Shown: positions 1 through 64,000 of the stretch, piece after piece
Layout of the letters: each line of letters starts with the position of its first letter
How positions within the stretch are numbered: position 1 is the stretch's first letter
Assembly (NCBI RefSeq): GCF_900095135.1
Contig: NZ_LT605205.1
Location: 1,116,001-1,180,000 of the forward strand
Source: Proteiniphilum saccharofermentans
Lineage (GTDB): Bacteria > Bacteroidota > Bacteroidia > Bacteroidales > Dysgonomonadaceae
Direction: 5' to 3'
DNA length: 64,000 bases
The notes under the pieces: model-generated
The model's database searches: none
The model's input: the letters and a program-made list of their open reading frames with translations, nothing else
What the model was told of the DNA's origin: nothing
Translations under genes and position numbers: made by a program

Positions 1-794
1 CAATATTGGATCAATACACTGTCTGCCTCATATGCCCATATTCCCACAGGGCCGTTTCCCGTACGTGGCATATCCCAGCCGTTATTGGTCGCGGTACAGT
101 ATTCGATAATCACATTGGTACAGTGGCTTACCAATATTCCGTTTCCACTATGATTGGTAAAATTGGTCGGATCGCCGGGGTTATTTTCCGCTACACTATT
201 TTTAATTATAATATCCCGGGAGGTAGCTTTAGAATTTGCTTTGCCACTGACATATATTCCGCAAAAACCGTTGTTATGTGCATACACATTGTCTATAACT
301 ATGCCTTTGGAAGAATTGATATGGATCCCTGATTTCTGATAACCTTCCACTTCAATATTATTTACAGTAACGTTCTTGCTTCCGGATATAAGTAATCCGT
401 CAGATGTGTTCCCTTCCTTTCTTCCGCTACCGATCAAGTGTAGATCTTCAACCAACAGATGCTGTGAGTGGGAAATATGTATTCCCCCCTTATTGCCCGA
501 CCTTACTGTTGTTTCAGGGATACTCCTGATCACGATAGGCCGTGTCTTGCTTCCTTGCAGGGAGTCAATGGTTATGGTTTCTCCGGAATAACCTGTACCT
601 GCAATATAGAGTGTATCACCTGCTTTCAGCAAAGCTCTGTTTTCAGCAGTCAGTGATATCCAGGGAAACTCTTTTGTTCCGTCACTTTTTTCACTGTGCC
701 CTACAGATTCCAGATAGTAACCGGCATACTTCTGTTCTTTCTGGCAAGAATACATACAGGATAGTATCAAAATCAGAATGAGATACTTTTTCAT
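1..794 (-). CDS. Parallel beta-helix repeat lipoprotein (3' part beyond window)
   Basis: An open minus-strand frame starts at ATG 792-794 and runs off the window edge, so about 264 residues are visible and the C-terminus is missing. The N-terminus is a lipoprotein signal (hydrophobic stretch, then Met-Tyr-Ser-Cys as lipobox around residue 17), which suggests a membrane-anchored, possibly surface-exposed protein. After a segment typical of the N-terminal edge of pectate-lyase-like folds, regular repeats follow with Ile/Val-Asn/Asp-Asn patterns (for example around residues 130-260), as expected for stacked PbH1 coils of a right-handed beta-helix. Such folds occur in pectate lyases and polygalacturonases, but no catalytic signature is visible in this portion, so the substrate is not assigned. 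Its start lies 8 bp after the GH35 stop, so it should be the last visible gene of the SusC-SusD-GH35 unit. Confidence 0.8.
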   Translation of the reverse strand, partial: MKKYLILILILSCMYSCQKEQKYAGYYLESVGHSEKSDGTKEFPWISLTAENRALLKAGDTLYIAGTGYSGETITIDSLQGSKTRPIVIRSIPETTVRSGNKGGIHISHSQHLLVEDLHLIGSGRKEGNTSDGLLISGSKNVTVNNIEVEGYQKSGIHINSSKGIVIDNVYAHNNGFCGIYVSGKANSKATSRDIIIKNSVAENNPGDPTNFTNHSGNGILVSHCTNVIIEYCTATNNGWDMPRTGNGPVGIWAYEADSVLIQY

Positions 795-802
795 TTTTTC
801 TG

Positions 803-3547
803 TTATTTTATTGTAAAGCAATTTTCACCGGTAGTATTCATACTTTTTACCTGTGTCATTTCGTATTCATCTGCTCCGGGCATAACGTCGAAAAACATTT
901 TAGTTTCCTTTGATAACGGATAGATTACCAGGCGCAGGTTTTTCCCGTTCATTGGTGGAGTCATGCGTTGCCAGCCTATTTGCCAGGGAGTATTGAAATT
1001 AAAATCATCCCAACAAAGTATATGTCCGTTATAGATTTCAGCCCGGTCTCCTATATAGCTGATGTGTGAATATAATGCGCTTAACCCTTCTAATGATCCG
1101 TATGGTAATTCTATATCCCATTCACCAAATGAAGGATGCTTTACCATTTTTGCAAAATCAGGGGCTTCCACGACTATTGGTTTTTCAGGACGATTATAAA
1201 CTCGTGTAGCCGAAGGGTTCGTATACATATCTGTAGTCAGCCATGATTCGTCAGTTGAAAATTCTACCCTGTCGTAGTTACTGTATTCTGCAATTACTCT
1301 TGCTGCAAACCTGGCTTTGCCCTCAATATATGGAAAATCGACAAACAGCATGTTTTCTCCTTTCGATACATATCCTGTTATATCAATTGCATTCAGTTGA
1401 TCAGGGACAAGGTCTTGTCTTACCCAATTATAATTTACACTGAGTTTACCTGCTGTTTCAGGATAAATGTAGAGAGTGACCTTTCGGAAACCGGACGGAT
1501 TGTCCAGGCTAAACTCTTTGAAGAAAAAGCGGTGATAGCGTTCCTGATAAGCCGGCAGATTTTTAAAATTCGCAGTCTCTAACCATTTTGCACCGGCAAA
1601 GACAGGACGCTCTGTTAAACTCAAACGGCTGTCGATTGATTCCGTTGTATATACACGTTCTGTAAATCTGCCATCCTGTAATTCGCCAACAACAATACTC
1701 CTTTCGGAAGAGAAAGCCAATATATCACCGTGCTTTGCATACATATTTGCTTTCGACACGTAAAATTCTTTTTTGCCATTACGCTCCAGTAACCAAGAAT
1801 TTGTCGCTTCTTCTTCTGTAAGAACAATAAGCTTTTGTTGCTTACCATTTGTCAGAGTCAAAGTAATAAGACAATCTTTCCCTGGCTTTATATCCGACAC
1901 AATGATCATGCTTCCCTTTCTCCACACTGTTCCTTTAGATATATGAATGTCTGCTACAGCGCTGTTGTCAAATGCCAGTTCGGGTGTTATTGTCTTATTT
2001 TGGAAGAAAATATAAGTGTCATCAGCCATACATAGGGGTTGTGCTGTCGCATATTTTAGTAGCGCCTCGCCAATATTGAGATTTACGGGCCAGATAAAGA
2101 CCGTGCTATCAGGTATATTTACGCCTGATTGGGGAAATTGTATAATTTCCCCGTCCAGTTGTACACTGAACAGGACGTCTTTCCGCTCCGGTTTAGGCAC
2201 ATACCGGCAATAATTCAGGCCGAAGAGGTAGCCGGATGTTTTATCTGAGCGTACAGCCAACTGCAAATCGTCATCATTGGTTTTTGCCAGGGTCGGCAGC
2301 ATAGGAGCAAGCTTTTCTCCAAAATCGTTGATGAAATAATGCAACTTCTTTACCTGATGATATGACGGGGATAACTCTCCGGACTCTTTTATTGCCGCCT
2401 GGAAATCGTAAGACTTAACCGGTGTACGACTCCAGTAACCGGTTTCTTCTTGTTCTTCCTCATTTGAATGAAGCTCGCCCCGGGGATTCGTTCCTCCCGC
2501 AAATACATAATAGCCAAGTAGATTACTGCCTGATCCTAACTTGGCGATCATCATGGCATAGCCATCAATTGGGGAAAGGACAGGACGGCGATGATACATT
2601 TGAGGGATACCTACACCCATTTCGCATGTAAAATAGGGGTAACGCTCATACGTCATATATTCTTCCTTATGGTCGATCTGATCGTTTCCGATATGTTTAC
2701 TGTCCCTGAAAGAATCGAACCTGAAATAGAATGGCAATACATTTTTATGTACGCTTTCTATCCATGGTTCATCGGCATAACCGCCCCACAATGGAATAAC
2801 CTCTAACGGAGGAACCGAACCTCCTCCCCATCCGGTTACAGTATAAAGGGGAACATCCATACCATACTTCTTTGCTGTGTCTTTAAGCCATTGTATATGA
2901 GGTTCTCCTTTTTTTGCATACCAATATTCATTTTCCAACTGGATGCCTATTATATTACCCCCATCTTTATAGTAAAGCCCGTTTAGCTGGGTGGCTATTT
3001 CTTTGAAATAACGCTCTACATATTTTTGATACACAATATCATTCGATCTGTTCTGTATATTTTTCTTACGCAGTATCCAATCGGGTGTTCCTCCGTTTCG
3101 GGCTTCTCCATGCGACCATGGCCCAATACGGGGATAGACGAACATATCATGGGATTGGCACAATTGAATGAAAGATCTGAGATCCTTGTCGTTATTCCAG
3201 ACAAATTGTCCTTCTATTTCTTCGTGATGGTTCCAAAACAGATAAGTGGAAATAATATTTATTCCTGCTGTTTTCATTTTGAGAATGCAGTCTTCCCATT
3301 GATCGGGCTTCATGCGTGAGAAATGCATTTCGCCCATTACGGGTAATACAGCTCTTCCCCCGATGGTCATAAACAGGTTGTTTACCTCTATTTCTTTTCC
3401 CTGCGGTCCGGGATTACCCATTTTTAAATGTCCTTTTTCGAGGGGTATGCTTGTGTTGCTTACATCAATTGTATATTTGTTTTGAGCCCACCCTGATATT
3501 GACAGGTTTATTATCAGTAATATTGAGATCAGTATCTTATTATTCAT
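803..3547 (-). CDS. GH35 family beta-galactosidase, secreted
   Basis: A 914-residue protein with a Sec signal (residues 1-21, ending Gly-Trp-Ala-Gln). The family is recognised from the GH35 TIM barrel beginning near residue 55. The segment GEMHFSRM and the Pro-Arg-Ile-Gly-Pro-Trp stretch are typical. The acid/base Glu is the second Glu of LENEYW, about residue 207, and the nucleophile Glu lies in TCEMG, about residue 309. The C-terminal half is long and beta-rich, consistent with the jelly-roll domains of GH35. The family removes terminal beta-linked galactose, which fits galactan side chains of rhamnogalacturonan-I; the exact linkage is inference. It follows SusD after a 141-bp gap with a strong hairpin and precedes the beta-helix lipoprotein by 8 bp. 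Confidence 0.92.
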   Translation of the reverse strand: MNNKILISILLIINLSISGWAQNKYTIDVSNTSIPLEKGHLKMGNPGPQGKEIEVNNLFMTIGGRAVLPVMGEMHFSRMKPDQWEDCILKMKTAGINIISTYLFWNHHEEIEGQFVWNNDKDLRSFIQLCQSHDMFVYPRIGPWSHGEARNGGTPDWILRKKNIQNRSNDIVYQKYVERYFKEIATQLNGLYYKDGGNIIGIQLENEYWYAKKGEPHIQWLKDTAKKYGMDVPLYTVTGWGGGSVPPLEVIPLWGGYADEPWIESVHKNVLPFYFRFDSFRDSKHIGNDQIDHKEEYMTYERYPYFTCEMGVGIPQMYHRRPVLSPIDGYAMMIAKLGSGSNLLGYYVFAGGTNPRGELHSNEEEQEETGYWSRTPVKSYDFQAAIKESGELSPSYHQVKKLHYFINDFGEKLAPMLPTLAKTNDDDLQLAVRSDKTSGYLFGLNYCRYVPKPERKDVLFSVQLDGEIIQFPQSGVNIPDSTVFIWPVNLNIGEALLKYATAQPLCMADDTYIFFQNKTITPELAFDNSAVADIHISKGTVWRKGSMIIVSDIKPGKDCLITLTLTNGKQQKLIVLTEEEATNSWLLERNGKKEFYVSKANMYAKHGDILAFSSERSIVVGELQDGRFTERVYTTESIDSRLSLTERPVFAGAKWLETANFKNLPAYQERYHRFFFKEFSLDNPSGFRKVTLYIYPETAGKLSVNYNWVRQDLVPDQLNAIDITGYVSKGENMLFVDFPYIEGKARFAARVIAEYSNYDRVEFSTDESWLTTDMYTNPSATRVYNRPEKPIVVEAPDFAKMVKHPSFGEWDIELPYGSLEGLSALYSHISYIGDRAEIYNGHILCWDDFNFNTPWQIGWQRMTPPMNGKNLRLVIYPLSKETKMFFDVMPGADEYEMTQVKSMNTTGENCFTIK

Positions 3548-3611
3548 CTATATTCATTTTTCTTCTTCACATCCATGAATTTCCCGATCACCCCCGGAAT
3601 TATCAAACAGT

Positions 3612-3679
3612 CCAGGCAGCCCGATGTGGCGAAAGGAGCGAAGCGGATTTCGCCACATTATTCGGATAAGACGGCCTGG
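3612..3679. repeat. REP-like intergenic hairpin between SusD and GH35 genes
   Basis: A perfect 11-bp inverted repeat (ATGTGGCGAAA at 3624-3634 and its complement at 3648-3658) is nested within further complementary arms: CCGA 3621-3624 with TCGG 3662-3665 (sharing A3624 with the inner arm), and CCAGGC 3612-3617 with GCCTGG 3674-3679. It has no U-run on the minus strand and lies inside a probable operon, 10 bp after the SusD stop. It therefore looks more like a repetitive palindromic element or mRNA-stabilising hairpin than a terminator. No second copy was seen in the window. Confidence 0.6.
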
Positions 3680-3688
3680 CGATAGTTT

Positions 3689-5392
3689 CTATTTATAATG
3701 AGGGTTTTGTATCAACGCTGTATTCTTATTCATTTCTGTACGCTGGATAGGAATCAGATAGTGAGAATTATTCCATTTGCGATTTGGATCCACAACGATC
3801 TCTTTATATTCAGAATAATCAAAGTTCACTCCTTTTGCCGGCACATAAGCTTCCGGGGCAATCAGCCACCGTCTGACATCAAAGAAACGATGACCTTCGA
3901 AAGCTAACTCTACCCTACGCTCGTTTCTGTAACGTTCCAAAAGAGCGGCTCCACTTTCTGACGCCGGTATTTCGGGCATTCCGGCTCTTTCTCTTATATC
4001 ATTCATTGTTGAACGTGCAGACACTTCTTCTTCCAGGGCCAAACAGGCTTCGGCATAATTAAGCAATACCTCTGCATAGCGGATCTGGATATAGGGTTGA
4101 GGCTGAGGGGTCCCGTAATACCAATTATTTTCTAATGGAGAAATGAACTTCTTCATAAAATAACCGGTACCCTGTTTTTCAAGAGTCACATAATCCGCAC
4201 CCCATGGTGAGGCAATATCAATCCAGTTTTCATACCCCCAGGCATACCACTGTGAATAGTTATGCAGGATAGAGGCTTCAAACCGGGGATCGCGTCCGGA
4301 ATATGGATCCCAACGTTGTGCTTCCCAATCAAAAGGAGTTCCGTCACTATTTTCAAAAGCATTGGCCAGATTGGCTGTGACCGTATTAAGGGCATATCCC
4401 CCAAAGCTGGGCGGTCCTGTTATCCATGCCGGCCAATCGGTAGCCCAATAGCTCCAGTTGAGCTTATCGTATTTAGTAATGAATATTTGCTCTGTCGAAC
4501 TCATTTGTAAGAAAAGGTCGCTGAAATTCTTTGCCTTATCGGCATTCACATTATACAATGAATAACCCTGGTCCATACATAATTCAGCGGCTCTTTTTGC
4601 CCCCTCATAGAGAGACCGACGCAAAGCAACAGTAGAATTTGGATAGCCAATTAACTCCAAATGATCATACGAACCGGCCCACGAAAGATCATGGTGCATA
4701 TCGCTGGCAGCATACAGCAAAACACGTGATTTCAATGCAAGCGCCGCACCTGTTGTTGCACGGGTCTTATCTGTTTGGGTAGCTAATACTTCACTGTTTA
4801 TTGCGGCATCCAGGTCATCAACGATGAAATTAATTGTTTCTTCAAAGGAAGAACGGGGTATATTATAGTTATCTCCCATTTCTACAGGTTTATCCAATAG
4901 GATAACACCTCCATATTGAGCCATCAGAACGTAATAGAAATAAGCGCGTAAAAAATGGACTTCAGCAATCAGTTGCTCTTTTTTCTCCTGATTAGGGAAA
5001 GGCACCTGCTCTACTTTTTCAAAGAATTTGTTACATGCTCTGATTTTAGTATAAGCGTCATTCCACCACCATCCTTGCATGCAGGCACCCCAGTTGTCAG
5101 CAAAAGCGCCTAAGTCATCAGGTGTCAGATTACTTTCGGTCACACGTGTAACGATCCCATCCACCTGGTTAGGCACCTGTTCGTCGACAAGAGCGCCACT
5201 CATATACCATTGGTATGGATAAGGAATCCCCTGATAGATATTAAATACAAATTGTTCTGTATAGACAGCATTTCCCCATACGCTTGCATCATCATATTTG
5301 TCGCCGGGTAAGGTGTCAAGATAATCGCTGCATCCTGTAGATACAGCCACTATTGCGATTATTAATAATTTAAAATTCTGTTTCATAATCAT
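3689..5392 (-). CDS. SusD/RagB-family nutrient-binding outer membrane lipoprotein (pair 1)
   Basis: A 567-residue SusD homologue of normal length. The N-terminus has a lipoprotein signal ending in Ser-Thr-Gly-Cys, then the family-typical start CSDYLDTLPGDKYDD. TPR-like helices follow, including the FLRAYFYYVLMAQYGGV segment near residue 150. The C-terminal third contains RYAEVLLNYAEA and NDIRERAG, and the protein ends with a stretch like FDVRRW...LIPIQRTEMNKN...QNP, as in most SusD proteins. SusD proteins cap the TonB-dependent SusC channel and hand it oligosaccharide. The start is 5 bp after the SusC stop. Two in-frame Met codons (residues 1 and 3) are possible starts. Ligand specificity cannot be read from sequence; the setting suggests a pectic galactan or RG-I fragment. 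Confidence 0.95.
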   Translation of the reverse strand: MIMKQNFKLLIIAIVAVSTGCSDYLDTLPGDKYDDASVWGNAVYTEQFVFNIYQGIPYPYQWYMSGALVDEQVPNQVDGIVTRVTESNLTPDDLGAFADNWGACMQGWWWNDAYTKIRACNKFFEKVEQVPFPNQEKKEQLIAEVHFLRAYFYYVLMAQYGGVILLDKPVEMGDNYNIPRSSFEETINFIVDDLDAAINSEVLATQTDKTRATTGAALALKSRVLLYAASDMHHDLSWAGSYDHLELIGYPNSTVALRRSLYEGAKRAAELCMDQGYSLYNVNADKAKNFSDLFLQMSSTEQIFITKYDKLNWSYWATDWPAWITGPPSFGGYALNTVTANLANAFENSDGTPFDWEAQRWDPYSGRDPRFEASILHNYSQWYAWGYENWIDIASPWGADYVTLEKQGTGYFMKKFISPLENNWYYGTPQPQPYIQIRYAEVLLNYAEACLALEEEVSARSTMNDIRERAGMPEIPASESGAALLERYRNERRVELAFEGHRFFDVRRWLIAPEAYVPAKGVNFDYSEYKEIVVDPNRKWNNSHYLIPIQRTEMNKNTALIQNPHYK

Positions 5393-5397
5393 TTGAT

Positions 5398-8300
5398 TTA
5401 AAATTTGACAGAAGCGCCCACGGTAAGCATTTTTTGTAATGGATAGCCTTCTCCGGCAAATCCGGAATAACTCAGTTCCGGATCGAAATCCTTCATGTCC
5501 GGTGAGAATGTAAAAAGATTCATAGCGCCTACGCTAAGACGTATGTTTTCCAAACCTAATTTTCCTGTAAAATAATGGGGTAATGTATATCCTAATTCCA
5601 GGTTCTTTAAACGGATAAAATCGGTTTTTTTAAGCCAGAATGTATTCGGATTTTCCGAACTCATCCAATATTCATTATTGCGGTCAAAAGTTCGGGGATA
5701 GTCTGCCCATATATTATCTTCCGTCCAACGATTATCGTAGAATGTTTTCCAGTAATTGAATCTGGCAGAGGCACTTCCTCGCGCTTGTACATACCGTACG
5801 GCGCCGGCCTGCGCATTGAACAGCGTAGACAAGTCAAATCCTTTATATGCAAAATAGAGGTTTAAACCGCCTGTCCATTTAGGTACACTGCTTTTATGGA
5901 TACGAACCTTATCGTTTCCTGTGATTTCTTCATCTCCGTCTACATCTTCAAAGATGATATCTCCGGGACGTGCATTTTCCATATGGGGATAGTTCTCGAT
6001 CTCTTCCTGTGTATGAAAAATCCCGATGGCTTTATAATACAATCCTGAGTGCATCGGATAGCCTGTATTCATTTGCCAGGGGAGAGCGCCGGCTGCTTCG
6101 TCAAAGAATAAAACCTTATTCCTGGCGTATCCTCCATTGAGTGTAACAGCGTAAGTAAGGTTGCCCGTATTATCTTTCCAGTTCAACGAAAAATCGAATC
6201 CCCGGTTGCGGACTTCTCCCAGGTTTATATCCGGGAGTATCCCTGATATCCCTGTAAAATAGGGAGTTGAAGAGGTCTGAGGTATAAGGATTTTGGTACG
6301 AAGATTATTAAAGTAATCTATCGTGAAATTTAATCTTTGATTCAGGAAAGATAAATCCATTCCTATATTCCATTGGTCTGCTTCTTCCCATTGAGCGTAT
6401 GGGTTACCGGTCAGGTTTTCACGAATGACCGGGTTATTTTTTCCGTCCCCTGTTACAAATGTTTGAAAATATACTGCATACTGGGAAAGGAATTGATACG
6501 GTGCAATCAGGTCGTTCCCTGTTTTTCCCCACGAAACCCGTAATTTTGCATCATCTATTATATTCTTTAAAGACTCTTGCCAGAAGCTTTCTTCAGAAAT
6601 ACGATAAGCCGTTGAGATACCGGGGAAAAATCCCCAACGGTTTGAAGAATGGAATTTACTGGACCCTTGATACCGCCACACGAATTCAGCAATATATTTA
6701 TTCATAAAAGAATAATTCACACGCCCGAAATAGTTTAACCACCGGTTCTTACCGGGAGTGGAGCCACTTGCATATTGGGAATTCGGATCTCCAAAATTAA
6801 GCTCATCCGGGAAACTTCCGGCAAAATTCCGTCTCTCGGCTGTGAACCAGTTTGAATCTTCTTCAATGGTTTCTATCCCTGCCAGGGCATTTATATCATG
6901 GTTTCCGAACTGGCGTTGATAATTCAGCAGGAGGTTTGTCAAATACCTTCTGCTTATGCTGGATGTTTGTGTCAATAGAGGAGATCCACCATAAAGACCC
7001 TCTTCCAGTATGGGTGTACCATCTTCATCAACTGTATTACCATCCCAGGTATATAGTTTATACTGATTATCAAACTTTTTTGTCAGATAAATTCCACGGT
7101 CAATTGCACCCATGGCAGTCAATGACAGCCCTTCAATCCAGGGTACTTTGATGTCTATCTTGCCATTGACATTCAATATATAGTTCTCTTTGTCATTATA
7201 TCCTGATTGTTTTGTCCCATGCACAACCGGATTACTCGATTGCTGATCATCAATGGGAGGGCCCGGTAAGCCATTGGGCCAGAATGCATGAAACACAGGA
7301 GCTGCCTGCAGCAGACTGTTAAACATAGTGCCGGATCCGATTCTTAAAAAACCGGCATCTTCCATACGTATACCGGCATCCACTGATACCTTTATATATT
7401 TGTTTATTTTTCCATCCACATTAGCGCGCAGATCATGTTGTGTATAATTGCTGGCGCTTTGTTTGAAATACCCATCCTGATAACGGCTAGAGAGCGAAAC
7501 AAAAGCCTGCACATTATCATTACCGCCTGACATGCTTATATTTGCATTCTGTTGGGGGGACCATGTTTTCATTACAGCCCCTAACCAATCGGTATCGGGA
7601 TATCCCCACGGGTCACTTCCATCTGCAAATTTACGAATGGCTTCCTCGCTATAGGTTTGGAAGTGTCCCCCATCCGGATTCGAATAGTAATTGACTTCAT
7701 TGACTAATGTAGCATATTCTGCAGAATTAGTCAGTTTGGGCATCCGTGTCGGCTGAGACCATCCGGTCTGATAGCTTGCCTCCACTTTCATCTTTTCGCT
7801 CTTTCCGCGTTTGGTAGTTACCAGGATAACTCCATTTGCCGCCTGAGAACCATAAATAGCCGCTGAGGCATCCTTCAGCACAGTGATAGACTCAATCGTG
7901 TTGGGGTCTATACGCTCTAAAGAACGATTCGGAACGCCATCGACAACAACCAGCGGATTATTGTTATTCAAACTACTCTGCCCACGTATATATAATTGTG
8001 AAGCATCGTTCCCGGGTTCTCCGCTTTGGCCGACTACAACGAGTCCCGGGAGGGTGCCGGCTAAGGAGTTCGTCACGTTCATGGCCGGAGATTTAATGAT
8101 CTCATTGCCACTTATGGCCGAAACCGATCCGGAAAGAGTTGCTTTTTTCTGTACACCATAAGCAATGACGATCACTTCATCCAGCCCTGTCGATATTTCT
8201 TCCATCGTCACATCGTACTTACCCTGGTTCGGTACAATATTCACTTCTGTTGTCTTGAACCCGATATAAGTAAAGACCAGTATTTGTTGTTGGCCAGACG

Positions 8301-8505
8301 GAGTCTCAAAGCTGTAATATCCATTCATATCCGTGATTGTTCCAATTGAGGTTCCTTTGAGCACAACATTCACGCCCGTAAGAGTTTCTCCATTTGTGTC
8401 AGTCACTTTTCCTTCCACCTTTAAAGTCTGTGCAATAAGAGAGAAAGTCATAAATAAATGTAAAACAAGAGAAAGGAAAATTTTCTCATACCATGTTTTT
8501 CCCAT
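5398..8505 (-). CDS. SusC/RagA-family TonB-dependent outer membrane transporter (pair 1)
   Basis: A 1035-residue TonB-linked outer-membrane protein. The signal peptide covers about residues 1-25 (ending Leu-Ile-Ala-Gln). It is followed by a carboxypeptidase-regulatory-like domain (KVEGKVTDTNGETLTGVNVV), the TonB-box-like stretch DEVIVIAYG, and a plug with the SusC signature VVVDGVPNRS and DAS(A)AIYGSQAANGVILVTTK. The remainder is a long beta-barrel ending in Phe (SVKF). It imports oligosaccharide with its SusD partner encoded 5 bp downstream. It is the first gene of its unit: upstream is a 650-bp gap with a candidate promoter and an inverted repeat. Confidence 0.96.
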   Translation of the reverse strand: MGKTWYEKIFLSLVLHLFMTFSLIAQTLKVEGKVTDTNGETLTGVNVVLKGTSIGTITDMNGYYSFETPSGQQQILVFTYIGFKTTEVNIVPNQGKYDVTMEEISTGLDEVIVIAYGVQKKATLSGSVSAISGNEIIKSPAMNVTNSLAGTLPGLVVVGQSGEPGNDASQLYIRGQSSLNNNNPLVVVDGVPNRSLERIDPNTIESITVLKDASAAIYGSQAANGVILVTTKRGKSEKMKVEASYQTGWSQPTRMPKLTNSAEYATLVNEVNYYSNPDGGHFQTYSEEAIRKFADGSDPWGYPDTDWLGAVMKTWSPQQNANISMSGGNDNVQAFVSLSSRYQDGYFKQSASNYTQHDLRANVDGKINKYIKVSVDAGIRMEDAGFLRIGSGTMFNSLLQAAPVFHAFWPNGLPGPPIDDQQSSNPVVHGTKQSGYNDKENYILNVNGKIDIKVPWIEGLSLTAMGAIDRGIYLTKKFDNQYKLYTWDGNTVDEDGTPILEEGLYGGSPLLTQTSSISRRYLTNLLLNYQRQFGNHDINALAGIETIEEDSNWFTAERRNFAGSFPDELNFGDPNSQYASGSTPGKNRWLNYFGRVNYSFMNKYIAEFVWRYQGSSKFHSSNRWGFFPGISTAYRISEESFWQESLKNIIDDAKLRVSWGKTGNDLIAPYQFLSQYAVYFQTFVTGDGKNNPVIRENLTGNPYAQWEEADQWNIGMDLSFLNQRLNFTIDYFNNLRTKILIPQTSSTPYFTGISGILPDINLGEVRNRGFDFSLNWKDNTGNLTYAVTLNGGYARNKVLFFDEAAGALPWQMNTGYPMHSGLYYKAIGIFHTQEEIENYPHMENARPGDIIFEDVDGDEEITGNDKVRIHKSSVPKWTGGLNLYFAYKGFDLSTLFNAQAGAVRYVQARGSASARFNYWKTFYDNRWTEDNIWADYPRTFDRNNEYWMSSENPNTFWLKKTDFIRLKNLELGYTLPHYFTGKLGLENIRLSVGAMNLFTFSPDMKDFDPELSYSGFAGEGYPLQKMLTVGASVKF

Positions 8506-8545
8506 AGGTTTAATATTTTAAGAAATAATAAAAAAAGTTCATTCA

Positions 8546-8581
8546 CAAAATTATTTCTTTATATAGGAATGAAATAACAAA
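8546..8581 (-). promoter_or_regulatory. Candidate promoter for SusC/SusD pair 1
   Basis: On the minus strand TAATTTTG (8546-8553) matches the Bacteroidetes -7 box TAnnTTTG exactly. A TTTG at 8578-8581 could serve as the -33 box, but the spacing is 24 bp rather than the usual 19-21, so the -33 assignment is weak. The -7 box would put the transcription start roughly 35 bp before the SusC start codon. Confidence 0.4.
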
Positions 8582-8592
8582 AAACTTCCATT

Positions 8593-8620
8593 TTATAACA
8601 ATGCGAATAAATTGTTATAA
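8593..8620. promoter_or_regulatory. Perfect inverted repeat, possible operator upstream of SusC pair 1
   Basis: TTATAACAAT (8593-8602) and ATTGTTATAA (8611-8620) are perfect complements separated by 8 bp. Outer CCATTTT 8588-8594 and AAAATGG 8624-8630 give additional but offset symmetry. It lies just upstream of the candidate -33/-7 promoter of the SusC gene, the position expected for a dimeric regulator. It could also be a stem in a transcript read through from the upstream operon. Confidence 0.4.
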
Positions 8621-8809
8621 TAAAAAATGGATTATTTATTACAGGGTAATTTTCCGGTTCTCCTGGCTTTGACTCTTTAATTTCACCTATTTTACAACTT
8701 ATATATTGTCAAATACTTATATTCCCAAAAGACCACTCTGTATATTGAGCAGATAATAAATGTTAAACATATGTATAATTCGTTCTTATTATGCATTGAT
8801 AGACCTTGA

Positions 8810-8974
8810 ATTCTTCGTCGAAGATTGTGTAAAATACACAACGCTCGCTGGGAGGAACTGGATAAATGCAATTTTCGCAAAAGGATACTGGAAATGGATA
8901 TACTCGAAAAACAGGGTGACAAAGATAAATCAACTCCTAAACGCGGAGCCTTCTATTATAAATTCAACAAATAG
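8810..8974 (+). pseudogene. C-terminal remnant of a Nudix-type (NrtR/AraR-like) transcriptional regulator
   Basis: In the plus strand a 54-codon open stretch ends at TAG 8972-8974. It encodes a segment with LDKCNFRKRILEMDILEK followed by a short basic linker and RGAFYYKFNK. From memory, this is the winged-helix end of Bacteroidetes Nudix-family regulators, where L-D-(K/R)-x-N-F-R-(K/R)-K-I-L is characteristic. The frame is closed by TGA at 8807-8809, there is no suitable start codon, and the Nudix domain is absent. It therefore reads as a decayed fragment. Some Nudix-family regulators control pentose or arabinose use in Bacteroides, which would suit this locus. It is the only plus-strand coding trace in the left half of the window. 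Confidence 0.5.
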
Positions 8975-9070
8975 AAATACAATCAGTGGCTCCAAAAAGG
9001 ATACTATTTCTCTTTGTGAAACGGGTATGAGGCTTTATGCTATATAGAAAGAATAATTTTCATAACAACA

Positions 9071-9155
9071 TTATAAAACGATATTATCAACATTGAAAAT
9101 GTCATTTATATGATCGCCGAATATGATCTGGACTTTATAGTTTCCGGTCAGTGAC
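9071..9155 (-). pseudogene. Short orphan coding trace after the GH28 gene
   Basis: Just past the GH28 stop, a different minus-strand frame reads about 28 codons to a TAA at 9071-9073. It includes GNYKVQIIFGDHINDIFNV. The composition is protein-like, with alternating hydrophobic residues as in a terminal beta-strand of a beta-sandwich, but no start codon or family can be assigned. It may be the tail of a deleted gene or chance. Confidence 0.22.
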
Positions 9156-9158
9156 TGA

Positions 9159-10493
9159 TTATGATGGCGACAGATAGGTAAATTTGTATTCTTTACTGTT
9201 TATTCGTACATTCTTTACTGTAAAATTTGTAATGTGATCTGTGTAAATATCCGGTGTTTTTGTCTGGATATTCAGATTCTCGAACGTAAAATCAGACAGG
9301 ATATACTGGTCTGATTTGCTTACGTCGAAAAATATGTCGCAATTCAGCGTGATATTGCGCATGGTTATATTACTACCGTAAGAAAGTGGCATTTCTTTTT
9401 GTCCCTGCAGATCAAAAAACTGAGCCCAGGGTTTGATATATAAGAAACGGGATGCGTTTCCCGTAATATCTTCAACCAGGATATATTCATAGTTTTGAGG
9501 AGTGTCGGGGCGCATTTTCAACCAGAGAAGGCGTTGAGCCCGATTGATTTTGCAACGGCGGAAGATGATGTTGCGATTGTGTATCGACTCGCTTCCGCAT
9601 GTGAGCGCACTATGGCAGAACCCAAACGTACAGTCTTCAATAATGATATTCCGGTTTCCTCCGTTCGTTTCATCTTTGTCGGCCAACGGTCCTTTTCCAC
9701 CTTTCAAAGCGACCGCATCATCATTTACCGACATATAGCAATCTTTAATATGAATATAAGTGCAGGCATCGATATCCACCGCATCGGTGCTTGGCGCCTT
9801 GACCGGTTTTTCGGGGGAAAATATGTATAAATCCAGTAACTTCACTTTTTCGCATTTATACAGATGGGTTGTCCAGAAAGGAGAGTTGGTCAGCCTCACT
9901 CCCGAAAGCTGCACGTTTTTGCAATTGGATATATATACAAGACGGGGTCTAAGTTCTTCTATATTCGTACATTGGGGATTAACTTGTCTTCGGAGCCAAA
10001 ACGATTTCCAGTAACGTAATCCGTTCCCGTCAATCGTTCCTTTACCGGAGATGGTAAAGCCGTCTAATCCGTCGGCGTTGACCAGTGCAGCAAAGTAGTT
10101 AATACTTTGTCCTTCGATCCGGGTGGGTAGGATGGGGAAATCACTGATATCATCACTTCCTTTTAATACTGCATCTTGGTCTAAATACAAATGAGTTTTC
10201 GGTTTGAAAAAGAGCGCACCGCTCAAAAAAACACCTTTGGGAATGAGTACTACTCCCCCGCCGTTTTGATGGGCCTGATCAATAACCGACTGGATTGCTT
10301 CCGTCTGTAATAGTGTACTGTCATTCACCACACCATAATCTGTAATCCGGTAATGCTTTCCCAAAGTATTGATATCAATAATTTCATTTTGGTTGAACCA
10401 ATCCGGAATGGGTGTACCGTCGGGGAATACGTTATTTCCCAAAAACGGCAAACTCAGCATAATGCAAAATAATGATAGATATACTCGTTTCAT
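9159..10493 (-). CDS. GH28-family glycosidase (polygalacturonase / rhamnogalacturonan hydrolase-like), divergent
   Basis: A 444-residue secreted protein (signal peptide about residues 1-20) with a pectate-lyase-like N-terminus (GGGVVLIPKGVFLSGALFFK) and right-handed beta-helix coils. GH28 landmarks are present but altered. STDAVDID stands where NTDG is usual, VNDDAVALKGG keeps the Asp pair, CHSALTCGSES replaces the GHG motif while retaining a His, and RLLWLKM replaces RIK. The spread of motifs suggests a member outside the polygalacturonase core, perhaps exo-acting or acting on rhamnogalacturonan. It is the last gene of the large pectin operon. Its start codon is preceded by a pyrimidine-rich repeat, with 45 bp to the upstream GH28 gene. 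Confidence 0.85.
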   Translation of the reverse strand: MKRVYLSLFCIMLSLPFLGNNVFPDGTPIPDWFNQNEIIDINTLGKHYRITDYGVVNDSTLLQTEAIQSVIDQAHQNGGGVVLIPKGVFLSGALFFKPKTHLYLDQDAVLKGSDDISDFPILPTRIEGQSINYFAALVNADGLDGFTISGKGTIDGNGLRYWKSFWLRRQVNPQCTNIEELRPRLVYISNCKNVQLSGVRLTNSPFWTTHLYKCEKVKLLDLYIFSPEKPVKAPSTDAVDIDACTYIHIKDCYMSVNDDAVALKGGKGPLADKDETNGGNRNIIIEDCTFGFCHSALTCGSESIHNRNIIFRRCKINRAQRLLWLKMRPDTPQNYEYILVEDITGNASRFLYIKPWAQFFDLQGQKEMPLSYGSNITMRNITLNCDIFFDVSKSDQYILSDFTFENLNIQTKTPDIYTDHITNFTVKNVRINSKEYKFTYLSPS

Positions 10494-10497
10494 ATAA

Positions 10498-10535
10498 TTA
10501 AGAGTGAAAAATGAAAAATTAAGAATTAAGAGTGA
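10498..10535 (-). repeat. Pyrimidine-rich leader repeat before GH28 start
   Basis: On the minus strand the 45-bp gap is almost entirely a T/C-rich tandem of TTCACTCTTAATTCTTAA-like units ending just before the GH28 start codon. The same unit type recurs at 18961-19055 and, weaker, at 15264-15304, in each case directly upstream of a start codon. It has no coding character. Confidence 0.55.
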
Positions 10536-10538
10536 AAT

Positions 10539-12233
10539 TTATTCGAATTTTACCGCATTGTCCGGCAGGTTGTTTCCCAGCACCAATTGATCTTTGTTGT
10601 ATCCGGATGGAATCACAATATCTTCGGTTCGGTCTCCACCAATTTCAAAAATCGTTTTTATCGAGTGATCGGTATCCAGACCATGTATCGTTACATTTTT
10701 GACATTGCCCATTGTCAGTACCGGACCTTCTTCCGGATAGATGGCAACATTTTTCAATGTTATATTTTTTGATTCCATCAATTCGGCGCCTATTTTCGAA
10801 TGGATAATGACATTTTCCACCTGGATATTTTCGATATTCTGTTCCGGCAAACCATAAAAATACATTGCCCGGCGGGCATTTCTACAAGTGACCCGGTCAA
10901 TATATATATCCCGGAAACAAGGGGTTGTTTCGTCTACCGGAGGGAATATTTCTTCCTCCACGATATCATCTCCGTCTGCGAGTGATTCTACCGCCGATTT
11001 ACCACCGTAATACAGATTAAACAGTATCGGCTCGGTAGTGATATCGAACATACTGATATTCGAGATATGAATGTTTTCGACAGTGCCGCCACGACCTCTG
11101 TTACTTTTGAAGCGAAGGCCTACATCTGTGCCCAGGAACTGGCAATTGGATACATATACGTTCTTTACCCCTCCCGACATTTCACTGCCGACCACGAATC
11201 CGCCGTGGCCCTTGAAAACCGTGCAATTATAGACGATCAGGTTTTCCGTCGGACGGTTCCGGTTTCTGCCGTCTTCGTCTTTCCCCGATTTGATACATAT
11301 ACCGTCATCACCCACGTCGAACGTGCTATTGACGACAATCGTATTCCTGCACGATTCCAGATCGAGTCCGTCCCCGTTTTGTGCGTAGGAGGGATTGCGC
11401 ACCTGTACCCCGTCGATGATCACATTTTCACACATCAGCGGATGGAGGTTCCAGGCCGGTGAATTTTGAAATATCACCCCTTGGAGGAATACGTTCGTAC
11501 AATTTTGGAGACTGATCATTACGGGACGAAGGAAATCCCTTACCGTTGCCCATTCTTCATCTGTTTTCAGATGTAGTGGCACATTCATGTCACTGATGGT
11601 GTCACCATGCAGGTATTGTGTCGATGGCATCCAATAGGTATCCCGTTTAAATGCTCCCCCTTGTGAGGTAGCCCTTTTCCAGTAACTTTCCGTCACTTTC
11701 TCTTTTTTCAGCGGACGCCAGTAATGGCCGTTACCGTCGATTGCCCCGTCTCCCGTGATGGCGATATTCTCCAGGTTTTTTCCCCAGATGGGCGATTGAC
11801 AACGACGCGTATCCAGTCCTTCGAATGAAGTTTCCACCAAGGGATAGAGATCTTTATCCGCTGAGAACAATATGATCGCCCTCTCTTTTAAATGGAGGTT
11901 GATATTGCTTTGCAGGACAATAGGGCCTGTAAACCATACGCCGGCAGGGATAATCAGCCGGCCTCCCCCTTTTTGGGAAAGATGTTCGATGGCTTTTGCA
12001 AACGCATCGGTGTTTATAAATGTACCGTCTCCCTTTCCCCCGAATTCGGTAATACAGACATCGTAATCCGGGAAGGATGGTGGCGTCAGTACCGGCATAT
12101 CAAAAGGCAGATTCTCGTACAGGTAGTCATAGTTATATGACGATTGTGTAGTGTTATTTGTACATGAAGAAATTCCAAAGCCTATCAATAGGATAAGGCT
12201 AAATTGTCTTAACAGATTATTTTTGGACATCAA
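10539..12233 (-). CDS. GH28 polygalacturonase-family enzyme, lipoprotein
   Basis: A 564-residue protein with a lipoprotein signal (Gly-Ile-Ser-Ser-Cys, about residue 23). All GH28 catalytic motifs are canonical: NGDGLDLE (first Asp about residue 288), VGDDGICIKSG, KGHGGFVVGSEMSGG and LRFKSNRGRGG. It should hydrolyse galacturonic acid linkages by inversion. The long N-terminal part and the NLHPLMCENVIIDGVQVRNP segment resemble bacterial exo-polygalacturonases acting on galacturonides. It lies between PL11 (20 bp) and the divergent GH28 (45 bp) in one transcription unit. The lipid anchor places it at a membrane, periplasmic side or surface. Confidence 0.93.
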   Translation of the reverse strand: MMSKNNLLRQFSLILLIGFGISSCTNNTTQSSYNYDYLYENLPFDMPVLTPPSFPDYDVCITEFGGKGDGTFINTDAFAKAIEHLSQKGGGRLIIPAGVWFTGPIVLQSNINLHLKERAIILFSADKDLYPLVETSFEGLDTRRCQSPIWGKNLENIAITGDGAIDGNGHYWRPLKKEKVTESYWKRATSQGGAFKRDTYWMPSTQYLHGDTISDMNVPLHLKTDEEWATVRDFLRPVMISLQNCTNVFLQGVIFQNSPAWNLHPLMCENVIIDGVQVRNPSYAQNGDGLDLESCRNTIVVNSTFDVGDDGICIKSGKDEDGRNRNRPTENLIVYNCTVFKGHGGFVVGSEMSGGVKNVYVSNCQFLGTDVGLRFKSNRGRGGTVENIHISNISMFDITTEPILFNLYYGGKSAVESLADGDDIVEEEIFPPVDETTPCFRDIYIDRVTCRNARRAMYFYGLPEQNIENIQVENVIIHSKIGAELMESKNITLKNVAIYPEEGPVLTMGNVKNVTIHGLDTDHSIKTIFEIGGDRTEDIVIPSGYNKDQLVLGNNLPDNAVKFE

Positions 12234-12253
12234 TGATTATTTTTAGTGTCTGT

Positions 12254-14080
12254 TTAAAAAATATATGAGGGTACAGGTGCTTGCGGATATCCCTGGGACC
12301 GTTGCAATACATAGCTTCTGTAAAGCGCATCCTGCATTAAAGCCATTTTCTTGTCTTTGGCCGGAATATTGGTGTGATAGATACGTATCTCACCCGGTAA
12401 AGCGGTAATAACCTCTTCCCGCCAGTCACCGAAAAGGTCGGCGATCATAATAATATTCCCGTGGATATTATTTGCTACAGTTTCGCCTTTCCAGTACCCT
12501 ATTGTCTGTTCTCTGCCGCCCGAAAAAGAACTGGCGCCCCAGCGGTTGTCGCTACCGAAGAACGTCTGCCGGATATTTCCGGAATCCCACCAGATCCAGT
12601 TTCTGCAGGGAGGGACATCCTCGTTTGATGCCAGCCTTTCCCCTTTGGCACTCAACATGTATTGATCGGTAGAGCCTCCTTTCTTGTCTTCGCTGGCGAA
12701 ACACTCCATTCCGGGGCGTTCTGGGTCTATATCTGCGACCATCCCGTCGCCTACATGATAGGTCTTATGGCCGATTCCCCAGATCCGTTCCCCTGTCCGG
12801 GCATCCAACAAACATACGCCGTACCCGTTGTCATGCCAGGGTTCCAGCGCTAAAAACACTTCCATTCCCGGACGATCGGGATCTATATCTGTCAGGTAAG
12901 CTTTATCGGAATGTCCTAATCCTGAAGACCAGAGCAATGAGCCATTGTCGTCGAGCATGCATGAACCTAACAGGATTTCATCCCGTCCGTCGTTATCCAC
13001 ATCGGCGCACACCATATTATGTGCTCCCTGGCTCCGGACAACAGGATTTTCTTCGTCTCCGTCCCAGCGCCACATCCTGGTGAGTTTTCCGTCATGGAAC
13101 TGCCAGGCATCTACTACCATTAATTTGTATGTGCCGCGGGCAGCCAGTATAGAAGGTGTTTTCCCATCCAGATAGGCCATCCCTATCTGATTACGGTTTT
13201 GGCGATTCATGTTCCCGTATCGTTCGTTCCGTTCGGGCCAATCGACCCGGGCTAACTCTTCTCCGGTCATCCCGTCTAACACAGAGAGGTACTCACTTCC
13301 ACCACAGATCCGCCCGTTTTCATCTTTCACAAAATCATCACCGGCTGTTTTCAGGGCAACCTCCGCTTTCCCGTCGCCATCCAAGTCGTACACAATAAAA
13401 GGAGAATACCACACTCCGGGTTCTATGCCGTGACCCAGGTCTTTTGTCCAGAGATAGGTTCCGTCACGGAGATAGGCTTCTATTTTGTAGGTGGTTCCGT
13501 CGTTCGGATTGGGCACGCCGGGATCCACATTGCTGTTCGGATGCCGGATAATATAGTCGTATTCACCGTCACCGTTCAGGTCGCCCACAGCTACCATTCC
13601 TGCAGTCACCTGCTCTTTCAGCCTGATGCTTTTGTAGTTGGTCGTTTGTAACCCGGCAGCATCGACGGCGATCTTTTCCGATACGGTCTTGTTTTTCCCT
13701 TCGACCGTTTCCACCCAATAGGTCGATTGACCTGAAACCGGTTGGTTGTCTGTAAAACCGGTAGTTGTAAGGATCGGTCTCCTGTTTAATTTCTGGGTTT
13801 TCCCGTTCACACTGCGATACACATTGAAGGCTACCTTGTCACTGTCGGACTTCAATAACCGCCAGCTAAGATGGATCTGTTTTTCATCCGATGTCTTTGC
13901 TGCAACCAGTCCCCTGTTGAACTGTTCTTCCACCCGTTCCTCTGTGTATTCCTCTACTAAAGGTTTGGGAGTATGTTGCGGTTCCAGAATTTCGTAATAA
14001 TAGGACCGTTCCCGGGGATCCTGTCCATAGAGGACAACGGAGAGAAGTAGTAAAAATGCAAATAGACCGTAGTTCTTCAT
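12254..14080 (-). CDS. PL11 rhamnogalacturonan lyase, secreted
   Basis: A 608-residue protein of normal PL11 length. The signal peptide is about residues 1-19 (LSVVLYGQ). A fibronectin-like N-terminal domain follows (RGLVAAKTSDEKQIHLSWRLLKSD...FNVYR). The rest is an eight-bladed propeller with repeated Ca-binding loops: DLNGDGEYD, DLDGDGKAE, DVDNDGRDE and DIDPDRPGME, all typical of YesW/YesX-type lyases. PL11 enzymes cleave the GalA-Rha backbone of RG-I by beta-elimination. This leaves unsaturated galacturonyl ends, the substrate of the GH105 enzyme encoded 11 bp upstream. Family identity is clear; endo versus exo mode is not visible. Confidence 0.95.
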   Translation of the reverse strand: MKNYGLFAFLLLLSVVLYGQDPRERSYYYEILEPQHTPKPLVEEYTEERVEEQFNRGLVAAKTSDEKQIHLSWRLLKSDSDKVAFNVYRSVNGKTQKLNRRPILTTTGFTDNQPVSGQSTYWVETVEGKNKTVSEKIAVDAAGLQTTNYKSIRLKEQVTAGMVAVGDLNGDGEYDYIIRHPNSNVDPGVPNPNDGTTYKIEAYLRDGTYLWTKDLGHGIEPGVWYSPFIVYDLDGDGKAEVALKTAGDDFVKDENGRICGGSEYLSVLDGMTGEELARVDWPERNERYGNMNRQNRNQIGMAYLDGKTPSILAARGTYKLMVVDAWQFHDGKLTRMWRWDGDEENPVVRSQGAHNMVCADVDNDGRDEILLGSCMLDDNGSLLWSSGLGHSDKAYLTDIDPDRPGMEVFLALEPWHDNGYGVCLLDARTGERIWGIGHKTYHVGDGMVADIDPERPGMECFASEDKKGGSTDQYMLSAKGERLASNEDVPPCRNWIWWDSGNIRQTFFGSDNRWGASSFSGGREQTIGYWKGETVANNIHGNIIMIADLFGDWREEVITALPGEIRIYHTNIPAKDKKMALMQDALYRSYVLQRSQGYPQAPVPSYIF

Positions 14081-14091
14081 GACTGCATTAT

Positions 14092-15255
14092 TTATTTTTT
14101 GAGTTCAAGACATCCCATAATAAAAGGGCCTGTTGCTTTGGAATCGTTATCACGGATCTTTTCGCTGATATAATATTCAAAACTTCCGTCACGGTAAGGA
14201 TTTCCACCCAATCCACCGACAGAGCAACATTGCGTCAGGGTGAGGGTTCCGTCTTCATTTTTTACAATAAGCTCTTTCTTCAGGCCGTCATACGCCTTTT
14301 CTGCAATCCGGCGGTACTTCTGATCGATATATCCTTTATTTACGGCTTTTGCATAGGAATACATGAACATGGAAGAGACAGATGCTTCCAGATAGTTGCC
14401 CGGTTTATCTCCTTTATCCAGTACCTGGTACCAAAGGCCGGTTTTATCCTGGTATGCAGGAAGAGATTCGGCCAGTCCGCGGATCATTCCGATCAATTCC
14501 GGTCGCTGGGGATGATCGGCCGGAATGAAATCCAACACATCCACCAGGGCCATGAACCACCATCCTATGCTCCGTCCCCAGAAATTGGGAGACTGCCCCG
14601 TCTCTTTATTTGCCCACTGTTGCTTTTTACTTTCATCCCAGGCATGATAGTACAATCCGGTTTTTTCGTCATAAGTGTGTTTCGCACATACTAAAAACTG
14701 ATTGATTACATCCTCGATTAGTTCCGGTTGGTTGAATGTGACTGCATATTCAGCCAGAAAGGGGGAACCCATGTATAACCCGTCAAGCCATATCTGGTAG
14801 GGATAGATCAGTTTATGCCAGAAAGCACCTTCTAAGGTCCGGGGATGGAGTTTCATCTGGTTGACCAACCGGTCCATCGCCAGTTTATACTTCTCATTGC
14901 CCGTCTCGCGATATACATCAAACAGTACCTTTCCCGAGTTGATATAGTCGATGTTGTAAGTTTCCACTTTGTAGAGGTGGATCTCTCCATTATCGTTGAT
15001 AATGGTATCTGCCCATTGAATCACATAATCGAGGTATTTCCGGTCGTGGGTCTCTTTCCACACCTTGAGCATGGCCAGGCATCCCACTCCCTGTGCATAT
15101 CCGAAATACAACCGTTTTCCGTGATCGAGCTGCCATGCCTGTGGCGCACGTTTCATTTCCGAGTCGGCAAACCATATCCCGGTCTTTTGCGCCAGTGTTG
15201 CCTGAGAAAAACATACTATTGCTAAACTGATTACGAGGACAATTTTCTGTTTCAT
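14092..15255 (-). CDS. GH105 unsaturated rhamnogalacturonyl hydrolase, secreted
   Basis: 387 residues from the chosen ATG at 15253-15255. The frame is open seven codons further upstream, but this Met starts a clean signal peptide (MKQKIVLVISLAIVCFSQ...). The (alpha/alpha)6 barrel carries YPYQIWLDGLYMGSPFLAEYA, with the Asp equivalent to the catalytic Asp of YteR-type GH105, and NFWGRSIGWWFMALVDVLD. It hydrates the 4,5-unsaturated uronic acid released by the PL11 lyase and removes it from rhamnose. It is adjacent to PL11 and downstream of the DUF4450 gene. It is one of three GH105 domains in this operon, which may differ in chain length or cellular site. Confidence 0.93.
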   Translation of the reverse strand: MKQKIVLVISLAIVCFSQATLAQKTGIWFADSEMKRAPQAWQLDHGKRLYFGYAQGVGCLAMLKVWKETHDRKYLDYVIQWADTIINDNGEIHLYKVETYNIDYINSGKVLFDVYRETGNEKYKLAMDRLVNQMKLHPRTLEGAFWHKLIYPYQIWLDGLYMGSPFLAEYAVTFNQPELIEDVINQFLVCAKHTYDEKTGLYYHAWDESKKQQWANKETGQSPNFWGRSIGWWFMALVDVLDFIPADHPQRPELIGMIRGLAESLPAYQDKTGLWYQVLDKGDKPGNYLEASVSSMFMYSYAKAVNKGYIDQKYRRIAEKAYDGLKKELIVKNEDGTLTLTQCCSVGGLGGNPYRDGSFEYYISEKIRDNDSKATGPFIMGCLELKK

Positions 15256-15263
15256 ATATTTTA

Positions 15264-15304
15264 ATTTTAGAACCAAGAGTCAAGAATAAAGACACAATTC
15301 AATT
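15264..15304 (-). repeat. Pyrimidine-rich leader repeat before GH105 start
   Basis: On the minus strand this is a T/C-rich stretch with TCTTGACTCTTGGTTCT units just upstream of the GH105 start. It is related to the end of the longer copy at 18961-19055 (shared GGTTCTTGG-like units). It holds no open frame. Confidence 0.4.
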
Positions 15305-15345
15305 ATTCACTTGAGTACTGCTCTTTTATCAGGGTTGTATTTATA

Positions 15346-18300
15346 TTATCTGACCAGGGTGATTGCCATCATCCCTATCACCACTTCGTTCGCAATGGAT
15401 TTTATTTCTATACTTTCCAATTCTTTGTTTTCATCCAGTGGGATATCCAGGATTACACCGGCACCACCCTCTATAGACCGGCCGTATACTTCGTCGGGAT
15501 CTACTTCGTCTTCAAAGGTACGGCTTACTTTTCCTGTCTTTAGTGCTACCCTGTAAGGACGGGGAAATTTCGACTGAAATGCATGGCCGTCAATATAGAA
15601 ATCCTGTTCGATAGGCATCCATGTTTCCGGATTCACCAACTTTAATACTGATACCGAACCGTCTTTATAGGTGACGGTCACTGCGCCGTTGGTCACATGG
15701 CACTGCATATGATTGGTCGATCCTGCCATCATCAGGTAGGCGTGGGATGATTTACCTGTCAGGGGGATAGTTGCCTGAGTCGGATAATTGTCCCATAAAG
15801 TGGTGAAAAGAATGTTGTTTGAGTGGTCGGAAGGAGTTCTGAACGGAATACCGAAAGGAGTTTGAAAAATCATCTCCTTACTCGATTTCCTCAATCCCGA
15901 GTCATCTATCTCCGCTGTCAGGGTAGGGTGGCACCATTCTCCAATTCCCTGTTTGGGAATCTGCAGAGTAGTGTAGGGTGAACGTGGCGTCAGGTACTCA
16001 TTTTTGAAGATCTGCGAAACAGAAGCATTGAGATGCTTGTCTATGTTTACCGTTTCGTAGTGTATATTCCTGTTCTTCAGGTTCCAGTTAATCAGTTCCG
16101 CACGCAGGATAGTAATCCCTTTGCTGACAAGTTCCACGACATTTGTCCCGAATCTTGCATCCTGTTCTGTGACTTGTATTTGTGAAGAAGTTTGATAGGC
16201 CGGAATCATCTTGTTTCGTGCTATCACCTTACCGTTTACCTGTATGTCGGTGGTAATGGCTTTGTCTGTATTGTTCCTGACTACAAAGCGCAATCGGGTA
16301 TCTTCCGGGTCGTATTCGATCTGCAGAGGTTCGGTAATATGGATGGAGACAGTTTGCCACCATTCCATACTCCCCTGCCGTACCTTTGTAAAAAGGGTAC
16401 GATGGCCCGGTTCGCCCTCAATTCTTCCCGCCAGGGTTTTTCCTGAAGTTCTCAACGCTTCCAGCGCTGTTTGAGGATCATACACCTCCTCTATCGTCTG
16501 ATTGCATCCGATCTCTATTTGTTGTTTCCGGTAAGCCGATATTTTGATCGGATCATTTTGTATCTGATCCCCGTTCCATTCTATTGTAATGGTATAGTTG
16601 GCGGATGGTGGGCAGTCGATCCGTATCATTGGATTGTTCACCGACTCTTCGATACACCAATCCGATTTTTCATTGTTTACCAGTATATTTTTGATTCTGC
16701 TATAGGGTGCTTTTACCAGAAGGCTGAGAGCCAACCTCTTTTTAAATGATGATTTGATCGTATAGGTATCGGTTTTATTTTCTCTTTTGAAGTCGAAATT
16801 AATATCGGGGGTTTGTATGGACGCAAACTGCCAGTCCGAAGGAAATCCGGGACGGATGACCAGTTTATCGTTCATCGCATCGGGCAGGATACCGTACAGT
16901 CCCTGCACTAACACCCGCGAATAGACTCCTACCGGATCACCGAAATCGCGATAACATTCGCCTCTGGCGGCATCATAAAAACTGACCTGGCCTATGTTCC
17001 CGGGACTTGTCCCCAGGTACATGCCATCGAGAATATTGCTTTTGAACAACCGGTATGCCTCTTCATGCCTTCCTGCCTGCCAGTATGCCAGGCTTGTGTG
17101 CCCCACTTCCGCGAATGCCACATTATTGATCGACCAGGAGTAGGGTAACCAGTTTGTGGTGGATATTGTATAATAAGTATCATCTTCCAGTCCTTTGGCT
17201 TTTACCGGGATGTGAGGAATTTGGGTGTCGATATAACGGGTTGCCTCATACGCCTGGAATGGTGTGTGGATATCCGAATCAATCGCATGGTAAACAGTCC
17301 ATATCCCTGCATTGGGATGTATCATTTTGTTTCCCATCACATCTTTGTATTCGGCCCACCAACCCTGCCGGGGCAGCCACAACACCGAATTGATCGCATT
17401 CAGTATTTTGTCAGCTTCTCTCTCATAAGGAGCAGGATCTTCACCTATCTTTTTTGCGATCTCTGCCGCCATTTTATTTGCCCTGTAATTATAGGCAGAT
17501 GAGAAAGTAACACCGCCACTGTTGTATTGCAGTGCATCGCTGGCCCAGATGCAGGCATACGAATCATATAAACCGTCGTCGTCAGGATCGAAGTTTCTTT
17601 TCTCCCAGGCTAAATGGCGCTGTAACACGGGCCACATTTGCTGCACATAATCCATATCGCCTGTCCAGTTAAAATGCCACAGAAGTTCGTCGATATAAAC
17701 GAGGTTCATATTGTAGTGGTGCATCTGGGATGGATTCCGTGGGTTACGGCAGATGTACCCGTTGCTGTACATTTGTGTACCCCATCTCTTTTCTGCTCTG
17801 GCCAGATTCAATTCCTGATCCTGTGCCGGATGCGGGATCACCGGCTCAACATTGGTAACCTGCGAAGCGGCATAACCATCAAAATGCTTTCTGGCCCTGT
17901 CGTGCCAACCGATAGCATTACCCACGTAAGCAGCCCGCCATCCGTTTAACGGCATGCGCCAGCCCACGGCGCCATGCTGCCATACTTCGGTCGCATCATC
18001 CCAGATCCCATCCGCTGCGATACTTAAAACCCCGCCTAAGGTGTTGAAATAGGGATCGGGAGTGTGTATTTTTACGGTCGCTGCTATTTCCTGTCGTTTA
18101 AACTCGGCATCGTTAAAAACAGATGCCAGCATGTCGGATGATAATTTCCTGTTATCTTGTGCCTTTATGGCTATATATGTTCCTTCCCTGTACAAGTCGG
18201 ATTTCGCCACAAGTATCGGTTTATCGTCGGTTATACTTGATCGTGTTATCGCAGAGACACTGTTCATCGCATAGGGAGAACCCAATTTCAGTTCAGTGCC

Positions 18301-18954
18301 TTTTGAAAAGAAACCTGTCGTTGTTCTCGGGCCGTTCTTCGTATTGGCTCCGTAAATCAGGGAAAAAGAATCATCCTGAATGTCGAACAGGTTGCCGGTA
18401 CAGTCGCCGGCTTTCAGGGAAAAAGCGTCCGGATCGTCGACTCCCAGGTCACCGTTCCGGAAAAAACCCCTGTTGCTTGCCCCACCGAAGATAGTCACCA
18501 ATTTACAATCTTCAGGAATATTTATCGATTCTACTTTCAGAATGATCCCTTCGGCATCGGCCATCGCCAAAGCCGTAATGATCAGTTCGCCCGAACCGAG
18601 CAGCGGATCTTTAATTTCATAGATCCGGCTACCTGCCCTGTACCTCGATTTTATCTGTTTTGCATCATTCAGCCACAAATCCCCGCTTTCCGACAGAATA
18701 CCCAGTTGGATATTTCCTCCCATACCGGGCATAAACAATCCGAACTCGGGGACATCTCCTGTTTCTACCCTGAAAGCGGTATTGGTGCCGTAAAGGGCCC
18801 TGTTGAACCGTTTATCTCCATTCAGGATCACGAAATCTTCCCCTTCAGGCATATATCTTAGTTCCCGTTCTTTGCCGTGCCAATATCCTGTAGGATGGGC
18901 CGGCAGGGAGACGTTGAGAGAGATGAGAAGAAAAAAAGATAGGACCAGGCGCAT
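15346..18954 (-). CDS. DUF4450-type large (alpha/alpha)6 glycoside hydrolase-like protein
   Basis: A 1202-residue secreted protein (signal peptide about residues 1-19). The N-terminal beta-rich part (YWHGKERELRYMPEGEDFVILNGDKRFNR...) is, from memory, typical of the DUF4450 family found in Bacteroidetes pectin loci. The centre (about residues 330-700) looks like an (alpha/alpha)6 barrel: WHFNWTGDMDYVQQMWPVLQRHL, DPDDDGLYDSYACIWASDAL and NVAFAEVGHTSLAYWQAGRHEEAYR. This resembles alpha-rhamnosidase (GH78-like) folds. The C-terminal 400 residues are beta-sandwich-like. Catalytic residues are not assigned; candidates are acidic residues in the DPDDDGLYD loop. In context it probably acts on RG-I or its side chains. 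The substrate is not known to me. Confidence 0.72.
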   Translation of the reverse strand: MRLVLSFFLLISLNVSLPAHPTGYWHGKERELRYMPEGEDFVILNGDKRFNRALYGTNTAFRVETGDVPEFGLFMPGMGGNIQLGILSESGDLWLNDAKQIKSRYRAGSRIYEIKDPLLGSGELIITALAMADAEGIILKVESINIPEDCKLVTIFGGASNRGFFRNGDLGVDDPDAFSLKAGDCTGNLFDIQDDSFSLIYGANTKNGPRTTTGFFSKGTELKLGSPYAMNSVSAITRSSITDDKPILVAKSDLYREGTYIAIKAQDNRKLSSDMLASVFNDAEFKRQEIAATVKIHTPDPYFNTLGGVLSIAADGIWDDATEVWQHGAVGWRMPLNGWRAAYVGNAIGWHDRARKHFDGYAASQVTNVEPVIPHPAQDQELNLARAEKRWGTQMYSNGYICRNPRNPSQMHHYNMNLVYIDELLWHFNWTGDMDYVQQMWPVLQRHLAWEKRNFDPDDDGLYDSYACIWASDALQYNSGGVTFSSAYNYRANKMAAEIAKKIGEDPAPYEREADKILNAINSVLWLPRQGWWAEYKDVMGNKMIHPNAGIWTVYHAIDSDIHTPFQAYEATRYIDTQIPHIPVKAKGLEDDTYYTISTTNWLPYSWSINNVAFAEVGHTSLAYWQAGRHEEAYRLFKSNILDGMYLGTSPGNIGQVSFYDAARGECYRDFGDPVGVYSRVLVQGLYGILPDAMNDKLVIRPGFPSDWQFASIQTPDINFDFKRENKTDTYTIKSSFKKRLALSLLVKAPYSRIKNILVNNEKSDWCIEESVNNPMIRIDCPPSANYTITIEWNGDQIQNDPIKISAYRKQQIEIGCNQTIEEVYDPQTALEALRTSGKTLAGRIEGEPGHRTLFTKVRQGSMEWWQTVSIHITEPLQIEYDPEDTRLRFVVRNNTDKAITTDIQVNGKVIARNKMIPAYQTSSQIQVTEQDARFGTNVVELVSKGITILRAELINWNLKNRNIHYETVNIDKHLNASVSQIFKNEYLTPRSPYTTLQIPKQGIGEWCHPTLTAEIDDSGLRKSSKEMIFQTPFGIPFRTPSDHSNNILFTTLWDNYPTQATIPLTGKSSHAYLMMAGSTNHMQCHVTNGAVTVTYKDGSVSVLKLVNPETWMPIEQDFYIDGHAFQSKFPRPYRVALKTGKVSRTFEDEVDPDEVYGRSIEGGAGVILDIPLDENKELESIEIKSIANEVVIGMMAITLVR

Positions 18955-18960
18955 ACATTA

Positions 18961-19055
18961 AAAGTGAAGAATTAAGAGTGAAAAATTAAGAATGAAGAAG
19001 TTAGAAATAAAAACTAAAAATTAAGAGCCAAGAACCAAGACACAAGATTCAAGAC
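18961..19055 (-). repeat. Long pyrimidine-rich intergenic repeat before DUF4450 start
   Basis: The 111-bp gap is largely an imperfect tandem of short units: on the minus strand TCTTGAATCTTGTGTCTTGGTTCTTGG-like, then CTCTTAATTTTTAG, then CTTAATTTTTCACTCTTAATTCTTCACTTTT. Units match those at 10498-10535 and 15264-15304. It is non-coding and lies directly 5' of the start codon. Confidence 0.55.
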
Positions 19056-19065
19056 AGATAATTTG

Positions 19066-21210
19066 TTACGGCATGGGTACCAGATCTTCCCATACCACAT
19101 TCCATTTGCCGTTTTTAGGGAATCCGGGGTTAGGAGTCTCGTTTCCATCCCATCCGGCGCACATCATGGCTACGGCAGTAAGCAAGCCGCCATTGCCAGG
19201 AAGATAAACGCGGAGACGGGAATCCTGATAGTTGTGCCCGTTGACCAGATAGGTGTTGGTGCGTTTGTCCATCAAGAGTGCTCCCACAGCCTTTTCCGGA
19301 TCACCCAGGCGGGCAGCGCTCATTGCGGTCATCGGATAATCCCATCCCCAGGTTTTTCCCCAGTTCCAGTTATCCCAGATCCAATCCAGGGTGTTTTGCA
19401 TATAATCGGGGCGGACCAGTTTGCATTGAGGCATCATGCCTAGTGCTCCCAATACCGCAGGATGATCGGAAGTAAAGCGAATATCCTTATAGGTATCTGT
19501 TGCATCTTCCGATGCCAGGTATAAACCATCCAGATATGCCAGGGGCGAGAGCTTATCGATCAATTCGTCCCATTGCGGTTTACGTTTTTGTCCCGCACGC
19601 TCGCGCCATTGCTGGGCCACTGACATGGCATAATGCCAGTAGGACAATTCAAATGGCGGATTGATGGTTTCCGAAGCACGCAATGTTTCCTGTGCGGGAA
19701 TAATGCCTTTGAGGACATAACGGCCTTCCAGTTCGTCGTAGGTGGCAAAGGAAGCCATAAACTCTGCCGTTTCTTCCACTAAGAACCCATATTTTTCCAG
19801 CACCTCTGCTGTAGGATTGCTGCGATAGATCAGCTCTGCCATATAGATAAAGTGCGGTTGCTGCCAGATCAGGAAAGAACCTACCTTTGAGGGTGCTTCC
19901 GTACCGGAGGGATCGGTCATCTTCATCCAGCGTGCCCCTTTGAAACCCTGCCGTTCGGCGATTGACTTTGCCACCGGATAGGCGGTCGCGTACCAGTCCA
20001 TACTTCTCTCCAGCAAATCGGCCCGGTTCCATAGCGCGAAATGTACCGCATGCCACCAATGCATCTCCAGATGGAACTTCCCGAACCAACTGTTATAGGT
20101 CAATCCGGTTTCCTGGGGGGGATACATCCCTGCCGATTGAATGGCCATCAGGTGTTGGGAAAGAATGACACGGCGTTCCAGTTCGCTGGCCCGTTCATCC
20201 GTACAACCGGAAAAATCGATTGCCCCCCCTCTTTGCCAGAATGATTGCCAGTAGCGGGACGATGCCTCAAAAACCTGTTGAGAAGTTTGACCGGATCCTT
20301 CCGGCGCTTTATCCAGAAACTCACAGGTAAATGAGAATTGGTCGTTCACCGGACTCAGGACAAAATAATGGGCTTCTTTTTCAGACAAGGAAGCCCCTCC
20401 TTCATAAGTAACCGACATATAGTACACGGTTGTGTCCAGTGTCCTTTTCAGCACGAAAGAATGGTCGTCCTGCAGGATCACCTCCGTAGAGTGTTTTTGC
20501 GGAACGCTCCAGTCCGTAGCATCATCTGCATGGTTACCAGTGGGATAAGGAAAGCGGAAGTTGACTTTCATCTGTCCCTTTCCGATCAGGGCTGAATTCA
20601 GACTGACCGATAACTGGTCATAGTCGGGATGAACGGATGTGCTGGCTGACACGGAGTCGCCCCCCACTTCATACCGGCTAATGATGGTTCCGTTCCACAG
20701 ATCAAGTGTCTGGCAGATATTTCCAATCTCTTCGGCCTTTATTTTATCGCCTGTCGGACTGGTCAACTCCAGCCCTACATAACCCAGGTGCAACCGATGC
20801 GGGTTTATCCGGTAATAATTGGCCGCATCCTGTTGCCTTCCCGGTTCATTGAACTGGACGGCATAAGGCTCTTCTTTACCCCTGAAATTATAGTTTTTCA
20901 GTGTTTCTTCCGGTTTGAAATTTTCGGGATTTGGAAAACTGTGCCACCCCCACTGTGATTGAGTACCCAGGGGAACCCCGGCAGAATAGAGTTCAGGAAA
21001 GGTTTGTAGCCCTGTTGCATCGACTGTGTAGGCAAAATTACCGTTCCCTGCCGAAAGGGATGATAGTTCTTCGAATTCAGTGACCTTCGGGTTATTTCTT
21101 TCGACCAAAGCTTGCCGGTCGATTTTTGCCGGTTTCTCCGTTCCGCAGGCGATCAATAATCCTGTCAGACACGCAAAAGTCCATTTTTTCATTTTTCTAT
21201 AGTTATTCAT
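19066..21210 (-). CDS. Six-hairpin glycosidase-like lipoprotein of unassigned family
   Basis: 714 residues from ATG 21208-21210, chosen because it overlaps the upstream TGA as ATGA and gives a lipoprotein signal (MKKWTFACLTGLLIACG). The N-terminal part (SSLSAGNGNFAYTVDATGL) is beta-rich. From about residue 330 there are helical hairpins with YNSWFGKFHLEMHWWHAVHF, IIPAQETLRASE and DNWNWGKTWGWDYPM. This arrangement resembles GH65/GH95-type (alpha/alpha)6 enzymes, with Glu of HLEMHWW and Glu of PAQETL as attractive catalytic candidates. I do not recognise a characterised family. Its place between the PL22-like remnant and DUF4450 suggests a pectin-related role. Confidence 0.65.
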   Translation of the reverse strand: MNNYRKMKKWTFACLTGLLIACGTEKPAKIDRQALVERNNPKVTEFEELSSLSAGNGNFAYTVDATGLQTFPELYSAGVPLGTQSQWGWHSFPNPENFKPEETLKNYNFRGKEEPYAVQFNEPGRQQDAANYYRINPHRLHLGYVGLELTSPTGDKIKAEEIGNICQTLDLWNGTIISRYEVGGDSVSASTSVHPDYDQLSVSLNSALIGKGQMKVNFRFPYPTGNHADDATDWSVPQKHSTEVILQDDHSFVLKRTLDTTVYYMSVTYEGGASLSEKEAHYFVLSPVNDQFSFTCEFLDKAPEGSGQTSQQVFEASSRYWQSFWQRGGAIDFSGCTDERASELERRVILSQHLMAIQSAGMYPPQETGLTYNSWFGKFHLEMHWWHAVHFALWNRADLLERSMDWYATAYPVAKSIAERQGFKGARWMKMTDPSGTEAPSKVGSFLIWQQPHFIYMAELIYRSNPTAEVLEKYGFLVEETAEFMASFATYDELEGRYVLKGIIPAQETLRASETINPPFELSYWHYAMSVAQQWRERAGQKRKPQWDELIDKLSPLAYLDGLYLASEDATDTYKDIRFTSDHPAVLGALGMMPQCKLVRPDYMQNTLDWIWDNWNWGKTWGWDYPMTAMSAARLGDPEKAVGALLMDKRTNTYLVNGHNYQDSRLRVYLPGNGGLLTAVAMMCAGWDGNETPNPGFPKNGKWNVVWEDLVPMP

Positions 21211-22174
21211 TCCTCTTTTTTTAACCATTTTTCCGGTACGGGGACAATACAGATATTCATTGAACGGTTATCTTCTGAAAGCATGGCCGACTGGATATGT
21301 ATTTTTGTACCATCCGGGCTGAATGTAGGGTGGACATGATCTGCTGCGGTGGTTTTGTGGCCTGCCGTGAGGAGTATCATCTCGTCCGTTTCGCGGTTGA
21401 TGAGATAGAGTTCCCGGTCGAAGTTATCTCCCACGGCAAAACGCTTGTCGGGTGAACCATGAACATGCCAGAAGCCGCTTCCATAAGGGATTTGTCCTGC
21501 TATATGCATCTCTCTTGTCCGGATATTAACGATGCCGAGGCCGGTAGGCTTTTCACGGATCCCGGAAGGACCCCACGCTGCTTCCTGACCGGGATTAGCA
21601 CCTCCTACCGCCGTTCCTTCCGGCCTGTCCGGGTCGTTCGTGTAGGGGATAGGCCGGTGTCCCATAATGGCAAATGCCACCTCATCGGGACTGATAACCG
21701 CTTCGTGGGTTACCCACTCGTGCTCCGACCCGGGTAGAGAGGGCGCAAACCGGTACCGTCGGCATTTACTATCCATTCCTCCCGGGCCCGGACCCATGTT
21801 ACGGGGACCGAAAGGTTCTGCTATTCCGGTTCCTTCGGGGAGATACTTCAGGGCCTCTTCCTTTCCCACGCGGAACCATACCCATTCTTCTCCGCCATCG
21901 AGAGCCATGTCTCCACCGGCTCCCATTTCGGGAGTGGTAATCCCACACACTCTTTCATACGCTGAAGCTGGTTTCAGGTTACCGGATTTGCTGTCGGAGA
22001 AAAGTTTTTCCAAATCGATTTCAACCACTTCTATTGCACCTGGCTCTTTCTCTTCCTTGTTGACTCTTCTTGCGTAATACAACTTCATTGATTTTCTTGC
22101 CACGTTGAGCATTCCGGAGTATTAAATGACATGGACGTAAAGACCAGTAGGAATATGAAAAGCGTTTTATTCAT
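21207..22174 (-). pseudogene. Decayed PL22-like oligogalacturonate lyase gene with mixed frames
   Basis: ATG 22172-22174, two bases after the upstream GH28 stop, encodes a good signal peptide (MNKTLFIFLLVFTSMSFN) but hits a stop after 29 codons. A second frame, open from 22112 to 21207 (301 codons), carries a propeller resembling PL22-type lyases: VCGITTPEMGAGGDMALDGGEEWVW, GPRNMGPGPGGM, EWVTHEAVISPDEVAFAIMGHRP and FWHVHGSPDKRFAVGDNFDR. Between GGM and EHEW the shifted frame at 21728-21775 reads WIVNADGTGLRPLYPG, which fits the family far better than the in-frame residues. Family members are, from memory, near 390-450 residues. The gene therefore seems to have lost its N-terminal blades and an internal segment, with frame-restoring changes. 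A shortened 301-residue product without signal peptide might still be made. Confidence 0.72.
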
Positions 22175-22175
22175 T

Positions 22176-23567
22176 TCAATCTCTATTTAGAAGTTCCGTA
22201 TAGGTAATATTCTTTTCCGTAATGTTTTCTGCATTTTCCGATCTTTTCAGGAATTTATTCACCCGGTCGACATGAATGTTCTTCATTTCCACATTCTTTA
22301 TCGGCAACCTTTCATCACCCTTCAACTCGTAAATGGCATCCGCTTCCTCACAGGTTATATTGCTGATATGGATCCCTTCTATACGCGTGATCCTTGTCTC
22401 GTGTGTGGGCACAAGATGCCGCCACTGATACAGCACATCGGTGTCTATTTCGAGGATACGCTGTGTTTTTCCCGACGTGAGATTATCCATATAGATGTTT
22501 TCCACAAATCCTCCCCTGCGGTGGTTGGTTTTGATAAAGATAAACCGATGTACCGATTGCGGAGCGGCACAGTCATGCATGTAGATATTCCGTACGCCTC
22601 CCGAGAGCTCACTGCCGATCCCTAAAAGCACATGCCCTTCGAGTATTGTACAGTTGCGGATGACAATATTTTCGCAAGGAGTATCCAACCGCCACGCATC
22701 ATGATTCCGTCCCGATTTGATTACTACGGCATCGTCTCCCTGATCGAACGTACAATTTTCCACCAGGAAATTCCGGCTCATTTCAAGATCCACCCCGTCG
22801 TTATTGTGTCCGTGTGCCTTGACATCCAGATTGCGTGCCACGCCGCTATTACACATATACAGGTGGATGGTCCAGAAGGGGCTTTCCCGTATCCTGAATC
22901 CGTCCAGCAGGATGTTCTCACACCTATTGAAATGGATCAGGTGAGGCCGCAGATTATTCTCGCCGACCGCCATTTGGCGCTCTTCTACCGGGACGCCTGC
23001 AACGGCTTTTTCATGCAACTCCACCAAGGCGTTCATATGCGGTTCCGGACGTTTGAACCATACCCTCCATCTGTCCATTTTGGGTTGTAGTATACCATTG
23101 CCTGTGATGGCTATATTTTCACATTCATAGGCATATACCAGGGGTGAATAGTTGTAACATTCCAACCCTTCCCACGAAGTCTTTACCGCTGGCAGATAGT
23201 CGTTAGGATCATCCGTAAAACTTACTACTGCATTTTCTCCTAAATGAAGATTTACATTACTTTTGAAATGGATCGGTCCGGTCAACCATACACCTGCGGG
23301 AACAACCACACGCCCGCCGCCCGCTTTATTGCAGGCATCGATGGCAGCGGCAATTGCCGCCGTATTGATTGCTTCACCGCCTTCTACCGCACCATATTCA
23401 GTGATGGGGAAATCTTTATCGGGATAAATCAACACCTTAATCGTATCCATAGGGAAAGGGGCTTCCACGACAATTTTCTCAAATTGACGGGAAGGCTGGG
23501 ATGAACACGCTACCATAAAAACGGCCACGGTCATCACTATCAATATTGCTGATTTTTGAATTGTCAT
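22176..23567 (-). CDS. GH28-family enzyme, lipoprotein
   Basis: 463 residues with a lipoprotein signal (VFMVACSSQ). The beta-helix carries HNNDGVDLE, QGDDAVVIKSGRN, EGHVLLGIGSELSGG and HRFIFIKTNHRRGG. Thus the Asp triad and the His are kept, but GHG has become GHV and RIK has become FIFIKT. This variant set is common in exo-polygalacturonase-like Bacteroidetes GH28 proteins. It probably removes terminal galacturonate from RG-I or homogalacturonan fragments. It lies two bases upstream of the PL22-like remnant start and downstream of a signal-peptide-only remnant. Confidence 0.9.
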   Translation of the reverse strand: MTIQKSAILIVMTVAVFMVACSSQPSRQFEKIVVEAPFPMDTIKVLIYPDKDFPITEYGAVEGGEAINTAAIAAAIDACNKAGGGRVVVPAGVWLTGPIHFKSNVNLHLGENAVVSFTDDPNDYLPAVKTSWEGLECYNYSPLVYAYECENIAITGNGILQPKMDRWRVWFKRPEPHMNALVELHEKAVAGVPVEERQMAVGENNLRPHLIHFNRCENILLDGFRIRESPFWTIHLYMCNSGVARNLDVKAHGHNNDGVDLEMSRNFLVENCTFDQGDDAVVIKSGRNHDAWRLDTPCENIVIRNCTILEGHVLLGIGSELSGGVRNIYMHDCAAPQSVHRFIFIKTNHRRGGFVENIYMDNLTSGKTQRILEIDTDVLYQWRHLVPTHETRITRIEGIHISNITCEEADAIYELKGDERLPIKNVEMKNIHVDRVNKFLKRSENAENITEKNITYTELLNRD

Positions 23568-23578
23568 TGTATGTTGTT

Positions 23579-23671
23579 TTATGTTATTCGTTGAAAGTCG
23601 TTGCGGGTTTTTTGTGCTGCAAGGGAAAAGGCAGAAAGAACTGAAAAGAGTAATAGGCAGATTGTTTTCAT
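23579..23671 (-). pseudogene. Signal-peptide-only gene remnant
   Basis: A 30-codon frame starts at ATG 23669-23671, overlapping the GH106 stop as TAATG, and stops at 23579-23581. It encodes a complete Sec signal peptide with cleavage site (MKTICLLLFSVLSAFSLAAQ) and only ten further residues. The start overlap is as tight as at genuine junctions of this operon, so it is best explained as the 5' end of a gene whose body was deleted. A tiny secreted peptide is less likely. Confidence 0.6.
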
Positions 23672-26469
23672 TATAGTGAAATGGTTTTAAGCTCCTGAAT
23701 CGTGACAGGCCCTAATAAACCGGAAGGAGCGATATCCCAGATGTCGAACATCGTAGGTTTATAGGTTATGCTTACAAAATTGATCTCGTGGAAAATACGC
23801 CATTCTACCCCACGACGGTCATAATCGGCGATGCGGTTGGCCGGGAGGTTGGTTACGTCGATCTCTATGGTGTTCTCCCCGTCGCGCAGCAACGACCCGA
23901 TCGTTGTTTCGAAAGGTACGGCATACAGAGTTCCTGCATCCTGTCCGTTGATCTTTATCCGGGCGCTTTCCCGTACATCACCCAGAGAAAGGAGGTATTC
24001 GCATCCGGGTGTTTTGATGAAATCGAATGTCATTGAATATCGTCCCGTACCCATATTCTTTTTCAGTACTTCATTACCGATATCTGTCCATGATACGAGT
24101 GCATCCAATGCAAAACTTTCGGTAACTGCCGGTTCACTTTCTTCAAACTGTAACGTCCAACCGTTGTTGAGGGTGACGTTGTTTCCTGTGAGTTGATAGT
24201 AAGGCCATTCTTCGGCTTCTATTTTTTTCCTGTTGAATGTTTTCAGGATAATTGATTCACCGGGTTTCAACTGCATATACAGCTCTGTTCTACCGCTATT
24301 CTTACGCAGTCTGGCCAACCCTTTCTCCCCGTTCATCGGGTTAAAGAAGAGGGCACTTTCGGCTTTTACTCCTAATGGAACCCATCCGTCTACGGGGTTG
24401 TTCTTCAACATGGAGAAGAAATAGATATGTCCGTTGTCATGTTTTCTGCGGATCAGTTGTCCACCCAATTCCGATACGAAGAGTTCTTCGTTCTCTTTCC
24501 ATGTCGCCAGCATATCCTTGTAGTCGTTACCGGTGATAACCGTCCCTTTTTTCATTATATTGACAGATACATTTTCGAAAGAGGCGACTTCCGGGAATAG
24601 CGACAGTTGTTCCTGAAACAGGTTTTTCCGCTCTTCCAGACGGGATAATCCCGGTACATCGGAAGGATAGTGATCCGAAATGATCACGGTAGCTCCCTGT
24701 TCTGTCAATTTCCTGATCTGTTCCATTGTTTCGGCCGGGATATATTTCACTGCCGGTAATATCAGGGCCTTGTAGGTGGTTCCACCTTCTGTTTTCAGCA
24801 GTTCGTTTTCAACAGTAGTGGTACTTATGAAACGATCGGAGATATAATCGAGATCGTAACCGCATTCCATGATCTTTTCCACCGCTTCACAGAAGTCCGG
24901 AATCCTTTCCCGCATTCCGTGGATGGCAAATGTGGCAAAATAGTTTCCGCGCAATCCTTCCCAGATATCGTAAAGAGGGAGGTATAACAGAAAATCGTTG
25001 TCAGGTTTTCCGCTTTGCAGGAATGATTGTACCCGTGCGATATAGTCGAAGAATACAGGAGCATCTTTCCAGATGGTATTAGTGGGGGACATGTCCACCG
25101 ACGCGTAGAATTTCCATCCCGGCCATGCGGCATCTTCGGGCGAGTAGGTGGTACCGTGGAAGTAAATCCTGTTTACTCCGGAGGTAAACATCTGGTCGAT
25201 CTCCGGTTTGGCCTGCGAGAGGGAAGTCCTGAAATGCTCGGTGAGCCAGGTAAATGTTTCGGAAGAGGTGTATGTTTTACCCGCTATATGGGCAGCCGAC
25301 GAAGCATATTTGAGGATGGTGGGGTCGCTGTCGTTCTTTTTGCGGATGGAATCTTTCCGCAGGCCGGGGATGTCGAAATCGGTGATACCGAATGATTCGC
25401 ACTCGGGTATGTCTACGGCGGCATACAGATCCAGCAGGTTTGCCGGCGATCCGTGTGCCTGGTTCCTTGTTTTTACCCCGTGCGCATGTGCCCATTCGGT
25501 CCAGGGTCGGGTAAAGTTCTCTTTGAGCAATTCGCCAATGGTTTCCCTGTAATCGGTGATAACACGTACGGAAAGCTCCGTTGCTCCTTTGGCCAGCAAT
25601 TCGGGGAAATAATCCTGCAGTTTGTATCCCCTCCTTTTTTCAAATTCGTCCAACAGTTCCGGAGTCCAGTCAGCGCCGTACACTTCATACGAATCGTTGA
25701 AGAAGGTGTTTGGGAAAGGGGTGTTATTTTCGGCAAACGCGGTATCGAATTTTCCGAGGTAACGCATGACCGCCTCCTTATCGAAATGGTTGAGCACGTA
25801 ACCCTGTCCGCCCGGCGCCGCCCTTTTTACTTCTTGCCGGGTTTTTCCTATAAACAGCGCGACCAATGTGAACTCTTTTCCTTCCGGCGCCGTCCAGTTG
25901 AGTTTCCCTTCCGCCGATACCTTATCCGTAATATCCACACTCCCACCATCCGGGGTGTATGCGATAAGTTTATTTAACCGGGCAAACGGTTTCTGTCTTT
26001 CGTCCCGTACTGTGACCGGCTCATCGAGTGATTGCCCCCCTTTGAGCTGGTATTCCTGAAAAACAGCCCTGGTGGCTGCATCCTCCAGGGTCACCTCAGG
26101 TCCCCCGAAGGGCCATCCCGTACCATTATTCATATCCACTCCCATTCCCAGGCGGGCCGCTTCGGAAATGGTGAAATCCAGCATATTCATCCATTCGGGT
26201 GAAAGGTAATTGAGATAATGCGCTTCACGCCCTTTTACGCCGTAGATAGGTGTGATTTCCACGCCCCCTATCCCTGCCTTGCCCAACGCTGCCAGATTGT
26301 ATGCCAGGTTTGCAGAATCCACGTCACTTCCTAACCACCACCAGCGTGTCCAGGGTTTACTTTCCCGGGTTATCCGGGGCCAATCAGTGTCTCCCGCAAC
26401 CCCGGTGGGGGAAGAACATCCCGTCAGGATAAAGAACAGGACGATGGCCATAATTACTGTATTATTCAT
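23671..26469 (-). CDS. GH106-family alpha-L-rhamnosidase, lipoprotein
   Basis: A 932-residue protein with a lipoprotein signal (FFILTGCSS). The N-terminal segment WPRITRESKPWTRWWWLGSDVD, followed by GGVEITPIYGVKG and GVDMNNGTGWPFGGPEVT, is characteristic of the GH106 family. The middle has the Rossmann-like part with HFDKEAVMRYLGKF and TPELLDEFEKRRGYKLQDY. The end is a beta-sandwich (RIKINGQDAGTLYAVPF...WRIFHEINFVSI). GH106 enzymes remove alpha-L-rhamnose by inversion, here presumably from RG-I oligosaccharides after GH105 action. It overlaps the GH28 gene upstream by 8 bp, and a signal-peptide remnant begins within its stop codon. Confidence 0.92.
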   Translation of the reverse strand: MNNTVIMAIVLFFILTGCSSPTGVAGDTDWPRITRESKPWTRWWWLGSDVDSANLAYNLAALGKAGIGGVEITPIYGVKGREAHYLNYLSPEWMNMLDFTISEAARLGMGVDMNNGTGWPFGGPEVTLEDAATRAVFQEYQLKGGQSLDEPVTVRDERQKPFARLNKLIAYTPDGGSVDITDKVSAEGKLNWTAPEGKEFTLVALFIGKTRQEVKRAAPGGQGYVLNHFDKEAVMRYLGKFDTAFAENNTPFPNTFFNDSYEVYGADWTPELLDEFEKRRGYKLQDYFPELLAKGATELSVRVITDYRETIGELLKENFTRPWTEWAHAHGVKTRNQAHGSPANLLDLYAAVDIPECESFGITDFDIPGLRKDSIRKKNDSDPTILKYASSAAHIAGKTYTSSETFTWLTEHFRTSLSQAKPEIDQMFTSGVNRIYFHGTTYSPEDAAWPGWKFYASVDMSPTNTIWKDAPVFFDYIARVQSFLQSGKPDNDFLLYLPLYDIWEGLRGNYFATFAIHGMRERIPDFCEAVEKIMECGYDLDYISDRFISTTTVENELLKTEGGTTYKALILPAVKYIPAETMEQIRKLTEQGATVIISDHYPSDVPGLSRLEERKNLFQEQLSLFPEVASFENVSVNIMKKGTVITGNDYKDMLATWKENEELFVSELGGQLIRRKHDNGHIYFFSMLKNNPVDGWVPLGVKAESALFFNPMNGEKGLARLRKNSGRTELYMQLKPGESIILKTFNRKKIEAEEWPYYQLTGNNVTLNNGWTLQFEESEPAVTESFALDALVSWTDIGNEVLKKNMGTGRYSMTFDFIKTPGCEYLLSLGDVRESARIKINGQDAGTLYAVPFETTIGSLLRDGENTIEIDVTNLPANRIADYDRRGVEWRIFHEINFVSITYKPTMFDIWDIAPSGLLGPVTIQELKTISL

Positions 26470-27880
26470 TATAACTTACTGTTAATTGAATGGGTTGCCC
26501 ATCCGTGGAACACACGTTGACATTCTCCATGCGCCAGTTTTTTGTATGCCGGACGGAGCCGGCATGCTGTGCATTGATTCGGATATTACTTAAATAAAAA
26601 TCTTCCATTTTCGAGAGCTCACTTCCTTCCACGCTAAAGGCTCTTGTGGCATTGGAAACCCTTATACCGGATAAATGGATATTGTTGAAAAAGGGTATTG
26701 CCTTCTCCGGCGGATTTACTTCCTGTAGCATCTTATTCCAGTGGTCGGGCAATTCCTTCCCTTCGAATTCTTCGGGAAGGACAGAGTAGCTGTACGATGG
26801 ATTCCAGTTCATAGTCGCTTCAATGGCTATTCCCACTTCTTCCATCTCAATATTCTTGAGGTAGATATGTTGCGTGGTGCCGCCCCTGTTCATGGCCGAT
26901 TTGAAACGAAGTCCGACTGATGTCCCTTTTGCTTTAAGGTCATGCGCCAGCACATACCGGATATCGCCTGAGGTTTCGCTCCCGCATGTGAACAGGCCGC
27001 CTCCGGCTCTGGATATGCAATGGCGGATGACCACGTATTCCGTGGGTTTGTTTACCCGCAGTCCGTCGGCATCACGTCCCGCTTTCAGGCAGAAATTGTC
27101 ATCGTTGCAATCAATATCGCAGTTTTCTACCAGAATATAAGAAGAGGAATCGATATCGATGCCGTCGGTACTGGGGCCATGTCCTCCTATGTTGTTTCGT
27201 ATGGTCACTCCGTCTATGGTACAATACCGGGAGTAGAGTAGGTGGATCGTCCAGAATCCGGCTCGTTTGAATGTCACATCCTGCACGGTTACGTCTTCCG
27301 ATTCCGATACCAATAGTGTCCGAGGGCGTTTGCAATCGTAATCTACGATCCAGCGTAACCCTTTCATTTCATATTCTTTTCGCATCTCCCAATAGGAATC
27401 CCAGAAAGGTTTGCCTTGTCCGTCGATCTCTCCTTTTCCGGATATCCTGACGTTCTTTTTCCCTATAACATTTACAAGGGCTGAGGGCCAGACCATCTCT
27501 ATCCCCGCCACCCGTGTGTCGATATCGGGATAGTCTTCAATTCGTTGACTTCCCAGAATGGTTACACCCTGGGGGATTTTGAGATGAACCTCGTCTTTCA
27601 GATAGATGGATCCTGTCAAATAATTTCCGGGAGAGAAGGTTACAATCCCTCCCCCAGCACGTTCACAAGCATCGATCGCAGCCTGTATCGCTTTTGTGTT
27701 CAATGTATTTCCGTCGGCGACAGCTCCGAAGGAGGAGACATTGAATACCCTGGTACCGGAGGGTCCGGTACGTGCTCCCACGTCGTTTACCCAGGTGAGT
27801 TCCGAAATCCTGAATCCGGCAAAGACAAAGGCGGGGATACATAAAGAACACAGGATAATCAGCGTCTTTATTCCTCTCAT
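26462..27880 (-). CDS. GH28-family enzyme lacking the usual GHG histidine
   Basis: 472 residues with a Sec signal (about 1-20). It has the pectate-lyase-like N-terminus (GGGIVTFSPGNYLTGSIYLKDEV) and beta-helix with STDGIDIDSS, CNDDNFCLKAGRDADG and LRFKSAMNRGG. At the third motif it reads RAGGGLFTCGSETSG, so the catalytic-site His of the GHG motif appears absent. The sequence otherwise looks intact, so this is more likely a subfamily feature than decay. It overlaps GH105 upstream by 4 bp (ATGA) and GH106 downstream by 8 bp, implying translational coupling. Likely action is on GalA linkages in RG-I, unproven. Confidence 0.88.
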   Translation of the reverse strand: MRGIKTLIILCSLCIPAFVFAGFRISELTWVNDVGARTGPSGTRVFNVSSFGAVADGNTLNTKAIQAAIDACERAGGGIVTFSPGNYLTGSIYLKDEVHLKIPQGVTILGSQRIEDYPDIDTRVAGIEMVWPSALVNVIGKKNVRISGKGEIDGQGKPFWDSYWEMRKEYEMKGLRWIVDYDCKRPRTLLVSESEDVTVQDVTFKRAGFWTIHLLYSRYCTIDGVTIRNNIGGHGPSTDGIDIDSSSYILVENCDIDCNDDNFCLKAGRDADGLRVNKPTEYVVIRHCISRAGGGLFTCGSETSGDIRYVLAHDLKAKGTSVGLRFKSAMNRGGTTQHIYLKNIEMEEVGIAIEATMNWNPSYSYSVLPEEFEGKELPDHWNKMLQEVNPPEKAIPFFNNIHLSGIRVSNATRAFSVEGSELSKMEDFYLSNIRINAQHAGSVRHTKNWRMENVNVCSTDGQPIQLTVSYNE

Positions 27881-29109
27881 TGTGCACTGTTTAGTTTCAT
27901 TATTTCGATGGCTGTGCCGATGATCAATCCCAATCCGTGTTTTTCATTGTCGCCGACTGGGCGGTTGAAGTAGAACGGCAGGTCGTTGCTGATACCGGTT
28001 CCTACGCACACGTTGGTAAAACGGCCGTCAGTGGTTATCTCGTTGTTTTTTAATACATTCCATCCTGCTTTTGCAATACTCTGGTAAGCGGGATCAATCC
28101 ACTGGTTATTGATTGCTTTGGCAACACCATACACAAACATGGCCGTCACCGACGACTCATCGTAAGAATCGCTTTTATCTAACAACTGATTCCACATTCC
28201 GTTGGCATTCTGCCATCGGGAAGCGCCTACGATCTGTTTTTCCAGTATGGAAATCAGTTTACCTCGTTGGGCATGATCCTGTGGCATGGCTTCGATCAGA
28301 TCGACCAGCGAGATCATGATCCAACCATTCGCCCGTCCCCAGAAAGCGACTCCGTTTCTCTGCCAGTCAGTATAATAGCAGTGAAAGTAGAGTTGTTTTT
28401 CGGAACACCACAAATATTCATCCATTAGGATAAGTTGTTTGGCTGCTTCGTCGAAATAGCGGTTATCTCCCGTAAATTTCCCCATCCGTGTCAGGAAGGA
28501 GGTCCCCATATACGCATCGTCGGCCCAAACAGTCATATTTCTCGGGAAAGTTCGGCTGAGGGTGCCGTCGGCCAGGCGGTTCTGACCGTTCATGATATGG
28601 TCTGCCGCAGTATTGATATAATCGAGATATCGTTGCTCTTTTTTCAACTGGTATACTTCGATAACCGCAGCCCCCATAGCACCGCAGTCATCCAGTTCTT
28701 TCGTGTTCCAGAGTTGTCCGAAAGGCCAGTGCCAATGATTGCGGTCGTGCCTGAAAGTGTTCTTGAAGTATTCATAGTTGTCGAAGCCGAAAGCGACATG
28801 TCTTTTGGCATAATCTATATATTTGTCCTCGTTAAGATATTCTCCCAGATTGATCATGGCCATATCCAGTACACCGTTCGAATAGTGCCATTCGGTGAGC
28901 GGACTTTTGAACCGTACATCTTTCCCTTCGGGTATCTCTGCTGTACTGTTGTAGACGGTGCCGTCGTCCACACCTACAAATTGGGTGACAGGCTGGGACA
29001 GGATATTGTCGGCCACAGCTCTTACGGCTTCTTCATCCGTTTTTTTCTGTGCAAACAACGATCCTATAAAAAGGAATAAAAAACAGGGTACCAATACATT
29101 TCTCTTCAT
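27877..29109 (-). CDS. GH105 unsaturated glucuronyl/galacturonyl hydrolase, secreted
   Basis: 410 residues, signal peptide about 1-20 (LFIGSLFAQ). The (alpha/alpha)6 barrel shows RTFPRNMTVWADDAYMGTSFLTRMG with the expected catalytic Asp, and VAFWGRANGWIMISLVDLIE. LDDCGAMGAAVIEVY and the C-terminal CVGTGISNDLPFYFNRP are shared with the GH105 half of the fusion at 30810-32957. It hydrolyses unsaturated uronic acid from lyase products. It is encoded just downstream of CE12 (21 bp) and overlaps the GH28 gene. Confidence 0.92.
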   Translation of the reverse strand: MKRNVLVPCFLFLFIGSLFAQKKTDEEAVRAVADNILSQPVTQFVGVDDGTVYNSTAEIPEGKDVRFKSPLTEWHYSNGVLDMAMINLGEYLNEDKYIDYAKRHVAFGFDNYEYFKNTFRHDRNHWHWPFGQLWNTKELDDCGAMGAAVIEVYQLKKEQRYLDYINTAADHIMNGQNRLADGTLSRTFPRNMTVWADDAYMGTSFLTRMGKFTGDNRYFDEAAKQLILMDEYLWCSEKQLYFHCYYTDWQRNGVAFWGRANGWIMISLVDLIEAMPQDHAQRGKLISILEKQIVGASRWQNANGMWNQLLDKSDSYDESSVTAMFVYGVAKAINNQWIDPAYQSIAKAGWNVLKNNEITTDGRFTNVCVGTGISNDLPFYFNRPVGDNEKHGLGLIIGTAIEIMKLNSAQ

Positions 29110-29130
29110 AATTTTATTTATTGTATAGTT

Positions 29131-30429
29131 TTAATTTCCATCAGGTTTTATTACGGAATAGAACGGTGTAGGGGGAATAAGAAAGTTATCTATATCATCG
29201 GGCTGTGCCGGATCGAATCGACCATAATCCTCTACAATATATTCTTTTAATGGTGATTCATTCTCTATCAACCCTTTCAGGACGCATTTGCAAAGTTGAT
29301 ACCCTCCATACGCATTAAAATGGGTATTGTCTTCCAATGTCTCGGTCTGGCCGGGAAAGGTACCGGCCGGATAATGCACAAAAGCCTTTTTTGACTCTTC
29401 AGGCCCCCATGCTTCATATAATACCTTACTCATGTTGTTCAGGTCGATCAGCATCACATCCTCTTCTTCAGCCAGTTGCCTCATCGCATCGGGATATTCG
29501 CCCAGCGTATTGATAACCCGGTTGTTATCGTCGAATCTGCGGCGGTGCATCGGCGTGATTAATACGGGGGTGGCACCCTTCCTCCTTGTTTCGTCTATCA
29601 TATACTTCAGGCTCTCCTTATAACTGGTATAGGGACCTCTGTTTTCTCCTTTTTGCTTTTGATCGTTATGGCCGAATTCGATCATCAGGTAATCCCCTTC
29701 CTTCATTTGAGAGAGTATCTTGGCAAAGCGCTTCGCAGAGATAAATGAATTGCCCGCTTCACCCGATTCGGCATAATTGGCGACGGCTATCGCGGGTTTC
29801 AGGAATCGGGGCAGCATCTGTCCCCAACCGCACCAAGGCTCATTGTCCTGATCCACTACCGTGGAGTTACCCGCCAGAAAAACGGAAGGAACCGAAACAC
29901 TTTCTATAACCATCGTCTGTAGTCCAGCCTGTATGCCATTCACTTCGATGGTCAGCTTATCGTCCCAGTTCAGTTTGCCTATCTCCCGAGGTTTGATCCT
30001 TACTGAATCCTTTTCTCCGATCTTTGTATTGCGTATGTTAACGATAAAGGATTTGCTGGCAGTCTCTCCTTTTGGTACGTCGATATTTTCCAGCATCAAT
30101 CTCCTTGATTCGGATTTGATGGTGGTATTGGTCGATTGATCCCTGTCGCCTAGCGTAACAGTTACTTTATAATTTCCTTCGGGTAGATCGATAGAGAAAA
30201 AGAAAGGATCATTACCGGCAGGCGTACTGTCCAGATCGTAACCATACGGTGAATTAACGCCGTATATGGTTTGTTCTGTAATCTTTACGAATCCTTTTTT
30301 ATTCCCTTCACCGAAATAGAACTGGTAATTTTTGTTCTTTCCGGTAGTGCACGATAGTGAAAAGAGAAGGGACAGGCACAGGATACTTGTTTTCCCAAGA
30401 AAAGATAGTAACGTCATTGGTCCGTTCAT
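29131..30429 (-). CDS. CE12 rhamnogalacturonan acetylesterase with N-terminal beta-sandwich, lipoprotein
   Basis: 432 residues with a lipoprotein signal (LLFSLSCTTG). Residues about 35-175 form a beta-sandwich module (FYFGEGNKKGFVKI...INVNG-type ending). From about 180 there is an SGNH hydrolase: VFLAGNSTVVDQD (nucleophile Ser about 189), IEFGHNDQKQKGENRGPYTSY and LEDNTHFNAYGG with the Asp-x-x-His pair. CE12 esterases remove O-acetyl groups from GalA of RG-I and so expose the backbone to lyases and GH28. The start could be Met 1 or Met 5; both keep the signal. It lies 10 bp after rhaM. Confidence 0.92.
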   Translation of the reverse strand: MNGPMTLLSFLGKTSILCLSLLFSLSCTTGKNKNYQFYFGEGNKKGFVKITEQTIYGVNSPYGYDLDSTPAGNDPFFFSIDLPEGNYKVTVTLGDRDQSTNTTIKSESRRLMLENIDVPKGETASKSFIVNIRNTKIGEKDSVRIKPREIGKLNWDDKLTIEVNGIQAGLQTMVIESVSVPSVFLAGNSTVVDQDNEPWCGWGQMLPRFLKPAIAVANYAESGEAGNSFISAKRFAKILSQMKEGDYLMIEFGHNDQKQKGENRGPYTSYKESLKYMIDETRRKGATPVLITPMHRRRFDDNNRVINTLGEYPDAMRQLAEEEDVMLIDLNNMSKVLYEAWGPEESKKAFVHYPAGTFPGQTETLEDNTHFNAYGGYQLCKCVLKGLIENESPLKEYIVEDYGRFDPAQPDDIDNFLIPPTPFYSVIKPDGN

Positions 30430-30439
30430 TTGAGTGGTT

Positions 30440-30754
30440 TCAATCCATGTGGAAAACTTCTTTCAACGGGATAGATACCGGAGAATTGTCAGGATTTGTC
30501 TCCATTATATCCGCCATATACGCCCACCATTTCTGTACGATCGGGTTGTCGCCCAGATCCTGTGAAGAGGCATCTCCCTTTACTTTCTGTACGCCAAACA
30601 ATATGTTCGTATCCTTATCCCAGAAGATGGAATAGTCATACACTCCCGATTCGTGCAATAATAGTGCAAGTTCAGGCCATATTTCGTTATGCCGTTTTTC
30701 ATATTCCACTTCACACCCTTTTTTCAAAAACATTTTAAATGCATCTCGTTTCAT
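30440..30754 (-). CDS. rhaM: L-rhamnose mutarotase
   Basis: 104 residues, the usual size for RhaM/YiiL. It has the family features: KMFLKKGCEVEYEKRHNEIWPEL (conserved Tyr, Arg, His), IFWDKDTNILFGVQK, and WWAYMADIMETNPDNSP near the C-terminus. It interconverts the anomers of L-rhamnose. It has no signal peptide, so it acts in the cytoplasm, unlike every neighbour. It links extracellular or periplasmic release of rhamnose to its catabolism. It sits between the GH105-CE12 fusion (55 bp) and CE12 (10 bp). Confidence 0.95.
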   Translation of the reverse strand: MKRDAFKMFLKKGCEVEYEKRHNEIWPELALLLHESGVYDYSIFWDKDTNILFGVQKVKGDASSQDLGDNPIVQKWWAYMADIMETNPDNSPVSIPLKEVFHMD

Positions 30755-30809
30755 AATAGATATTGTTTTTTAGAGAAATTAGAAGTTAGAAATCTTAAAT
30801 TTTGAATTT

Positions 30810-32957
30810 TTATTTAATAATATATTTCCTCAAATCCAATTTCGGCATTGTCTCTATCCCTTCAATCAGCGCTTCACAGTTCAGTATTGCTCCTTCGTAG
30901 GAAGTATGTACCCTGTCTTTAAAGAGCTCATTGGTTTTCTCTTTTCCCAAGGTTTCGCATTTTGTGGCTATCAGGTCGTTCATATCGATAAAGAGGACCC
31001 CTTCCTGTTCGGCCACTTCCCTCGACCATTTGCCGTATGTCTCATTGTTACGTACCATTTTATTGCCATCCCATGTATTTCCGGGAGTGTGTGACAGTAC
31101 AATGGGGATTGCGCCACGGGTTTTTGCCTGTCGGATATATATGCGCAAATAATGGCCGAAGGTAAATACTTCCTCGGGACCGCCGTTCCTCTCCATAATC
31201 ACTGTTTGTGATTCGTCGCCAATCCCTTTCAATGAGGCTCTTGCCCGGCCGGTATTAAGCGGTCCTCCGTCGTTATGGCCGAACTGGATGAAGAGGTAAT
31301 CGCCCTTTTGTATGCCGGGTAAGACTTTGTCCCATAGTCCTTCCGTATAAAACGTGCGGCTGCTTCTTCCTCCCAACGCATGATTCTCGACAGAGATACG
31401 GGTGGTATCGAAAAACTGTTCGAAGAAGCTTCCCCAGCCCCACTGTCCGTTCTCCCCTTTCCCCCGGCCATTTTTCATCGTAGAATCACCTATCAGCATG
31501 ACGACAGGAGCGTTTTTACTTTTCCGGGTACTCCCGGCGACGATCTGGTCGGGGCGTGTCGCATCATTGACACTGAAAATAGGTGCGGTGGTGGTTTGTG
31601 CGGATGAGTAGAATTGTACGGCATTGTCGTTCATCTTCGGGTATTGATTATCCAGCAGACGGATCACTTCCGCGCCGGCCCAGATGACAGGCCCGTATCC
31701 GTGTGCCGCATAGACACTGGTAGGACGGTAATAGTAGAAAGCGTGATCGAACGCCATTCCTGTGCCTACACAGGTACCTTCTACCTGTCCGGAACTGTTT
31801 ATTTTTGTCGAAACGGCATTCCATCCCAATAGCGCTGCCGGGCCGTATGTCAACGCATCGATCCAACCTTCATTGATGGAATGGGCGATGCAATAGGTGA
31901 AGATAGCCGTTGCCGACGTCTCATAATAAGAATTGTTCCTGTCCAGCAGTTGGTGCCAGAATCCGTCCCCGGACTGATAAGCGGCTATTCCTTTTATGTG
32001 CATTCGCAATAATTGCAGAATAGTTTCTCTTTGAGGATGTCCTTCAGGCAATATATCCAGCGTTTCGACTAACGTCAGCAGTGCCCAACCGTTGGCCCTT
32101 CCCCAGAAGAAAGAGGGGTGATCCTGCATGGATTCCACCCATCCGTGACGGAACAATCCTTTTTCCCAGACAAACATTTTGTCGGCAAAAAGGCTTATTT
32201 GCCGTGCCGCTTCGTCGAAATAACGGTTCTCTCCGGTGAAAGCTCCCATCTGAGCCAGAGCAGGAATGCTCATAAACATGTCATCCAGCCATACCGTGTT
32301 CATCTGTGGCCGCTTACGCGCAAATGTCCCGTCGTATAACCGGTACTCGTTGTACATGATATAGTTCATGTAGTTCCGGATCATCGGTTCGAGTTTTAGT
32401 TGGGCATTTTTTCTGCCGGCCTTTATCATTGCCGCACACATGGCACCGGCATCATCCAGCGCTTTAGGAACCAGTACTTGATGTATCTGCGGATCAACGG
32501 TACCATGATCATTGATTATCTTCCTGAATTCAGGAGTAACTTCCGATAAAAACTGAAAGCGATTGAATACATAGTCCTCGTATTTTTTATCGCCTGTCGC
32601 TTCGGCCGCAGCGAGCATTGCTGCATAGGTTACACCCCATTCGTAGCTGGCTAACCGGAAATCACCTCTTTTAAGACCTGAGTTGTGGTTTATGTCGGAT
32701 AGATTTATTTCTCTTCCGGTCGCGTTATCTATAAGGGTGGCCGGGGTTGCATTATCAAGGTATGTCAATATCCTGTCGAGTGTACTTTTTATCTCTTTTT
32801 TGTCGGGGATACCATAGGGGATAGCATAATCGGGCTGTAATAAATGAAGTGGTGTATTAAAATCATTTATCGGATCCGATTTTTTTTGAGCGTAGGATGG
32901 TAACGCAATGATACACGATATAATAAAGAGTAAAACAGTAAAATATTTTTTCTTCAT
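30810..32957 (-). CDS. GH105-CE12 fusion: unsaturated rhamnogalacturonyl hydrolase plus acetylesterase
   Basis: 715 residues with a signal peptide (about 1-23). Residues about 45-430 are a GH105 barrel: ASYEWGVTYAAML, MNTVWLDDMFMSIPALAQMG with the catalytic Asp, FFWGRANGWALLTLVETLD and the end CVGTGMAFDHAFYYYRP. A linker of about 50 residues follows. Residues about 485-715 are an SGNH/CE12 esterase: VMLIGDSTMKNG (Ser about 492), IQFGHNDGG and KDRVHTSYEGA. One polypeptide thus couples deacetylation with removal of the unsaturated uronic acid. It is the promoter-proximal gene of the large operon, with a candidate -7 box at 33045. Confidence 0.93.
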   Translation of the reverse strand: MKKKYFTVLLFIISCIIALPSYAQKKSDPINDFNTPLHLLQPDYAIPYGIPDKKEIKSTLDRILTYLDNATPATLIDNATGREINLSDINHNSGLKRGDFRLASYEWGVTYAAMLAAAEATGDKKYEDYVFNRFQFLSEVTPEFRKIINDHGTVDPQIHQVLVPKALDDAGAMCAAMIKAGRKNAQLKLEPMIRNYMNYIMYNEYRLYDGTFARKRPQMNTVWLDDMFMSIPALAQMGAFTGENRYFDEAARQISLFADKMFVWEKGLFRHGWVESMQDHPSFFWGRANGWALLTLVETLDILPEGHPQRETILQLLRMHIKGIAAYQSGDGFWHQLLDRNNSYYETSATAIFTYCIAHSINEGWIDALTYGPAALLGWNAVSTKINSSGQVEGTCVGTGMAFDHAFYYYRPTSVYAAHGYGPVIWAGAEVIRLLDNQYPKMNDNAVQFYSSAQTTTAPIFSVNDATRPDQIVAGSTRKSKNAPVVMLIGDSTMKNGRGKGENGQWGWGSFFEQFFDTTRISVENHALGGRSSRTFYTEGLWDKVLPGIQKGDYLFIQFGHNDGGPLNTGRARASLKGIGDESQTVIMERNGGPEEVFTFGHYLRIYIRQAKTRGAIPIVLSHTPGNTWDGNKMVRNNETYGKWSREVAEQEGVLFIDMNDLIATKCETLGKEKTNELFKDRVHTSYEGAILNCEALIEGIETMPKLDLRKYIIK

Positions 32958-33044
32958 AGACTATTTCATTTTGTAAACATAATATCAACATGATCTTTCA
33001 ATGCATATCCCCGGTATGTAACTTCCATCTTGATCCGGTGTTTT

Positions 33045-33091
33045 CAAAGTTACGACATCCGAAGTTGTTTATATCGCTTTTTCCGGAAAAA
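33045..33091 (-). promoter_or_regulatory. Candidate promoter and palindrome for the large pectin operon
   Basis: TAACTTTG on the minus strand (33045-33052) fits TAnnTTTG and lies 88 bp before the start of the GH105-CE12 gene. No TTTG is seen 19-21 bp further upstream, as in activator-dependent promoters. Instead a perfect 14-bp palindrome, TTTTTCCGGAAAAA, lies at 33078-33091. Together they are a plausible regulated promoter for the 24-kb unit. Confidence 0.42.
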
Positions 33092-33311
33092 TTTCCATTA
33101 AATTGCTGCCAAAATAAAAGCCGGGGTGCAGATGTTATTTTGTGTAGTCGTAAACAGGCCGGGAGGGTAGGACATTGTTTATAGGGATCAGTAAGCAGAC
33201 GAGGATATAGCTATATCGATATTCCATTTCAAGAAATTCCAAAAATCATCACATCTTTTTTAAGCGTATACATGAAGTTCAGATATTTAATCGGTTATAA
33301 TCAAGATTATA

Positions 33312-33370
33312 AAGGAAGAGTGCCTGCTCGAAGGCGATTTTTGAGTATACGTAATGGGGCACCCTTCCTT
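33312..33370 (-). terminator. Hairpin after SusD pair 2, probable terminator or attenuator
   Basis: On the minus strand AAGGAAGGGTGCC (33358-33370) pairs with GGCACTCTTCCTT (33312-33324): 13 pairs with one G-U, loop 33 nt. It is 75 bp past the SusD stop. The following run is only TTTATAATC, so it is a weak intrinsic terminator. A separate palindrome TTATAATC-AA-GATTATAA (33295-33312) abuts it. The remainder of the 487-bp gap shows no coding frame. Confidence 0.5.
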
Positions 33371-33444
33371 TTTCTTTATTATTAATGTATCATATTAACA
33401 TATCCTTAATTATAACTTTTAAAGCCTGTGTTACAATGAAATTA

Positions 33445-35586
33445 TTACCATCCCGGGTTCTGAAAGGCTGCTTTTTGACTGTCAGTAAGCGGTGAACCGT
33501 CGTTTTGGGTCAAACCATCGATGAAGGTTTGAGGTATTGGTCTAAGAACATGTTTCTCTGCAATATTGGGAGCCGCTTGCGGATTAAACGCTTTGGCGCG
33601 TTTTATTAACAAGCCGGTACGGCTCAATTCTTCCCAACGATTCCATTCACCGTTCAATTCACGGGTACGCTCGTTAAAAATAAAGTTCAACATACGGTCA
33701 TAATCACTCGTCACACCCAATGCAGAAAGAATGCTTTCATCTTCGGCAGGTAATTGGTTGTAATCACTGATTTGTAATGAAGATGCCGCTGTTGTCCTTT
33801 CAATTCCCGTAGACAGATAATAAGTGTTCCGGGACAGATATATATTACCGGCTGCGTCCTTAAGATTACCATTGTCATATCCCGGATGGGAATTTCTAAA
33901 CCAATTCACATAATTATCCGTTTTGCCGTTTTTGGCATAATTAGTCGTTGTTGAATGAAGCGGATTGCTTAACGGAAAAGCAATAGAACCATCGACATAC
34001 AATTCACGATCTTCACCAGCTTTCCATTGACCACGTGCACGCAATATGTTTACTGTTGCAATGGCTGCCTGATAATTTCCCTGTCGGACTTGTGCCTCGG
34101 CTTTAATCAGGTATGTTTCGCCCGTACGGGCCATCGTTACATCGCGGAAAGCATCTCCTCCTTCTGCCGTGCGTGTTCCGTCCTGCGTTTTATTTAATCC
34201 GCAGAATACATTGGACTTGGTGGCATCGCCGTTACTGTTGTAATTAGGCAATACATATTGTCCATTCAGGAACAACGGAAAAGCATTCGGCACCCATTTG
34301 TTTGTTTCCGGATTAATAAATGTACTTCCGCCGGTAACAGGGCGTCCGAATTTACCATACGGTTCTCCGTTAAAACGGTTGTCGTCTTTTTTATTCAGAA
34401 TAAAGATAATACCCTCGTCCCCTAAGTCAACGGCACTTTCACCGAATGATTCATTTAATTCGTTATTTACTATGTTATTCACGCCATACACCGTCCTGAA
34501 TGATTTCCACAAACGAGCGTCACTAATATTGTCATACGTGGTGTAATTATATTCGGTAGGACGGCAACGTTGAAAATCCTGCCCCCCGATATGCGGTCCA
34601 CGACTTACCCAGCCACCGCTAAACGTGTTAAACTGAGGAGTAAAATAGGAATGTGTACGATTGCCAAAACGTCCTTTGCTAGACGCATCGGCATTGTGCT
34701 GGGCCGACATCAATATTTCGGGTAATCCTTCGTTTGGATTATCCACGCCTGTCCAACGGGCAAACAGATCCCAATAGTCGCTTGCCAACGGACGGGCTGC
34801 TATTACTTCGTCACAAAGTGAAATGCACTTGGTAAGATCTGCTTCAATATAATTAGAGTTCCAACTACTGTTTCTTTCCGAAGCCCTGAATAGCAAAGCT
34901 TTCGCCCAGAAATGGGCCGCAGCATATTTTGTCCATGTACCCACACCCCTCCAGTTTGTAGTTGGAAGCAGTGCATATGCGTTCTCAAAATCAGAAATAA
35001 TCTGGGCCATGGTTTCTTCTTCATTGGCACGTTCAAAGTATCGTACTACTCCACTCAGCGGTTCTGTTTGGACAACTACGCCACCGTATTGGGCAAACAG
35101 TCGGTAATAGTTATAACCACGCAGGAGATAGGCTTCTCCCATGCACCTGTTACGGATTTCTTCATTTGAAATTTTATCTCCGTTGGCTATTAGTAAATTG
35201 GCGGAAGAAATGCCGTAATACATCTGATTCCATAAACCGTCTACCGGAGGGCAGTTATTATTGGCGGCACCGGTTGCAACCGTAGCATTTGAAGGATTTA
35301 AACGGTTGTCGTAAGTGTTCCACGGTTCACTGGTTAAATCTGCACCGTTAGTGAACTCGTCGGTACCGTAAAGCGTAATACCGTAGGCCCATTCATAACC
35401 AAAATGCCAGCGAATATTTCCATAAAGAGAGGTGGCTAATGCTGTAAGACCTTCCTCTGTTTCAAAATATTGTGTGGTATAGGCAGTGGTATTTTCTTCG
35501 TAAAGAAAATCATCACCACAAGATGAAAAACCAATAGAAAACGATAAAGCTGTGGCAATCAATATTTTATTATATAAATATTTCAT
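33445..35586 (-). CDS. SusD/RagB-family outer membrane lipoprotein (pair 2), long form
   Basis: 713 residues, clearly longer than the usual 500-600. The lipoprotein signal ends SIGFSSCGDDFL. Family features include AYLLRGYNYYRLFAQYGGV near residue 155, TYLIKAEAQVRQGNYQAAIATVNILRARG near 505, FIFNERTRELNGEWNRWEELSRTG near 635, and the ending LRPIPQTFIDGLTQN...QNPGW. Extra length is mostly in loops between residues about 250 and 460. Such insertions typically shape the ligand site. It pairs with the SusC gene 29 bp upstream. Confidence 0.95.
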   Translation of the reverse strand: MKYLYNKILIATALSFSIGFSSCGDDFLYEENTTAYTTQYFETEEGLTALATSLYGNIRWHFGYEWAYGITLYGTDEFTNGADLTSEPWNTYDNRLNPSNATVATGAANNNCPPVDGLWNQMYYGISSANLLIANGDKISNEEIRNRCMGEAYLLRGYNYYRLFAQYGGVVVQTEPLSGVVRYFERANEEETMAQIISDFENAYALLPTTNWRGVGTWTKYAAAHFWAKALLFRASERNSSWNSNYIEADLTKCISLCDEVIAARPLASDYWDLFARWTGVDNPNEGLPEILMSAQHNADASSKGRFGNRTHSYFTPQFNTFSGGWVSRGPHIGGQDFQRCRPTEYNYTTYDNISDARLWKSFRTVYGVNNIVNNELNESFGESAVDLGDEGIIFILNKKDDNRFNGEPYGKFGRPVTGGSTFINPETNKWVPNAFPLFLNGQYVLPNYNSNGDATKSNVFCGLNKTQDGTRTAEGGDAFRDVTMARTGETYLIKAEAQVRQGNYQAAIATVNILRARGQWKAGEDRELYVDGSIAFPLSNPLHSTTTNYAKNGKTDNYVNWFRNSHPGYDNGNLKDAAGNIYLSRNTYYLSTGIERTTAASSLQISDYNQLPAEDESILSALGVTSDYDRMLNFIFNERTRELNGEWNRWEELSRTGLLIKRAKAFNPQAAPNIAEKHVLRPIPQTFIDGLTQNDGSPLTDSQKAAFQNPGW

Positions 35587-35615
35587 AAAATGATCTTATT
35601 TAATAAATTCATAAA

Positions 35616-38600
35616 TTAAAATCCTATTTCAATACCGAATGTAACTCCCCTGTTATAGTAAGTTGTACCAAAGTCAAGGTCGAGGAAATCTATGGAAGAA
35701 TACAAGTTACCCGGATTGCGTAATTGAGTATAGACTTTCAGATTATTGACCCCGATTGTTTTACAAATATTGTTCGGCAAGAAGTATCCCAAAGAGATAT
35801 TTCTAAATTTGACGAAAGAAGCTTCCTTAAAGCCGAGCAGACTGGAGTACGCATCGCCACTTACACCCGGTGTTCCCGTGTAAACCGGCTTCTGGTATTC
35901 GGCTCCTGTATTATCCGGAGTCCAATAATCGATCTTGCGTTGGTTGGGGATGCCGTTTTGAGTTTCACCTCCGGTTGATACCAAATAATTCATACGTCCG
36001 TAGAGCTCAATATTTAACTCGATACCTTTATAATTGAAAGTATTACTCCATCCCAAAGTCCAGCGTGGATTGCGATTTCCTAAAACTACACGATCCTCAC
36101 TGTCAATTATATAATCGCCGTTCTGATCGACAGGCCTTACACTACCCGCAGTGAATTTTTCACCATTTTCATTGAATTTAGCCATTTCCGCAGCATCACT
36201 TTCCTGCCATAGACCGGCATTGTCATATCCGTAATAGACACTAATAGATTGTCCGATAAACCATGAGTTATCGACCATATCATTTTTACCGTTAGCCAAT
36301 TCTACAATTTCCTCTTTTTGCCAGGCTGCGTTCAATGTAGAATTCCAATTAAAGTTTCTTGTTTCAACCGGAATAATATTCAATGAAACGTCTACACCTT
36401 TATTCTTGGTTTTGCCGACGTTAGCCATTGTACTGCTGTAACCGGTCAGGGTAGGGATAGACATTTGCATCAGCAGGTCTTTTGTATTTGACTTGTACAG
36501 GTCAATCGCACCTCCGATTCGTCCTCTCAGGAAAGTGACGTCAAGCCCGAGATTCCATTGAGTGGTTTTTTCCCATTCAAGCGCCGGGTTAGCCATCAAT
36601 ACGGAGTTTGAAAAATAATAGGGTTCGTTGGTCCCGTAAGCCAATGCATTACCGGTACCACCAAAAGGAATATAAAAAGAACGGATACTTCCTAAAGTAG
36701 CATAAGCATCAATTGCGGAGTTCCCGGTCATCCCCATACCCAAGCGGAGCTTCAACTGATCTAACCATGAAATATCCTGCATAAATGCCTCCTGATCCAA
36801 TCGCCATCCCAAAGCCGCACTGGGGAAAAATGCCCATTTATGGCCTGCCGAAAGGACGGATGATCCGTCGTAACGACCCGAAACAGTCAGTAAATAACGG
36901 TCTTTAAATGAATAATTAATACGCCCCATGTAAGAAGCAAGTTGCGATTGAGTTAATCCTGTACCCATAGAAGCTCTCGAAGTCGAATTGGTAATATCCA
37001 CAGAACCCATATTGTTCCATTTATAACTTTCTTTGGGAATATTCTCTGCACTCATACTGGCGGTTTCAATATCGTATTTAGAGGCAGATTGCAGTAATGT
37101 CACATCAAACCTATGGTCATTTATCGTTTTATTGTAAGCCAGGATATTGTCCAATACCCATGAGAATCTTCTGTCATAATTCCAGGAAGCATAACTTGTG
37201 CTGCCCTGACGTACAGCTGAAGACTTATCGATATAAATGCCACGGCGATAATATCTGAAATCAGGGCCGAAATTGCTTCTAAAACTCAACCCTTCTAATG
37301 GATTCCATATATTACCAAGATCGATATTTGCATAAAAACTACCTAAAACACGCAATGTTTGCCTATGCTCATTCGATTTTGTCCACTCATCAATAATGGT
37401 ATACACTCCGTTCAGATTTCCCGGAGTCAATATAATTTCACCATTGTCATCATAAGGTAATGCGACATTGAATATTTGTTTTGCTGCCGCATAAATTTCC
37501 GTAGGACCGGAATTTGAGGATTGTCCTGTTCTGGAGAAACCATAGCTTTGGTTACTCCAGGCAGCATTGATTGAACCACCTATGTCAAACCATTTTGTCG
37601 GACTGATATCAGTAGACATGGTTGCATTGTATCTTTGAAATGATTGTCCTATTTGAGTTCCTTCATTGTTTAAATAACCGAGTGAAAAGAACGACTTGAT
37701 CCTATCGGTTCCACCGCCTGCACTGATGGTGTGCTCCTGGGTTACCCCGGTTTGAGTAACAAAATCCGTCCAGTCCGTATTCGTAACTTTTGAACTGTCC
37801 CAACTGCCGCCCGACCAACCTTTCATAACGTTGTCGTAAGCTGTTTTATCTAATGCACTGAAGAATATTTCATCTTGTTCTTTAGAGGGTTGGTTACCAG
37901 TGGAGTAATCGCTGGGATTGGCATTGTAATGAGCCCAGCGCCGCCAGGTAATGTATTCGCTGGCGCTCATTGCAGGAGCCAAATCGTGTATTTTTTCGGA
38001 AGTGAAAGTTCCTGAATAATTCAGTTGGAAAGAGCCTGATTTACCTCGTTTTGTTGTTACGAGAATTACCCCGTTAGCGCCGCGCGAACCGTAAATAGCA
38101 GTGGAAGATGCGTCTTTCAGCACATTAATACTTTCAATATCACGGGGGTTAATACTTTCTATACCACCGGAACTTAATACTACTCCATCAACCACATAAA
38201 GAGGAGCATTGGTCGCGTTTAAAGACCGATTACCACGAATACGAATCGACCCTAGTTCTCCTGGACGTTGGGCGGAAGTAATATCCACACCAGCCACTTT
38301 ACCCTGTAGAGCTTCAAAAGCATTGGTTACCGGTTTTGTTGACAGATCCCTGGCTGAAACAACTGCTAAAGCTCCGGTCACATCACTCTTACGCATGGTT
38401 CCATAACCGACTACGATAACCTCATCCAATAATTCCGTATCTTCTTCGAGTATTACGTTTATGGATGTCCTTCCGTTAACAGAGATCGATTGTGAACGCA
38501 TACCCACGTAAGACACTTCCAATGTCCCGTCGGAAGGTACGTTGGTTAGTACGAATCCTCCATCCACATCGGTAATTGTTCCGGTCGTTGTCCCCTGTAC

Positions 38601-38747
38601 CTGAACAGTCACACCGATCAAAGCTTCTCCCGATTGGTCGGTAACTGTGCCTCTTACGGTAAGATTCTGGGCAAATGCACCTACGGAAATTGCCCATATC
38701 AGTACGGATAATATTCCTTTCGTCAGATTAAAAATTTTTCTTTTCAT
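35616..38747 (-). CDS. SusC/RagA-family TonB-dependent transporter (pair 2)
   Basis: 1043 residues from the chosen Met (MKRKIFNLTKG), four codons inside the longest frame; the signal peptide ends SVGAFAQ. Order of parts: carboxypeptidase-regulatory-like domain (TVRGTVTDQSGEALIGVTVQV), DEVIVVGYGTMRKSDVTGA, plug with LYVVDGVVLSSGG and DASSTAIYGSRGANGVILVT, then the barrel ending GIEIGF. It should import an oligosaccharide captured by the 713-residue SusD. Upstream is a 767-bp gap containing a duplicated regulatory block shared with the GH2 gene. Confidence 0.96.
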   Translation of the reverse strand: MKRKIFNLTKGILSVLIWAISVGAFAQNLTVRGTVTDQSGEALIGVTVQVQGTTTGTITDVDGGFVLTNVPSDGTLEVSYVGMRSQSISVNGRTSINVILEEDTELLDEVIVVGYGTMRKSDVTGALAVVSARDLSTKPVTNAFEALQGKVAGVDITSAQRPGELGSIRIRGNRSLNATNAPLYVVDGVVLSSGGIESINPRDIESINVLKDASSTAIYGSRGANGVILVTTKRGKSGSFQLNYSGTFTSEKIHDLAPAMSASEYITWRRWAHYNANPSDYSTGNQPSKEQDEIFFSALDKTAYDNVMKGWSGGSWDSSKVTNTDWTDFVTQTGVTQEHTISAGGGTDRIKSFFSLGYLNNEGTQIGQSFQRYNATMSTDISPTKWFDIGGSINAAWSNQSYGFSRTGQSSNSGPTEIYAAAKQIFNVALPYDDNGEIILTPGNLNGVYTIIDEWTKSNEHRQTLRVLGSFYANIDLGNIWNPLEGLSFRSNFGPDFRYYRRGIYIDKSSAVRQGSTSYASWNYDRRFSWVLDNILAYNKTINDHRFDVTLLQSASKYDIETASMSAENIPKESYKWNNMGSVDITNSTSRASMGTGLTQSQLASYMGRINYSFKDRYLLTVSGRYDGSSVLSAGHKWAFFPSAALGWRLDQEAFMQDISWLDQLKLRLGMGMTGNSAIDAYATLGSIRSFYIPFGGTGNALAYGTNEPYYFSNSVLMANPALEWEKTTQWNLGLDVTFLRGRIGGAIDLYKSNTKDLLMQMSIPTLTGYSSTMANVGKTKNKGVDVSLNIIPVETRNFNWNSTLNAAWQKEEIVELANGKNDMVDNSWFIGQSISVYYGYDNAGLWQESDAAEMAKFNENGEKFTAGSVRPVDQNGDYIIDSEDRVVLGNRNPRWTLGWSNTFNYKGIELNIELYGRMNYLVSTGGETQNGIPNQRKIDYWTPDNTGAEYQKPVYTGTPGVSGDAYSSLLGFKEASFVKFRNISLGYFLPNNICKTIGVNNLKVYTQLRNPGNLYSSIDFLDLDFGTTYYNRGVTFGIEIGF

Positions 38748-39067
38748 CTCATTTCTCAATTTGTTTAGATTAAATACTAATTCATTTTCAATTTGGGCTA
38801 TTACTGAAATATAATCATTATGATTTTGTGTGAATTACATATAATATTCTAATGGTAAATGATAAAGTTGTTATAGCGTCCCTTTTCTCTTTTCAGTTCT
38901 TTCAAGTAATAACTTCAGCCATTATTTAAAGTATTAAATTTGAAAAAAACTCTATGGTTAGATAAAATTCCGATTATACATTTTATTACAACTTAAGTCG
39001 TTAACCAATAAATCAAATCATTATAATTATAATAATAATTGATGGAAATTTTGAAAATTTATCGTTG

Positions 39068-39209
39068 CAAAAATAGCATTGAAGAAGGGAAACCACCTGT
39101 AATTTCCGTTCGATTTCATGTAAAATTGTACACATTAAAGCATCCTGAACATTATTACATGTTTTGTACAATATTCATTATTGCTGAATAAGCGCTTCAT
39201 GAATAATGG
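39068..39209 (-). promoter_or_regulatory. Duplicated regulatory block, copy A, upstream of SusC pair 2
   Basis: On the minus strand TATTTTTG (39068-39075) fits the -7 box TAnnTTTG. From 39089 to 39209 the sequence aligns without gaps to 42564-42684, with about 20 differences in 121 positions. The -7-like box is 21 bp from the block start in both copies. Within the block TGTAATTT (39098) and TGTAAAAT (39119), as read on the plus strand, form a direct repeat with exactly 21-bp period, as for AraC-type binding half-sites. No -33 TTTG is present, consistent with activator dependence. The start would lie roughly 320 bp before SusC, so the leader is long. The rest of this gap (38760-39060) is very AT-rich and non-coding. 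Confidence 0.65.
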
Positions 39210-39398
39210 ATTAACAATATTTAAGTTAGCAGATGGTGCTGTTGAGCGTAACTTCAAATCGGCGCATTGATATTTCTATTACGGATAAAAAACCGGAATA
39301 TTGTGCACGGGCAGAACTGTAGTATGAAAAAAGAAAAGTGCGTGTTTTTCTAATTTTGTAGAATTCTTGTCAGGGTAACCGTATACTCAGGCATAAGA

Positions 39399-39424
39399 AA
39401 AGCAAAGGTGGGAGCCTTTGCTTT
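39399..39424 (-). terminator. Intrinsic terminator after the GH2 gene
   Basis: A perfect 10-bp stem AAAGCAAAGG/CCTTTGCTTT with a 6-base loop, 91 bp after the GH2 stop. On the minus strand it is followed by TCTTATG after four T, a moderate U-tract. It separates the GH2 gene from the SusC pair 2 promoter region. Confidence 0.72.
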
Positions 39425-39514
39425 AACGGATGCAGACGTGGAGTTTGTGACCGGTATAAATTACCATTGGACAGAATTATTGATTTTTCAAAAATGGAAA
39501 TGAATGTGCCGAAT

Positions 39515-42361
39515 TCATAAATGGCGCCCGCTGAAATCAAACCACAGGTTCATGTGTACCCCTTCGTCTCCTATTTTTATCCGGATATTGGAGGGCTGGC
39601 TGTTCGGACCTTGTTGTGAAACCGGTTTGAAACAGCGTATGGCCGGTATTTCATAGAGGAACGATATATCTCCTTCCGGAAATGCGGGATTGGCACTCCA
39701 ATTGGTTTTGTTGTCTGCCGGTTCCGCCGGAGTAAAGACGCGCATAAACACGCCGTCGCTTGCGCTGTAGACCGTAAAAGGAGACTCGGAAGTGAGGAGT
39801 GTGCCCCAATACAGGTTGCCGTGATAGCCTTTGAATTCGGGATAAACCATATTCTCAAAGTCGGCTCCGGTAATGGTATTGTTGTAATCTTTATTCCAAA
39901 TCCCGTAATTGGCTCCGCGGATACGGTTCCGCCAAACACGGTACGGGCCGCGCCCGAACCATTCCATGCTCTTTACGTTTTCTTCGGGATAAGAGAATGT
40001 GAACCCGAAAATGGGTATATTGTCTTCAAAAACAGCTTCATCGAATCCTATTCCCGCCCTTGCGTTGTTCAGCGTAACGGCGTGCATGTTCAACAGTCCG
40101 GCAGGTGTCATTTCCCAGCGGATGGAATCGACCGCACCTGCATAAAAGACCGTAAAAACGGCGTTGTCGCCTTCCTGACGATGTTTTACCTCTTTTACAC
40201 GGGCTTTCATGCCGACAGGCAACGGCCCGTTATTGAATGATAGGGTACCGTTGTTATTCCGTACTTCGTGGATCAGCCCGTCTGTGGTGTTGAAACTGAC
40301 GATTACGCCCGGGGCCGACAGTTTTATTTTATCACCTTCTTGGCGAACCGTGGCTGTACCCGGTTGAATGGCTTGTCTCAACTGCTTTTGCGTGTATTCT
40401 CCGGCATACCGGATAGGCCATGTCCACGTACATATCTCTTTATTGTGACTGTCCCATGCCTTTATTTCCAGAATATCCCCGTCGAAAAAATTGGGCGGCA
40501 CACTTATTTTTGCCCTGCCGGCTTCGCGCGGGTCAATGGCGGGAAGATGGACGTCTCCGGAGGAGATTACTTCCTGTCCGGTTCTCCCGCTTAACGGAGA
40601 GGGGGCGCTCAGCACCTTGTATTCCATCCGGCAGGTGTTCAGGTTGGAAAACAAATAGTCGTTGCGAACGAGAAATTCTCCGTTAAATGAAGATGTAATA
40701 AAGAGCGGCTCGAACCGGATAGGTGCCCAGACTTCACGAACGGTATAGTAACTTCCCTCCTTTTGACGGTAGGGGCCGAGAATACCGTCGGTTCCATTGG
40801 AGCCGTCCGAATCCAGGAGCCCGCCCTTGTCTGTACGTTTTACGGCGTTGTCCGAAAAATCCCACATGAATCCTCCTGCAAAAAGCGGGTGGGCGGTATA
40901 TCTGTCCCAGAAATCTTCCAGACCTGCCCCGTGCCCCTGGTCATACATCCCGTGCTGGAATTCGGTCGGCATAAACACCTTGTATCCGTTTGTAAAACGG
41001 GCGATTCCCGTCAGATAAGTCGGGTAATGGTGGGTATCCAAATTGTCAAAATCAGCCCAGGCATGGATTACGTGACGTTTTTGCGGATCGTATTTGCGGT
41101 ACAGCGGGTTGAGGTCATAATTGAAACCGCCTTCGTTTCCATTGCTCCACAGGATCAGGGAGGGGTGGTTGACATCGCGGGTAACCAGCGACTTCACTAA
41201 TTTTGATCCGATTTCGGTGCCATATGAATTTTGCCATCCGGCCAGCTCGTTCACGACAAAAATTCCGAGCGAGTCGCAGACATCCATAAAGTGCTTATCC
41301 GGAGCGTAGTGGAAGCGTACGGCATTCATATTCATTTCTTTAATCAGTTCCCCGTCCATCAGGCTGATCTCCCTGCTGGTAGTGCGCCCTCCGTCGGGAT
41401 GGAACGAATGGCGGTTGATCCCTTTCAACACAACCTTTGTGCCGTTTACATAGAGGCCGTCTTTCACGCGGAATTCGACGGTGCGAAACCCGATCCGTTC
41501 TTTATGCACATGCACGGTGCTGTTGTTTTTATCAATAAGCTCCAGTTCTATATTATAGAGGTTGGGGGTTTCCGTGTTCCACTGTTTAACAACATCCCAC
41601 CTGAAATTAACTTCATGTTTGGTACCTGTTTTTAATGAAGCGGATTGTTTTTTATAAGTCGATGGTTGATCGTTACCGTACAGTTTCACGGGAGTGATAT
41701 TGGCGTTTATCTTATATCCTTCTTCCAACGGGGTAGTGAAAACATCCGCATAAAACGAGCCGTCGGCTTTCGCGTCTACGGCAATCCGTTCGATATTCAC
41801 TGCGGGTTTCGCTTCCAGATAGACCGGGCGGTAAATTCCACCGAAGATCCACCAGTCGGCTTTCCGCTCGGCTGCATTCACTAACCGGTCGGACGACTCT
41901 TTGCTGACTTTTACCTCCAGGTTGTTCTTACCGGTCTTGATCTTATCGGTGATATCATACGAAAAACGGTTGAAACCTCCCTGATGGATATCTCCGGCAA
42001 GGCTTCCATTCACGAGAACTTCCGTGTCGGTCATCACCCCTTCAAAAACAATGACTATCTGCTTTCCTTCCCAGTCGGACGGTATCAGGAAAGAGGTCCG
42101 GTAGATACCCGTTTCCGTTGGCGGTGTGGCTCCCTTGATGGTGTACCACCTGCCGTAACTGTATTCGCCGAAACCTTGCAGTTCCCATTGGGAAGGGACT
42201 TCTATTTTCGACCATTTTTGGCTGTTCATACCGTCACTGCAATAGAAATCCCATGTTTTGGTATCTCCCAGGCCTGTTCCGGAGAGATAAAGCGTTTCCG
42301 TTTGCTGTGCCGCTGCATGGAGGGAGAGGAACAGCGTTAAAAGTAAAATCCCTTTCTTCAT
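39515..42361 (-). CDS. GH2-family beta-galactosidase, secreted
   Basis: 948 residues from ATG 42359-42361, chosen because it begins a clean signal peptide (MKKGILLLTLFLSLHAAAQ); the longest frame has nine more codons. LacZ-like architecture: sugar-binding jelly roll (WELQGFGEYSYGRWYTIKG), Ig-like domain, TIM barrel with GINRHSFHPDGGR and WSNGNEGGFNYD (acid/base Glu about 410), and MPTEFQHGMYDQG (nucleophile Glu about 467). The C-terminal beta-sandwich has MEWFGRGPYRVWRNR. It removes beta-galactose, probably from RG-I galactan side chains. It appears to be a single-gene unit: terminator at 39399 and its own promoter block at 42543-42684. Confidence 0.93.
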   Translation of the reverse strand: MKKGILLLTLFLSLHAAAQQTETLYLSGTGLGDTKTWDFYCSDGMNSQKWSKIEVPSQWELQGFGEYSYGRWYTIKGATPPTETGIYRTSFLIPSDWEGKQIVIVFEGVMTDTEVLVNGSLAGDIHQGGFNRFSYDITDKIKTGKNNLEVKVSKESSDRLVNAAERKADWWIFGGIYRPVYLEAKPAVNIERIAVDAKADGSFYADVFTTPLEEGYKINANITPVKLYGNDQPSTYKKQSASLKTGTKHEVNFRWDVVKQWNTETPNLYNIELELIDKNNSTVHVHKERIGFRTVEFRVKDGLYVNGTKVVLKGINRHSFHPDGGRTTSREISLMDGELIKEMNMNAVRFHYAPDKHFMDVCDSLGIFVVNELAGWQNSYGTEIGSKLVKSLVTRDVNHPSLILWSNGNEGGFNYDLNPLYRKYDPQKRHVIHAWADFDNLDTHHYPTYLTGIARFTNGYKVFMPTEFQHGMYDQGHGAGLEDFWDRYTAHPLFAGGFMWDFSDNAVKRTDKGGLLDSDGSNGTDGILGPYRQKEGSYYTVREVWAPIRFEPLFITSSFNGEFLVRNDYLFSNLNTCRMEYKVLSAPSPLSGRTGQEVISSGDVHLPAIDPREAGRAKISVPPNFFDGDILEIKAWDSHNKEICTWTWPIRYAGEYTQKQLRQAIQPGTATVRQEGDKIKLSAPGVIVSFNTTDGLIHEVRNNNGTLSFNNGPLPVGMKARVKEVKHRQEGDNAVFTVFYAGAVDSIRWEMTPAGLLNMHAVTLNNARAGIGFDEAVFEDNIPIFGFTFSYPEENVKSMEWFGRGPYRVWRNRIRGANYGIWNKDYNNTITGADFENMVYPEFKGYHGNLYWGTLLTSESPFTVYSASDGVFMRVFTPAEPADNKTNWSANPAFPEGDISFLYEIPAIRCFKPVSQQGPNSQPSNIRIKIGDEGVHMNLWFDFSGRHL

Positions 42362-42542
42362 GTTTATTTTATTTTTAGTTATTTGCATTTTTGAATGGAT
42401 ACATCCCGTTTAAAACTGCTGTTTGTTTAGCGCATTCCCGATTTTCTTCCCGTTAACCGTTACGTTTTTCACGACAAAAACAGATCGCACCGCAGATCGA
42501 TGTTGCACATGGTCACATGGCAATTTTAAAAATTTGTTATTA

Positions 42543-42684
42543 CAAAATTACGGTTTGAAGTGTGAAACCACCTGTAATTTCCGTGCGATTCTATGTAAAA
42601 TAGTACACATTAAAGCATCTTGCATATTAATGCAGGTCTAGTATTATATTCACTGTTGCCGAATAAGCGCCCTATGAATAATGG
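42543..42684 (-). promoter_or_regulatory. Duplicated regulatory block, copy B, upstream of the GH2 gene
   Basis: Minus-strand TAATTTTG (42543-42550) is an exact TAnnTTTG -7 box, 182 bp before the GH2 start. The block 42564-42684 matches copy A (39089-39209) at about 83 percent over 121 ungapped positions. The 21-bp-period direct repeat is conserved (TGTAATTT at 42573, TGTAAAAT at 42594, plus strand). The block begins 43 bp after the HTCS stop, so it lies between the regulator gene and the GH2 gene. The rest of this 366-bp gap shows no coding frame. Confidence 0.68.
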
Positions 42685-42727
42685 GTGAATGGTATCAAAC
42701 TATTTATTCGGTGCTGTTTTTTGTTCT

Positions 42728-45700
42728 TCAACTAATCATTTGCCCGTATTTTGAAGGGGAGCAGTTAAAATGTGTTTTGAAGCACTTGCTGAAATAGAAA
42801 GGATCTTCAAATCCGACTTTGTAAGACACTTCTGCGACCGTCAGATCCTCTTCGAGAAGATATTTGGCAGCCCTGTTAAGCCTTTTTATCTTGATCAGTT
42901 CGTTGGGTGACATTCCTGTTATTCCTTTTACTTTTTTATAGAAAACAGTACGCCTTTGCTTTGCCAGCTCTGCAAATTTATCTACGGAAAACAGCGTATC
43001 GCTAAGGTGTTCTTCTAGGATACTGTCGATCAATTGAAGGAATTTTTTGTCCTGGTCGGTGGAGGTTATTAAATTTCCATCGAAAACATGATCTTTGGAG
43101 AATCGTTTCTTTAATTGTTCGCGTTGTTCTATCAGCTTAAATACCCTGGTCACTAAGTATTTTATACTGAAAGGTTTGGTTATATATGCATCGGCACCGC
43201 TTTGGATACCCTCCACCTGATGATCAAGCGAAGAATGGGCGGTCAGCATGATAATAGGGATATGACATGTCTCAAACTCTTCTCTTAGTTTACGGGTGAC
43301 TTCAAATCCGTCCATTCCCGGCATCATCACATCACAAATGATCATGTCAGGATTTGTTTGTATTGCTTTTTCCAAACCCGATTTGCCTTCTTCTGCCGTA
43401 TCCACCATAAAATATTTACTGAATTCATCTACCAGGAAATTACGGATATCATCATTGTCATCAATAATCAACAATTTGTAATTCGACAATGTGGTATCAT
43501 CGATTTCCGGCAACCGGATATTCTCCATTATTGGACTGGACAGTGATAACTTATTATTGTCACACTCAGAAGGCAGTATATCGTGGTGCAGGGGGGTAAT
43601 AAAATTTTCACCTTCATATATTTGGGCATTTGTGGATAATTCAACATTAAACAAAGAGCCTTGATCCTGATTGCTCTCATACCAGATCCTACCTTTATGT
43701 ACCTCCACAAATTCTTTAACCAAAGATAAGCCGATACCTGTACCTTCAGATGAGAAGTTAATCTGCATAAAACTGCTAAAGAGAATATGTTGTTTTTCTT
43801 TCGGTATTCCAATTCCGTTATCTTTAACGGATATTAAACATGTTTCCTGAGTCGGATTAAATTTTAGGGCTAATTCAATTTCTCCTCCCCGGGGGGTATA
43901 TTTAAACGCATTGGACAATAGGTTGTAGATGATCTTGTCCACTTTCCGACTGTCGATAAACATCTTAAATTGATTCTCTTCACAATAAAATGTATAGTGT
44001 ATATTCTTTTGAGCCGCTGCTATCTGGAAGTTGTTGAAAATTTCTTTTGAAAACTCAACGATATCTGTTTCTTCCAGGTCAAGAGTGAGTATGTTATTCT
44101 GTAATTTCCTGAATTCCAGCAGTTGGTCGATCAGACGGGTTAATATTGTCGAATTTCTATCCAGCACATTGAGTTGCTGTCTTATAGGTTCGGGAGTATC
44201 ATTCAGGCTGTTCAAATTTTCCACGGTTCCCCTTATCAATGTCAGCGGTGTACGGAACTCATGGGATATATTGGTAAAGAAGCGGAGCTTATGGTTTGTC
44301 AGTTCCTTTTCTATCTCTATGTTATTGTTTAATTTGTTGAATTTTCTGATTAGCCTTATAACTATATATACCATAGTTAAGGCTAATACCAAATACACCA
44401 TATAGGCATACCACGATGCCCATATCGGGGGTGTTATTTCTATGTTTAAACTGGTTACTTCCTCATTCCATATACCGCTGCTGTTGGTTCCCCTTACTAA
44501 AAACAGATATTTTCCCGGAGGCAGGTTTTTATAATCTGCACTATTTGTAGAGCTTACTATACTCCATGTTTTATCGTATCCGGTCAGCATGTAGGTATAT
44601 TTGTTATTGGGGGAATCTTTCAGATCGAGTGCAGCAAATTCGATCCTTATACTATTTTCCTTATGATTTAACTTTATATCGGTTGCATAGCTTATTGCGG
44701 TTTTTACGGACGGATTTCTGGTATTTCCGCTAAGCGACTGATTGTTTACATAGAAGCCTGTTAATGTTACATCGCAGACATTCGTGCCGGGTACAAATAA
44801 TTCCGGGTTAAAATAGAGCAGGCCGTTGAGGCTGCCCCATAACATATATTTGTTGGTAGAATAGATATTCGCATTCTCATTGTATTGGTTCCCATGCGAC
44901 TTTTCTGCAAACTGATAGACCATGGAGGATTGATTGTCTTTATCGAATTTGGTTATGCCGCTCTCCGTACTGATCCATAAATTGTTGTTTTCATCTTCCA
45001 GTATTCCTGTAATAAAATTACCGGATAAACCATCTTCAACCGTATATGCTTTAAATGACTCTTCTTCGGTCTGCGTGGGAGGGATGTATTTATTCAATCC
45101 TCCTCCCGCAGTGCCTATCCATATTGTACCTTCGCTATCCTCAAAAATTGTTTTTATATCATTGCAATTTAATCCATTCTGACCATCAAACAGATTCATC
45201 TTATTGGCGGTATAAGCCTGAGGGTCGTTTATCAACTTATCGGGATCAAAGCGCAGTATACCATCCCGACTTCCTACCCAAAATATTCCGTTGGAATCCT
45301 GTAAGATACATCTTATATAGCTTCTATTGCCTTCATTGTGAAAGAAATATTTAAAATGAATATCATCCAACGTCTCTTCGGCCAGGATCAATCCTCTACC
45401 AAACGATCCCAGCCACATACGGTCTTTATGATCTTTCATGATGCAAAATACCGCATCTACGGTCTGATTGACGGAAAAATGGTGTAATTGTTCTTTTGTT
45501 TGGGGATCGATTATATATAATCCCTTGCCTTTGGTGCCAACCCAAAGCCTGTCAGATGCATCCTGGGTAATTGCATAGGGATTAATGTCTTCGTAAACAG
45601 ATTTGCCGGTTCTCAAATCATTATCGTACAAATAAAGATTGCCGTTTTTCGTTCCAAACCATATATTGTTAAAATTATCTTCATATATGGATCGTACATT

Positions 45701-47044
45701 ATTATTTTTTCCGACAGAAGATTCTTCTTCTGGCTTAATAGTCTGTACATGGTAATCCGATTCAACGACTTTTATGATACCTGCATATTCACTACCAATC
45801 CATATATTACCGTTCCTATCCTCGGTTATGGAAAGGAGATAATCGGAGGCCGGACTATTTTTATTGGAGGAATACTTGAAATGCTGTAAATTTTCAGAAT
45901 CAGGTTCGTAAAGAAAAATACCATTTCCATATGTTGTGATCCAAATATAATTTTTTGAATCGATAAATACATTATAGCGTTCCAGATCAATTGATTTTAA
46001 AATATCATTAGGAATCAGGGGAAGTTTCTTCAGTTTTTGGTTTGATATATTGTAATACCACATATATCCCGAATGATTATACAACCATAAACCGCCATTC
46101 TTATCCGTAATTAAATTGATATTGCCTCTTTGCATATCTTTATCGTTCATCCAGACAGAGATCTCCAATTGTTTATTCCTTACGTTATAATTTAAAAGCT
46201 TATTGTTTTCAGTAATGATGAGTAATTCCGAATCCGAAATAACGGCAATATCCGTAAAGAGATCATAGAATTGGGTATCTATTTCGTTGAATGTTTCTTT
46301 CGATATGTCATATTCTATAATAAAACGTTCATCTGTAATAAAATAAATCTTGTTCTTTTGCTCTACGGCATTTATGAAAGTATTGTTTTTCTTGTATGAT
46401 GTAAACTCTCTTCCGTCCTTTATCCCCAATACACAACCGTCACCTCCAATCCAGACGGTAGATTTAGAATCCTCGAAAAGAAACGTGCAATCAATTTTGG
46501 GTTCCGTGAAAAACTGATTTGTAACAAAGGATTGGCCTCTTTTTATTATTTGCACACAGCCGTTTATATTGCCCCATAACCAGATATCGCCATTTTCAGC
46601 TTCATAATAATCCGTATAATAAAGCGATTGATTGTTGTGTAATCTTATTCTGTTTTTGCTGTAAAACAAATCTTTATAGGGATCGTAACAACAAAATTCA
46701 TTATCGTATGTTTTTATCCAGATATAGCCATCACGGTCCAGATGTACATCCTTTATCTGATGGTCAATCAAAGAATAGGGATTGCCCAGCTCAGGTAAAA
46801 ATGTAACAAACTTATACCCGTCATATTTATTTAATCCCCCTAAAGTTGCCGCCCAGATAAATCCTTTCTTATCCTCAATAATGGCTCTGACCGTGTTTTG
46901 AGACAAACCTTTATTTGTGTTGATTTGATGAAACCGGATATCGCCTCTTACATTAGAAAACAGAGCCAAACCATGCATTAAAATGCAGGATAATATAATT
47001 AATTCCTTCATGTATTTATCTCTATATTTCATCAGGCACAACAA
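42728..47044 (-). CDS. Hybrid two-component system (HTCS) sensor-regulator
   Basis: 1438 residues; Met 12 (47011) may be the true start because it opens a signal peptide. The periplasmic sensor is a double propeller of about 14 Reg_prop repeats (residues about 30-770, with GLSQNTVRAIIEDKKGFIW, GLNKYDGYKF and many xGxIWIGT-type strands), then a Y_Y_Y domain. One membrane helix lies near 870 (WYAYMVYLVLALTMVYIVI). The histidine kinase has FTNISHEFRTPLTLI (His about 928) and an ATPase domain (YNLLSNAFKYTP, GTGIGLSLVKEF). The receiver has DVMMPGMDG (Asp about 1238), and an AraC-type HTH ends the protein (VAEVSYKVGFEDPFYFSKCFK). HTCS proteins bind an oligosaccharide and activate nearby PULs. The matching blocks upstream of SusC pair 2 and GH2 are its likely targets. 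Confidence 0.96.
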   Translation of the reverse strand: MLCLMKYRDKYMKELIILSCILMHGLALFSNVRGDIRFHQINTNKGLSQNTVRAIIEDKKGFIWAATLGGLNKYDGYKFVTFLPELGNPYSLIDHQIKDVHLDRDGYIWIKTYDNEFCCYDPYKDLFYSKNRIRLHNNQSLYYTDYYEAENGDIWLWGNINGCVQIIKRGQSFVTNQFFTEPKIDCTFLFEDSKSTVWIGGDGCVLGIKDGREFTSYKKNNTFINAVEQKNKIYFITDERFIIEYDISKETFNEIDTQFYDLFTDIAVISDSELLIITENNKLLNYNVRNKQLEISVWMNDKDMQRGNINLITDKNGGLWLYNHSGYMWYYNISNQKLKKLPLIPNDILKSIDLERYNVFIDSKNYIWITTYGNGIFLYEPDSENLQHFKYSSNKNSPASDYLLSITEDRNGNIWIGSEYAGIIKVVESDYHVQTIKPEEESSVGKNNNVRSIYEDNFNNIWFGTKNGNLYLYDNDLRTGKSVYEDINPYAITQDASDRLWVGTKGKGLYIIDPQTKEQLHHFSVNQTVDAVFCIMKDHKDRMWLGSFGRGLILAEETLDDIHFKYFFHNEGNRSYIRCILQDSNGIFWVGSRDGILRFDPDKLINDPQAYTANKMNLFDGQNGLNCNDIKTIFEDSEGTIWIGTAGGGLNKYIPPTQTEEESFKAYTVEDGLSGNFITGILEDENNNLWISTESGITKFDKDNQSSMVYQFAEKSHGNQYNENANIYSTNKYMLWGSLNGLLYFNPELFVPGTNVCDVTLTGFYVNNQSLSGNTRNPSVKTAISYATDIKLNHKENSIRIEFAALDLKDSPNNKYTYMLTGYDKTWSIVSSTNSADYKNLPPGKYLFLVRGTNSSGIWNEEVTSLNIEITPPIWASWYAYMVYLVLALTMVYIVIRLIRKFNKLNNNIEIEKELTNHKLRFFTNISHEFRTPLTLIRGTVENLNSLNDTPEPIRQQLNVLDRNSTILTRLIDQLLEFRKLQNNILTLDLEETDIVEFSKEIFNNFQIAAAQKNIHYTFYCEENQFKMFIDSRKVDKIIYNLLSNAFKYTPRGGEIELALKFNPTQETCLISVKDNGIGIPKEKQHILFSSFMQINFSSEGTGIGLSLVKEFVEVHKGRIWYESNQDQGSLFNVELSTNAQIYEGENFITPLHHDILPSECDNNKLSLSSPIMENIRLPEIDDTTLSNYKLLIIDDNDDIRNFLVDEFSKYFMVDTAEEGKSGLEKAIQTNPDMIICDVMMPGMDGFEVTRKLREEFETCHIPIIMLTAHSSLDHQVEGIQSGADAYITKPFSIKYLVTRVFKLIEQREQLKKRFSKDHVFDGNLITSTDQDKKFLQLIDSILEEHLSDTLFSVDKFAELAKQRRTVFYKKVKGITGMSPNELIKIKRLNRAAKYLLEEDLTVAEVSYKVGFEDPFYFSKCFKTHFNCSPSKYGQMIS

Positions 47045-47073
47045 TGTGAATAAACTTACAAAAACGTTTCTAT

Positions 47074-48015
47074 TTATCTTCTTAGATTTCTAAGTATACT
47101 TTCCGATACTTTAAATGCTGTTCCATGTCTTGTTCCGCCAGGGAAAGAGATAGAATCGGATACATCTTCCCAATGCAGCATATCTTTTGAACGTACAGCT
47201 CCGTATTTCCGATCCCTGTATTTATCGAAATAGACATACACATAATCATCTACCAGAAGAGGTGCAGGCCCTTCCGCCCAGTAATTACCGATAATAGGGG
47301 CAGATACTTCAGTAGGAAAATCATACGGTTTTGTATGAAAAGTTACCCGGATATTTTTTTCGGCAGGCGCCGAATTCTCATTTTTTACAAACAGATAGTA
47401 CAGACTATCCTTTTCCAATATGGCTCCGTCTATTACGCTAAAGCCGGGTTCAAAAAAGAGTCTGGTATCACTGAATGTTTTAAAATCTTTGGTGGTTACA
47501 TAGTATTGCCGATGGTTAAGACCCTGTTCACTTTCTGAGGTTGGCAGTTCGGGAAAGGCGCCTGGGACGGTGGATGCCCAGAAAATATAGAATGTTTTGC
47601 TTTTCTTATCATAAAACAATTCAGGTGCCCAACTGTTCTTTGTCCCTTCGAATTTTTCCATCACCGGGATATTTTGTTGTTCAGACCAATGTATAAGATC
47701 TCGGGATGAGGCATAACCAATTCCCAGATCCCACCATCCAGTGGTCCACACCATGTGGAAAGTACCCGATTCATCCTGGACGATACTTGGATCGCGCATC
47801 AGTTTATCTTTTCCTATTTCGGGTTTCAGTAAAACAGAGTCGTCAAATAAAGCTTCCCATTTCAGCCCATCCTCACTGTAAGCCAAATGCAACCCGTCAC
47901 CATTTCCTTTAAAATAAGAGAACAGATAGATTTCTTTTTCATTTTTCGTATTTTGCTTGTTGTTACAAGCGCTTAGGCATAGTAATAAGAGTGCTAATCC
48001 GATTAAATTTTTCAT
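47074..48015 (-). CDS. GH43-like five-bladed propeller glycosidase, lipoprotein
   Basis: 313 residues from the Met at 48013-48015, chosen for its lipoprotein signal (MKNLIGLALLLLCLSACN); the frame is open 21 codons further. Propeller features: LHLAYSEDGLKWEAL, LMRDPSIVQDESGTFHMVWTTGWWD with the possible catalytic-base Asp, NSWAPELFYDKKSKTFYIFWAS, VIDGAILEKDSLYYLFVKNE and YWAEGPAPLLVDDYVYVYFD, whose Glu in AEGP fits the GH43 acid. This matches GH43 and related clan members; arabinofuranosidase or galactosidase activity is possible. It is followed 29 bp later by the HTCS gene, so both may be co-transcribed. Confidence 0.8.
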   Translation of the reverse strand: MKNLIGLALLLLCLSACNNKQNTKNEKEIYLFSYFKGNGDGLHLAYSEDGLKWEALFDDSVLLKPEIGKDKLMRDPSIVQDESGTFHMVWTTGWWDLGIGYASSRDLIHWSEQQNIPVMEKFEGTKNSWAPELFYDKKSKTFYIFWASTVPGAFPELPTSESEQGLNHRQYYVTTKDFKTFSDTRLFFEPGFSVIDGAILEKDSLYYLFVKNENSAPAEKNIRVTFHTKPYDFPTEVSAPIIGNYWAEGPAPLLVDDYVYVYFDKYRDRKYGAVRSKDMLHWEDVSDSISFPGGTRHGTAFKVSESILRNLRR

Positions 48016-48122
48016 ATTTACAATTGAAAGGTTTATAGTATTCAGTGAAGACAGTAGATTTCGGTTTATGGCTGTCACAAACCATTTTGCGTATGCTAGC
48101 TCCTGTTCTCCATCCTCTAAAA

Positions 48123-48130
48123 CAAAGATA
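48123..48130 (-). promoter_or_regulatory. Candidate -7 box for the GH43-like/HTCS unit
   Basis: Minus-strand TATCTTTG fits TAnnTTTG and lies about 110 bp before the chosen GH43-like start. No good -33 TTTG is seen at 19-21 bp. The 313-bp divergent gap to the plus-strand receptor (48016-48328) also has a short AAAAAT/ATTTTT stem at 48147-48163 and no small gene that I can support. A clear plus-strand promoter was not found. Confidence 0.35.
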
Positions 48131-48328
48131 CATAAAAATATTCGGTAAAAATAGCCGATTTTTATTCATTCTGCAATACTAATAGTATCCTTGCCGTGTT
48201 TTGATGTTAAAAAAGCAACTCCTCGAAGAGTGATTAAAAGAGAAAGAATTTCAATTTTCAAACAAAGGAAGGTTGTATTTTGTTCTCTAGTTCGAACAAA
48301 TGGTAGCAGTAAGATAAATCCCAGCAAA

Positions 48329-50713
48329 ATGTATAGATTGACAGGAATTCTCTTTTTCCTTTTGGCAGTATGCAATGTATCTGCACAAAAAGGCGCGATT
48401 ACCGGACGGGTATATCATGGTACTACCAATGAACCTATTGAGTATGCGACAATACTGATACAGGGGACTGACCGTGGGACAGTATCCGATAGTACGGGAG
48501 TCTTCTCCCTTCAGGAGGTAAATCCCGGATTCTTCAGGCTTATCGTGAGCTCAGTCGGTTTCAAAAGTGTAGTTTCTCCTGAAATTCAGGTACAGGGAAA
48601 CCAAACGGCGTTCATCGATATAGCGCTGGCTGAAGACGAAATTGCATTAAAAGAAGTGGTCGTACGCCCCAATTTTGAGACGCGCCGTATTGAAAGTCCA
48701 GTCTCCTCTTTTTTTGTGAATGTGCAGCAGATAGAAAAAAGTGCCGGGGTTAACCGTGATGTGTCTAAGGCATTGCAAACACTGCCCGGAGTCGGAGCCA
48801 TGGATCCTAACAGGAACGATCTTATTGTACGCGGCGGGGGACCTTCCGAGAATGTCTTTTATCTCGACGGAATTGAAATCCCGGTAATCAACCACTTTGC
48901 CACACAAGGATCATCAGGGGGAGCTATCGGAGTGATAAATCCCGATTTTGTACGTGAAATAGATTTTTATACCGGGGCCTTTCCTGCTAACCGTACCAAC
49001 GCTTTGAGCTCGGTGATGGAGATACGACAAAAAGAGGGTAGCAAGGATCGTATTCATACAAAGCTATCGGTTGGTGCTTCTGATGCAGCATTGACAATCG
49101 ATGGTCCTGCCGGGGACAATGCCACCTTCATCGTGTCGGCACGGCAGTCTTACCTGCAATTACTATTCAAGGCACTTAAATTGCCATTCTTGCCTACCTA
49201 TAATGATTTTCAGGTAAAATATAAATATGACATCAACAGGAAAAACGAAATTACGTTTATCGGAATCGGAGCGATTGATCATATGACTTTGAACAAAGAG
49301 CTTCAAACAACCGGCACCGAAAGCCAAAAGTATATTCTCAACTACCTGCCAATCTATGAACAATGGAATTACACGGTAGGTGCGGTCTATAAACGTTTTA
49401 GTGATAACCATCTCGACACATGGGTCCTCAGCAGGAATATGCTTCGCAATAAGAATTACAAGTTTGAAGACAACAATGAATCAAAACAAAAGACATCAGA
49501 CTACCTCTCGGACGAAGCTGAAAATAAACTTCGTTTTGAACGTGATTTCCGATCCCTGCCGGTACAACTTAAAGTAGGAGGAGGATTACGCTACTCTCGC
49601 TATGTAAATGACACTTACAGACGTTTATACAGAAACGGTAGCGTAACTGATCTTCGGTATAACACAGAACTAAACCTTTTTGGTTATCAACTGTTTGCGC
49701 AGGTGTCTGACGAGTATATGGACAACCGCCTGAAACTCTCCTTTGGACTTAATACGGTAGGAAATAATTTCAATAAAAATATGCAGAATCCGTTGAATCA
49801 ACTTTCTCCGAGATTGTCTGCCTCGTATTCCTTGTCGGGACGTTGGAGTATCAATGCAAATCTCGGACGTTATACTGCCCAACCGGCCTATACGACAATG
49901 GGATTCAAAGATGGAGAAGGTAAATTTGTAAATCGCAATGAAAATTTAAAGTATATAGTCTCCGATCAACTGGTGCTGGGTTTCGAACATCGTCCACATG
50001 AAAATATGCGATGGACAATGGAAGGATTCTATAAGCATTATGACAAATACCCTCTCTCGGTTGTAGACGGTTTGAGCATCGCCAGCAAGGGCACCGATTA
50101 CGGACAGGTAGGCGATGAGGAGATTATTTCTACGGGCAAGGGAAGAGCTTACGGTATAGAGATCATGTACAAAATTACAGAATGGAAAAATCTCAATCTT
50201 ACATCTACCTATACATGGTTCAGGAGTGAATTTACCGATAATAACCTGGTTTATCGTCCCTCTTCATGGGATACCAGGCACCTGCTCAATCTTATTGTGG
50301 GATATCGTATCGCAAATAATTGGAACATTGCGGCCAGATGGAGATATGTGGGAGGGGCTCCCTATTCTCCTATTGATGAATCGCTCTCATCGGATAGGGA
50401 AGCGTGGGATGTAATAAACCAGGCTTATATTGATTACTCCCGCTTCAACACGCTAAGGCTAAGCGATTCGCACCAACTCGATGTCCGGGTTGACAAGGAA
50501 TTCTATTTTAATAAATGGCTGCTCAACCTCTATGTTGACATTCAGAATGTTTACAACTTCAAAAGTCAGAGACCTCCGATATATACAAATAGGAATCAAA
50601 ACGGAGACATAATTTCCGATCCGGGAGGGGACTTTTCCAAACAGGGACTGAGAGTGCTCGAGAACAGTAGCGGTACAATTCTTCCAACAATCGGACTGAT
50701 TATTAAGATGTGA
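48329..50713 (+). CDS. TonB-dependent receptor with carboxypeptidase-like domain, no SusD partner
   Basis: The only plus-strand gene. 794 residues from ATG 48329, chosen because it begins a signal peptide (MYRLTGILFFLLAVCNVSAQ); the frame is open 46 codons upstream without protein-like sequence. Next come a carboxypeptidase-regulatory-like domain (GAITGRVYHGTTNEPIEYA), a plug domain (SKALQTLPGVGAMDPNRNDLIVRGGGPSENVFYLDGIEIP) and a 22-strand-type barrel ending TIGLIIKM. It is shorter than SusC (about 1000) and lacks the SusC signature and a SusD neighbour. It therefore belongs to the general TonB receptor group and its ligand is unclear. Its stop abuts the stop of the convergent BNR_4 gene (TGA-TCA). 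Confidence 0.9.
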   Translation: MYRLTGILFFLLAVCNVSAQKGAITGRVYHGTTNEPIEYATILIQGTDRGTVSDSTGVFSLQEVNPGFFRLIVSSVGFKSVVSPEIQVQGNQTAFIDIALAEDEIALKEVVVRPNFETRRIESPVSSFFVNVQQIEKSAGVNRDVSKALQTLPGVGAMDPNRNDLIVRGGGPSENVFYLDGIEIPVINHFATQGSSGGAIGVINPDFVREIDFYTGAFPANRTNALSSVMEIRQKEGSKDRIHTKLSVGASDAALTIDGPAGDNATFIVSARQSYLQLLFKALKLPFLPTYNDFQVKYKYDINRKNEITFIGIGAIDHMTLNKELQTTGTESQKYILNYLPIYEQWNYTVGAVYKRFSDNHLDTWVLSRNMLRNKNYKFEDNNESKQKTSDYLSDEAENKLRFERDFRSLPVQLKVGGGLRYSRYVNDTYRRLYRNGSVTDLRYNTELNLFGYQLFAQVSDEYMDNRLKLSFGLNTVGNNFNKNMQNPLNQLSPRLSASYSLSGRWSINANLGRYTAQPAYTTMGFKDGEGKFVNRNENLKYIVSDQLVLGFEHRPHENMRWTMEGFYKHYDKYPLSVVDGLSIASKGTDYGQVGDEEIISTGKGRAYGIEIMYKITEWKNLNLTSTYTWFRSEFTDNNLVYRPSSWDTRHLLNLIVGYRIANNWNIAARWRYVGGAPYSPIDESLSSDREAWDVINQAYIDYSRFNTLRLSDSHQLDVRVDKEFYFNKWLLNLYVDIQNVYNFKSQRPPIYTNRNQNGDIISDPGGDFSKQGLRVLENSSGTILPTIGLIIKM

Positions 50714-52612
50714 TCAGGGAGAGATAATAGTTATCATGTTTATTTCATCCTGAGACAACGACCTGTTATAAATCCGGATGTTCTGTATAACGCCTTTAAA
50801 TCCACCGGAGACCACTTCTGAAAGGGATAATTCCTTTATTTCGGCATGTTGATCGATAAGCCCGTCGATATAAGTTCTTAAAACACCATCTTCGTAGGTG
50901 ATGGCCAATTGAAATGATTCCGGTTTCACAGGAGCGTACCAATGTCCTCCTGTTCCCCTGTTTTGCATTTTCCATGCGTCGGAATTAGCCAATATATTGC
51001 TGCTGATTATTTCACTATTTCCCATTTTTATATAAGGTTTTGACTGTTCACCCTCTTTAAGGCCATATGCGAAAGCATCGGTTTTTAAAATCTCGCCGTA
51101 ATATGCATCATGATCGACAGCAACCGTAGCAATAATGGTAAACTTATCCGATTTAGGTATGTCGATAACTTTTAAATCGCCCGGGGAAACAACGTCCTCC
51201 GGATGTTGATACAGAAGACCGTTATCGGGATTGATTTCACCTGAAGGAATATGTATATTGGTATGTATGGCGGTGGGATAACCTGGCCGCGCGGAACTTA
51301 CAATCCAGTCATAATAATCGCCATTCATCCACACCATTTGCGGATTCTTTCCTTCATTGGTTATGACAAAGGGACGGATATTGTTTTTGGGAGAATCGTA
51401 TGTCAACTGCTCCGTGAATGCCACTGTCCCTTCGGATGTAACGGTGAACTTCTTGAGTTCATATACAAGCCCGTGCTTCCCTTCCACCGGTACTGAGCCG
51501 TAGATAATTGACGGATCGGCTTTATCGATAGCCATACCGCCGCTGTAACATTTCTCTAAATCGGGAGTCTGGTGAAAATGGCCTCCCGCATGCGACAGGA
51601 ATGTTTTACGCCACTCTGTGCCTGTCCACCTTACATGGTAATATTCATGAGAACTCTTATCCTCACTTATCCTCACCACGGCGATCACCGGTTTTTCTTC
51701 ATCCGTTACTGAAATTTCCCACAACCAGTTGCGGTAAGGAGAGTCTTCAGCAACCGCATCGGGATAGCTTTTTCTGTAATCTGCAGTAGCTTCCACATTG
51801 TGTAAAATTCCACTTCCTACCTCCGCTAATTTTTGGCCTTTGATATCTTTCAGTTCATAGGTGTTGATATCGATATAATTGAAGTAGATATAATTGACGC
51901 TTTGATTGTCAGGATGGGTTGTAGTGTAGGCCAGATATATTTTGTCTTTTCCATTCGACATGTATTTTGCATAAGGCCTTACTCCTCTTCCGCCTTCCTG
52001 TGATTGCAGGATCTGATAAGGGCCCCAGTCAAAGCGAACTTTATCCTCCTTGTCGGGCATAGTGAGTCTGGCAATGGTGGGATGCCATCCTATTCCACGC
52101 CAGCAGAGATAGATATGGTCAGGATCATCGGAGAGGATGAAAGGAGAGGGGTAGGTGGTGTTATCAGCTGTTTCCAAGCGTATTTCCTTGCACAATGTAG
52201 AGATATCACCCGGTTTCCGGGAGATGCGATAGTAAAAACAAGGCTCATCGGTATGACGTGAGTAGAAAATCATGACCCGTTCGTCGGGCAGCACAATGAA
52301 TGTGGGATTATTATGATCATCGGGTTGGAACCACGAGCGGATCAAAACCTCACTGGTTTTGTTGGTAAGATGATCTATTTGCGTAGCCTTGATATTGCCA
52401 TGTACATCAATATAACCGATATAGGTGCTTCTAATCGTACCACTTTGGTTTTCATAATAGACAGCACGTGGATCGGCAAACCAGCACCAGGCCCCTTTTC
52501 CCGTTATGGTGTTCACCGCGATACCCTGGCTGTCAACTTGCGTGGTAGCCCAGATATAGGCATTCGCCGATGCTACAAAGCATACAACTAAAAAAATAAT
52601 TATTCTGTTCAT
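50714..52612 (-). CDS. BNR_4 seven-bladed propeller protein, possible polysaccharide lyase, with LamG-like C-terminus
   Basis: 632 residues with a signal peptide (about 1-19). The family is recognised from AWCWFADPRAVYYEN and WFQPDDHNNPTFIVLPDERVMIFYSRH, both typical of BNR_4 proteins. Propeller blades continue to about residue 440 (GGRGVRPYAKYMSNGKDKIYLAYT, LSHAGGHFHQTPDLEKCYSGG). Residues about 465-630 look like a concanavalin/LamG sandwich (FQLAITYEDGVLRTYIDG). Several ulvan and rhamnose-glucuronate lyases use a related propeller with catalytic His and Tyr, so the DDHNNP His and SRH are candidates. That function is inference. It forms a unit with GH43 (21 bp upstream). Confidence 0.75.
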   Translation of the reverse strand: MNRIIIFLVVCFVASANAYIWATTQVDSQGIAVNTITGKGAWCWFADPRAVYYENQSGTIRSTYIGYIDVHGNIKATQIDHLTNKTSEVLIRSWFQPDDHNNPTFIVLPDERVMIFYSRHTDEPCFYYRISRKPGDISTLCKEIRLETADNTTYPSPFILSDDPDHIYLCWRGIGWHPTIARLTMPDKEDKVRFDWGPYQILQSQEGGRGVRPYAKYMSNGKDKIYLAYTTTHPDNQSVNYIYFNYIDINTYELKDIKGQKLAEVGSGILHNVEATADYRKSYPDAVAEDSPYRNWLWEISVTDEEKPVIAVVRISEDKSSHEYYHVRWTGTEWRKTFLSHAGGHFHQTPDLEKCYSGGMAIDKADPSIIYGSVPVEGKHGLVYELKKFTVTSEGTVAFTEQLTYDSPKNNIRPFVITNEGKNPQMVWMNGDYYDWIVSSARPGYPTAIHTNIHIPSGEINPDNGLLYQHPEDVVSPGDLKVIDIPKSDKFTIIATVAVDHDAYYGEILKTDAFAYGLKEGEQSKPYIKMGNSEIISSNILANSDAWKMQNRGTGGHWYAPVKPESFQLAITYEDGVLRTYIDGLIDQHAEIKELSLSEVVSGGFKGVIQNIRIYNRSLSQDEINMITIISP

Positions 52613-52633
52613 GTATCCAGTTACTTCATTGTA

Positions 52634-53635
52634 TTACCGGTATCTTTTCCCCACTACTAATCTGTCACCGGAAAGATCTACCTCGAACAAATGTGGAATC
52701 CTGTGGTAATGCCCGTTTCTGTTTTCATGACTATGTACCGACATCAGCCATTTGCCGTCAAAAGTCTGAAATAACATCCCATGTCCGAAATTCGGCGGGG
52801 TGATAGGTTTTTCTTCATGTATCCATGGTCCGTCTAATGTGCCGCTTTCCGAATAGGCGACTCCCTGCATATATATGTCAAACACCCAGCTTGTCCATAT
52901 CATACCCAACCGTCCGGTACCTGTACGGAACAGGAAGGGCCCATCGGTTACTTTACTGCGCCTTAATCCGCCATTTTCATCATTTTCGCAACTCCATGGT
53001 GAATCACTGGCACGGAATAGTAATTGTCCTTCACCTATCGATCCGCTTAAATCGGGTTTCAGTTCTATCTTCTCCATTGTTCCGTCCCAGTTTTGTAACC
53101 ATTCGTAGCAATACACCATATAAGGCTTTCCATCTGTATCCACCCAGAAAGTTCCGTCTAATGTCGGTTTATCGGCCGGCAGATAGATAGGGTCCTTCAT
53201 CGGCACATAGGGGCCGTCTGGCTGGTCGCTAACCAGGATATGGCTGGCACGGCGCTCAATGGGATTTCCTTTTACCGTATCGATAATTACAGCCCTGTTC
53301 GTGAAAGTGGCGAAATAATAATATTTGTCTTTATATGTGTGCAACTCGGCTGCCCATATCATTGGGTTCGGTCCCATCCAGGAATCCGGATCGGTCTCTG
53401 CCACCTGATAGGGGCCTGTCCATAGCTTCAGGTCTTTGCTTTTCCATAACCTGCCGCCGGTACCGGTCATATAATACATTTTCGTTTTCTGATCTGCCAA
53501 AATAGCCGGATCGCTTAACACGATAGAGTCTAACGGTATATTTTCCCGTAGGGAATATCTTCTGTTTCCTTGTTGTGCAAAAACCACAAGGGATGCCAAT
53601 AAATATCCCGCAAAAAACATAAATACCTTTCTCAT
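52634..53635 (-). CDS. GH43-family glycosidase, secreted
   Basis: 333 residues, signal peptide about 1-20 (LVVFAQ). Five-bladed propeller with VLSDPAIL (catalytic base Asp about 42), WAAELHTYKDKYYYFATFTN and TLDGTFWVDTDGKPYMVYCYEW (pKa-modulating Asp about 160). At the acid position it reads KVTDGPFLF, Asp about 231 where most GH43 have Glu. This variant is, to my memory, found in some Bacteroidetes GH43 groups. Arabinofuranosidase or beta-galactosidase action on side chains is likely. A candidate promoter with direct repeats precedes it. Confidence 0.87.
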   Translation of the reverse strand: MRKVFMFFAGYLLASLVVFAQQGNRRYSLRENIPLDSIVLSDPAILADQKTKMYYMTGTGGRLWKSKDLKLWTGPYQVAETDPDSWMGPNPMIWAAELHTYKDKYYYFATFTNRAVIIDTVKGNPIERRASHILVSDQPDGPYVPMKDPIYLPADKPTLDGTFWVDTDGKPYMVYCYEWLQNWDGTMEKIELKPDLSGSIGEGQLLFRASDSPWSCENDENGGLRRSKVTDGPFLFRTGTGRLGMIWTSWVFDIYMQGVAYSESGTLDGPWIHEEKPITPPNFGHGMLFQTFDGKWLMSVHSHENRNGHYHRIPHLFEVDLSGDRLVVGKRYR

Positions 53636-53699
53636 AACAAATTAAGTTTTATCTGTGAGTCGTTATTCATTTGTATCTGAAAAATGTTTACACAGAATT

Positions 53700-53763
53700 C
53701 AAAGGTAGACTGGCTGCATATAAACAAACTCGAACTATCACTTAAAAAGGTTGAGTTATCACT
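53700..53763 (-). promoter_or_regulatory. Promoter with 21-bp-period direct repeat upstream of GH43/BNR_4 unit
   Basis: Minus-strand TACCTTTG (53700-53707) fits the -7 box, and TTTG (53725-53728) is a -33 candidate at 17-bp spacing. Just upstream AGTGATA occurs twice (53736-53742 and 53757-53763), each preceded by TTT plus two bases, with starts exactly 21 bp apart. This is the geometry of an AraC-type activator next to the -33 box. The expected start is about 60 bp before the GH43 start codon. Confidence 0.55.
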
Positions 53764-53825
53764 CTAAATAACAAATTAATTCCATTTGACCGTTCTTTGA
53801 ATCGTATGGGTGGCTGAAGTATTAA

Positions 53826-56321
53826 CTATTCAGCGTTCAATGTTATTTCTGCCGGTTCTAGCCAGGGAGAAGTAAAGTCTATCTTTATTTCGCCCTGCTC
53901 ACCGGTTGCCTGTACATAGGCCAGGATACGGCCGTGGAATACACGGTGCCTGTTATCGGTATAGTCGGTCATATCGGAATTGTTGCTGGCTTCCAGACCG
54001 AGGAGTTTGGCAGGACCGCTTATCCGGCAGGTAACCTCGTCGTCCGACAGCATCACCGGGATGCCGTCTTCATCCACTACCTGTACCACAATATGGGAAA
54101 ATCCTTTCTCTTTTTTTATCTGTTTGTCAGCCTGGACGATCCGTAAGGCATGGGGACGTTTCGATGACTGTATGGTATAGCCGGAAACAGGGTTGTTATC
54201 CTTATCCATACCCACCACTTCCAATTTTCCGGCTTTGTAGGGGATATCCCAGAATATAATGCCGGTATTGTCGTCATACTCTTTTGTCTCGCCGACCTCT
54301 GTCCCGTTCAGCAACAGTTTTGCTTTGGCGGCATTGGTATAGCATACCACCCGGATCGATTGGCCTTCACTGTAGTTCCATACAGGCCATGCATCCATCG
54401 AGGGTGCTCTTTCCACATAGTTCGAGACATTCCCGGTTTCCGTCTGCGACAATACGTCCCTTGACTGGTTCCGGCTTCCTCTGCCCGGTGTGGGATATGT
54501 TCCCAGATAGGCCATCGGTTTGTCAGACCATAATGACTGCCGGAAGTATCCTCTGGGCTTGATGAATCCACCGAAATCGAGCAGTCCCGAATAGAAGCCT
54601 CTTGAAGGCCATCTGCCCGACTCCCCGAGATAATCGATCCCTGTCCAGAGGAACTGGCCGAAAATATGTTCCCTGTCGCGCGTGGCTTTCCATGCTGCCA
54701 TATCGTGCCGGTTCTCACTTCCATAGATCACCCGGTCGGGATACTTCTTATGGTCGCTATCGTACCGGTCTTCGGTATAGTTATATCCGGCAATGTCCAA
54801 TACTCCCGGGTATTCGGTCTCGTTCGACATGGCCACTCCGGCTAATCCCGCGGTCACGGGACGTGCCCGGTCGTATTCTTTTACTACTTTGACCAAACGC
54901 TTTGCAATATCACCCAGTTCCATTGCATCAGGGGCATCGGGATTATATCCGCCATAGGTGGCCTGCGTAAATCCCGCTTTCTCTCCTCCGAGAACCGGAT
55001 GCGAATAGGGATCGTTGGGATAGTCCACCTCGTTACCGATACTCCATGCAAAAACAGAGATATGGTTCCGGTCGCGCCGTACCAGGTCGGCCAGATCTAT
55101 CTCCCCCCATTCCTTGAATATATCATAAGAGCCCTGAAAGCCGGGAGTCCCTACATTCCAGCCTTCTATCCATTTGCGTTTGGGGAATACCCACTCGTCG
55201 TACATTTCGTTGAGTACCAATATCCCCATTTCATCACAGAGTTCGTACAGATCGGTGGCCTGCGGATTGTGACTCGTACGGACTGCATTCACCCCTATCT
55301 CTTTCAGGGTCTGTAAACGTCTTTTCCATACTTCCCGGGGAACAGCCGCACCCAGTACACCTGCGTCATGATGTATACATACTCCTTTCACTTTCATCCA
55401 CTCCCCGTTCAAAGCAAATCCTTTATTGGGATCGAAGGTGTAGGTGCGGAATCCGGTACGGGTTGTGGTCTGATCGGTTTCAACACCATCTCTGAGTATG
55501 GTCGTCTTCAACTCATAGAGATTAGGATCGGACAGGGACCACAGTGCCGGTTTATTGATCTTTAAAGAAGTAATCAGTTTGTTGTCATTGCCCGGCTTTG
55601 CGGTAAGCCTCTTCGAATCTTTCGCCACAAGTTTACCTTCCGGAGAGAACAGTTCGTTCACAATAGTTAATGAAGTGTTATTTACTTCTTCTCTATTAAT
55701 ATCGACTTCCACATTCAACTGGTAGCCATTCCTTACTTCTTCGGGATAGGCATATACACCCCACTGGGCAATATGTACAGGATTGGCATATACCACCCAT
55801 ACATCGCGGTAAATACCCGAACCGGTGTACCATCGTGAATCGGCATACTGGCTGTGATCGACCCGTACTGCAATTACGTTCTCCTGACCGTATTGAATAT
55901 AGGGAGTCGCATCATACATGAACGAGATATACCCGTTAGGGCGCTTGCCAAGCGATTGCCCGTTGAGGAATACTTCGCTGCGGTTATAAACTCCTTCGAA
56001 ATAGAGATATACTTTCTGCCCCTGTTTGTCGGCTGGAATATCGATTGTTTTACGGTACCATCCAATGCCTCCCGGAAGGTATCCCGTGCAACTGGCAAGC
56101 GTAGGACTTAACTGACCTTTTACACTCCAGTCATGGGGTAACGATATGGGTTGCCACCTTGTGTCGTCCAACGTGACCGATTGTCCGTCCTGCGCATCGT
56201 TCAGGACAAATTTCCAGTTGCCATTGATCTTTTCAGGCGACCCGAAAGATACCTGTGCCTGGAGAGACGGGGCAATGCACATAACCAGTAAAATAACGAT
56301 TGACAGAGTTTTTTTTCGCAT
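53826..56321 (-). CDS. GH2-family glycosidase (beta-galactosidase type), secreted
   Basis: 831 residues with a signal peptide (about 1-22, SLQAQ). Domains: jelly roll (ISLPHDWSVKGQ, GGIGWYRKTIDIP, LYFEGVYNRSEVFLNGQSLG), Ig-like domain, TIM barrel with AWSIGNEVDYPND (acid/base Glu about 431) and IYGSENRHDMAAW (nucleophile Glu about 536), and C-terminal Ig-like domains (DUF4982-like). Substrate could be beta-galactose or beta-glucuronate; the GH30/GH43 setting favours galactan or arabinogalactan. It follows GH30 by 19 bp. Confidence 0.9.
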   Translation of the reverse strand: MRKKTLSIVILLVMCIAPSLQAQVSFGSPEKINGNWKFVLNDAQDGQSVTLDDTRWQPISLPHDWSVKGQLSPTLASCTGYLPGGIGWYRKTIDIPADKQGQKVYLYFEGVYNRSEVFLNGQSLGKRPNGYISFMYDATPYIQYGQENVIAVRVDHSQYADSRWYTGSGIYRDVWVVYANPVHIAQWGVYAYPEEVRNGYQLNVEVDINREEVNNTSLTIVNELFSPEGKLVAKDSKRLTAKPGNDNKLITSLKINKPALWSLSDPNLYELKTTILRDGVETDQTTTRTGFRTYTFDPNKGFALNGEWMKVKGVCIHHDAGVLGAAVPREVWKRRLQTLKEIGVNAVRTSHNPQATDLYELCDEMGILVLNEMYDEWVFPKRKWIEGWNVGTPGFQGSYDIFKEWGEIDLADLVRRDRNHISVFAWSIGNEVDYPNDPYSHPVLGGEKAGFTQATYGGYNPDAPDAMELGDIAKRLVKVVKEYDRARPVTAGLAGVAMSNETEYPGVLDIAGYNYTEDRYDSDHKKYPDRVIYGSENRHDMAAWKATRDREHIFGQFLWTGIDYLGESGRWPSRGFYSGLLDFGGFIKPRGYFRQSLWSDKPMAYLGTYPTPGRGSRNQSRDVLSQTETGNVSNYVERAPSMDAWPVWNYSEGQSIRVVCYTNAAKAKLLLNGTEVGETKEYDDNTGIIFWDIPYKAGKLEVVGMDKDNNPVSGYTIQSSKRPHALRIVQADKQIKKEKGFSHIVVQVVDEDGIPVMLSDDEVTCRISGPAKLLGLEASNNSDMTDYTDNRHRVFHGRILAYVQATGEQGEIKIDFTSPWLEPAEITLNAE

Positions 56322-56340
56322 GCGATTATTTTTTAATTAA

Positions 56341-57924
56341 TTAAAATTCATAGACGAATGTAGTAACAGACAAAGGGTCAATTACTGTTTCCTCCCCGGA
56401 AGGAGTATTTTCTCCCAGGTCTTTTGTCCGGGATGTTGTATATTGTTTCACTGATGAATGCCTTCCCAGCCCTGTAACGTTCAGATTAATGGCGATAGAT
56501 TTTCCGGTCATATTGGTATATACCACCACCAGCCGTTTTTTGTCGGGGGACATCCAGGCAGATCCGAAAAACGAGCTCGACGGATTCTCTATGCTCAGAT
56601 CGACACGTTGGTAACCCGGTCTGATAAACAGACTGTAATTTCCCAGTACCCACAAACTTTTGGTAGCCTCATGCCTGCCGCTTTCGGAAATATCTCCGTA
56701 AATACCGCTTCCCGGAACCAGATCGATCAGCAGAAAACGGTTCTTATGATCCCAGCGTGCCATGTCCATACTGGTCCAGAACGACCATGAACTGACATTG
56801 GCAGTGGTTAAATCGTGATAAATAACTTTTGACATGTGAAGCGCTATGTCAAGAGGAGTAGCCGACTCGTGGCCGGGGTAATCTTTGTCGTTGAAATGAT
56901 CTCCAAGCATGCTCCATTCGGTCTGATATATTTTTAATCCTTTTGCTGACGCCGCTGCTCCCAGTTGACTTCTGACACTTTTCATCGTATCCCAGTTTCC
57001 GTCTGTCCAGTAACTGTGTCCCCCTATCAGTAGTTCTACATGCGTGAGGTCACCGATATAATTGGCTGACTCGGGCGAGAAAAACTCGGTTATCTGATTG
57101 CTGCGGGCAGCATCACCCTTTATTTTATAAAGGTACTCCCAGTCTCCCGATTCCGTAATAAGGATCCTGCTATCCAGATTTTTCCGGCTGAGGGCGTTAT
57201 CCAGTCCCATAACCAGGCGTTTTATTTCGGCATTTTGCCAGCCACTTCCCTCCTGGCCGCTTTCCCAATTGTATTGAGGCTCGTTCACTGGACTTATGTA
57301 TGAGAATGTAATATTTTTATTATTTTTGAAATATTCAGCTACGTTGGCCATATAGGCAGCAAAATCATCGTAGTGTTCTTCCTTCAGGTTACTACGTGCT
57401 CCGCGTGCCGAAAATCCTTTTCCGTTGTAGGTATAGTGAACCGGCGGCGAATTGCTGAACATTACAAATGACCCGCAACCATACTCACGCGCCTTTTCCA
57501 GGAAATACTGTTGCCCCTGTTGACGGCTCCAATCATAAGTCCCGTCAGCATTGAGGAAAGATTCTGCACGGCGCGATTTGTCGTCGATACCACTATCATC
57601 ACCCTGCTCAGCCGTTCCTGCTCCCAGGTTAAAACGCCACATCGACAAGCCTATTCCTTCAGGGGTACCATTATTGATATCCTGTGAAAATAATAAACGG
57701 GCTATCGATTCCTTCTGGTTTGCCTCCCAGTCTCTTCCAACATAGTTGGCCGTCCAGCAGTCGGAAGCACCGAATCCGTCTATCGTCTGAAACGTTTTTC
57801 CGATATCAATTGTAACCGTCTTTTCCACATTTGTACCGGACTGTCCGGGTTCTGGATCTGTCCTGTCGTTGCATGCAGAAATTACAAATATTAAAAGTAA
57901 GCAGAAATAATATTTAAATTGCAT
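56341..57924 (-). CDS. GH30-family glycosidase, probable endo-beta-1,6-galactanase, lipoprotein
   Basis: 527 residues with lipoprotein signal (FVISACNDR). TIM barrel with IDGFGASDCWTANYVG, GLSMWRFNLGAGTAEQGD, FSYISPVNEPQYNWE (acid/base Glu about 215) and IYQTEWSMLGDH (nucleophile Glu about 336). A small beta-sandwich ends the protein (DPLSVTTFVYEF). The GFGASDCW start resembles the GH30 subgroup of beta-1,6-galactanases rather than glucosylceramidase or xylanase. That would target arabinogalactan side chains. It follows SusD pair 3 by 82 bp. Confidence 0.88.
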   Translation of the reverse strand: MQFKYYFCLLLIFVISACNDRTDPEPGQSGTNVEKTVTIDIGKTFQTIDGFGASDCWTANYVGRDWEANQKESIARLLFSQDINNGTPEGIGLSMWRFNLGAGTAEQGDDSGIDDKSRRAESFLNADGTYDWSRQQGQQYFLEKAREYGCGSFVMFSNSPPVHYTYNGKGFSARGARSNLKEEHYDDFAAYMANVAEYFKNNKNITFSYISPVNEPQYNWESGQEGSGWQNAEIKRLVMGLDNALSRKNLDSRILITESGDWEYLYKIKGDAARSNQITEFFSPESANYIGDLTHVELLIGGHSYWTDGNWDTMKSVRSQLGAAASAKGLKIYQTEWSMLGDHFNDKDYPGHESATPLDIALHMSKVIYHDLTTANVSSWSFWTSMDMARWDHKNRFLLIDLVPGSGIYGDISESGRHEATKSLWVLGNYSLFIRPGYQRVDLSIENPSSSFFGSAWMSPDKKRLVVVYTNMTGKSIAINLNVTGLGRHSSVKQYTTSRTKDLGENTPSGEETVIDPLSVTTFVYEF

Positions 57925-58006
57925 AATAACTGTTATTTTAATAAAACTGCCCCGAATAATTTTTCCGAACTATCCGCGGCAGAGACATGACTACCCTGGA
58001 GAACAT

Positions 58007-59641
58007 TTAATTCCAACCCGGATTCTGTGTAATCGAACCATTGGACATGGTGATTTCGTATAGCGGAATCGGGAACAGTAAGTCCCGGTTTTCGTTGAAT
58101 GTGATCCCTTTATTACTCGGTTCATACTGATTCTCCCATTCGTAAGGATCAGCAGTTGTTTCACTCGTATTCCATTGCACAAATGATCCGTTTACTCCCA
58201 TAATATTGGCAATCACCTTTTTCCCATTGTCGTCCGTCCAACGACGAATGTCATAAAGTCGGTGGTTTTCACATGCCAGCTCAAGACGACGCTCTGCGCG
58301 AATGGCATTCCGAAGTTCATTTCCGCTGGCGGTTACAGCCTCAAGGTTAACACGATTGCGTACCTGGTTTAAAGCATTACGGGCAGTTGCATCGTCACCG
58401 GTCTCATTGCAAGCCTCAGCATACATCAAAAGGATGTCGGCATAGCGCAGAATGCGATGATTCAAAGGCACTCTCGGTTGATTATAATTTGCGGGACGTT
58501 TAGTAAAAGGCAACCAGAATTTGCGATTGATGCGGGCCGGCTTATGTTTGGCCGGATCAATACAATAAGTGCCGTCACCATTTTGGTTACCCTGAGCAGC
58601 AATGAGTTCGTCGAAATTGTCTTCCCCTGCTATTTCTGTTGCGCCGTGCTTGATAATTGTCCATCTCAGTCGTTCTGTGTCTCCGGCTTCAATGAAAGCA
58701 TTTTCAAGATTGGCAGTGGGTAATCCCCAGGCCCATCCATCCTGATCGCCACCGGAACGGTTGCCTGTTACGATAGACAAGCTGCCGCCAAGTTCATACG
58801 TCTCATCATACATATTCTGTACCTCAAAGAGGGACTCTTCATTATTTTCGGCATCTATACTCCATACATCACCGAAATTAGTCATCAGCTTATATTCACC
58901 TTCATCGATGACTGTTTTGAGGATATCCCTGGCCTTTTCAAATTTATTCTGATAAAGATATGCTTTCCCCAACATCCCAAGAGCGGCACCGCGAGTTGCA
59001 CGCCCCATGTCATCGGCACTATATTCACTGCGCTGCGGAAGTACGTTGGCTGCATCTGTGAGATCCTGTTCGATCAAAGCATACACGTCTTCCGTACTCG
59101 AACGCGTGATGCCGCTCACTTCTTCCGGCAATAAAAATCCTTCTATAATAGGCACATCGCCGAAGTTCTTTACCAGTTCAAAATAGAAATAAGCACGCAG
59201 GAATTTGGCTTCACCAATTAAGCGTTCTTTTTTTCTTTCGTCCCGTATAGGTGCTTCAGGTATACGTTCAATAGCGATATTGCTACGCAGGATACCTTTA
59301 TAACGGTACTGCCAGAAGTTGGATATGGTACCATTGCTTTGTCCGACACCCTGGTAATGTGCCAGTGAAATATATCCGCTTTGGTCTTGTGTGGTGTTAC
59401 CCATCCAGAGGTCATCACTACACATATCGGTCAAAATCCAGAAGTTTTCAATCTGCCACCAACCATGATAGGTGATCGCATTGTAGCAGCCAGTCAGAAA
59501 CGATTCTGCATCGTTTTCACTTTGAAAGTAGGTGTCGAGATTCTCTTGTCCCCTCACATCTTCCACCAGGAAGTCGGAACATGCTGAAAAGGATACGGTG
59601 GCAAAGAGTGCCAATATAATAAATATCTGCTTCATAATCAT
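58007..59641 (-). CDS. SusD/RagB-family outer membrane lipoprotein (pair 3)
   Basis: 544 residues, normal length. Lipoprotein signal (VSFSACSDFLVED), then EAKFLRAYFYFELVKNFGDVPII near 165, RYADILLMYAEACNETGD near 395 and LACENHRLYDIRRW near 455. It ends NENRDLLFPIPLYEITMSNGSITQNPGWN, a typical SusD C-terminus. Met 1 overlaps the SusC stop (TAATG); Met 3 is an alternative start. Likely binds the glycan acted on by the GH30/GH2/GH43 set. Confidence 0.95.
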   Translation of the reverse strand: MIMKQIFIILALFATVSFSACSDFLVEDVRGQENLDTYFQSENDAESFLTGCYNAITYHGWWQIENFWILTDMCSDDLWMGNTTQDQSGYISLAHYQGVGQSNGTISNFWQYRYKGILRSNIAIERIPEAPIRDERKKERLIGEAKFLRAYFYFELVKNFGDVPIIEGFLLPEEVSGITRSSTEDVYALIEQDLTDAANVLPQRSEYSADDMGRATRGAALGMLGKAYLYQNKFEKARDILKTVIDEGEYKLMTNFGDVWSIDAENNEESLFEVQNMYDETYELGGSLSIVTGNRSGGDQDGWAWGLPTANLENAFIEAGDTERLRWTIIKHGATEIAGEDNFDELIAAQGNQNGDGTYCIDPAKHKPARINRKFWLPFTKRPANYNQPRVPLNHRILRYADILLMYAEACNETGDDATARNALNQVRNRVNLEAVTASGNELRNAIRAERRLELACENHRLYDIRRWTDDNGKKVIANIMGVNGSFVQWNTSETTADPYEWENQYEPSNKGITFNENRDLLFPIPLYEITMSNGSITQNPGWN

Positions 59642-62600
59642 TAGAATTTTAAATCAATACCGAATAAAAAAGTACGCGGATTCGGATAAGCTATCCAGTC
59701 AATTCCGGTTTCAATGACGCTTGCACCCATCTGTGGACGTTCCGGATCCATTCCCGAATAGTTGGTAATCGTGAAAGGATTTTGGGCAGAGAATGAGATG
59801 CGAAGGTTTGTGCCGGGAATAATATTCTTTGGCAACGTGTAACCCACCTGGAGCAGCTTACAGCGGAAATACGACCCATCTTCCACATAGAAGCTGGAGA
59901 CGCGGGTGTAATTTAAGTTATTGTCGTTAACCGTTAAGCGGGGAATATCGTTACTGGTTCCTTCGCCGTGCCAAACCTTGTTCAGTGTACCGGCATACAC
60001 GTTGCTGCCGTTCGTGCCGGCATACAGTCTCTTGGTGGTGTTGAAAATATCGTTACCAAATGTACCGTAAAAGTTAGCATTGAAATCGAAACTCTTATAG
60101 TTCAAACCCAAGTTCAGTCCCGCCATTAAATCGGGATAGGCATTGCCGATATAAGTTTTGTCATTTTCATCCAACACACCGTCATGGTTCAAATCTTTGA
60201 AACGGATATCACCCGGTTGTGCGTTAGGCTGGAGGATGGTTCCATGTTCATCGGTGTGTGCATACACTTCACTTAAATTCTGGAACAGTCCGTCTGCTAC
60301 ATATCCATAGAAGCGGCCGATTTCTGCACCATCTTCATTACGGATGATCTGATCGGAGTTGAAACCGCCGGTATTGACAGGGCCGTCTCCGGAAAGTTTT
60401 ACTGCTTTATTTTTTACAGCTGAAAGGTTCAGGCCGATATTATAACTGAAATCATTGGTGATCCTGTCGTTCCAATCGAAGCTCAATTCCCAACCGGTGG
60501 CTTTCATGCTCCCGATATTCATGGTTACCTGGCTATTCCAGTCCGGATATCCTACGGCAAAAATATTCTGTTTTCTATAAAGCATGTCGTATGACTTTTT
60601 TTGATAGATGTCAAACGTTACATTCAGGCGGGAATCCAAAAAAGACATATCCAATCCTAAGTTATAGTCTTCTACAGTTTCCCATTTCAGCCTGTTGTTA
60701 CCGACAGAAGAGATAGTCGTACCGGTTACACGGCTTGGGTTTCTACCAAATACGGCGTCAGCGCTTGAGAGAAGGGTCAGGTAAGCGGAGTTGGAGATAT
60801 TTTGGTTACCTACGCGTCCCCAACCGGCACGTATTTTCAGGTTGTTGAAAATGTCCTGATCCTGCATGAATTCTTCTCCGGTTAAACGCCAGGCTGCCGA
60901 AACAGATGGGAATACTGCATATTTGTTGCCCTCAGGGAATTTAGAAGAGCCATCTGTACGGAGTGAAGCGGTCAGATAGTAACGACCATCGTAATTGTAC
61001 ATCACACGCCCGATATAAGAAAGTAAAGTGCTGTATGCAGTATTACCTGTGGCTTGTTGATTCAGTGTGCCGGCACTTACCTCCTGCAAATTTTCGGAAT
61101 TATTGGGAGTATCGTCGCGTGCTCCCTTTACCCAGTATTCTGCAAAGCGTTCTGCGGTAAAACCCGCCATGAGGTTAAGATTATGTTTATCGTCAAAAGT
61201 CCGCATATAATTCGCGGTATTCGTCCAGTTCCAGTCTAACCATTCTTTCATCTCCCGGGAAACATTGCTGTAAGTGGATTTTTCGAGCTGATCGATCTCG
61301 AATTCCGGAGTAAAGGCGTCCGAACGACGGATATGGGCATTGGCACCAAACTGGGTGCGTAGTGTTAATCCTTCTAAAGGCGTTAATTGTAAATAGGGAT
61401 TAACAATTACGCCGTACTCACGGGAGTAAGCGTTCTGGCGCGCAAGTGATGCTACGGGGTTCCACTCCTGGTTGTTGTAAGAGCGCGCATAATTGTTATA
61501 GTGATTGTCCACCCATTCTTCCTCCGGTTTAAAAATAGGCGTAGTGGGATCCATAGACATCGCCGCTGAAAATAAATTTGGAGTATTATCCCACGACTCT
61601 ACACGTGGAGCAATATCAAAGCCCATCTTTATATATTGATTGAATGTATATTCCGTATTCAACCGGACATTGATCTTATCCCAGTAGCCCACATCGTACT
61701 GTGAATTGTTACGGAAATAGCCCAGGCTCAAATTATACACAAGTTTGTCGTTTCCTCCCGAAGCGCTGAACGCGTAGTTCTGTACCAGCGCCGTTTTATT
61801 GACAACTTCATTCCACCAGTCGGTACCTTCAGCATCGGTGATATTGTCTTTGCTGTTCCATACCGGTGTACGTCCGTCGTTTGTATAACGGGCCTTGAAA
61901 ACCTGTTCATATTCCGAAGCTTTTGCCATATTCGGATTGGCTATATTCTGGAAACCGACTGAAGAAGTGAAATTGAACAAAGTCTTTCCGGCAGAACCTT
62001 TTTTAGTAGTAATCAGGATGACGCCGTTAGAACCACGCGTACCGTAGATAGCAGCAGCCGAAGCATCTTTCAACACTTCCATGGATTCGATGTCGTTGCT
62101 GTTCAGAAAATTGATGTTCGTACCTACAGGCATTCCGTCCACCACGTACAATGGGTCGCTGCCATTCACTGTAGTGACACCACGAATCAATACTTTGGGA
62201 GTTGTACCCGGTCCGCCTCCACTGGTCACTTGCACGCCATTCACCTTACCCTGAAGGGCATCCATGGCATTACCGGTAGTTACCTTGGTGATCTCCTCTC
62301 CTTTTATGGTAGAGATGGAACTGGTCAGGTCGCTTTTCCGCACAGTGCCGTAACCGATCACCACCAGTTCTTCAAGAAGTTCCTGTGCCTCTTCCATCAC
62401 CACATTGATTGTATTCTGATTAGCTACGCGGATCTCTTGTGTTTCATAACCTATCGAAGAGAAGACAAGTATATCATCTTCAGCGATATTGTTCAATGTG
62501 TAATTACCATCCATATCAGTTACAGTCCCGTTACCGGAACCTTTTATCTGTATTGTTGCACCGATCAGCGGCTCATTATCTGTTGCTGAAGTGACTTTAC

Positions 62601-62673
62601 CCCTTACAGTGATTTGCGCATGAGCACCCAGGCTTATCAAGGCAAGACACAATAATAATATCTGTTTTTTCAT
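59641..62673 (-). CDS. SusC/RagA-family TonB-dependent transporter (pair 3)
   Basis: 1010 residues; signal peptide about 1-19 (SLGAHAQ). Carboxypeptidase-regulatory-like domain (TVRGKVTSATDNEPLIGATIQI), EELVVIGYGTVRKSDLTSS, plug with LYVVDGMPVGTN and DASAAAIYGTRGSNGVILIT, and a barrel ending FLFGIDLKF. One-base overlap with its SusD indicates translational coupling. It follows the SusE/F-like gene by only 16 bp, so its promoter lies outside the window. Confidence 0.96.
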   Translation of the reverse strand: MKKQILLLCLALISLGAHAQITVRGKVTSATDNEPLIGATIQIKGSGNGTVTDMDGNYTLNNIAEDDILVFSSIGYETQEIRVANQNTINVVMEEAQELLEELVVIGYGTVRKSDLTSSISTIKGEEITKVTTGNAMDALQGKVNGVQVTSGGGPGTTPKVLIRGVTTVNGSDPLYVVDGMPVGTNINFLNSNDIESMEVLKDASAAAIYGTRGSNGVILITTKKGSAGKTLFNFTSSVGFQNIANPNMAKASEYEQVFKARYTNDGRTPVWNSKDNITDAEGTDWWNEVVNKTALVQNYAFSASGGNDKLVYNLSLGYFRNNSQYDVGYWDKINVRLNTEYTFNQYIKMGFDIAPRVESWDNTPNLFSAAMSMDPTTPIFKPEEEWVDNHYNNYARSYNNQEWNPVASLARQNAYSREYGVIVNPYLQLTPLEGLTLRTQFGANAHIRRSDAFTPEFEIDQLEKSTYSNVSREMKEWLDWNWTNTANYMRTFDDKHNLNLMAGFTAERFAEYWVKGARDDTPNNSENLQEVSAGTLNQQATGNTAYSTLLSYIGRVMYNYDGRYYLTASLRTDGSSKFPEGNKYAVFPSVSAAWRLTGEEFMQDQDIFNNLKIRAGWGRVGNQNISNSAYLTLLSSADAVFGRNPSRVTGTTISSVGNNRLKWETVEDYNLGLDMSFLDSRLNVTFDIYQKKSYDMLYRKQNIFAVGYPDWNSQVTMNIGSMKATGWELSFDWNDRITNDFSYNIGLNLSAVKNKAVKLSGDGPVNTGGFNSDQIIRNEDGAEIGRFYGYVADGLFQNLSEVYAHTDEHGTILQPNAQPGDIRFKDLNHDGVLDENDKTYIGNAYPDLMAGLNLGLNYKSFDFNANFYGTFGNDIFNTTKRLYAGTNGSNVYAGTLNKVWHGEGTSNDIPRLTVNDNNLNYTRVSSFYVEDGSYFRCKLLQVGYTLPKNIIPGTNLRISFSAQNPFTITNYSGMDPERPQMGASVIETGIDWIAYPNPRTFLFGIDLKF

Positions 62674-62689
62674 ATCAAATGTTACTTAA

Positions 62690-64000
62690 TTAATTAGCGG
62701 GAACCAATTTGGCCCTTTCAAGATGAGCATCAAATATAAGTTTGTAATTTCCAGTGGTATTCACGACCGGTTTCGCCCAGTTATCACCTACATGGTCAGG
62801 TTTTGTCCACGCGGGATTGGTGTATTTAGCCTCTTTGCCGTAATATCCGAAGATTTCAGGTTCAGCCGAATTATCCACACGCCATGTACAATAGTTCCAC
62901 CAACCATCAGAATGCCAATTGTGGATAACGAAGTTCATCTGAGTACCGGCTTCAAGGAATAATGGTTCTTCAAGATAAAAGAGATTCGGGTTTGTCGCAT
63001 CCTGCGAGAACCGTTCTACCTCCCGGGGATTGCTTGTCATGTAACCAAAATAAAACTCCTGCAGCCAGGAACCGCCGTCTCCCCATGTATCGAGACTTGT
63101 TGATCCGTATTTATGAGGTATGGGATTAATAGCTTCGGCAATCGGATAAGTCCTGATACTGTAAGTACTATTCTGGGTATCAAATGTAATCTCATAGTAA
63201 ATATTGGCCTGTTCCAGTACGATCGGTTTTACTGTTTCAGGATCGTCTGTCAATTTGCTGCTATCTTCCGGATCGAGTCCGAAGCAAATCGGAGAAAAAT
63301 CGCTCTTTTGCGGCAGGAAGAAGATTTTCGTACCGGCCTGCTGGTTATAGTAATTGGCCTTATATTGATAAGCGCCTGTACGTTCGATACGCATTGGAAC
63401 CCCGAATACGTCACTGTTCAATTCTTCCACCGTGGCAACGTCTGCCAAGTACATTTTTTCGAAATCGGGCATTTCAGACACGGAGATGATACTGCCGGCT
63501 ACAGATTCATTTCCCATTCTGTCTACAGCTGTAATCGTCACATTGTACATCTGCTCGATATTCGGCAAAGTGATTCTTTCTACGAAATCAAATGTTTTCT
63601 CTCCGTTGGCTTCCAGTCGGAGTGATGTAAAACCGTCTATACCGGGAATCTCAATCGTCACATAATCTAAGGCACGATCGTCTGAAACAGAAAAACGCAG
63701 ATTAAATTTAGTCTCGGCTTTAATAAGCACCGTAACATTCTTGTCCGGAGAGAGTGTGAATAAAGGTTTCTCAAAGTCACCGTCCAGTGTCACCAGTAAA
63801 TCTTCCGAGACAGTACGCCCTCCCACGTCGGTCACCGTAACTTTAATAGTAAATTGTTCTCCGGTTTCATCTCTCTGGATATTGAATTTGTAGCTCAGGT
63901 CATACGTTTCGAGCGGTTTTTCATAGATCTCAATCAGGTTAATGGTCTTATCGAGATTAAGATCGTCACATTCGAGTCTGATCGCTGAAATCCCGTCTTT
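62690..64000 (-). CDS. SusE/SusF-like surface glycan-binding protein (5' part beyond window)
   Basis: The frame is open from the window edge to the stop at 62690, so the C-terminal 436 residues are visible and the start is missing. Beta-sandwich repeats with Ig-like character occur first (VTVTDVGGRTVSEDLLVTL, VTITAVDRMGNESVAG). The C-terminal 280 residues show a SusE-type pattern: AYQYKANYYNQQAGTKIFFLPQ and a final GNYKLIFDAHLERAKLVPAN. Aromatic-rich patches (NWHSDGWWNYCTWRVD) could bind sugar. In PULs, such a gene next to SusC usually encodes a surface binding lipoprotein; here it precedes SusC rather than following SusD, which is less common. Confidence 0.7.
   Translation of the reverse strand, partial: KDGISAIRLECDDLNLDKTINLIEIYEKPLETYDLSYKFNIQRDETGEQFTIKVTVTDVGGRTVSEDLLVTLDGDFEKPLFTLSPDKNVTVLIKAETKFNLRFSVSDDRALDYVTIEIPGIDGFTSLRLEANGEKTFDFVERITLPNIEQMYNVTITAVDRMGNESVAGSIISVSEMPDFEKMYLADVATVEELNSDVFGVPMRIERTGAYQYKANYYNQQAGTKIFFLPQKSDFSPICFGLDPEDSSKLTDDPETVKPIVLEQANIYYEITFDTQNSTYSIRTYPIAEAINPIPHKYGSTSLDTWGDGGSWLQEFYFGYMTSNPREVERFSQDATNPNLFYLEEPLFLEAGTQMNFVIHNWHSDGWWNYCTWRVDNSAEPEIFGYYGKEAKYTNPAWTKPDHVGDNWAKPVVNTTGNYKLIFDAHLERAKLVPAN

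What the first reader, a model, noticed from the sequence alone, without database searches (positions are those of the whole stretch)
39068..42684. A 120-bp regulatory block duplicated upstream of SusC pair 2 and the GH2 gene
Blocks 39089-39209 and 42564-42684 align without gaps, about 20 differences in 121 positions, although nothing around them is similar. In both, a -7-like box lies exactly 21 bp from the block edge and a TGTAA-type direct repeat has exactly 21-bp period. The genes downstream are unrelated (transporter, galactosidase), so shared descent of coding sequence does not explain it. The adjacent HTCS has an AraC-type domain, which prefers such spacing. This looks like a defined HTCS operator that makes two units one regulon.
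Basis: partly seen in the sequence, partly recalled or inferred. Interest (0 to 1): 0.78.

Follow-up and report, generated by a model that had tools for sequence, protein, structure and literature searches.

The report
Copied sensor-controlled promoter in pectin locus
Two unrelated pectin-use genes carry copies of the same promoter, with the probable docking site of the neighbouring sugar-sensing regulator, so they are probably switched on together; it is a clear example of a known kind of control.

Summary
In detail: 39089-39209 and 42564-42684 match ungapped at 101 of 121 positions (best of 300 shuffles 60). The similarity runs on through a Bacteroidota -7 box (131 of 169), and BLAST finds it nowhere else in the 4.41-Mb genome. 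The extra length is probably common descent of one copied promoter; the functional core is about 35 bp (39097-39131, 42572-42606) plus the -7 box. The long block is absent from relatives, but a short operator recurs beside orthologues (49-62%) of the adjacent HTCS: CAT-N6-GNAC-N7-CAT/G, its last C 24-25 bases before TAnnTTTG (here N8). A matrix tested leave-genus-out finds it between genes in 11 of 12 orthologous loci, against 2 of 8 loci with distant HTCSs. Made from relatives only, and allowed one extra base, it ranks the two copies first and third in the window. Direct repeats about 21 bp apart are the published form of predicted HTCS operators (PMC3878776). What is added here is this operator's sequence, its 20- or 21-bp period, and a case of a regulon apparently growing by promoter copying. 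HTCS binding and induction are inferred, not shown.

The parts
39045..39213 (-). Copy 1 of the duplicated promoter (upstream of SusC)
   Evidence: 131 of 169 identical to copy 2; only two copies in the genome
42520..42688 (-). Copy 2 of the duplicated promoter (upstream of GH2)
39097..39131 (-). Operator core copy 1: GTAC-N7-CAT-N6-GAAC-N8-CAG; protomer sites about 39118-39131 and 39097-39111
   Evidence: 0-mismatch pattern hit; top hit of a matrix made from relatives, 23.6 bits
42572..42606 (-). Operator core copy 2: GTAC-N7-CAT-N6-GCAC-N8-CAG
   Evidence: 0-mismatch pattern hit; third hit of the matrix, 16.8 bits
39067..39075 (-). -7 box TATTTTTGC of the SusC promoter
   Evidence: fits TAnnTTTG (consensus in PMC7366714, passage read); TA lies 24 bases after the C of the last CAG
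42542..42550 (-). -7 box TAATTTTGT of the GH2 promoter
   Evidence: same offset as copy 1
39134..39163 (+). Inverted operator-like site inside copy 1, function unknown
   Evidence: 17.0 bits with no extra base, second hit of the matrix in the window; no TAnnTTTG within 40 bases downstream
42609..42638 (+). Counterpart of the inverted site in copy 2, degenerate
   Evidence: 7.5 bits, background level
39171..39208 (-). Distal patch shared by the two copies, role unknown
   Evidence: only the two copies in the genome at up to 3 mismatches
39399..39424 (-). Hairpin followed by T-rich stretch, probable terminator of the GH2 transcript
   Evidence: -15.9 kcal/mol, z -4.0; not listed by the consensus terminator scan
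42728..47044 (-). HTCS: Reg_prop/Y_Y_Y sensor, HisKA, HATPase_c, receiver, AraC-type HTH
   Evidence: Pfam
39515..42388 (-). GH2 gene downstream of copy 2
   Evidence: Pfam
35616..38759 (-). SusC gene downstream of copy 1
   Evidence: Pfam
33445..35586 (-). SusD gene following SusC
   Evidence: Pfam

Best explanation
Both blocks are copies of one activator-dependent promoter. The neighbouring HTCS, phosphorylated when its periplasmic sensor binds a pectin (rhamnogalacturonan-type) oligosaccharide, probably binds as a dimer to the tandem site GTAC-N7-CAT-N6-GNAC-N8-CAG on one face of the DNA and activates RNA polymerase at the TAnnTTTG box 24 bases downstream, filling the role of a weak -33 element. 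The SusC promoter is probably the ancestral copy; about 170 bp were copied in front of the GH2 gene, putting it in the same two-promoter regulon. Shown here: the duplication, the -7 geometry, and recurrence of the operator core with HTCS orthologues. Inferred: binding by this HTCS, activation rather than repression, the ligand, and the direction of copying.
For: Duplication and uniqueness. Operator recurs between genes in 11 of 12 orthologous HTCS loci leave-genus-out at >=14 bits (22 intergenic, 2 coding hits in 34.9 and 195.5 kb; permuted matrices 0.4 and 1.1), against 2 of 8 distant loci. Leave-locus-out, a site lies upstream of the gene best matching the window's SusC in 10 of 12 orthologous loci. 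A matrix from relatives only ranks copies 1 and 2 first and third in the window. HTH-domain identity to the window HTCS is 0.56-0.80 in 11 orthologous loci (L167 is cut by its contig end) and 0.42-0.53 in the 8 distant ones. Direct repeats at an average of 21 bp are the published form of predicted HTCS motifs (PMC3878776, passages), HTCSs bind near the PULs they control by ChIP-seq (PMC3404733, passages), and receiver-HTH fragments bind PUL susCD promoters in vitro (PMC11253607, passages).
Against: With the relatives' spacing the own minus-strand operators do not score; one extra base between the halves must be allowed. Copy 2 (16.8 bits) does not beat all shuffles: 2 of 30 shuffled windows had a higher maximum. 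The best hit with no extra base is an inverted plus-strand site without a promoter. The operator is not significantly better conserved between the copies than the upstream part (4 of 35 against 18 of 82 mismatches, p 0.21). Same-genus relatives lack the orthologue (best 39%), so conservation in close strains could not be tested. Several test loci are near relatives of each other (L163 with L164; L154, L169, L170), so 12 loci are fewer independent cases.
Confidence: 0.8

Rival explanations
1. The site is read by another regulator (a CRP-like global activator such as Cur/BT4338, or another HTCS of this genome), not by the adjacent HTCS.
For: A strong site (23.0 bits) lies before a SusC homologue beside a distant HTCS in L161, and weaker ones in L156 and L172. 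The own genome has many HTCS-like places: 67 first-look candidates, of which few were scored.
Against: A global activator should have many sites; the operator plus -7 pattern occurs without mismatch only twice in the genome, and places with 2 mismatches (3) do not exceed the reversed control (4). The site follows orthologues of this HTCS: 11 of 12 against 2 of 8 loci.
Confidence: 0.12
2. The whole 121-bp block is one composite operator: besides the proximal tandem site, the inverted site and the distal patch bind further HTCS dimers or a second factor and are kept by selection.
For: Identity runs over the whole block; an inverted site of 17.0 bits lies in copy 1; relatives of two genera have a second, same-sense site 100-160 bp further upstream (L163, L164, L167, L165, L166).
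Against: In relatives two operator promoters of one locus share the core only (upstream identity 0.23-0.36 in 26 pairs). The inverted site has decayed in copy 2 (7.5 bits). Unevenness of divergence along the block is not significant (p 0.077; p 0.21). The relatives' second sites lie near the HTCS start codon and may serve that gene.
Confidence: 0.12
3. Plain recent DNA duplication without regulatory meaning.
For: Divergence is fairly even over the block.
Against: The shared core matches a motif derived from other genera and lies at the same distance from a -7 box.
Confidence: 0.04
4. The block is an RNA leader element (riboswitch or antisense target).
For: Some 170 to 300 bases separate the -7 boxes from the start codons.
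Against: Nearly all of the block lies upstream of the -7 box and so outside the transcript; no Rfam family reaches its gathering score in 38600-43000.
Confidence: 0.02

Closest known systems
Predicted HTCS operators of Bacteroides thetaiotaomicron, Ravcheev et al. 2013 (PMC3878776; passages read)
   Same: Direct repeat of two conserved sites at an average centre distance of 21 bp, upstream of PUL genes next to the HTCS, conserved among species
   Different: Here another HTCS orthologue group in Dysgonomonadaceae; half-sites resolved into GNAC and CAT boxes; 20 bp in relatives, 21 bp here; whole promoter duplicated. Their logos were not available to me, so motif identity was not compared.
BT0366 and BT1754 binding mapped by ChIP-seq, Lynch and Sonnenburg 2012 (PMC3404733; passages read)
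   Same: An HTCS binds DNA near the PUL it controls
   Different: No motif in the passages read; BT0366 also binds near PULs it represses elsewhere, whereas no exact further site is seen in this genome
BT4124 and BT4663 receiver-HTH fragments on susCD promoters bt4114 and bt4662 (PMC11253607; passages read)
   Same: Same protein class acting on SusCD promoters; binding depends on phosphorylation or is much enhanced by it
   Different: Other HTCSs and glycans; in vitro binding measured there, only predicted here

Membership tests
HTCS-type operator (direct repeat) | Two conserved half-sites in direct orientation, about 21 bp apart | tested here: met
   21 bp in both copies; 20 bp in the 13 aligned sites of relatives
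HTCS-type operator (direct repeat) | Conserved with the cognate HTCS across genomes | tested here: met
   11 of 12 orthologous loci against 2 of 8 distant loci at >=14 bits
HTCS-type operator (direct repeat) | Bound by the HTCS DNA-binding domain | not testable with these tools
   needs EMSA or footprint
HTCS regulator protein | Periplasmic sensor, histidine kinase, receiver and AraC-type HTH in one chain | tested here: met
   Reg_prop, Y_Y_Y, HisKA, HATPase_c, Response_reg, HTH_18
Bacteroidota primary-sigma promoter | TAnnTTTG at -7 | tested here: met
   TATTTTTG and TAATTTTG at the same offset; consensus from PMC7366714, passage
Bacteroidota primary-sigma promoter | TTTG near -33 | tested here: inconclusive
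   By eye GGTTTC, not TTTG, lies about 20 bases upstream of both -7 boxes; no separate test. The passage read notes that -33 could not be identified in Flavobacterium johnsoniae
Cur/CRP-like regulon site | Many sites over the genome | tested here: not met
   two exact sites only; the Cur motif itself was not compared

The most novel reading that the evidence does not exclude
Each HTCS protomer reads a two-box site (GNAC-N7-CAT), the dimer tolerates 20 or 21 bp between protomers, and in this lineage the operator gained a third, inverted site upstream. The regulon grew by copying a whole promoter, upstream element included, in front of an enzyme gene, where relatives seem to have made short sites separately at each promoter.
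Probability: 0.3. Interest if true: 0.45.

Novelty: new member of a known kind. Interest (0 to 1): 0.38.

Why it matters
It gives a concrete, testable operator for one orthologous group of HTCSs outside Bacteroides, with natural variants. It also offers a clean promoter pair for asking how PUL regulons grow: by copying a promoter or by evolving short sites one at a time. In the passages read, HTCS motifs are mostly predicted and base-level recognition is little measured.

Tried and rejected
The full block as an old conserved element: 0 of 100 other family genomes match it (at most 8 first-look candidates scored per genome), and a 37-base consensus scan of 107 upstream regions in 20 loci found nothing convincing. 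That scan was blind because the own operator is one base longer than in relatives.

The distal patch (39171-39208) as a second factor's site: not supported. It occurs only in the two copies, and the unevenness of divergence is not significant.

RNA element: no Rfam family at its gathering score in 38600-43000. The consensus scan for promoters (19 against 23.2 expected) and terminators (7 against 10.2) was uninformative and did not list the hairpin at 39399-39424.

My error: searches used seven instead of six unspecified bases and so missed the own sites. One search repeated the own-spacing form correctly; the form with the relatives' spacing was not repeated in the own genome.

Two loose window patterns gave near-chance counts (4 against 2.45; at up to 2 mismatches: 16 against 10.9). 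Only the two 0-mismatch rows, the two blocks, are telling.

The scan of named genomes kept 80 of 378 stretches. I used L007, and L008 (the same locus as L166) for a first look; the other 78 were not used.

Papers: seven searches. The listings showed no paper whose title or abstract start describes this operator or an HTCS motif from Dysgonomonadaceae; most listed papers were not opened, so this is not proof that none is in print. PMC11501099 (passages) concerns duplication of a gene under a ribosomal promoter, a different thing. PMC12125979 (passages) concerns a Vibrio XylR-type regulator.
Full report
Observation. The two blocks are as described: 101 of 121 positions identical without gaps, far above the 60 reached in 300 shuffles of the two intergenic regions. 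The similarity continues on the gene side through a -7 box, giving 131 of 169 identical over 39045-39213 and 42520-42688. BLAST of the own genome (4,414,963 bases, one contig) finds these two places only, and a 31-base core pattern with up to 3 mismatches also finds only these two, control 0.

Setting. The relevant genes run on the minus strand: HTCS 42728-47044, GH2 39515-42388, SusC 35616-38759, SusD 33445-35586. Around them are GH28, GH88, GH106, a rhamnogalacturonan lyase (RGL11_C), GDSL esterase and L-rhamnose mutarotase genes, which points to rhamnogalacturonan-type pectin. A hairpin at 39399-39424 (z -4.0; not listed) probably ends the GH2 transcript, so the two blocks head separate units. 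The genome belongs to the family of Dysgonomonas macrotermitis: G032, listed as same family, has an HTCS at the same place on a contig of the same length (790,997) as NZ_FQUC01000001.1.

Relatives. The long block was found in 0 of the 100 other family genomes searched. HTCS orthologues of 57-62% identity occur in 9 of them; 12 of 101 genomes, own included, pass E<=1e-250, two same-genus genomes only with 39% matches. I fetched 19 stretches around HTCSs and used L007, 20 loci in all. Twelve have an HTCS at 49-62% (L007, L154, L155, L163-L171) and eight at 36-42% (L156-L162, L172). L163 and L164 are near relatives of each other, as are L154, L169 and L170.

Operator. Upstream regions of the orthologous loci share one arrangement: CAT (or TAG, TAT), six bases, GNAC or GNAT, seven bases, CAT or CAG, and then 24-25 bases from that C to TAnnTTTG. 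In 13 sites lined up from relatives five positions are invariant: the G and second A of GNAC, a T two bases before the last C, and that C and A. The sites were chosen and aligned by eye, nine with the help of the -7 box and four by alignment alone, so I tested with whole genera left out, using the relatives' spacing. At >=14 bits there are 22 intergenic and 2 coding hits in 34.9 and 195.5 kb, and 11 of 12 orthologous loci have an intergenic hit; column-permuted matrices give means of 0.4 and 1.1. At >=13 bits it is 23 and 6 hits and 12 of 12 loci; at >=18 bits 15 and 0, and 9 of 12 loci. For the distant set at >=14 bits there are 2 intergenic hits in 2 of 8 loci; there only L172 had its genus left out. 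Leave-locus-out at >=13 bits, with one extra base allowed, 33 hits fall in the 12 orthologous loci, 4 of them flagged coding (one of these, in L154, because my reading frame for the HTCS was drawn too long). The gene best matching the window's SusC has a site upstream in 10 of 12 (L007 only at 13.4 bits); in L165 and L168 the sites lie before other genes.

Own window. A matrix made only from relatives, allowed one extra base between the halves at a cost of 1 bit, ranks copy 1 first (23.6 bits) and copy 2 third (16.8) in 64 kb on both strands. Second is a plus-strand site, 39134-39163, inside copy 1 (17.0). Maxima of 30 shuffled windows were 10.2 to 19.3; copy 1 exceeds all, copy 2 exceeds 28 of 30. 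With 0, 1 or 2 extra bases, only 1 puts both blocks in the two top places; with 0 the top hit is the plus-strand site. The operator plus -7 pattern without mismatch occurs twice in the whole genome; with 2 mismatches there are 3 further places against 4 for the reversed control, so no wider regulon is seen with this pattern.

What the length means. In 9 relative loci, 26 pairs of operator sites within a locus (2 further pairs were cut by locus ends) resemble each other over the core (0.47-0.67) but not upstream (0.23-0.36); here upstream identity is 0.72, core 0.90, downstream 0.67. Copying of a promoter explains this best. The operator is not significantly less diverged than the upstream part (4 of 35 against 18 of 82, p 0.21; window test p 0.077), so I do not claim function for the whole block. 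In 29 loci with GH2 homologues (of 30 given, the own one left out; two hold under 140 bases upstream) the matrix gave 2 hits at >=14 bits, both by their position inside the GH2 gene. SusC homologues in relatives do have the site, so the GH2 gene probably received the copy. This direction is inference.

Mechanism. By analogy with published HTCS work (PMC3878776, PMC3404733, PMC11253607; passages read), sensor binding should lead to phosphorylation of the receiver, freeing of the HTH domain and dimer binding to the tandem site next to the -33 region. Two helix-turn-helix units per AraC-type domain would fit two boxes about one helical turn apart; that is recalled knowledge of the AraC family, not a test. 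Sequence matches in the PDB cover the sensor (4a2l, 3v9f) and the receiver-HTH part (12aw). Activation rather than repression is assumed.

Verdict. A well-supported HTCS operator pair of the published direct-repeat kind: ordinary in class, with a useful sequence definition for a new orthologue group and a neat case of promoter copying. Direct binding and induction remain untested.

Noticed in passing
39134-39163 (+) and 42609-42638 (+): An inverted operator-like site inside copy 1 (17.0 bits), decayed in copy 2 (7.5 bits), with no -7 box downstream.
   Followed up: partly
L163:7737-7766 (-), L164:12492-12521 (+), L167:4197-4226 (+), L166:12296-12325 (+), L165:12544-12573 (+): Second, same-sense operator-like sites about 40-110 bp from the HTCS start codon, without a -7 box at the usual distance; possibly HTCS autoregulation.
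   Followed up: no
44746-44771 (-): A third TGTAA-N16-TGTAA, inside the HTCS coding sequence, probably chance.
   Followed up: no
L161:18167-18196 (-): A strong site (23.0 bits, -7 box at the usual distance) before a SusC homologue beside an HTCS only about 37% identical to this one; the operator may reach beyond the close orthologues.
   Followed up: no
32958-33444: A gap of 487 bases between the SusD and GH88-GDSL genes, in which the matrix has no hit at >=13 bits; whether the downstream enzymes belong to the SusC unit is open.
   Followed up: no
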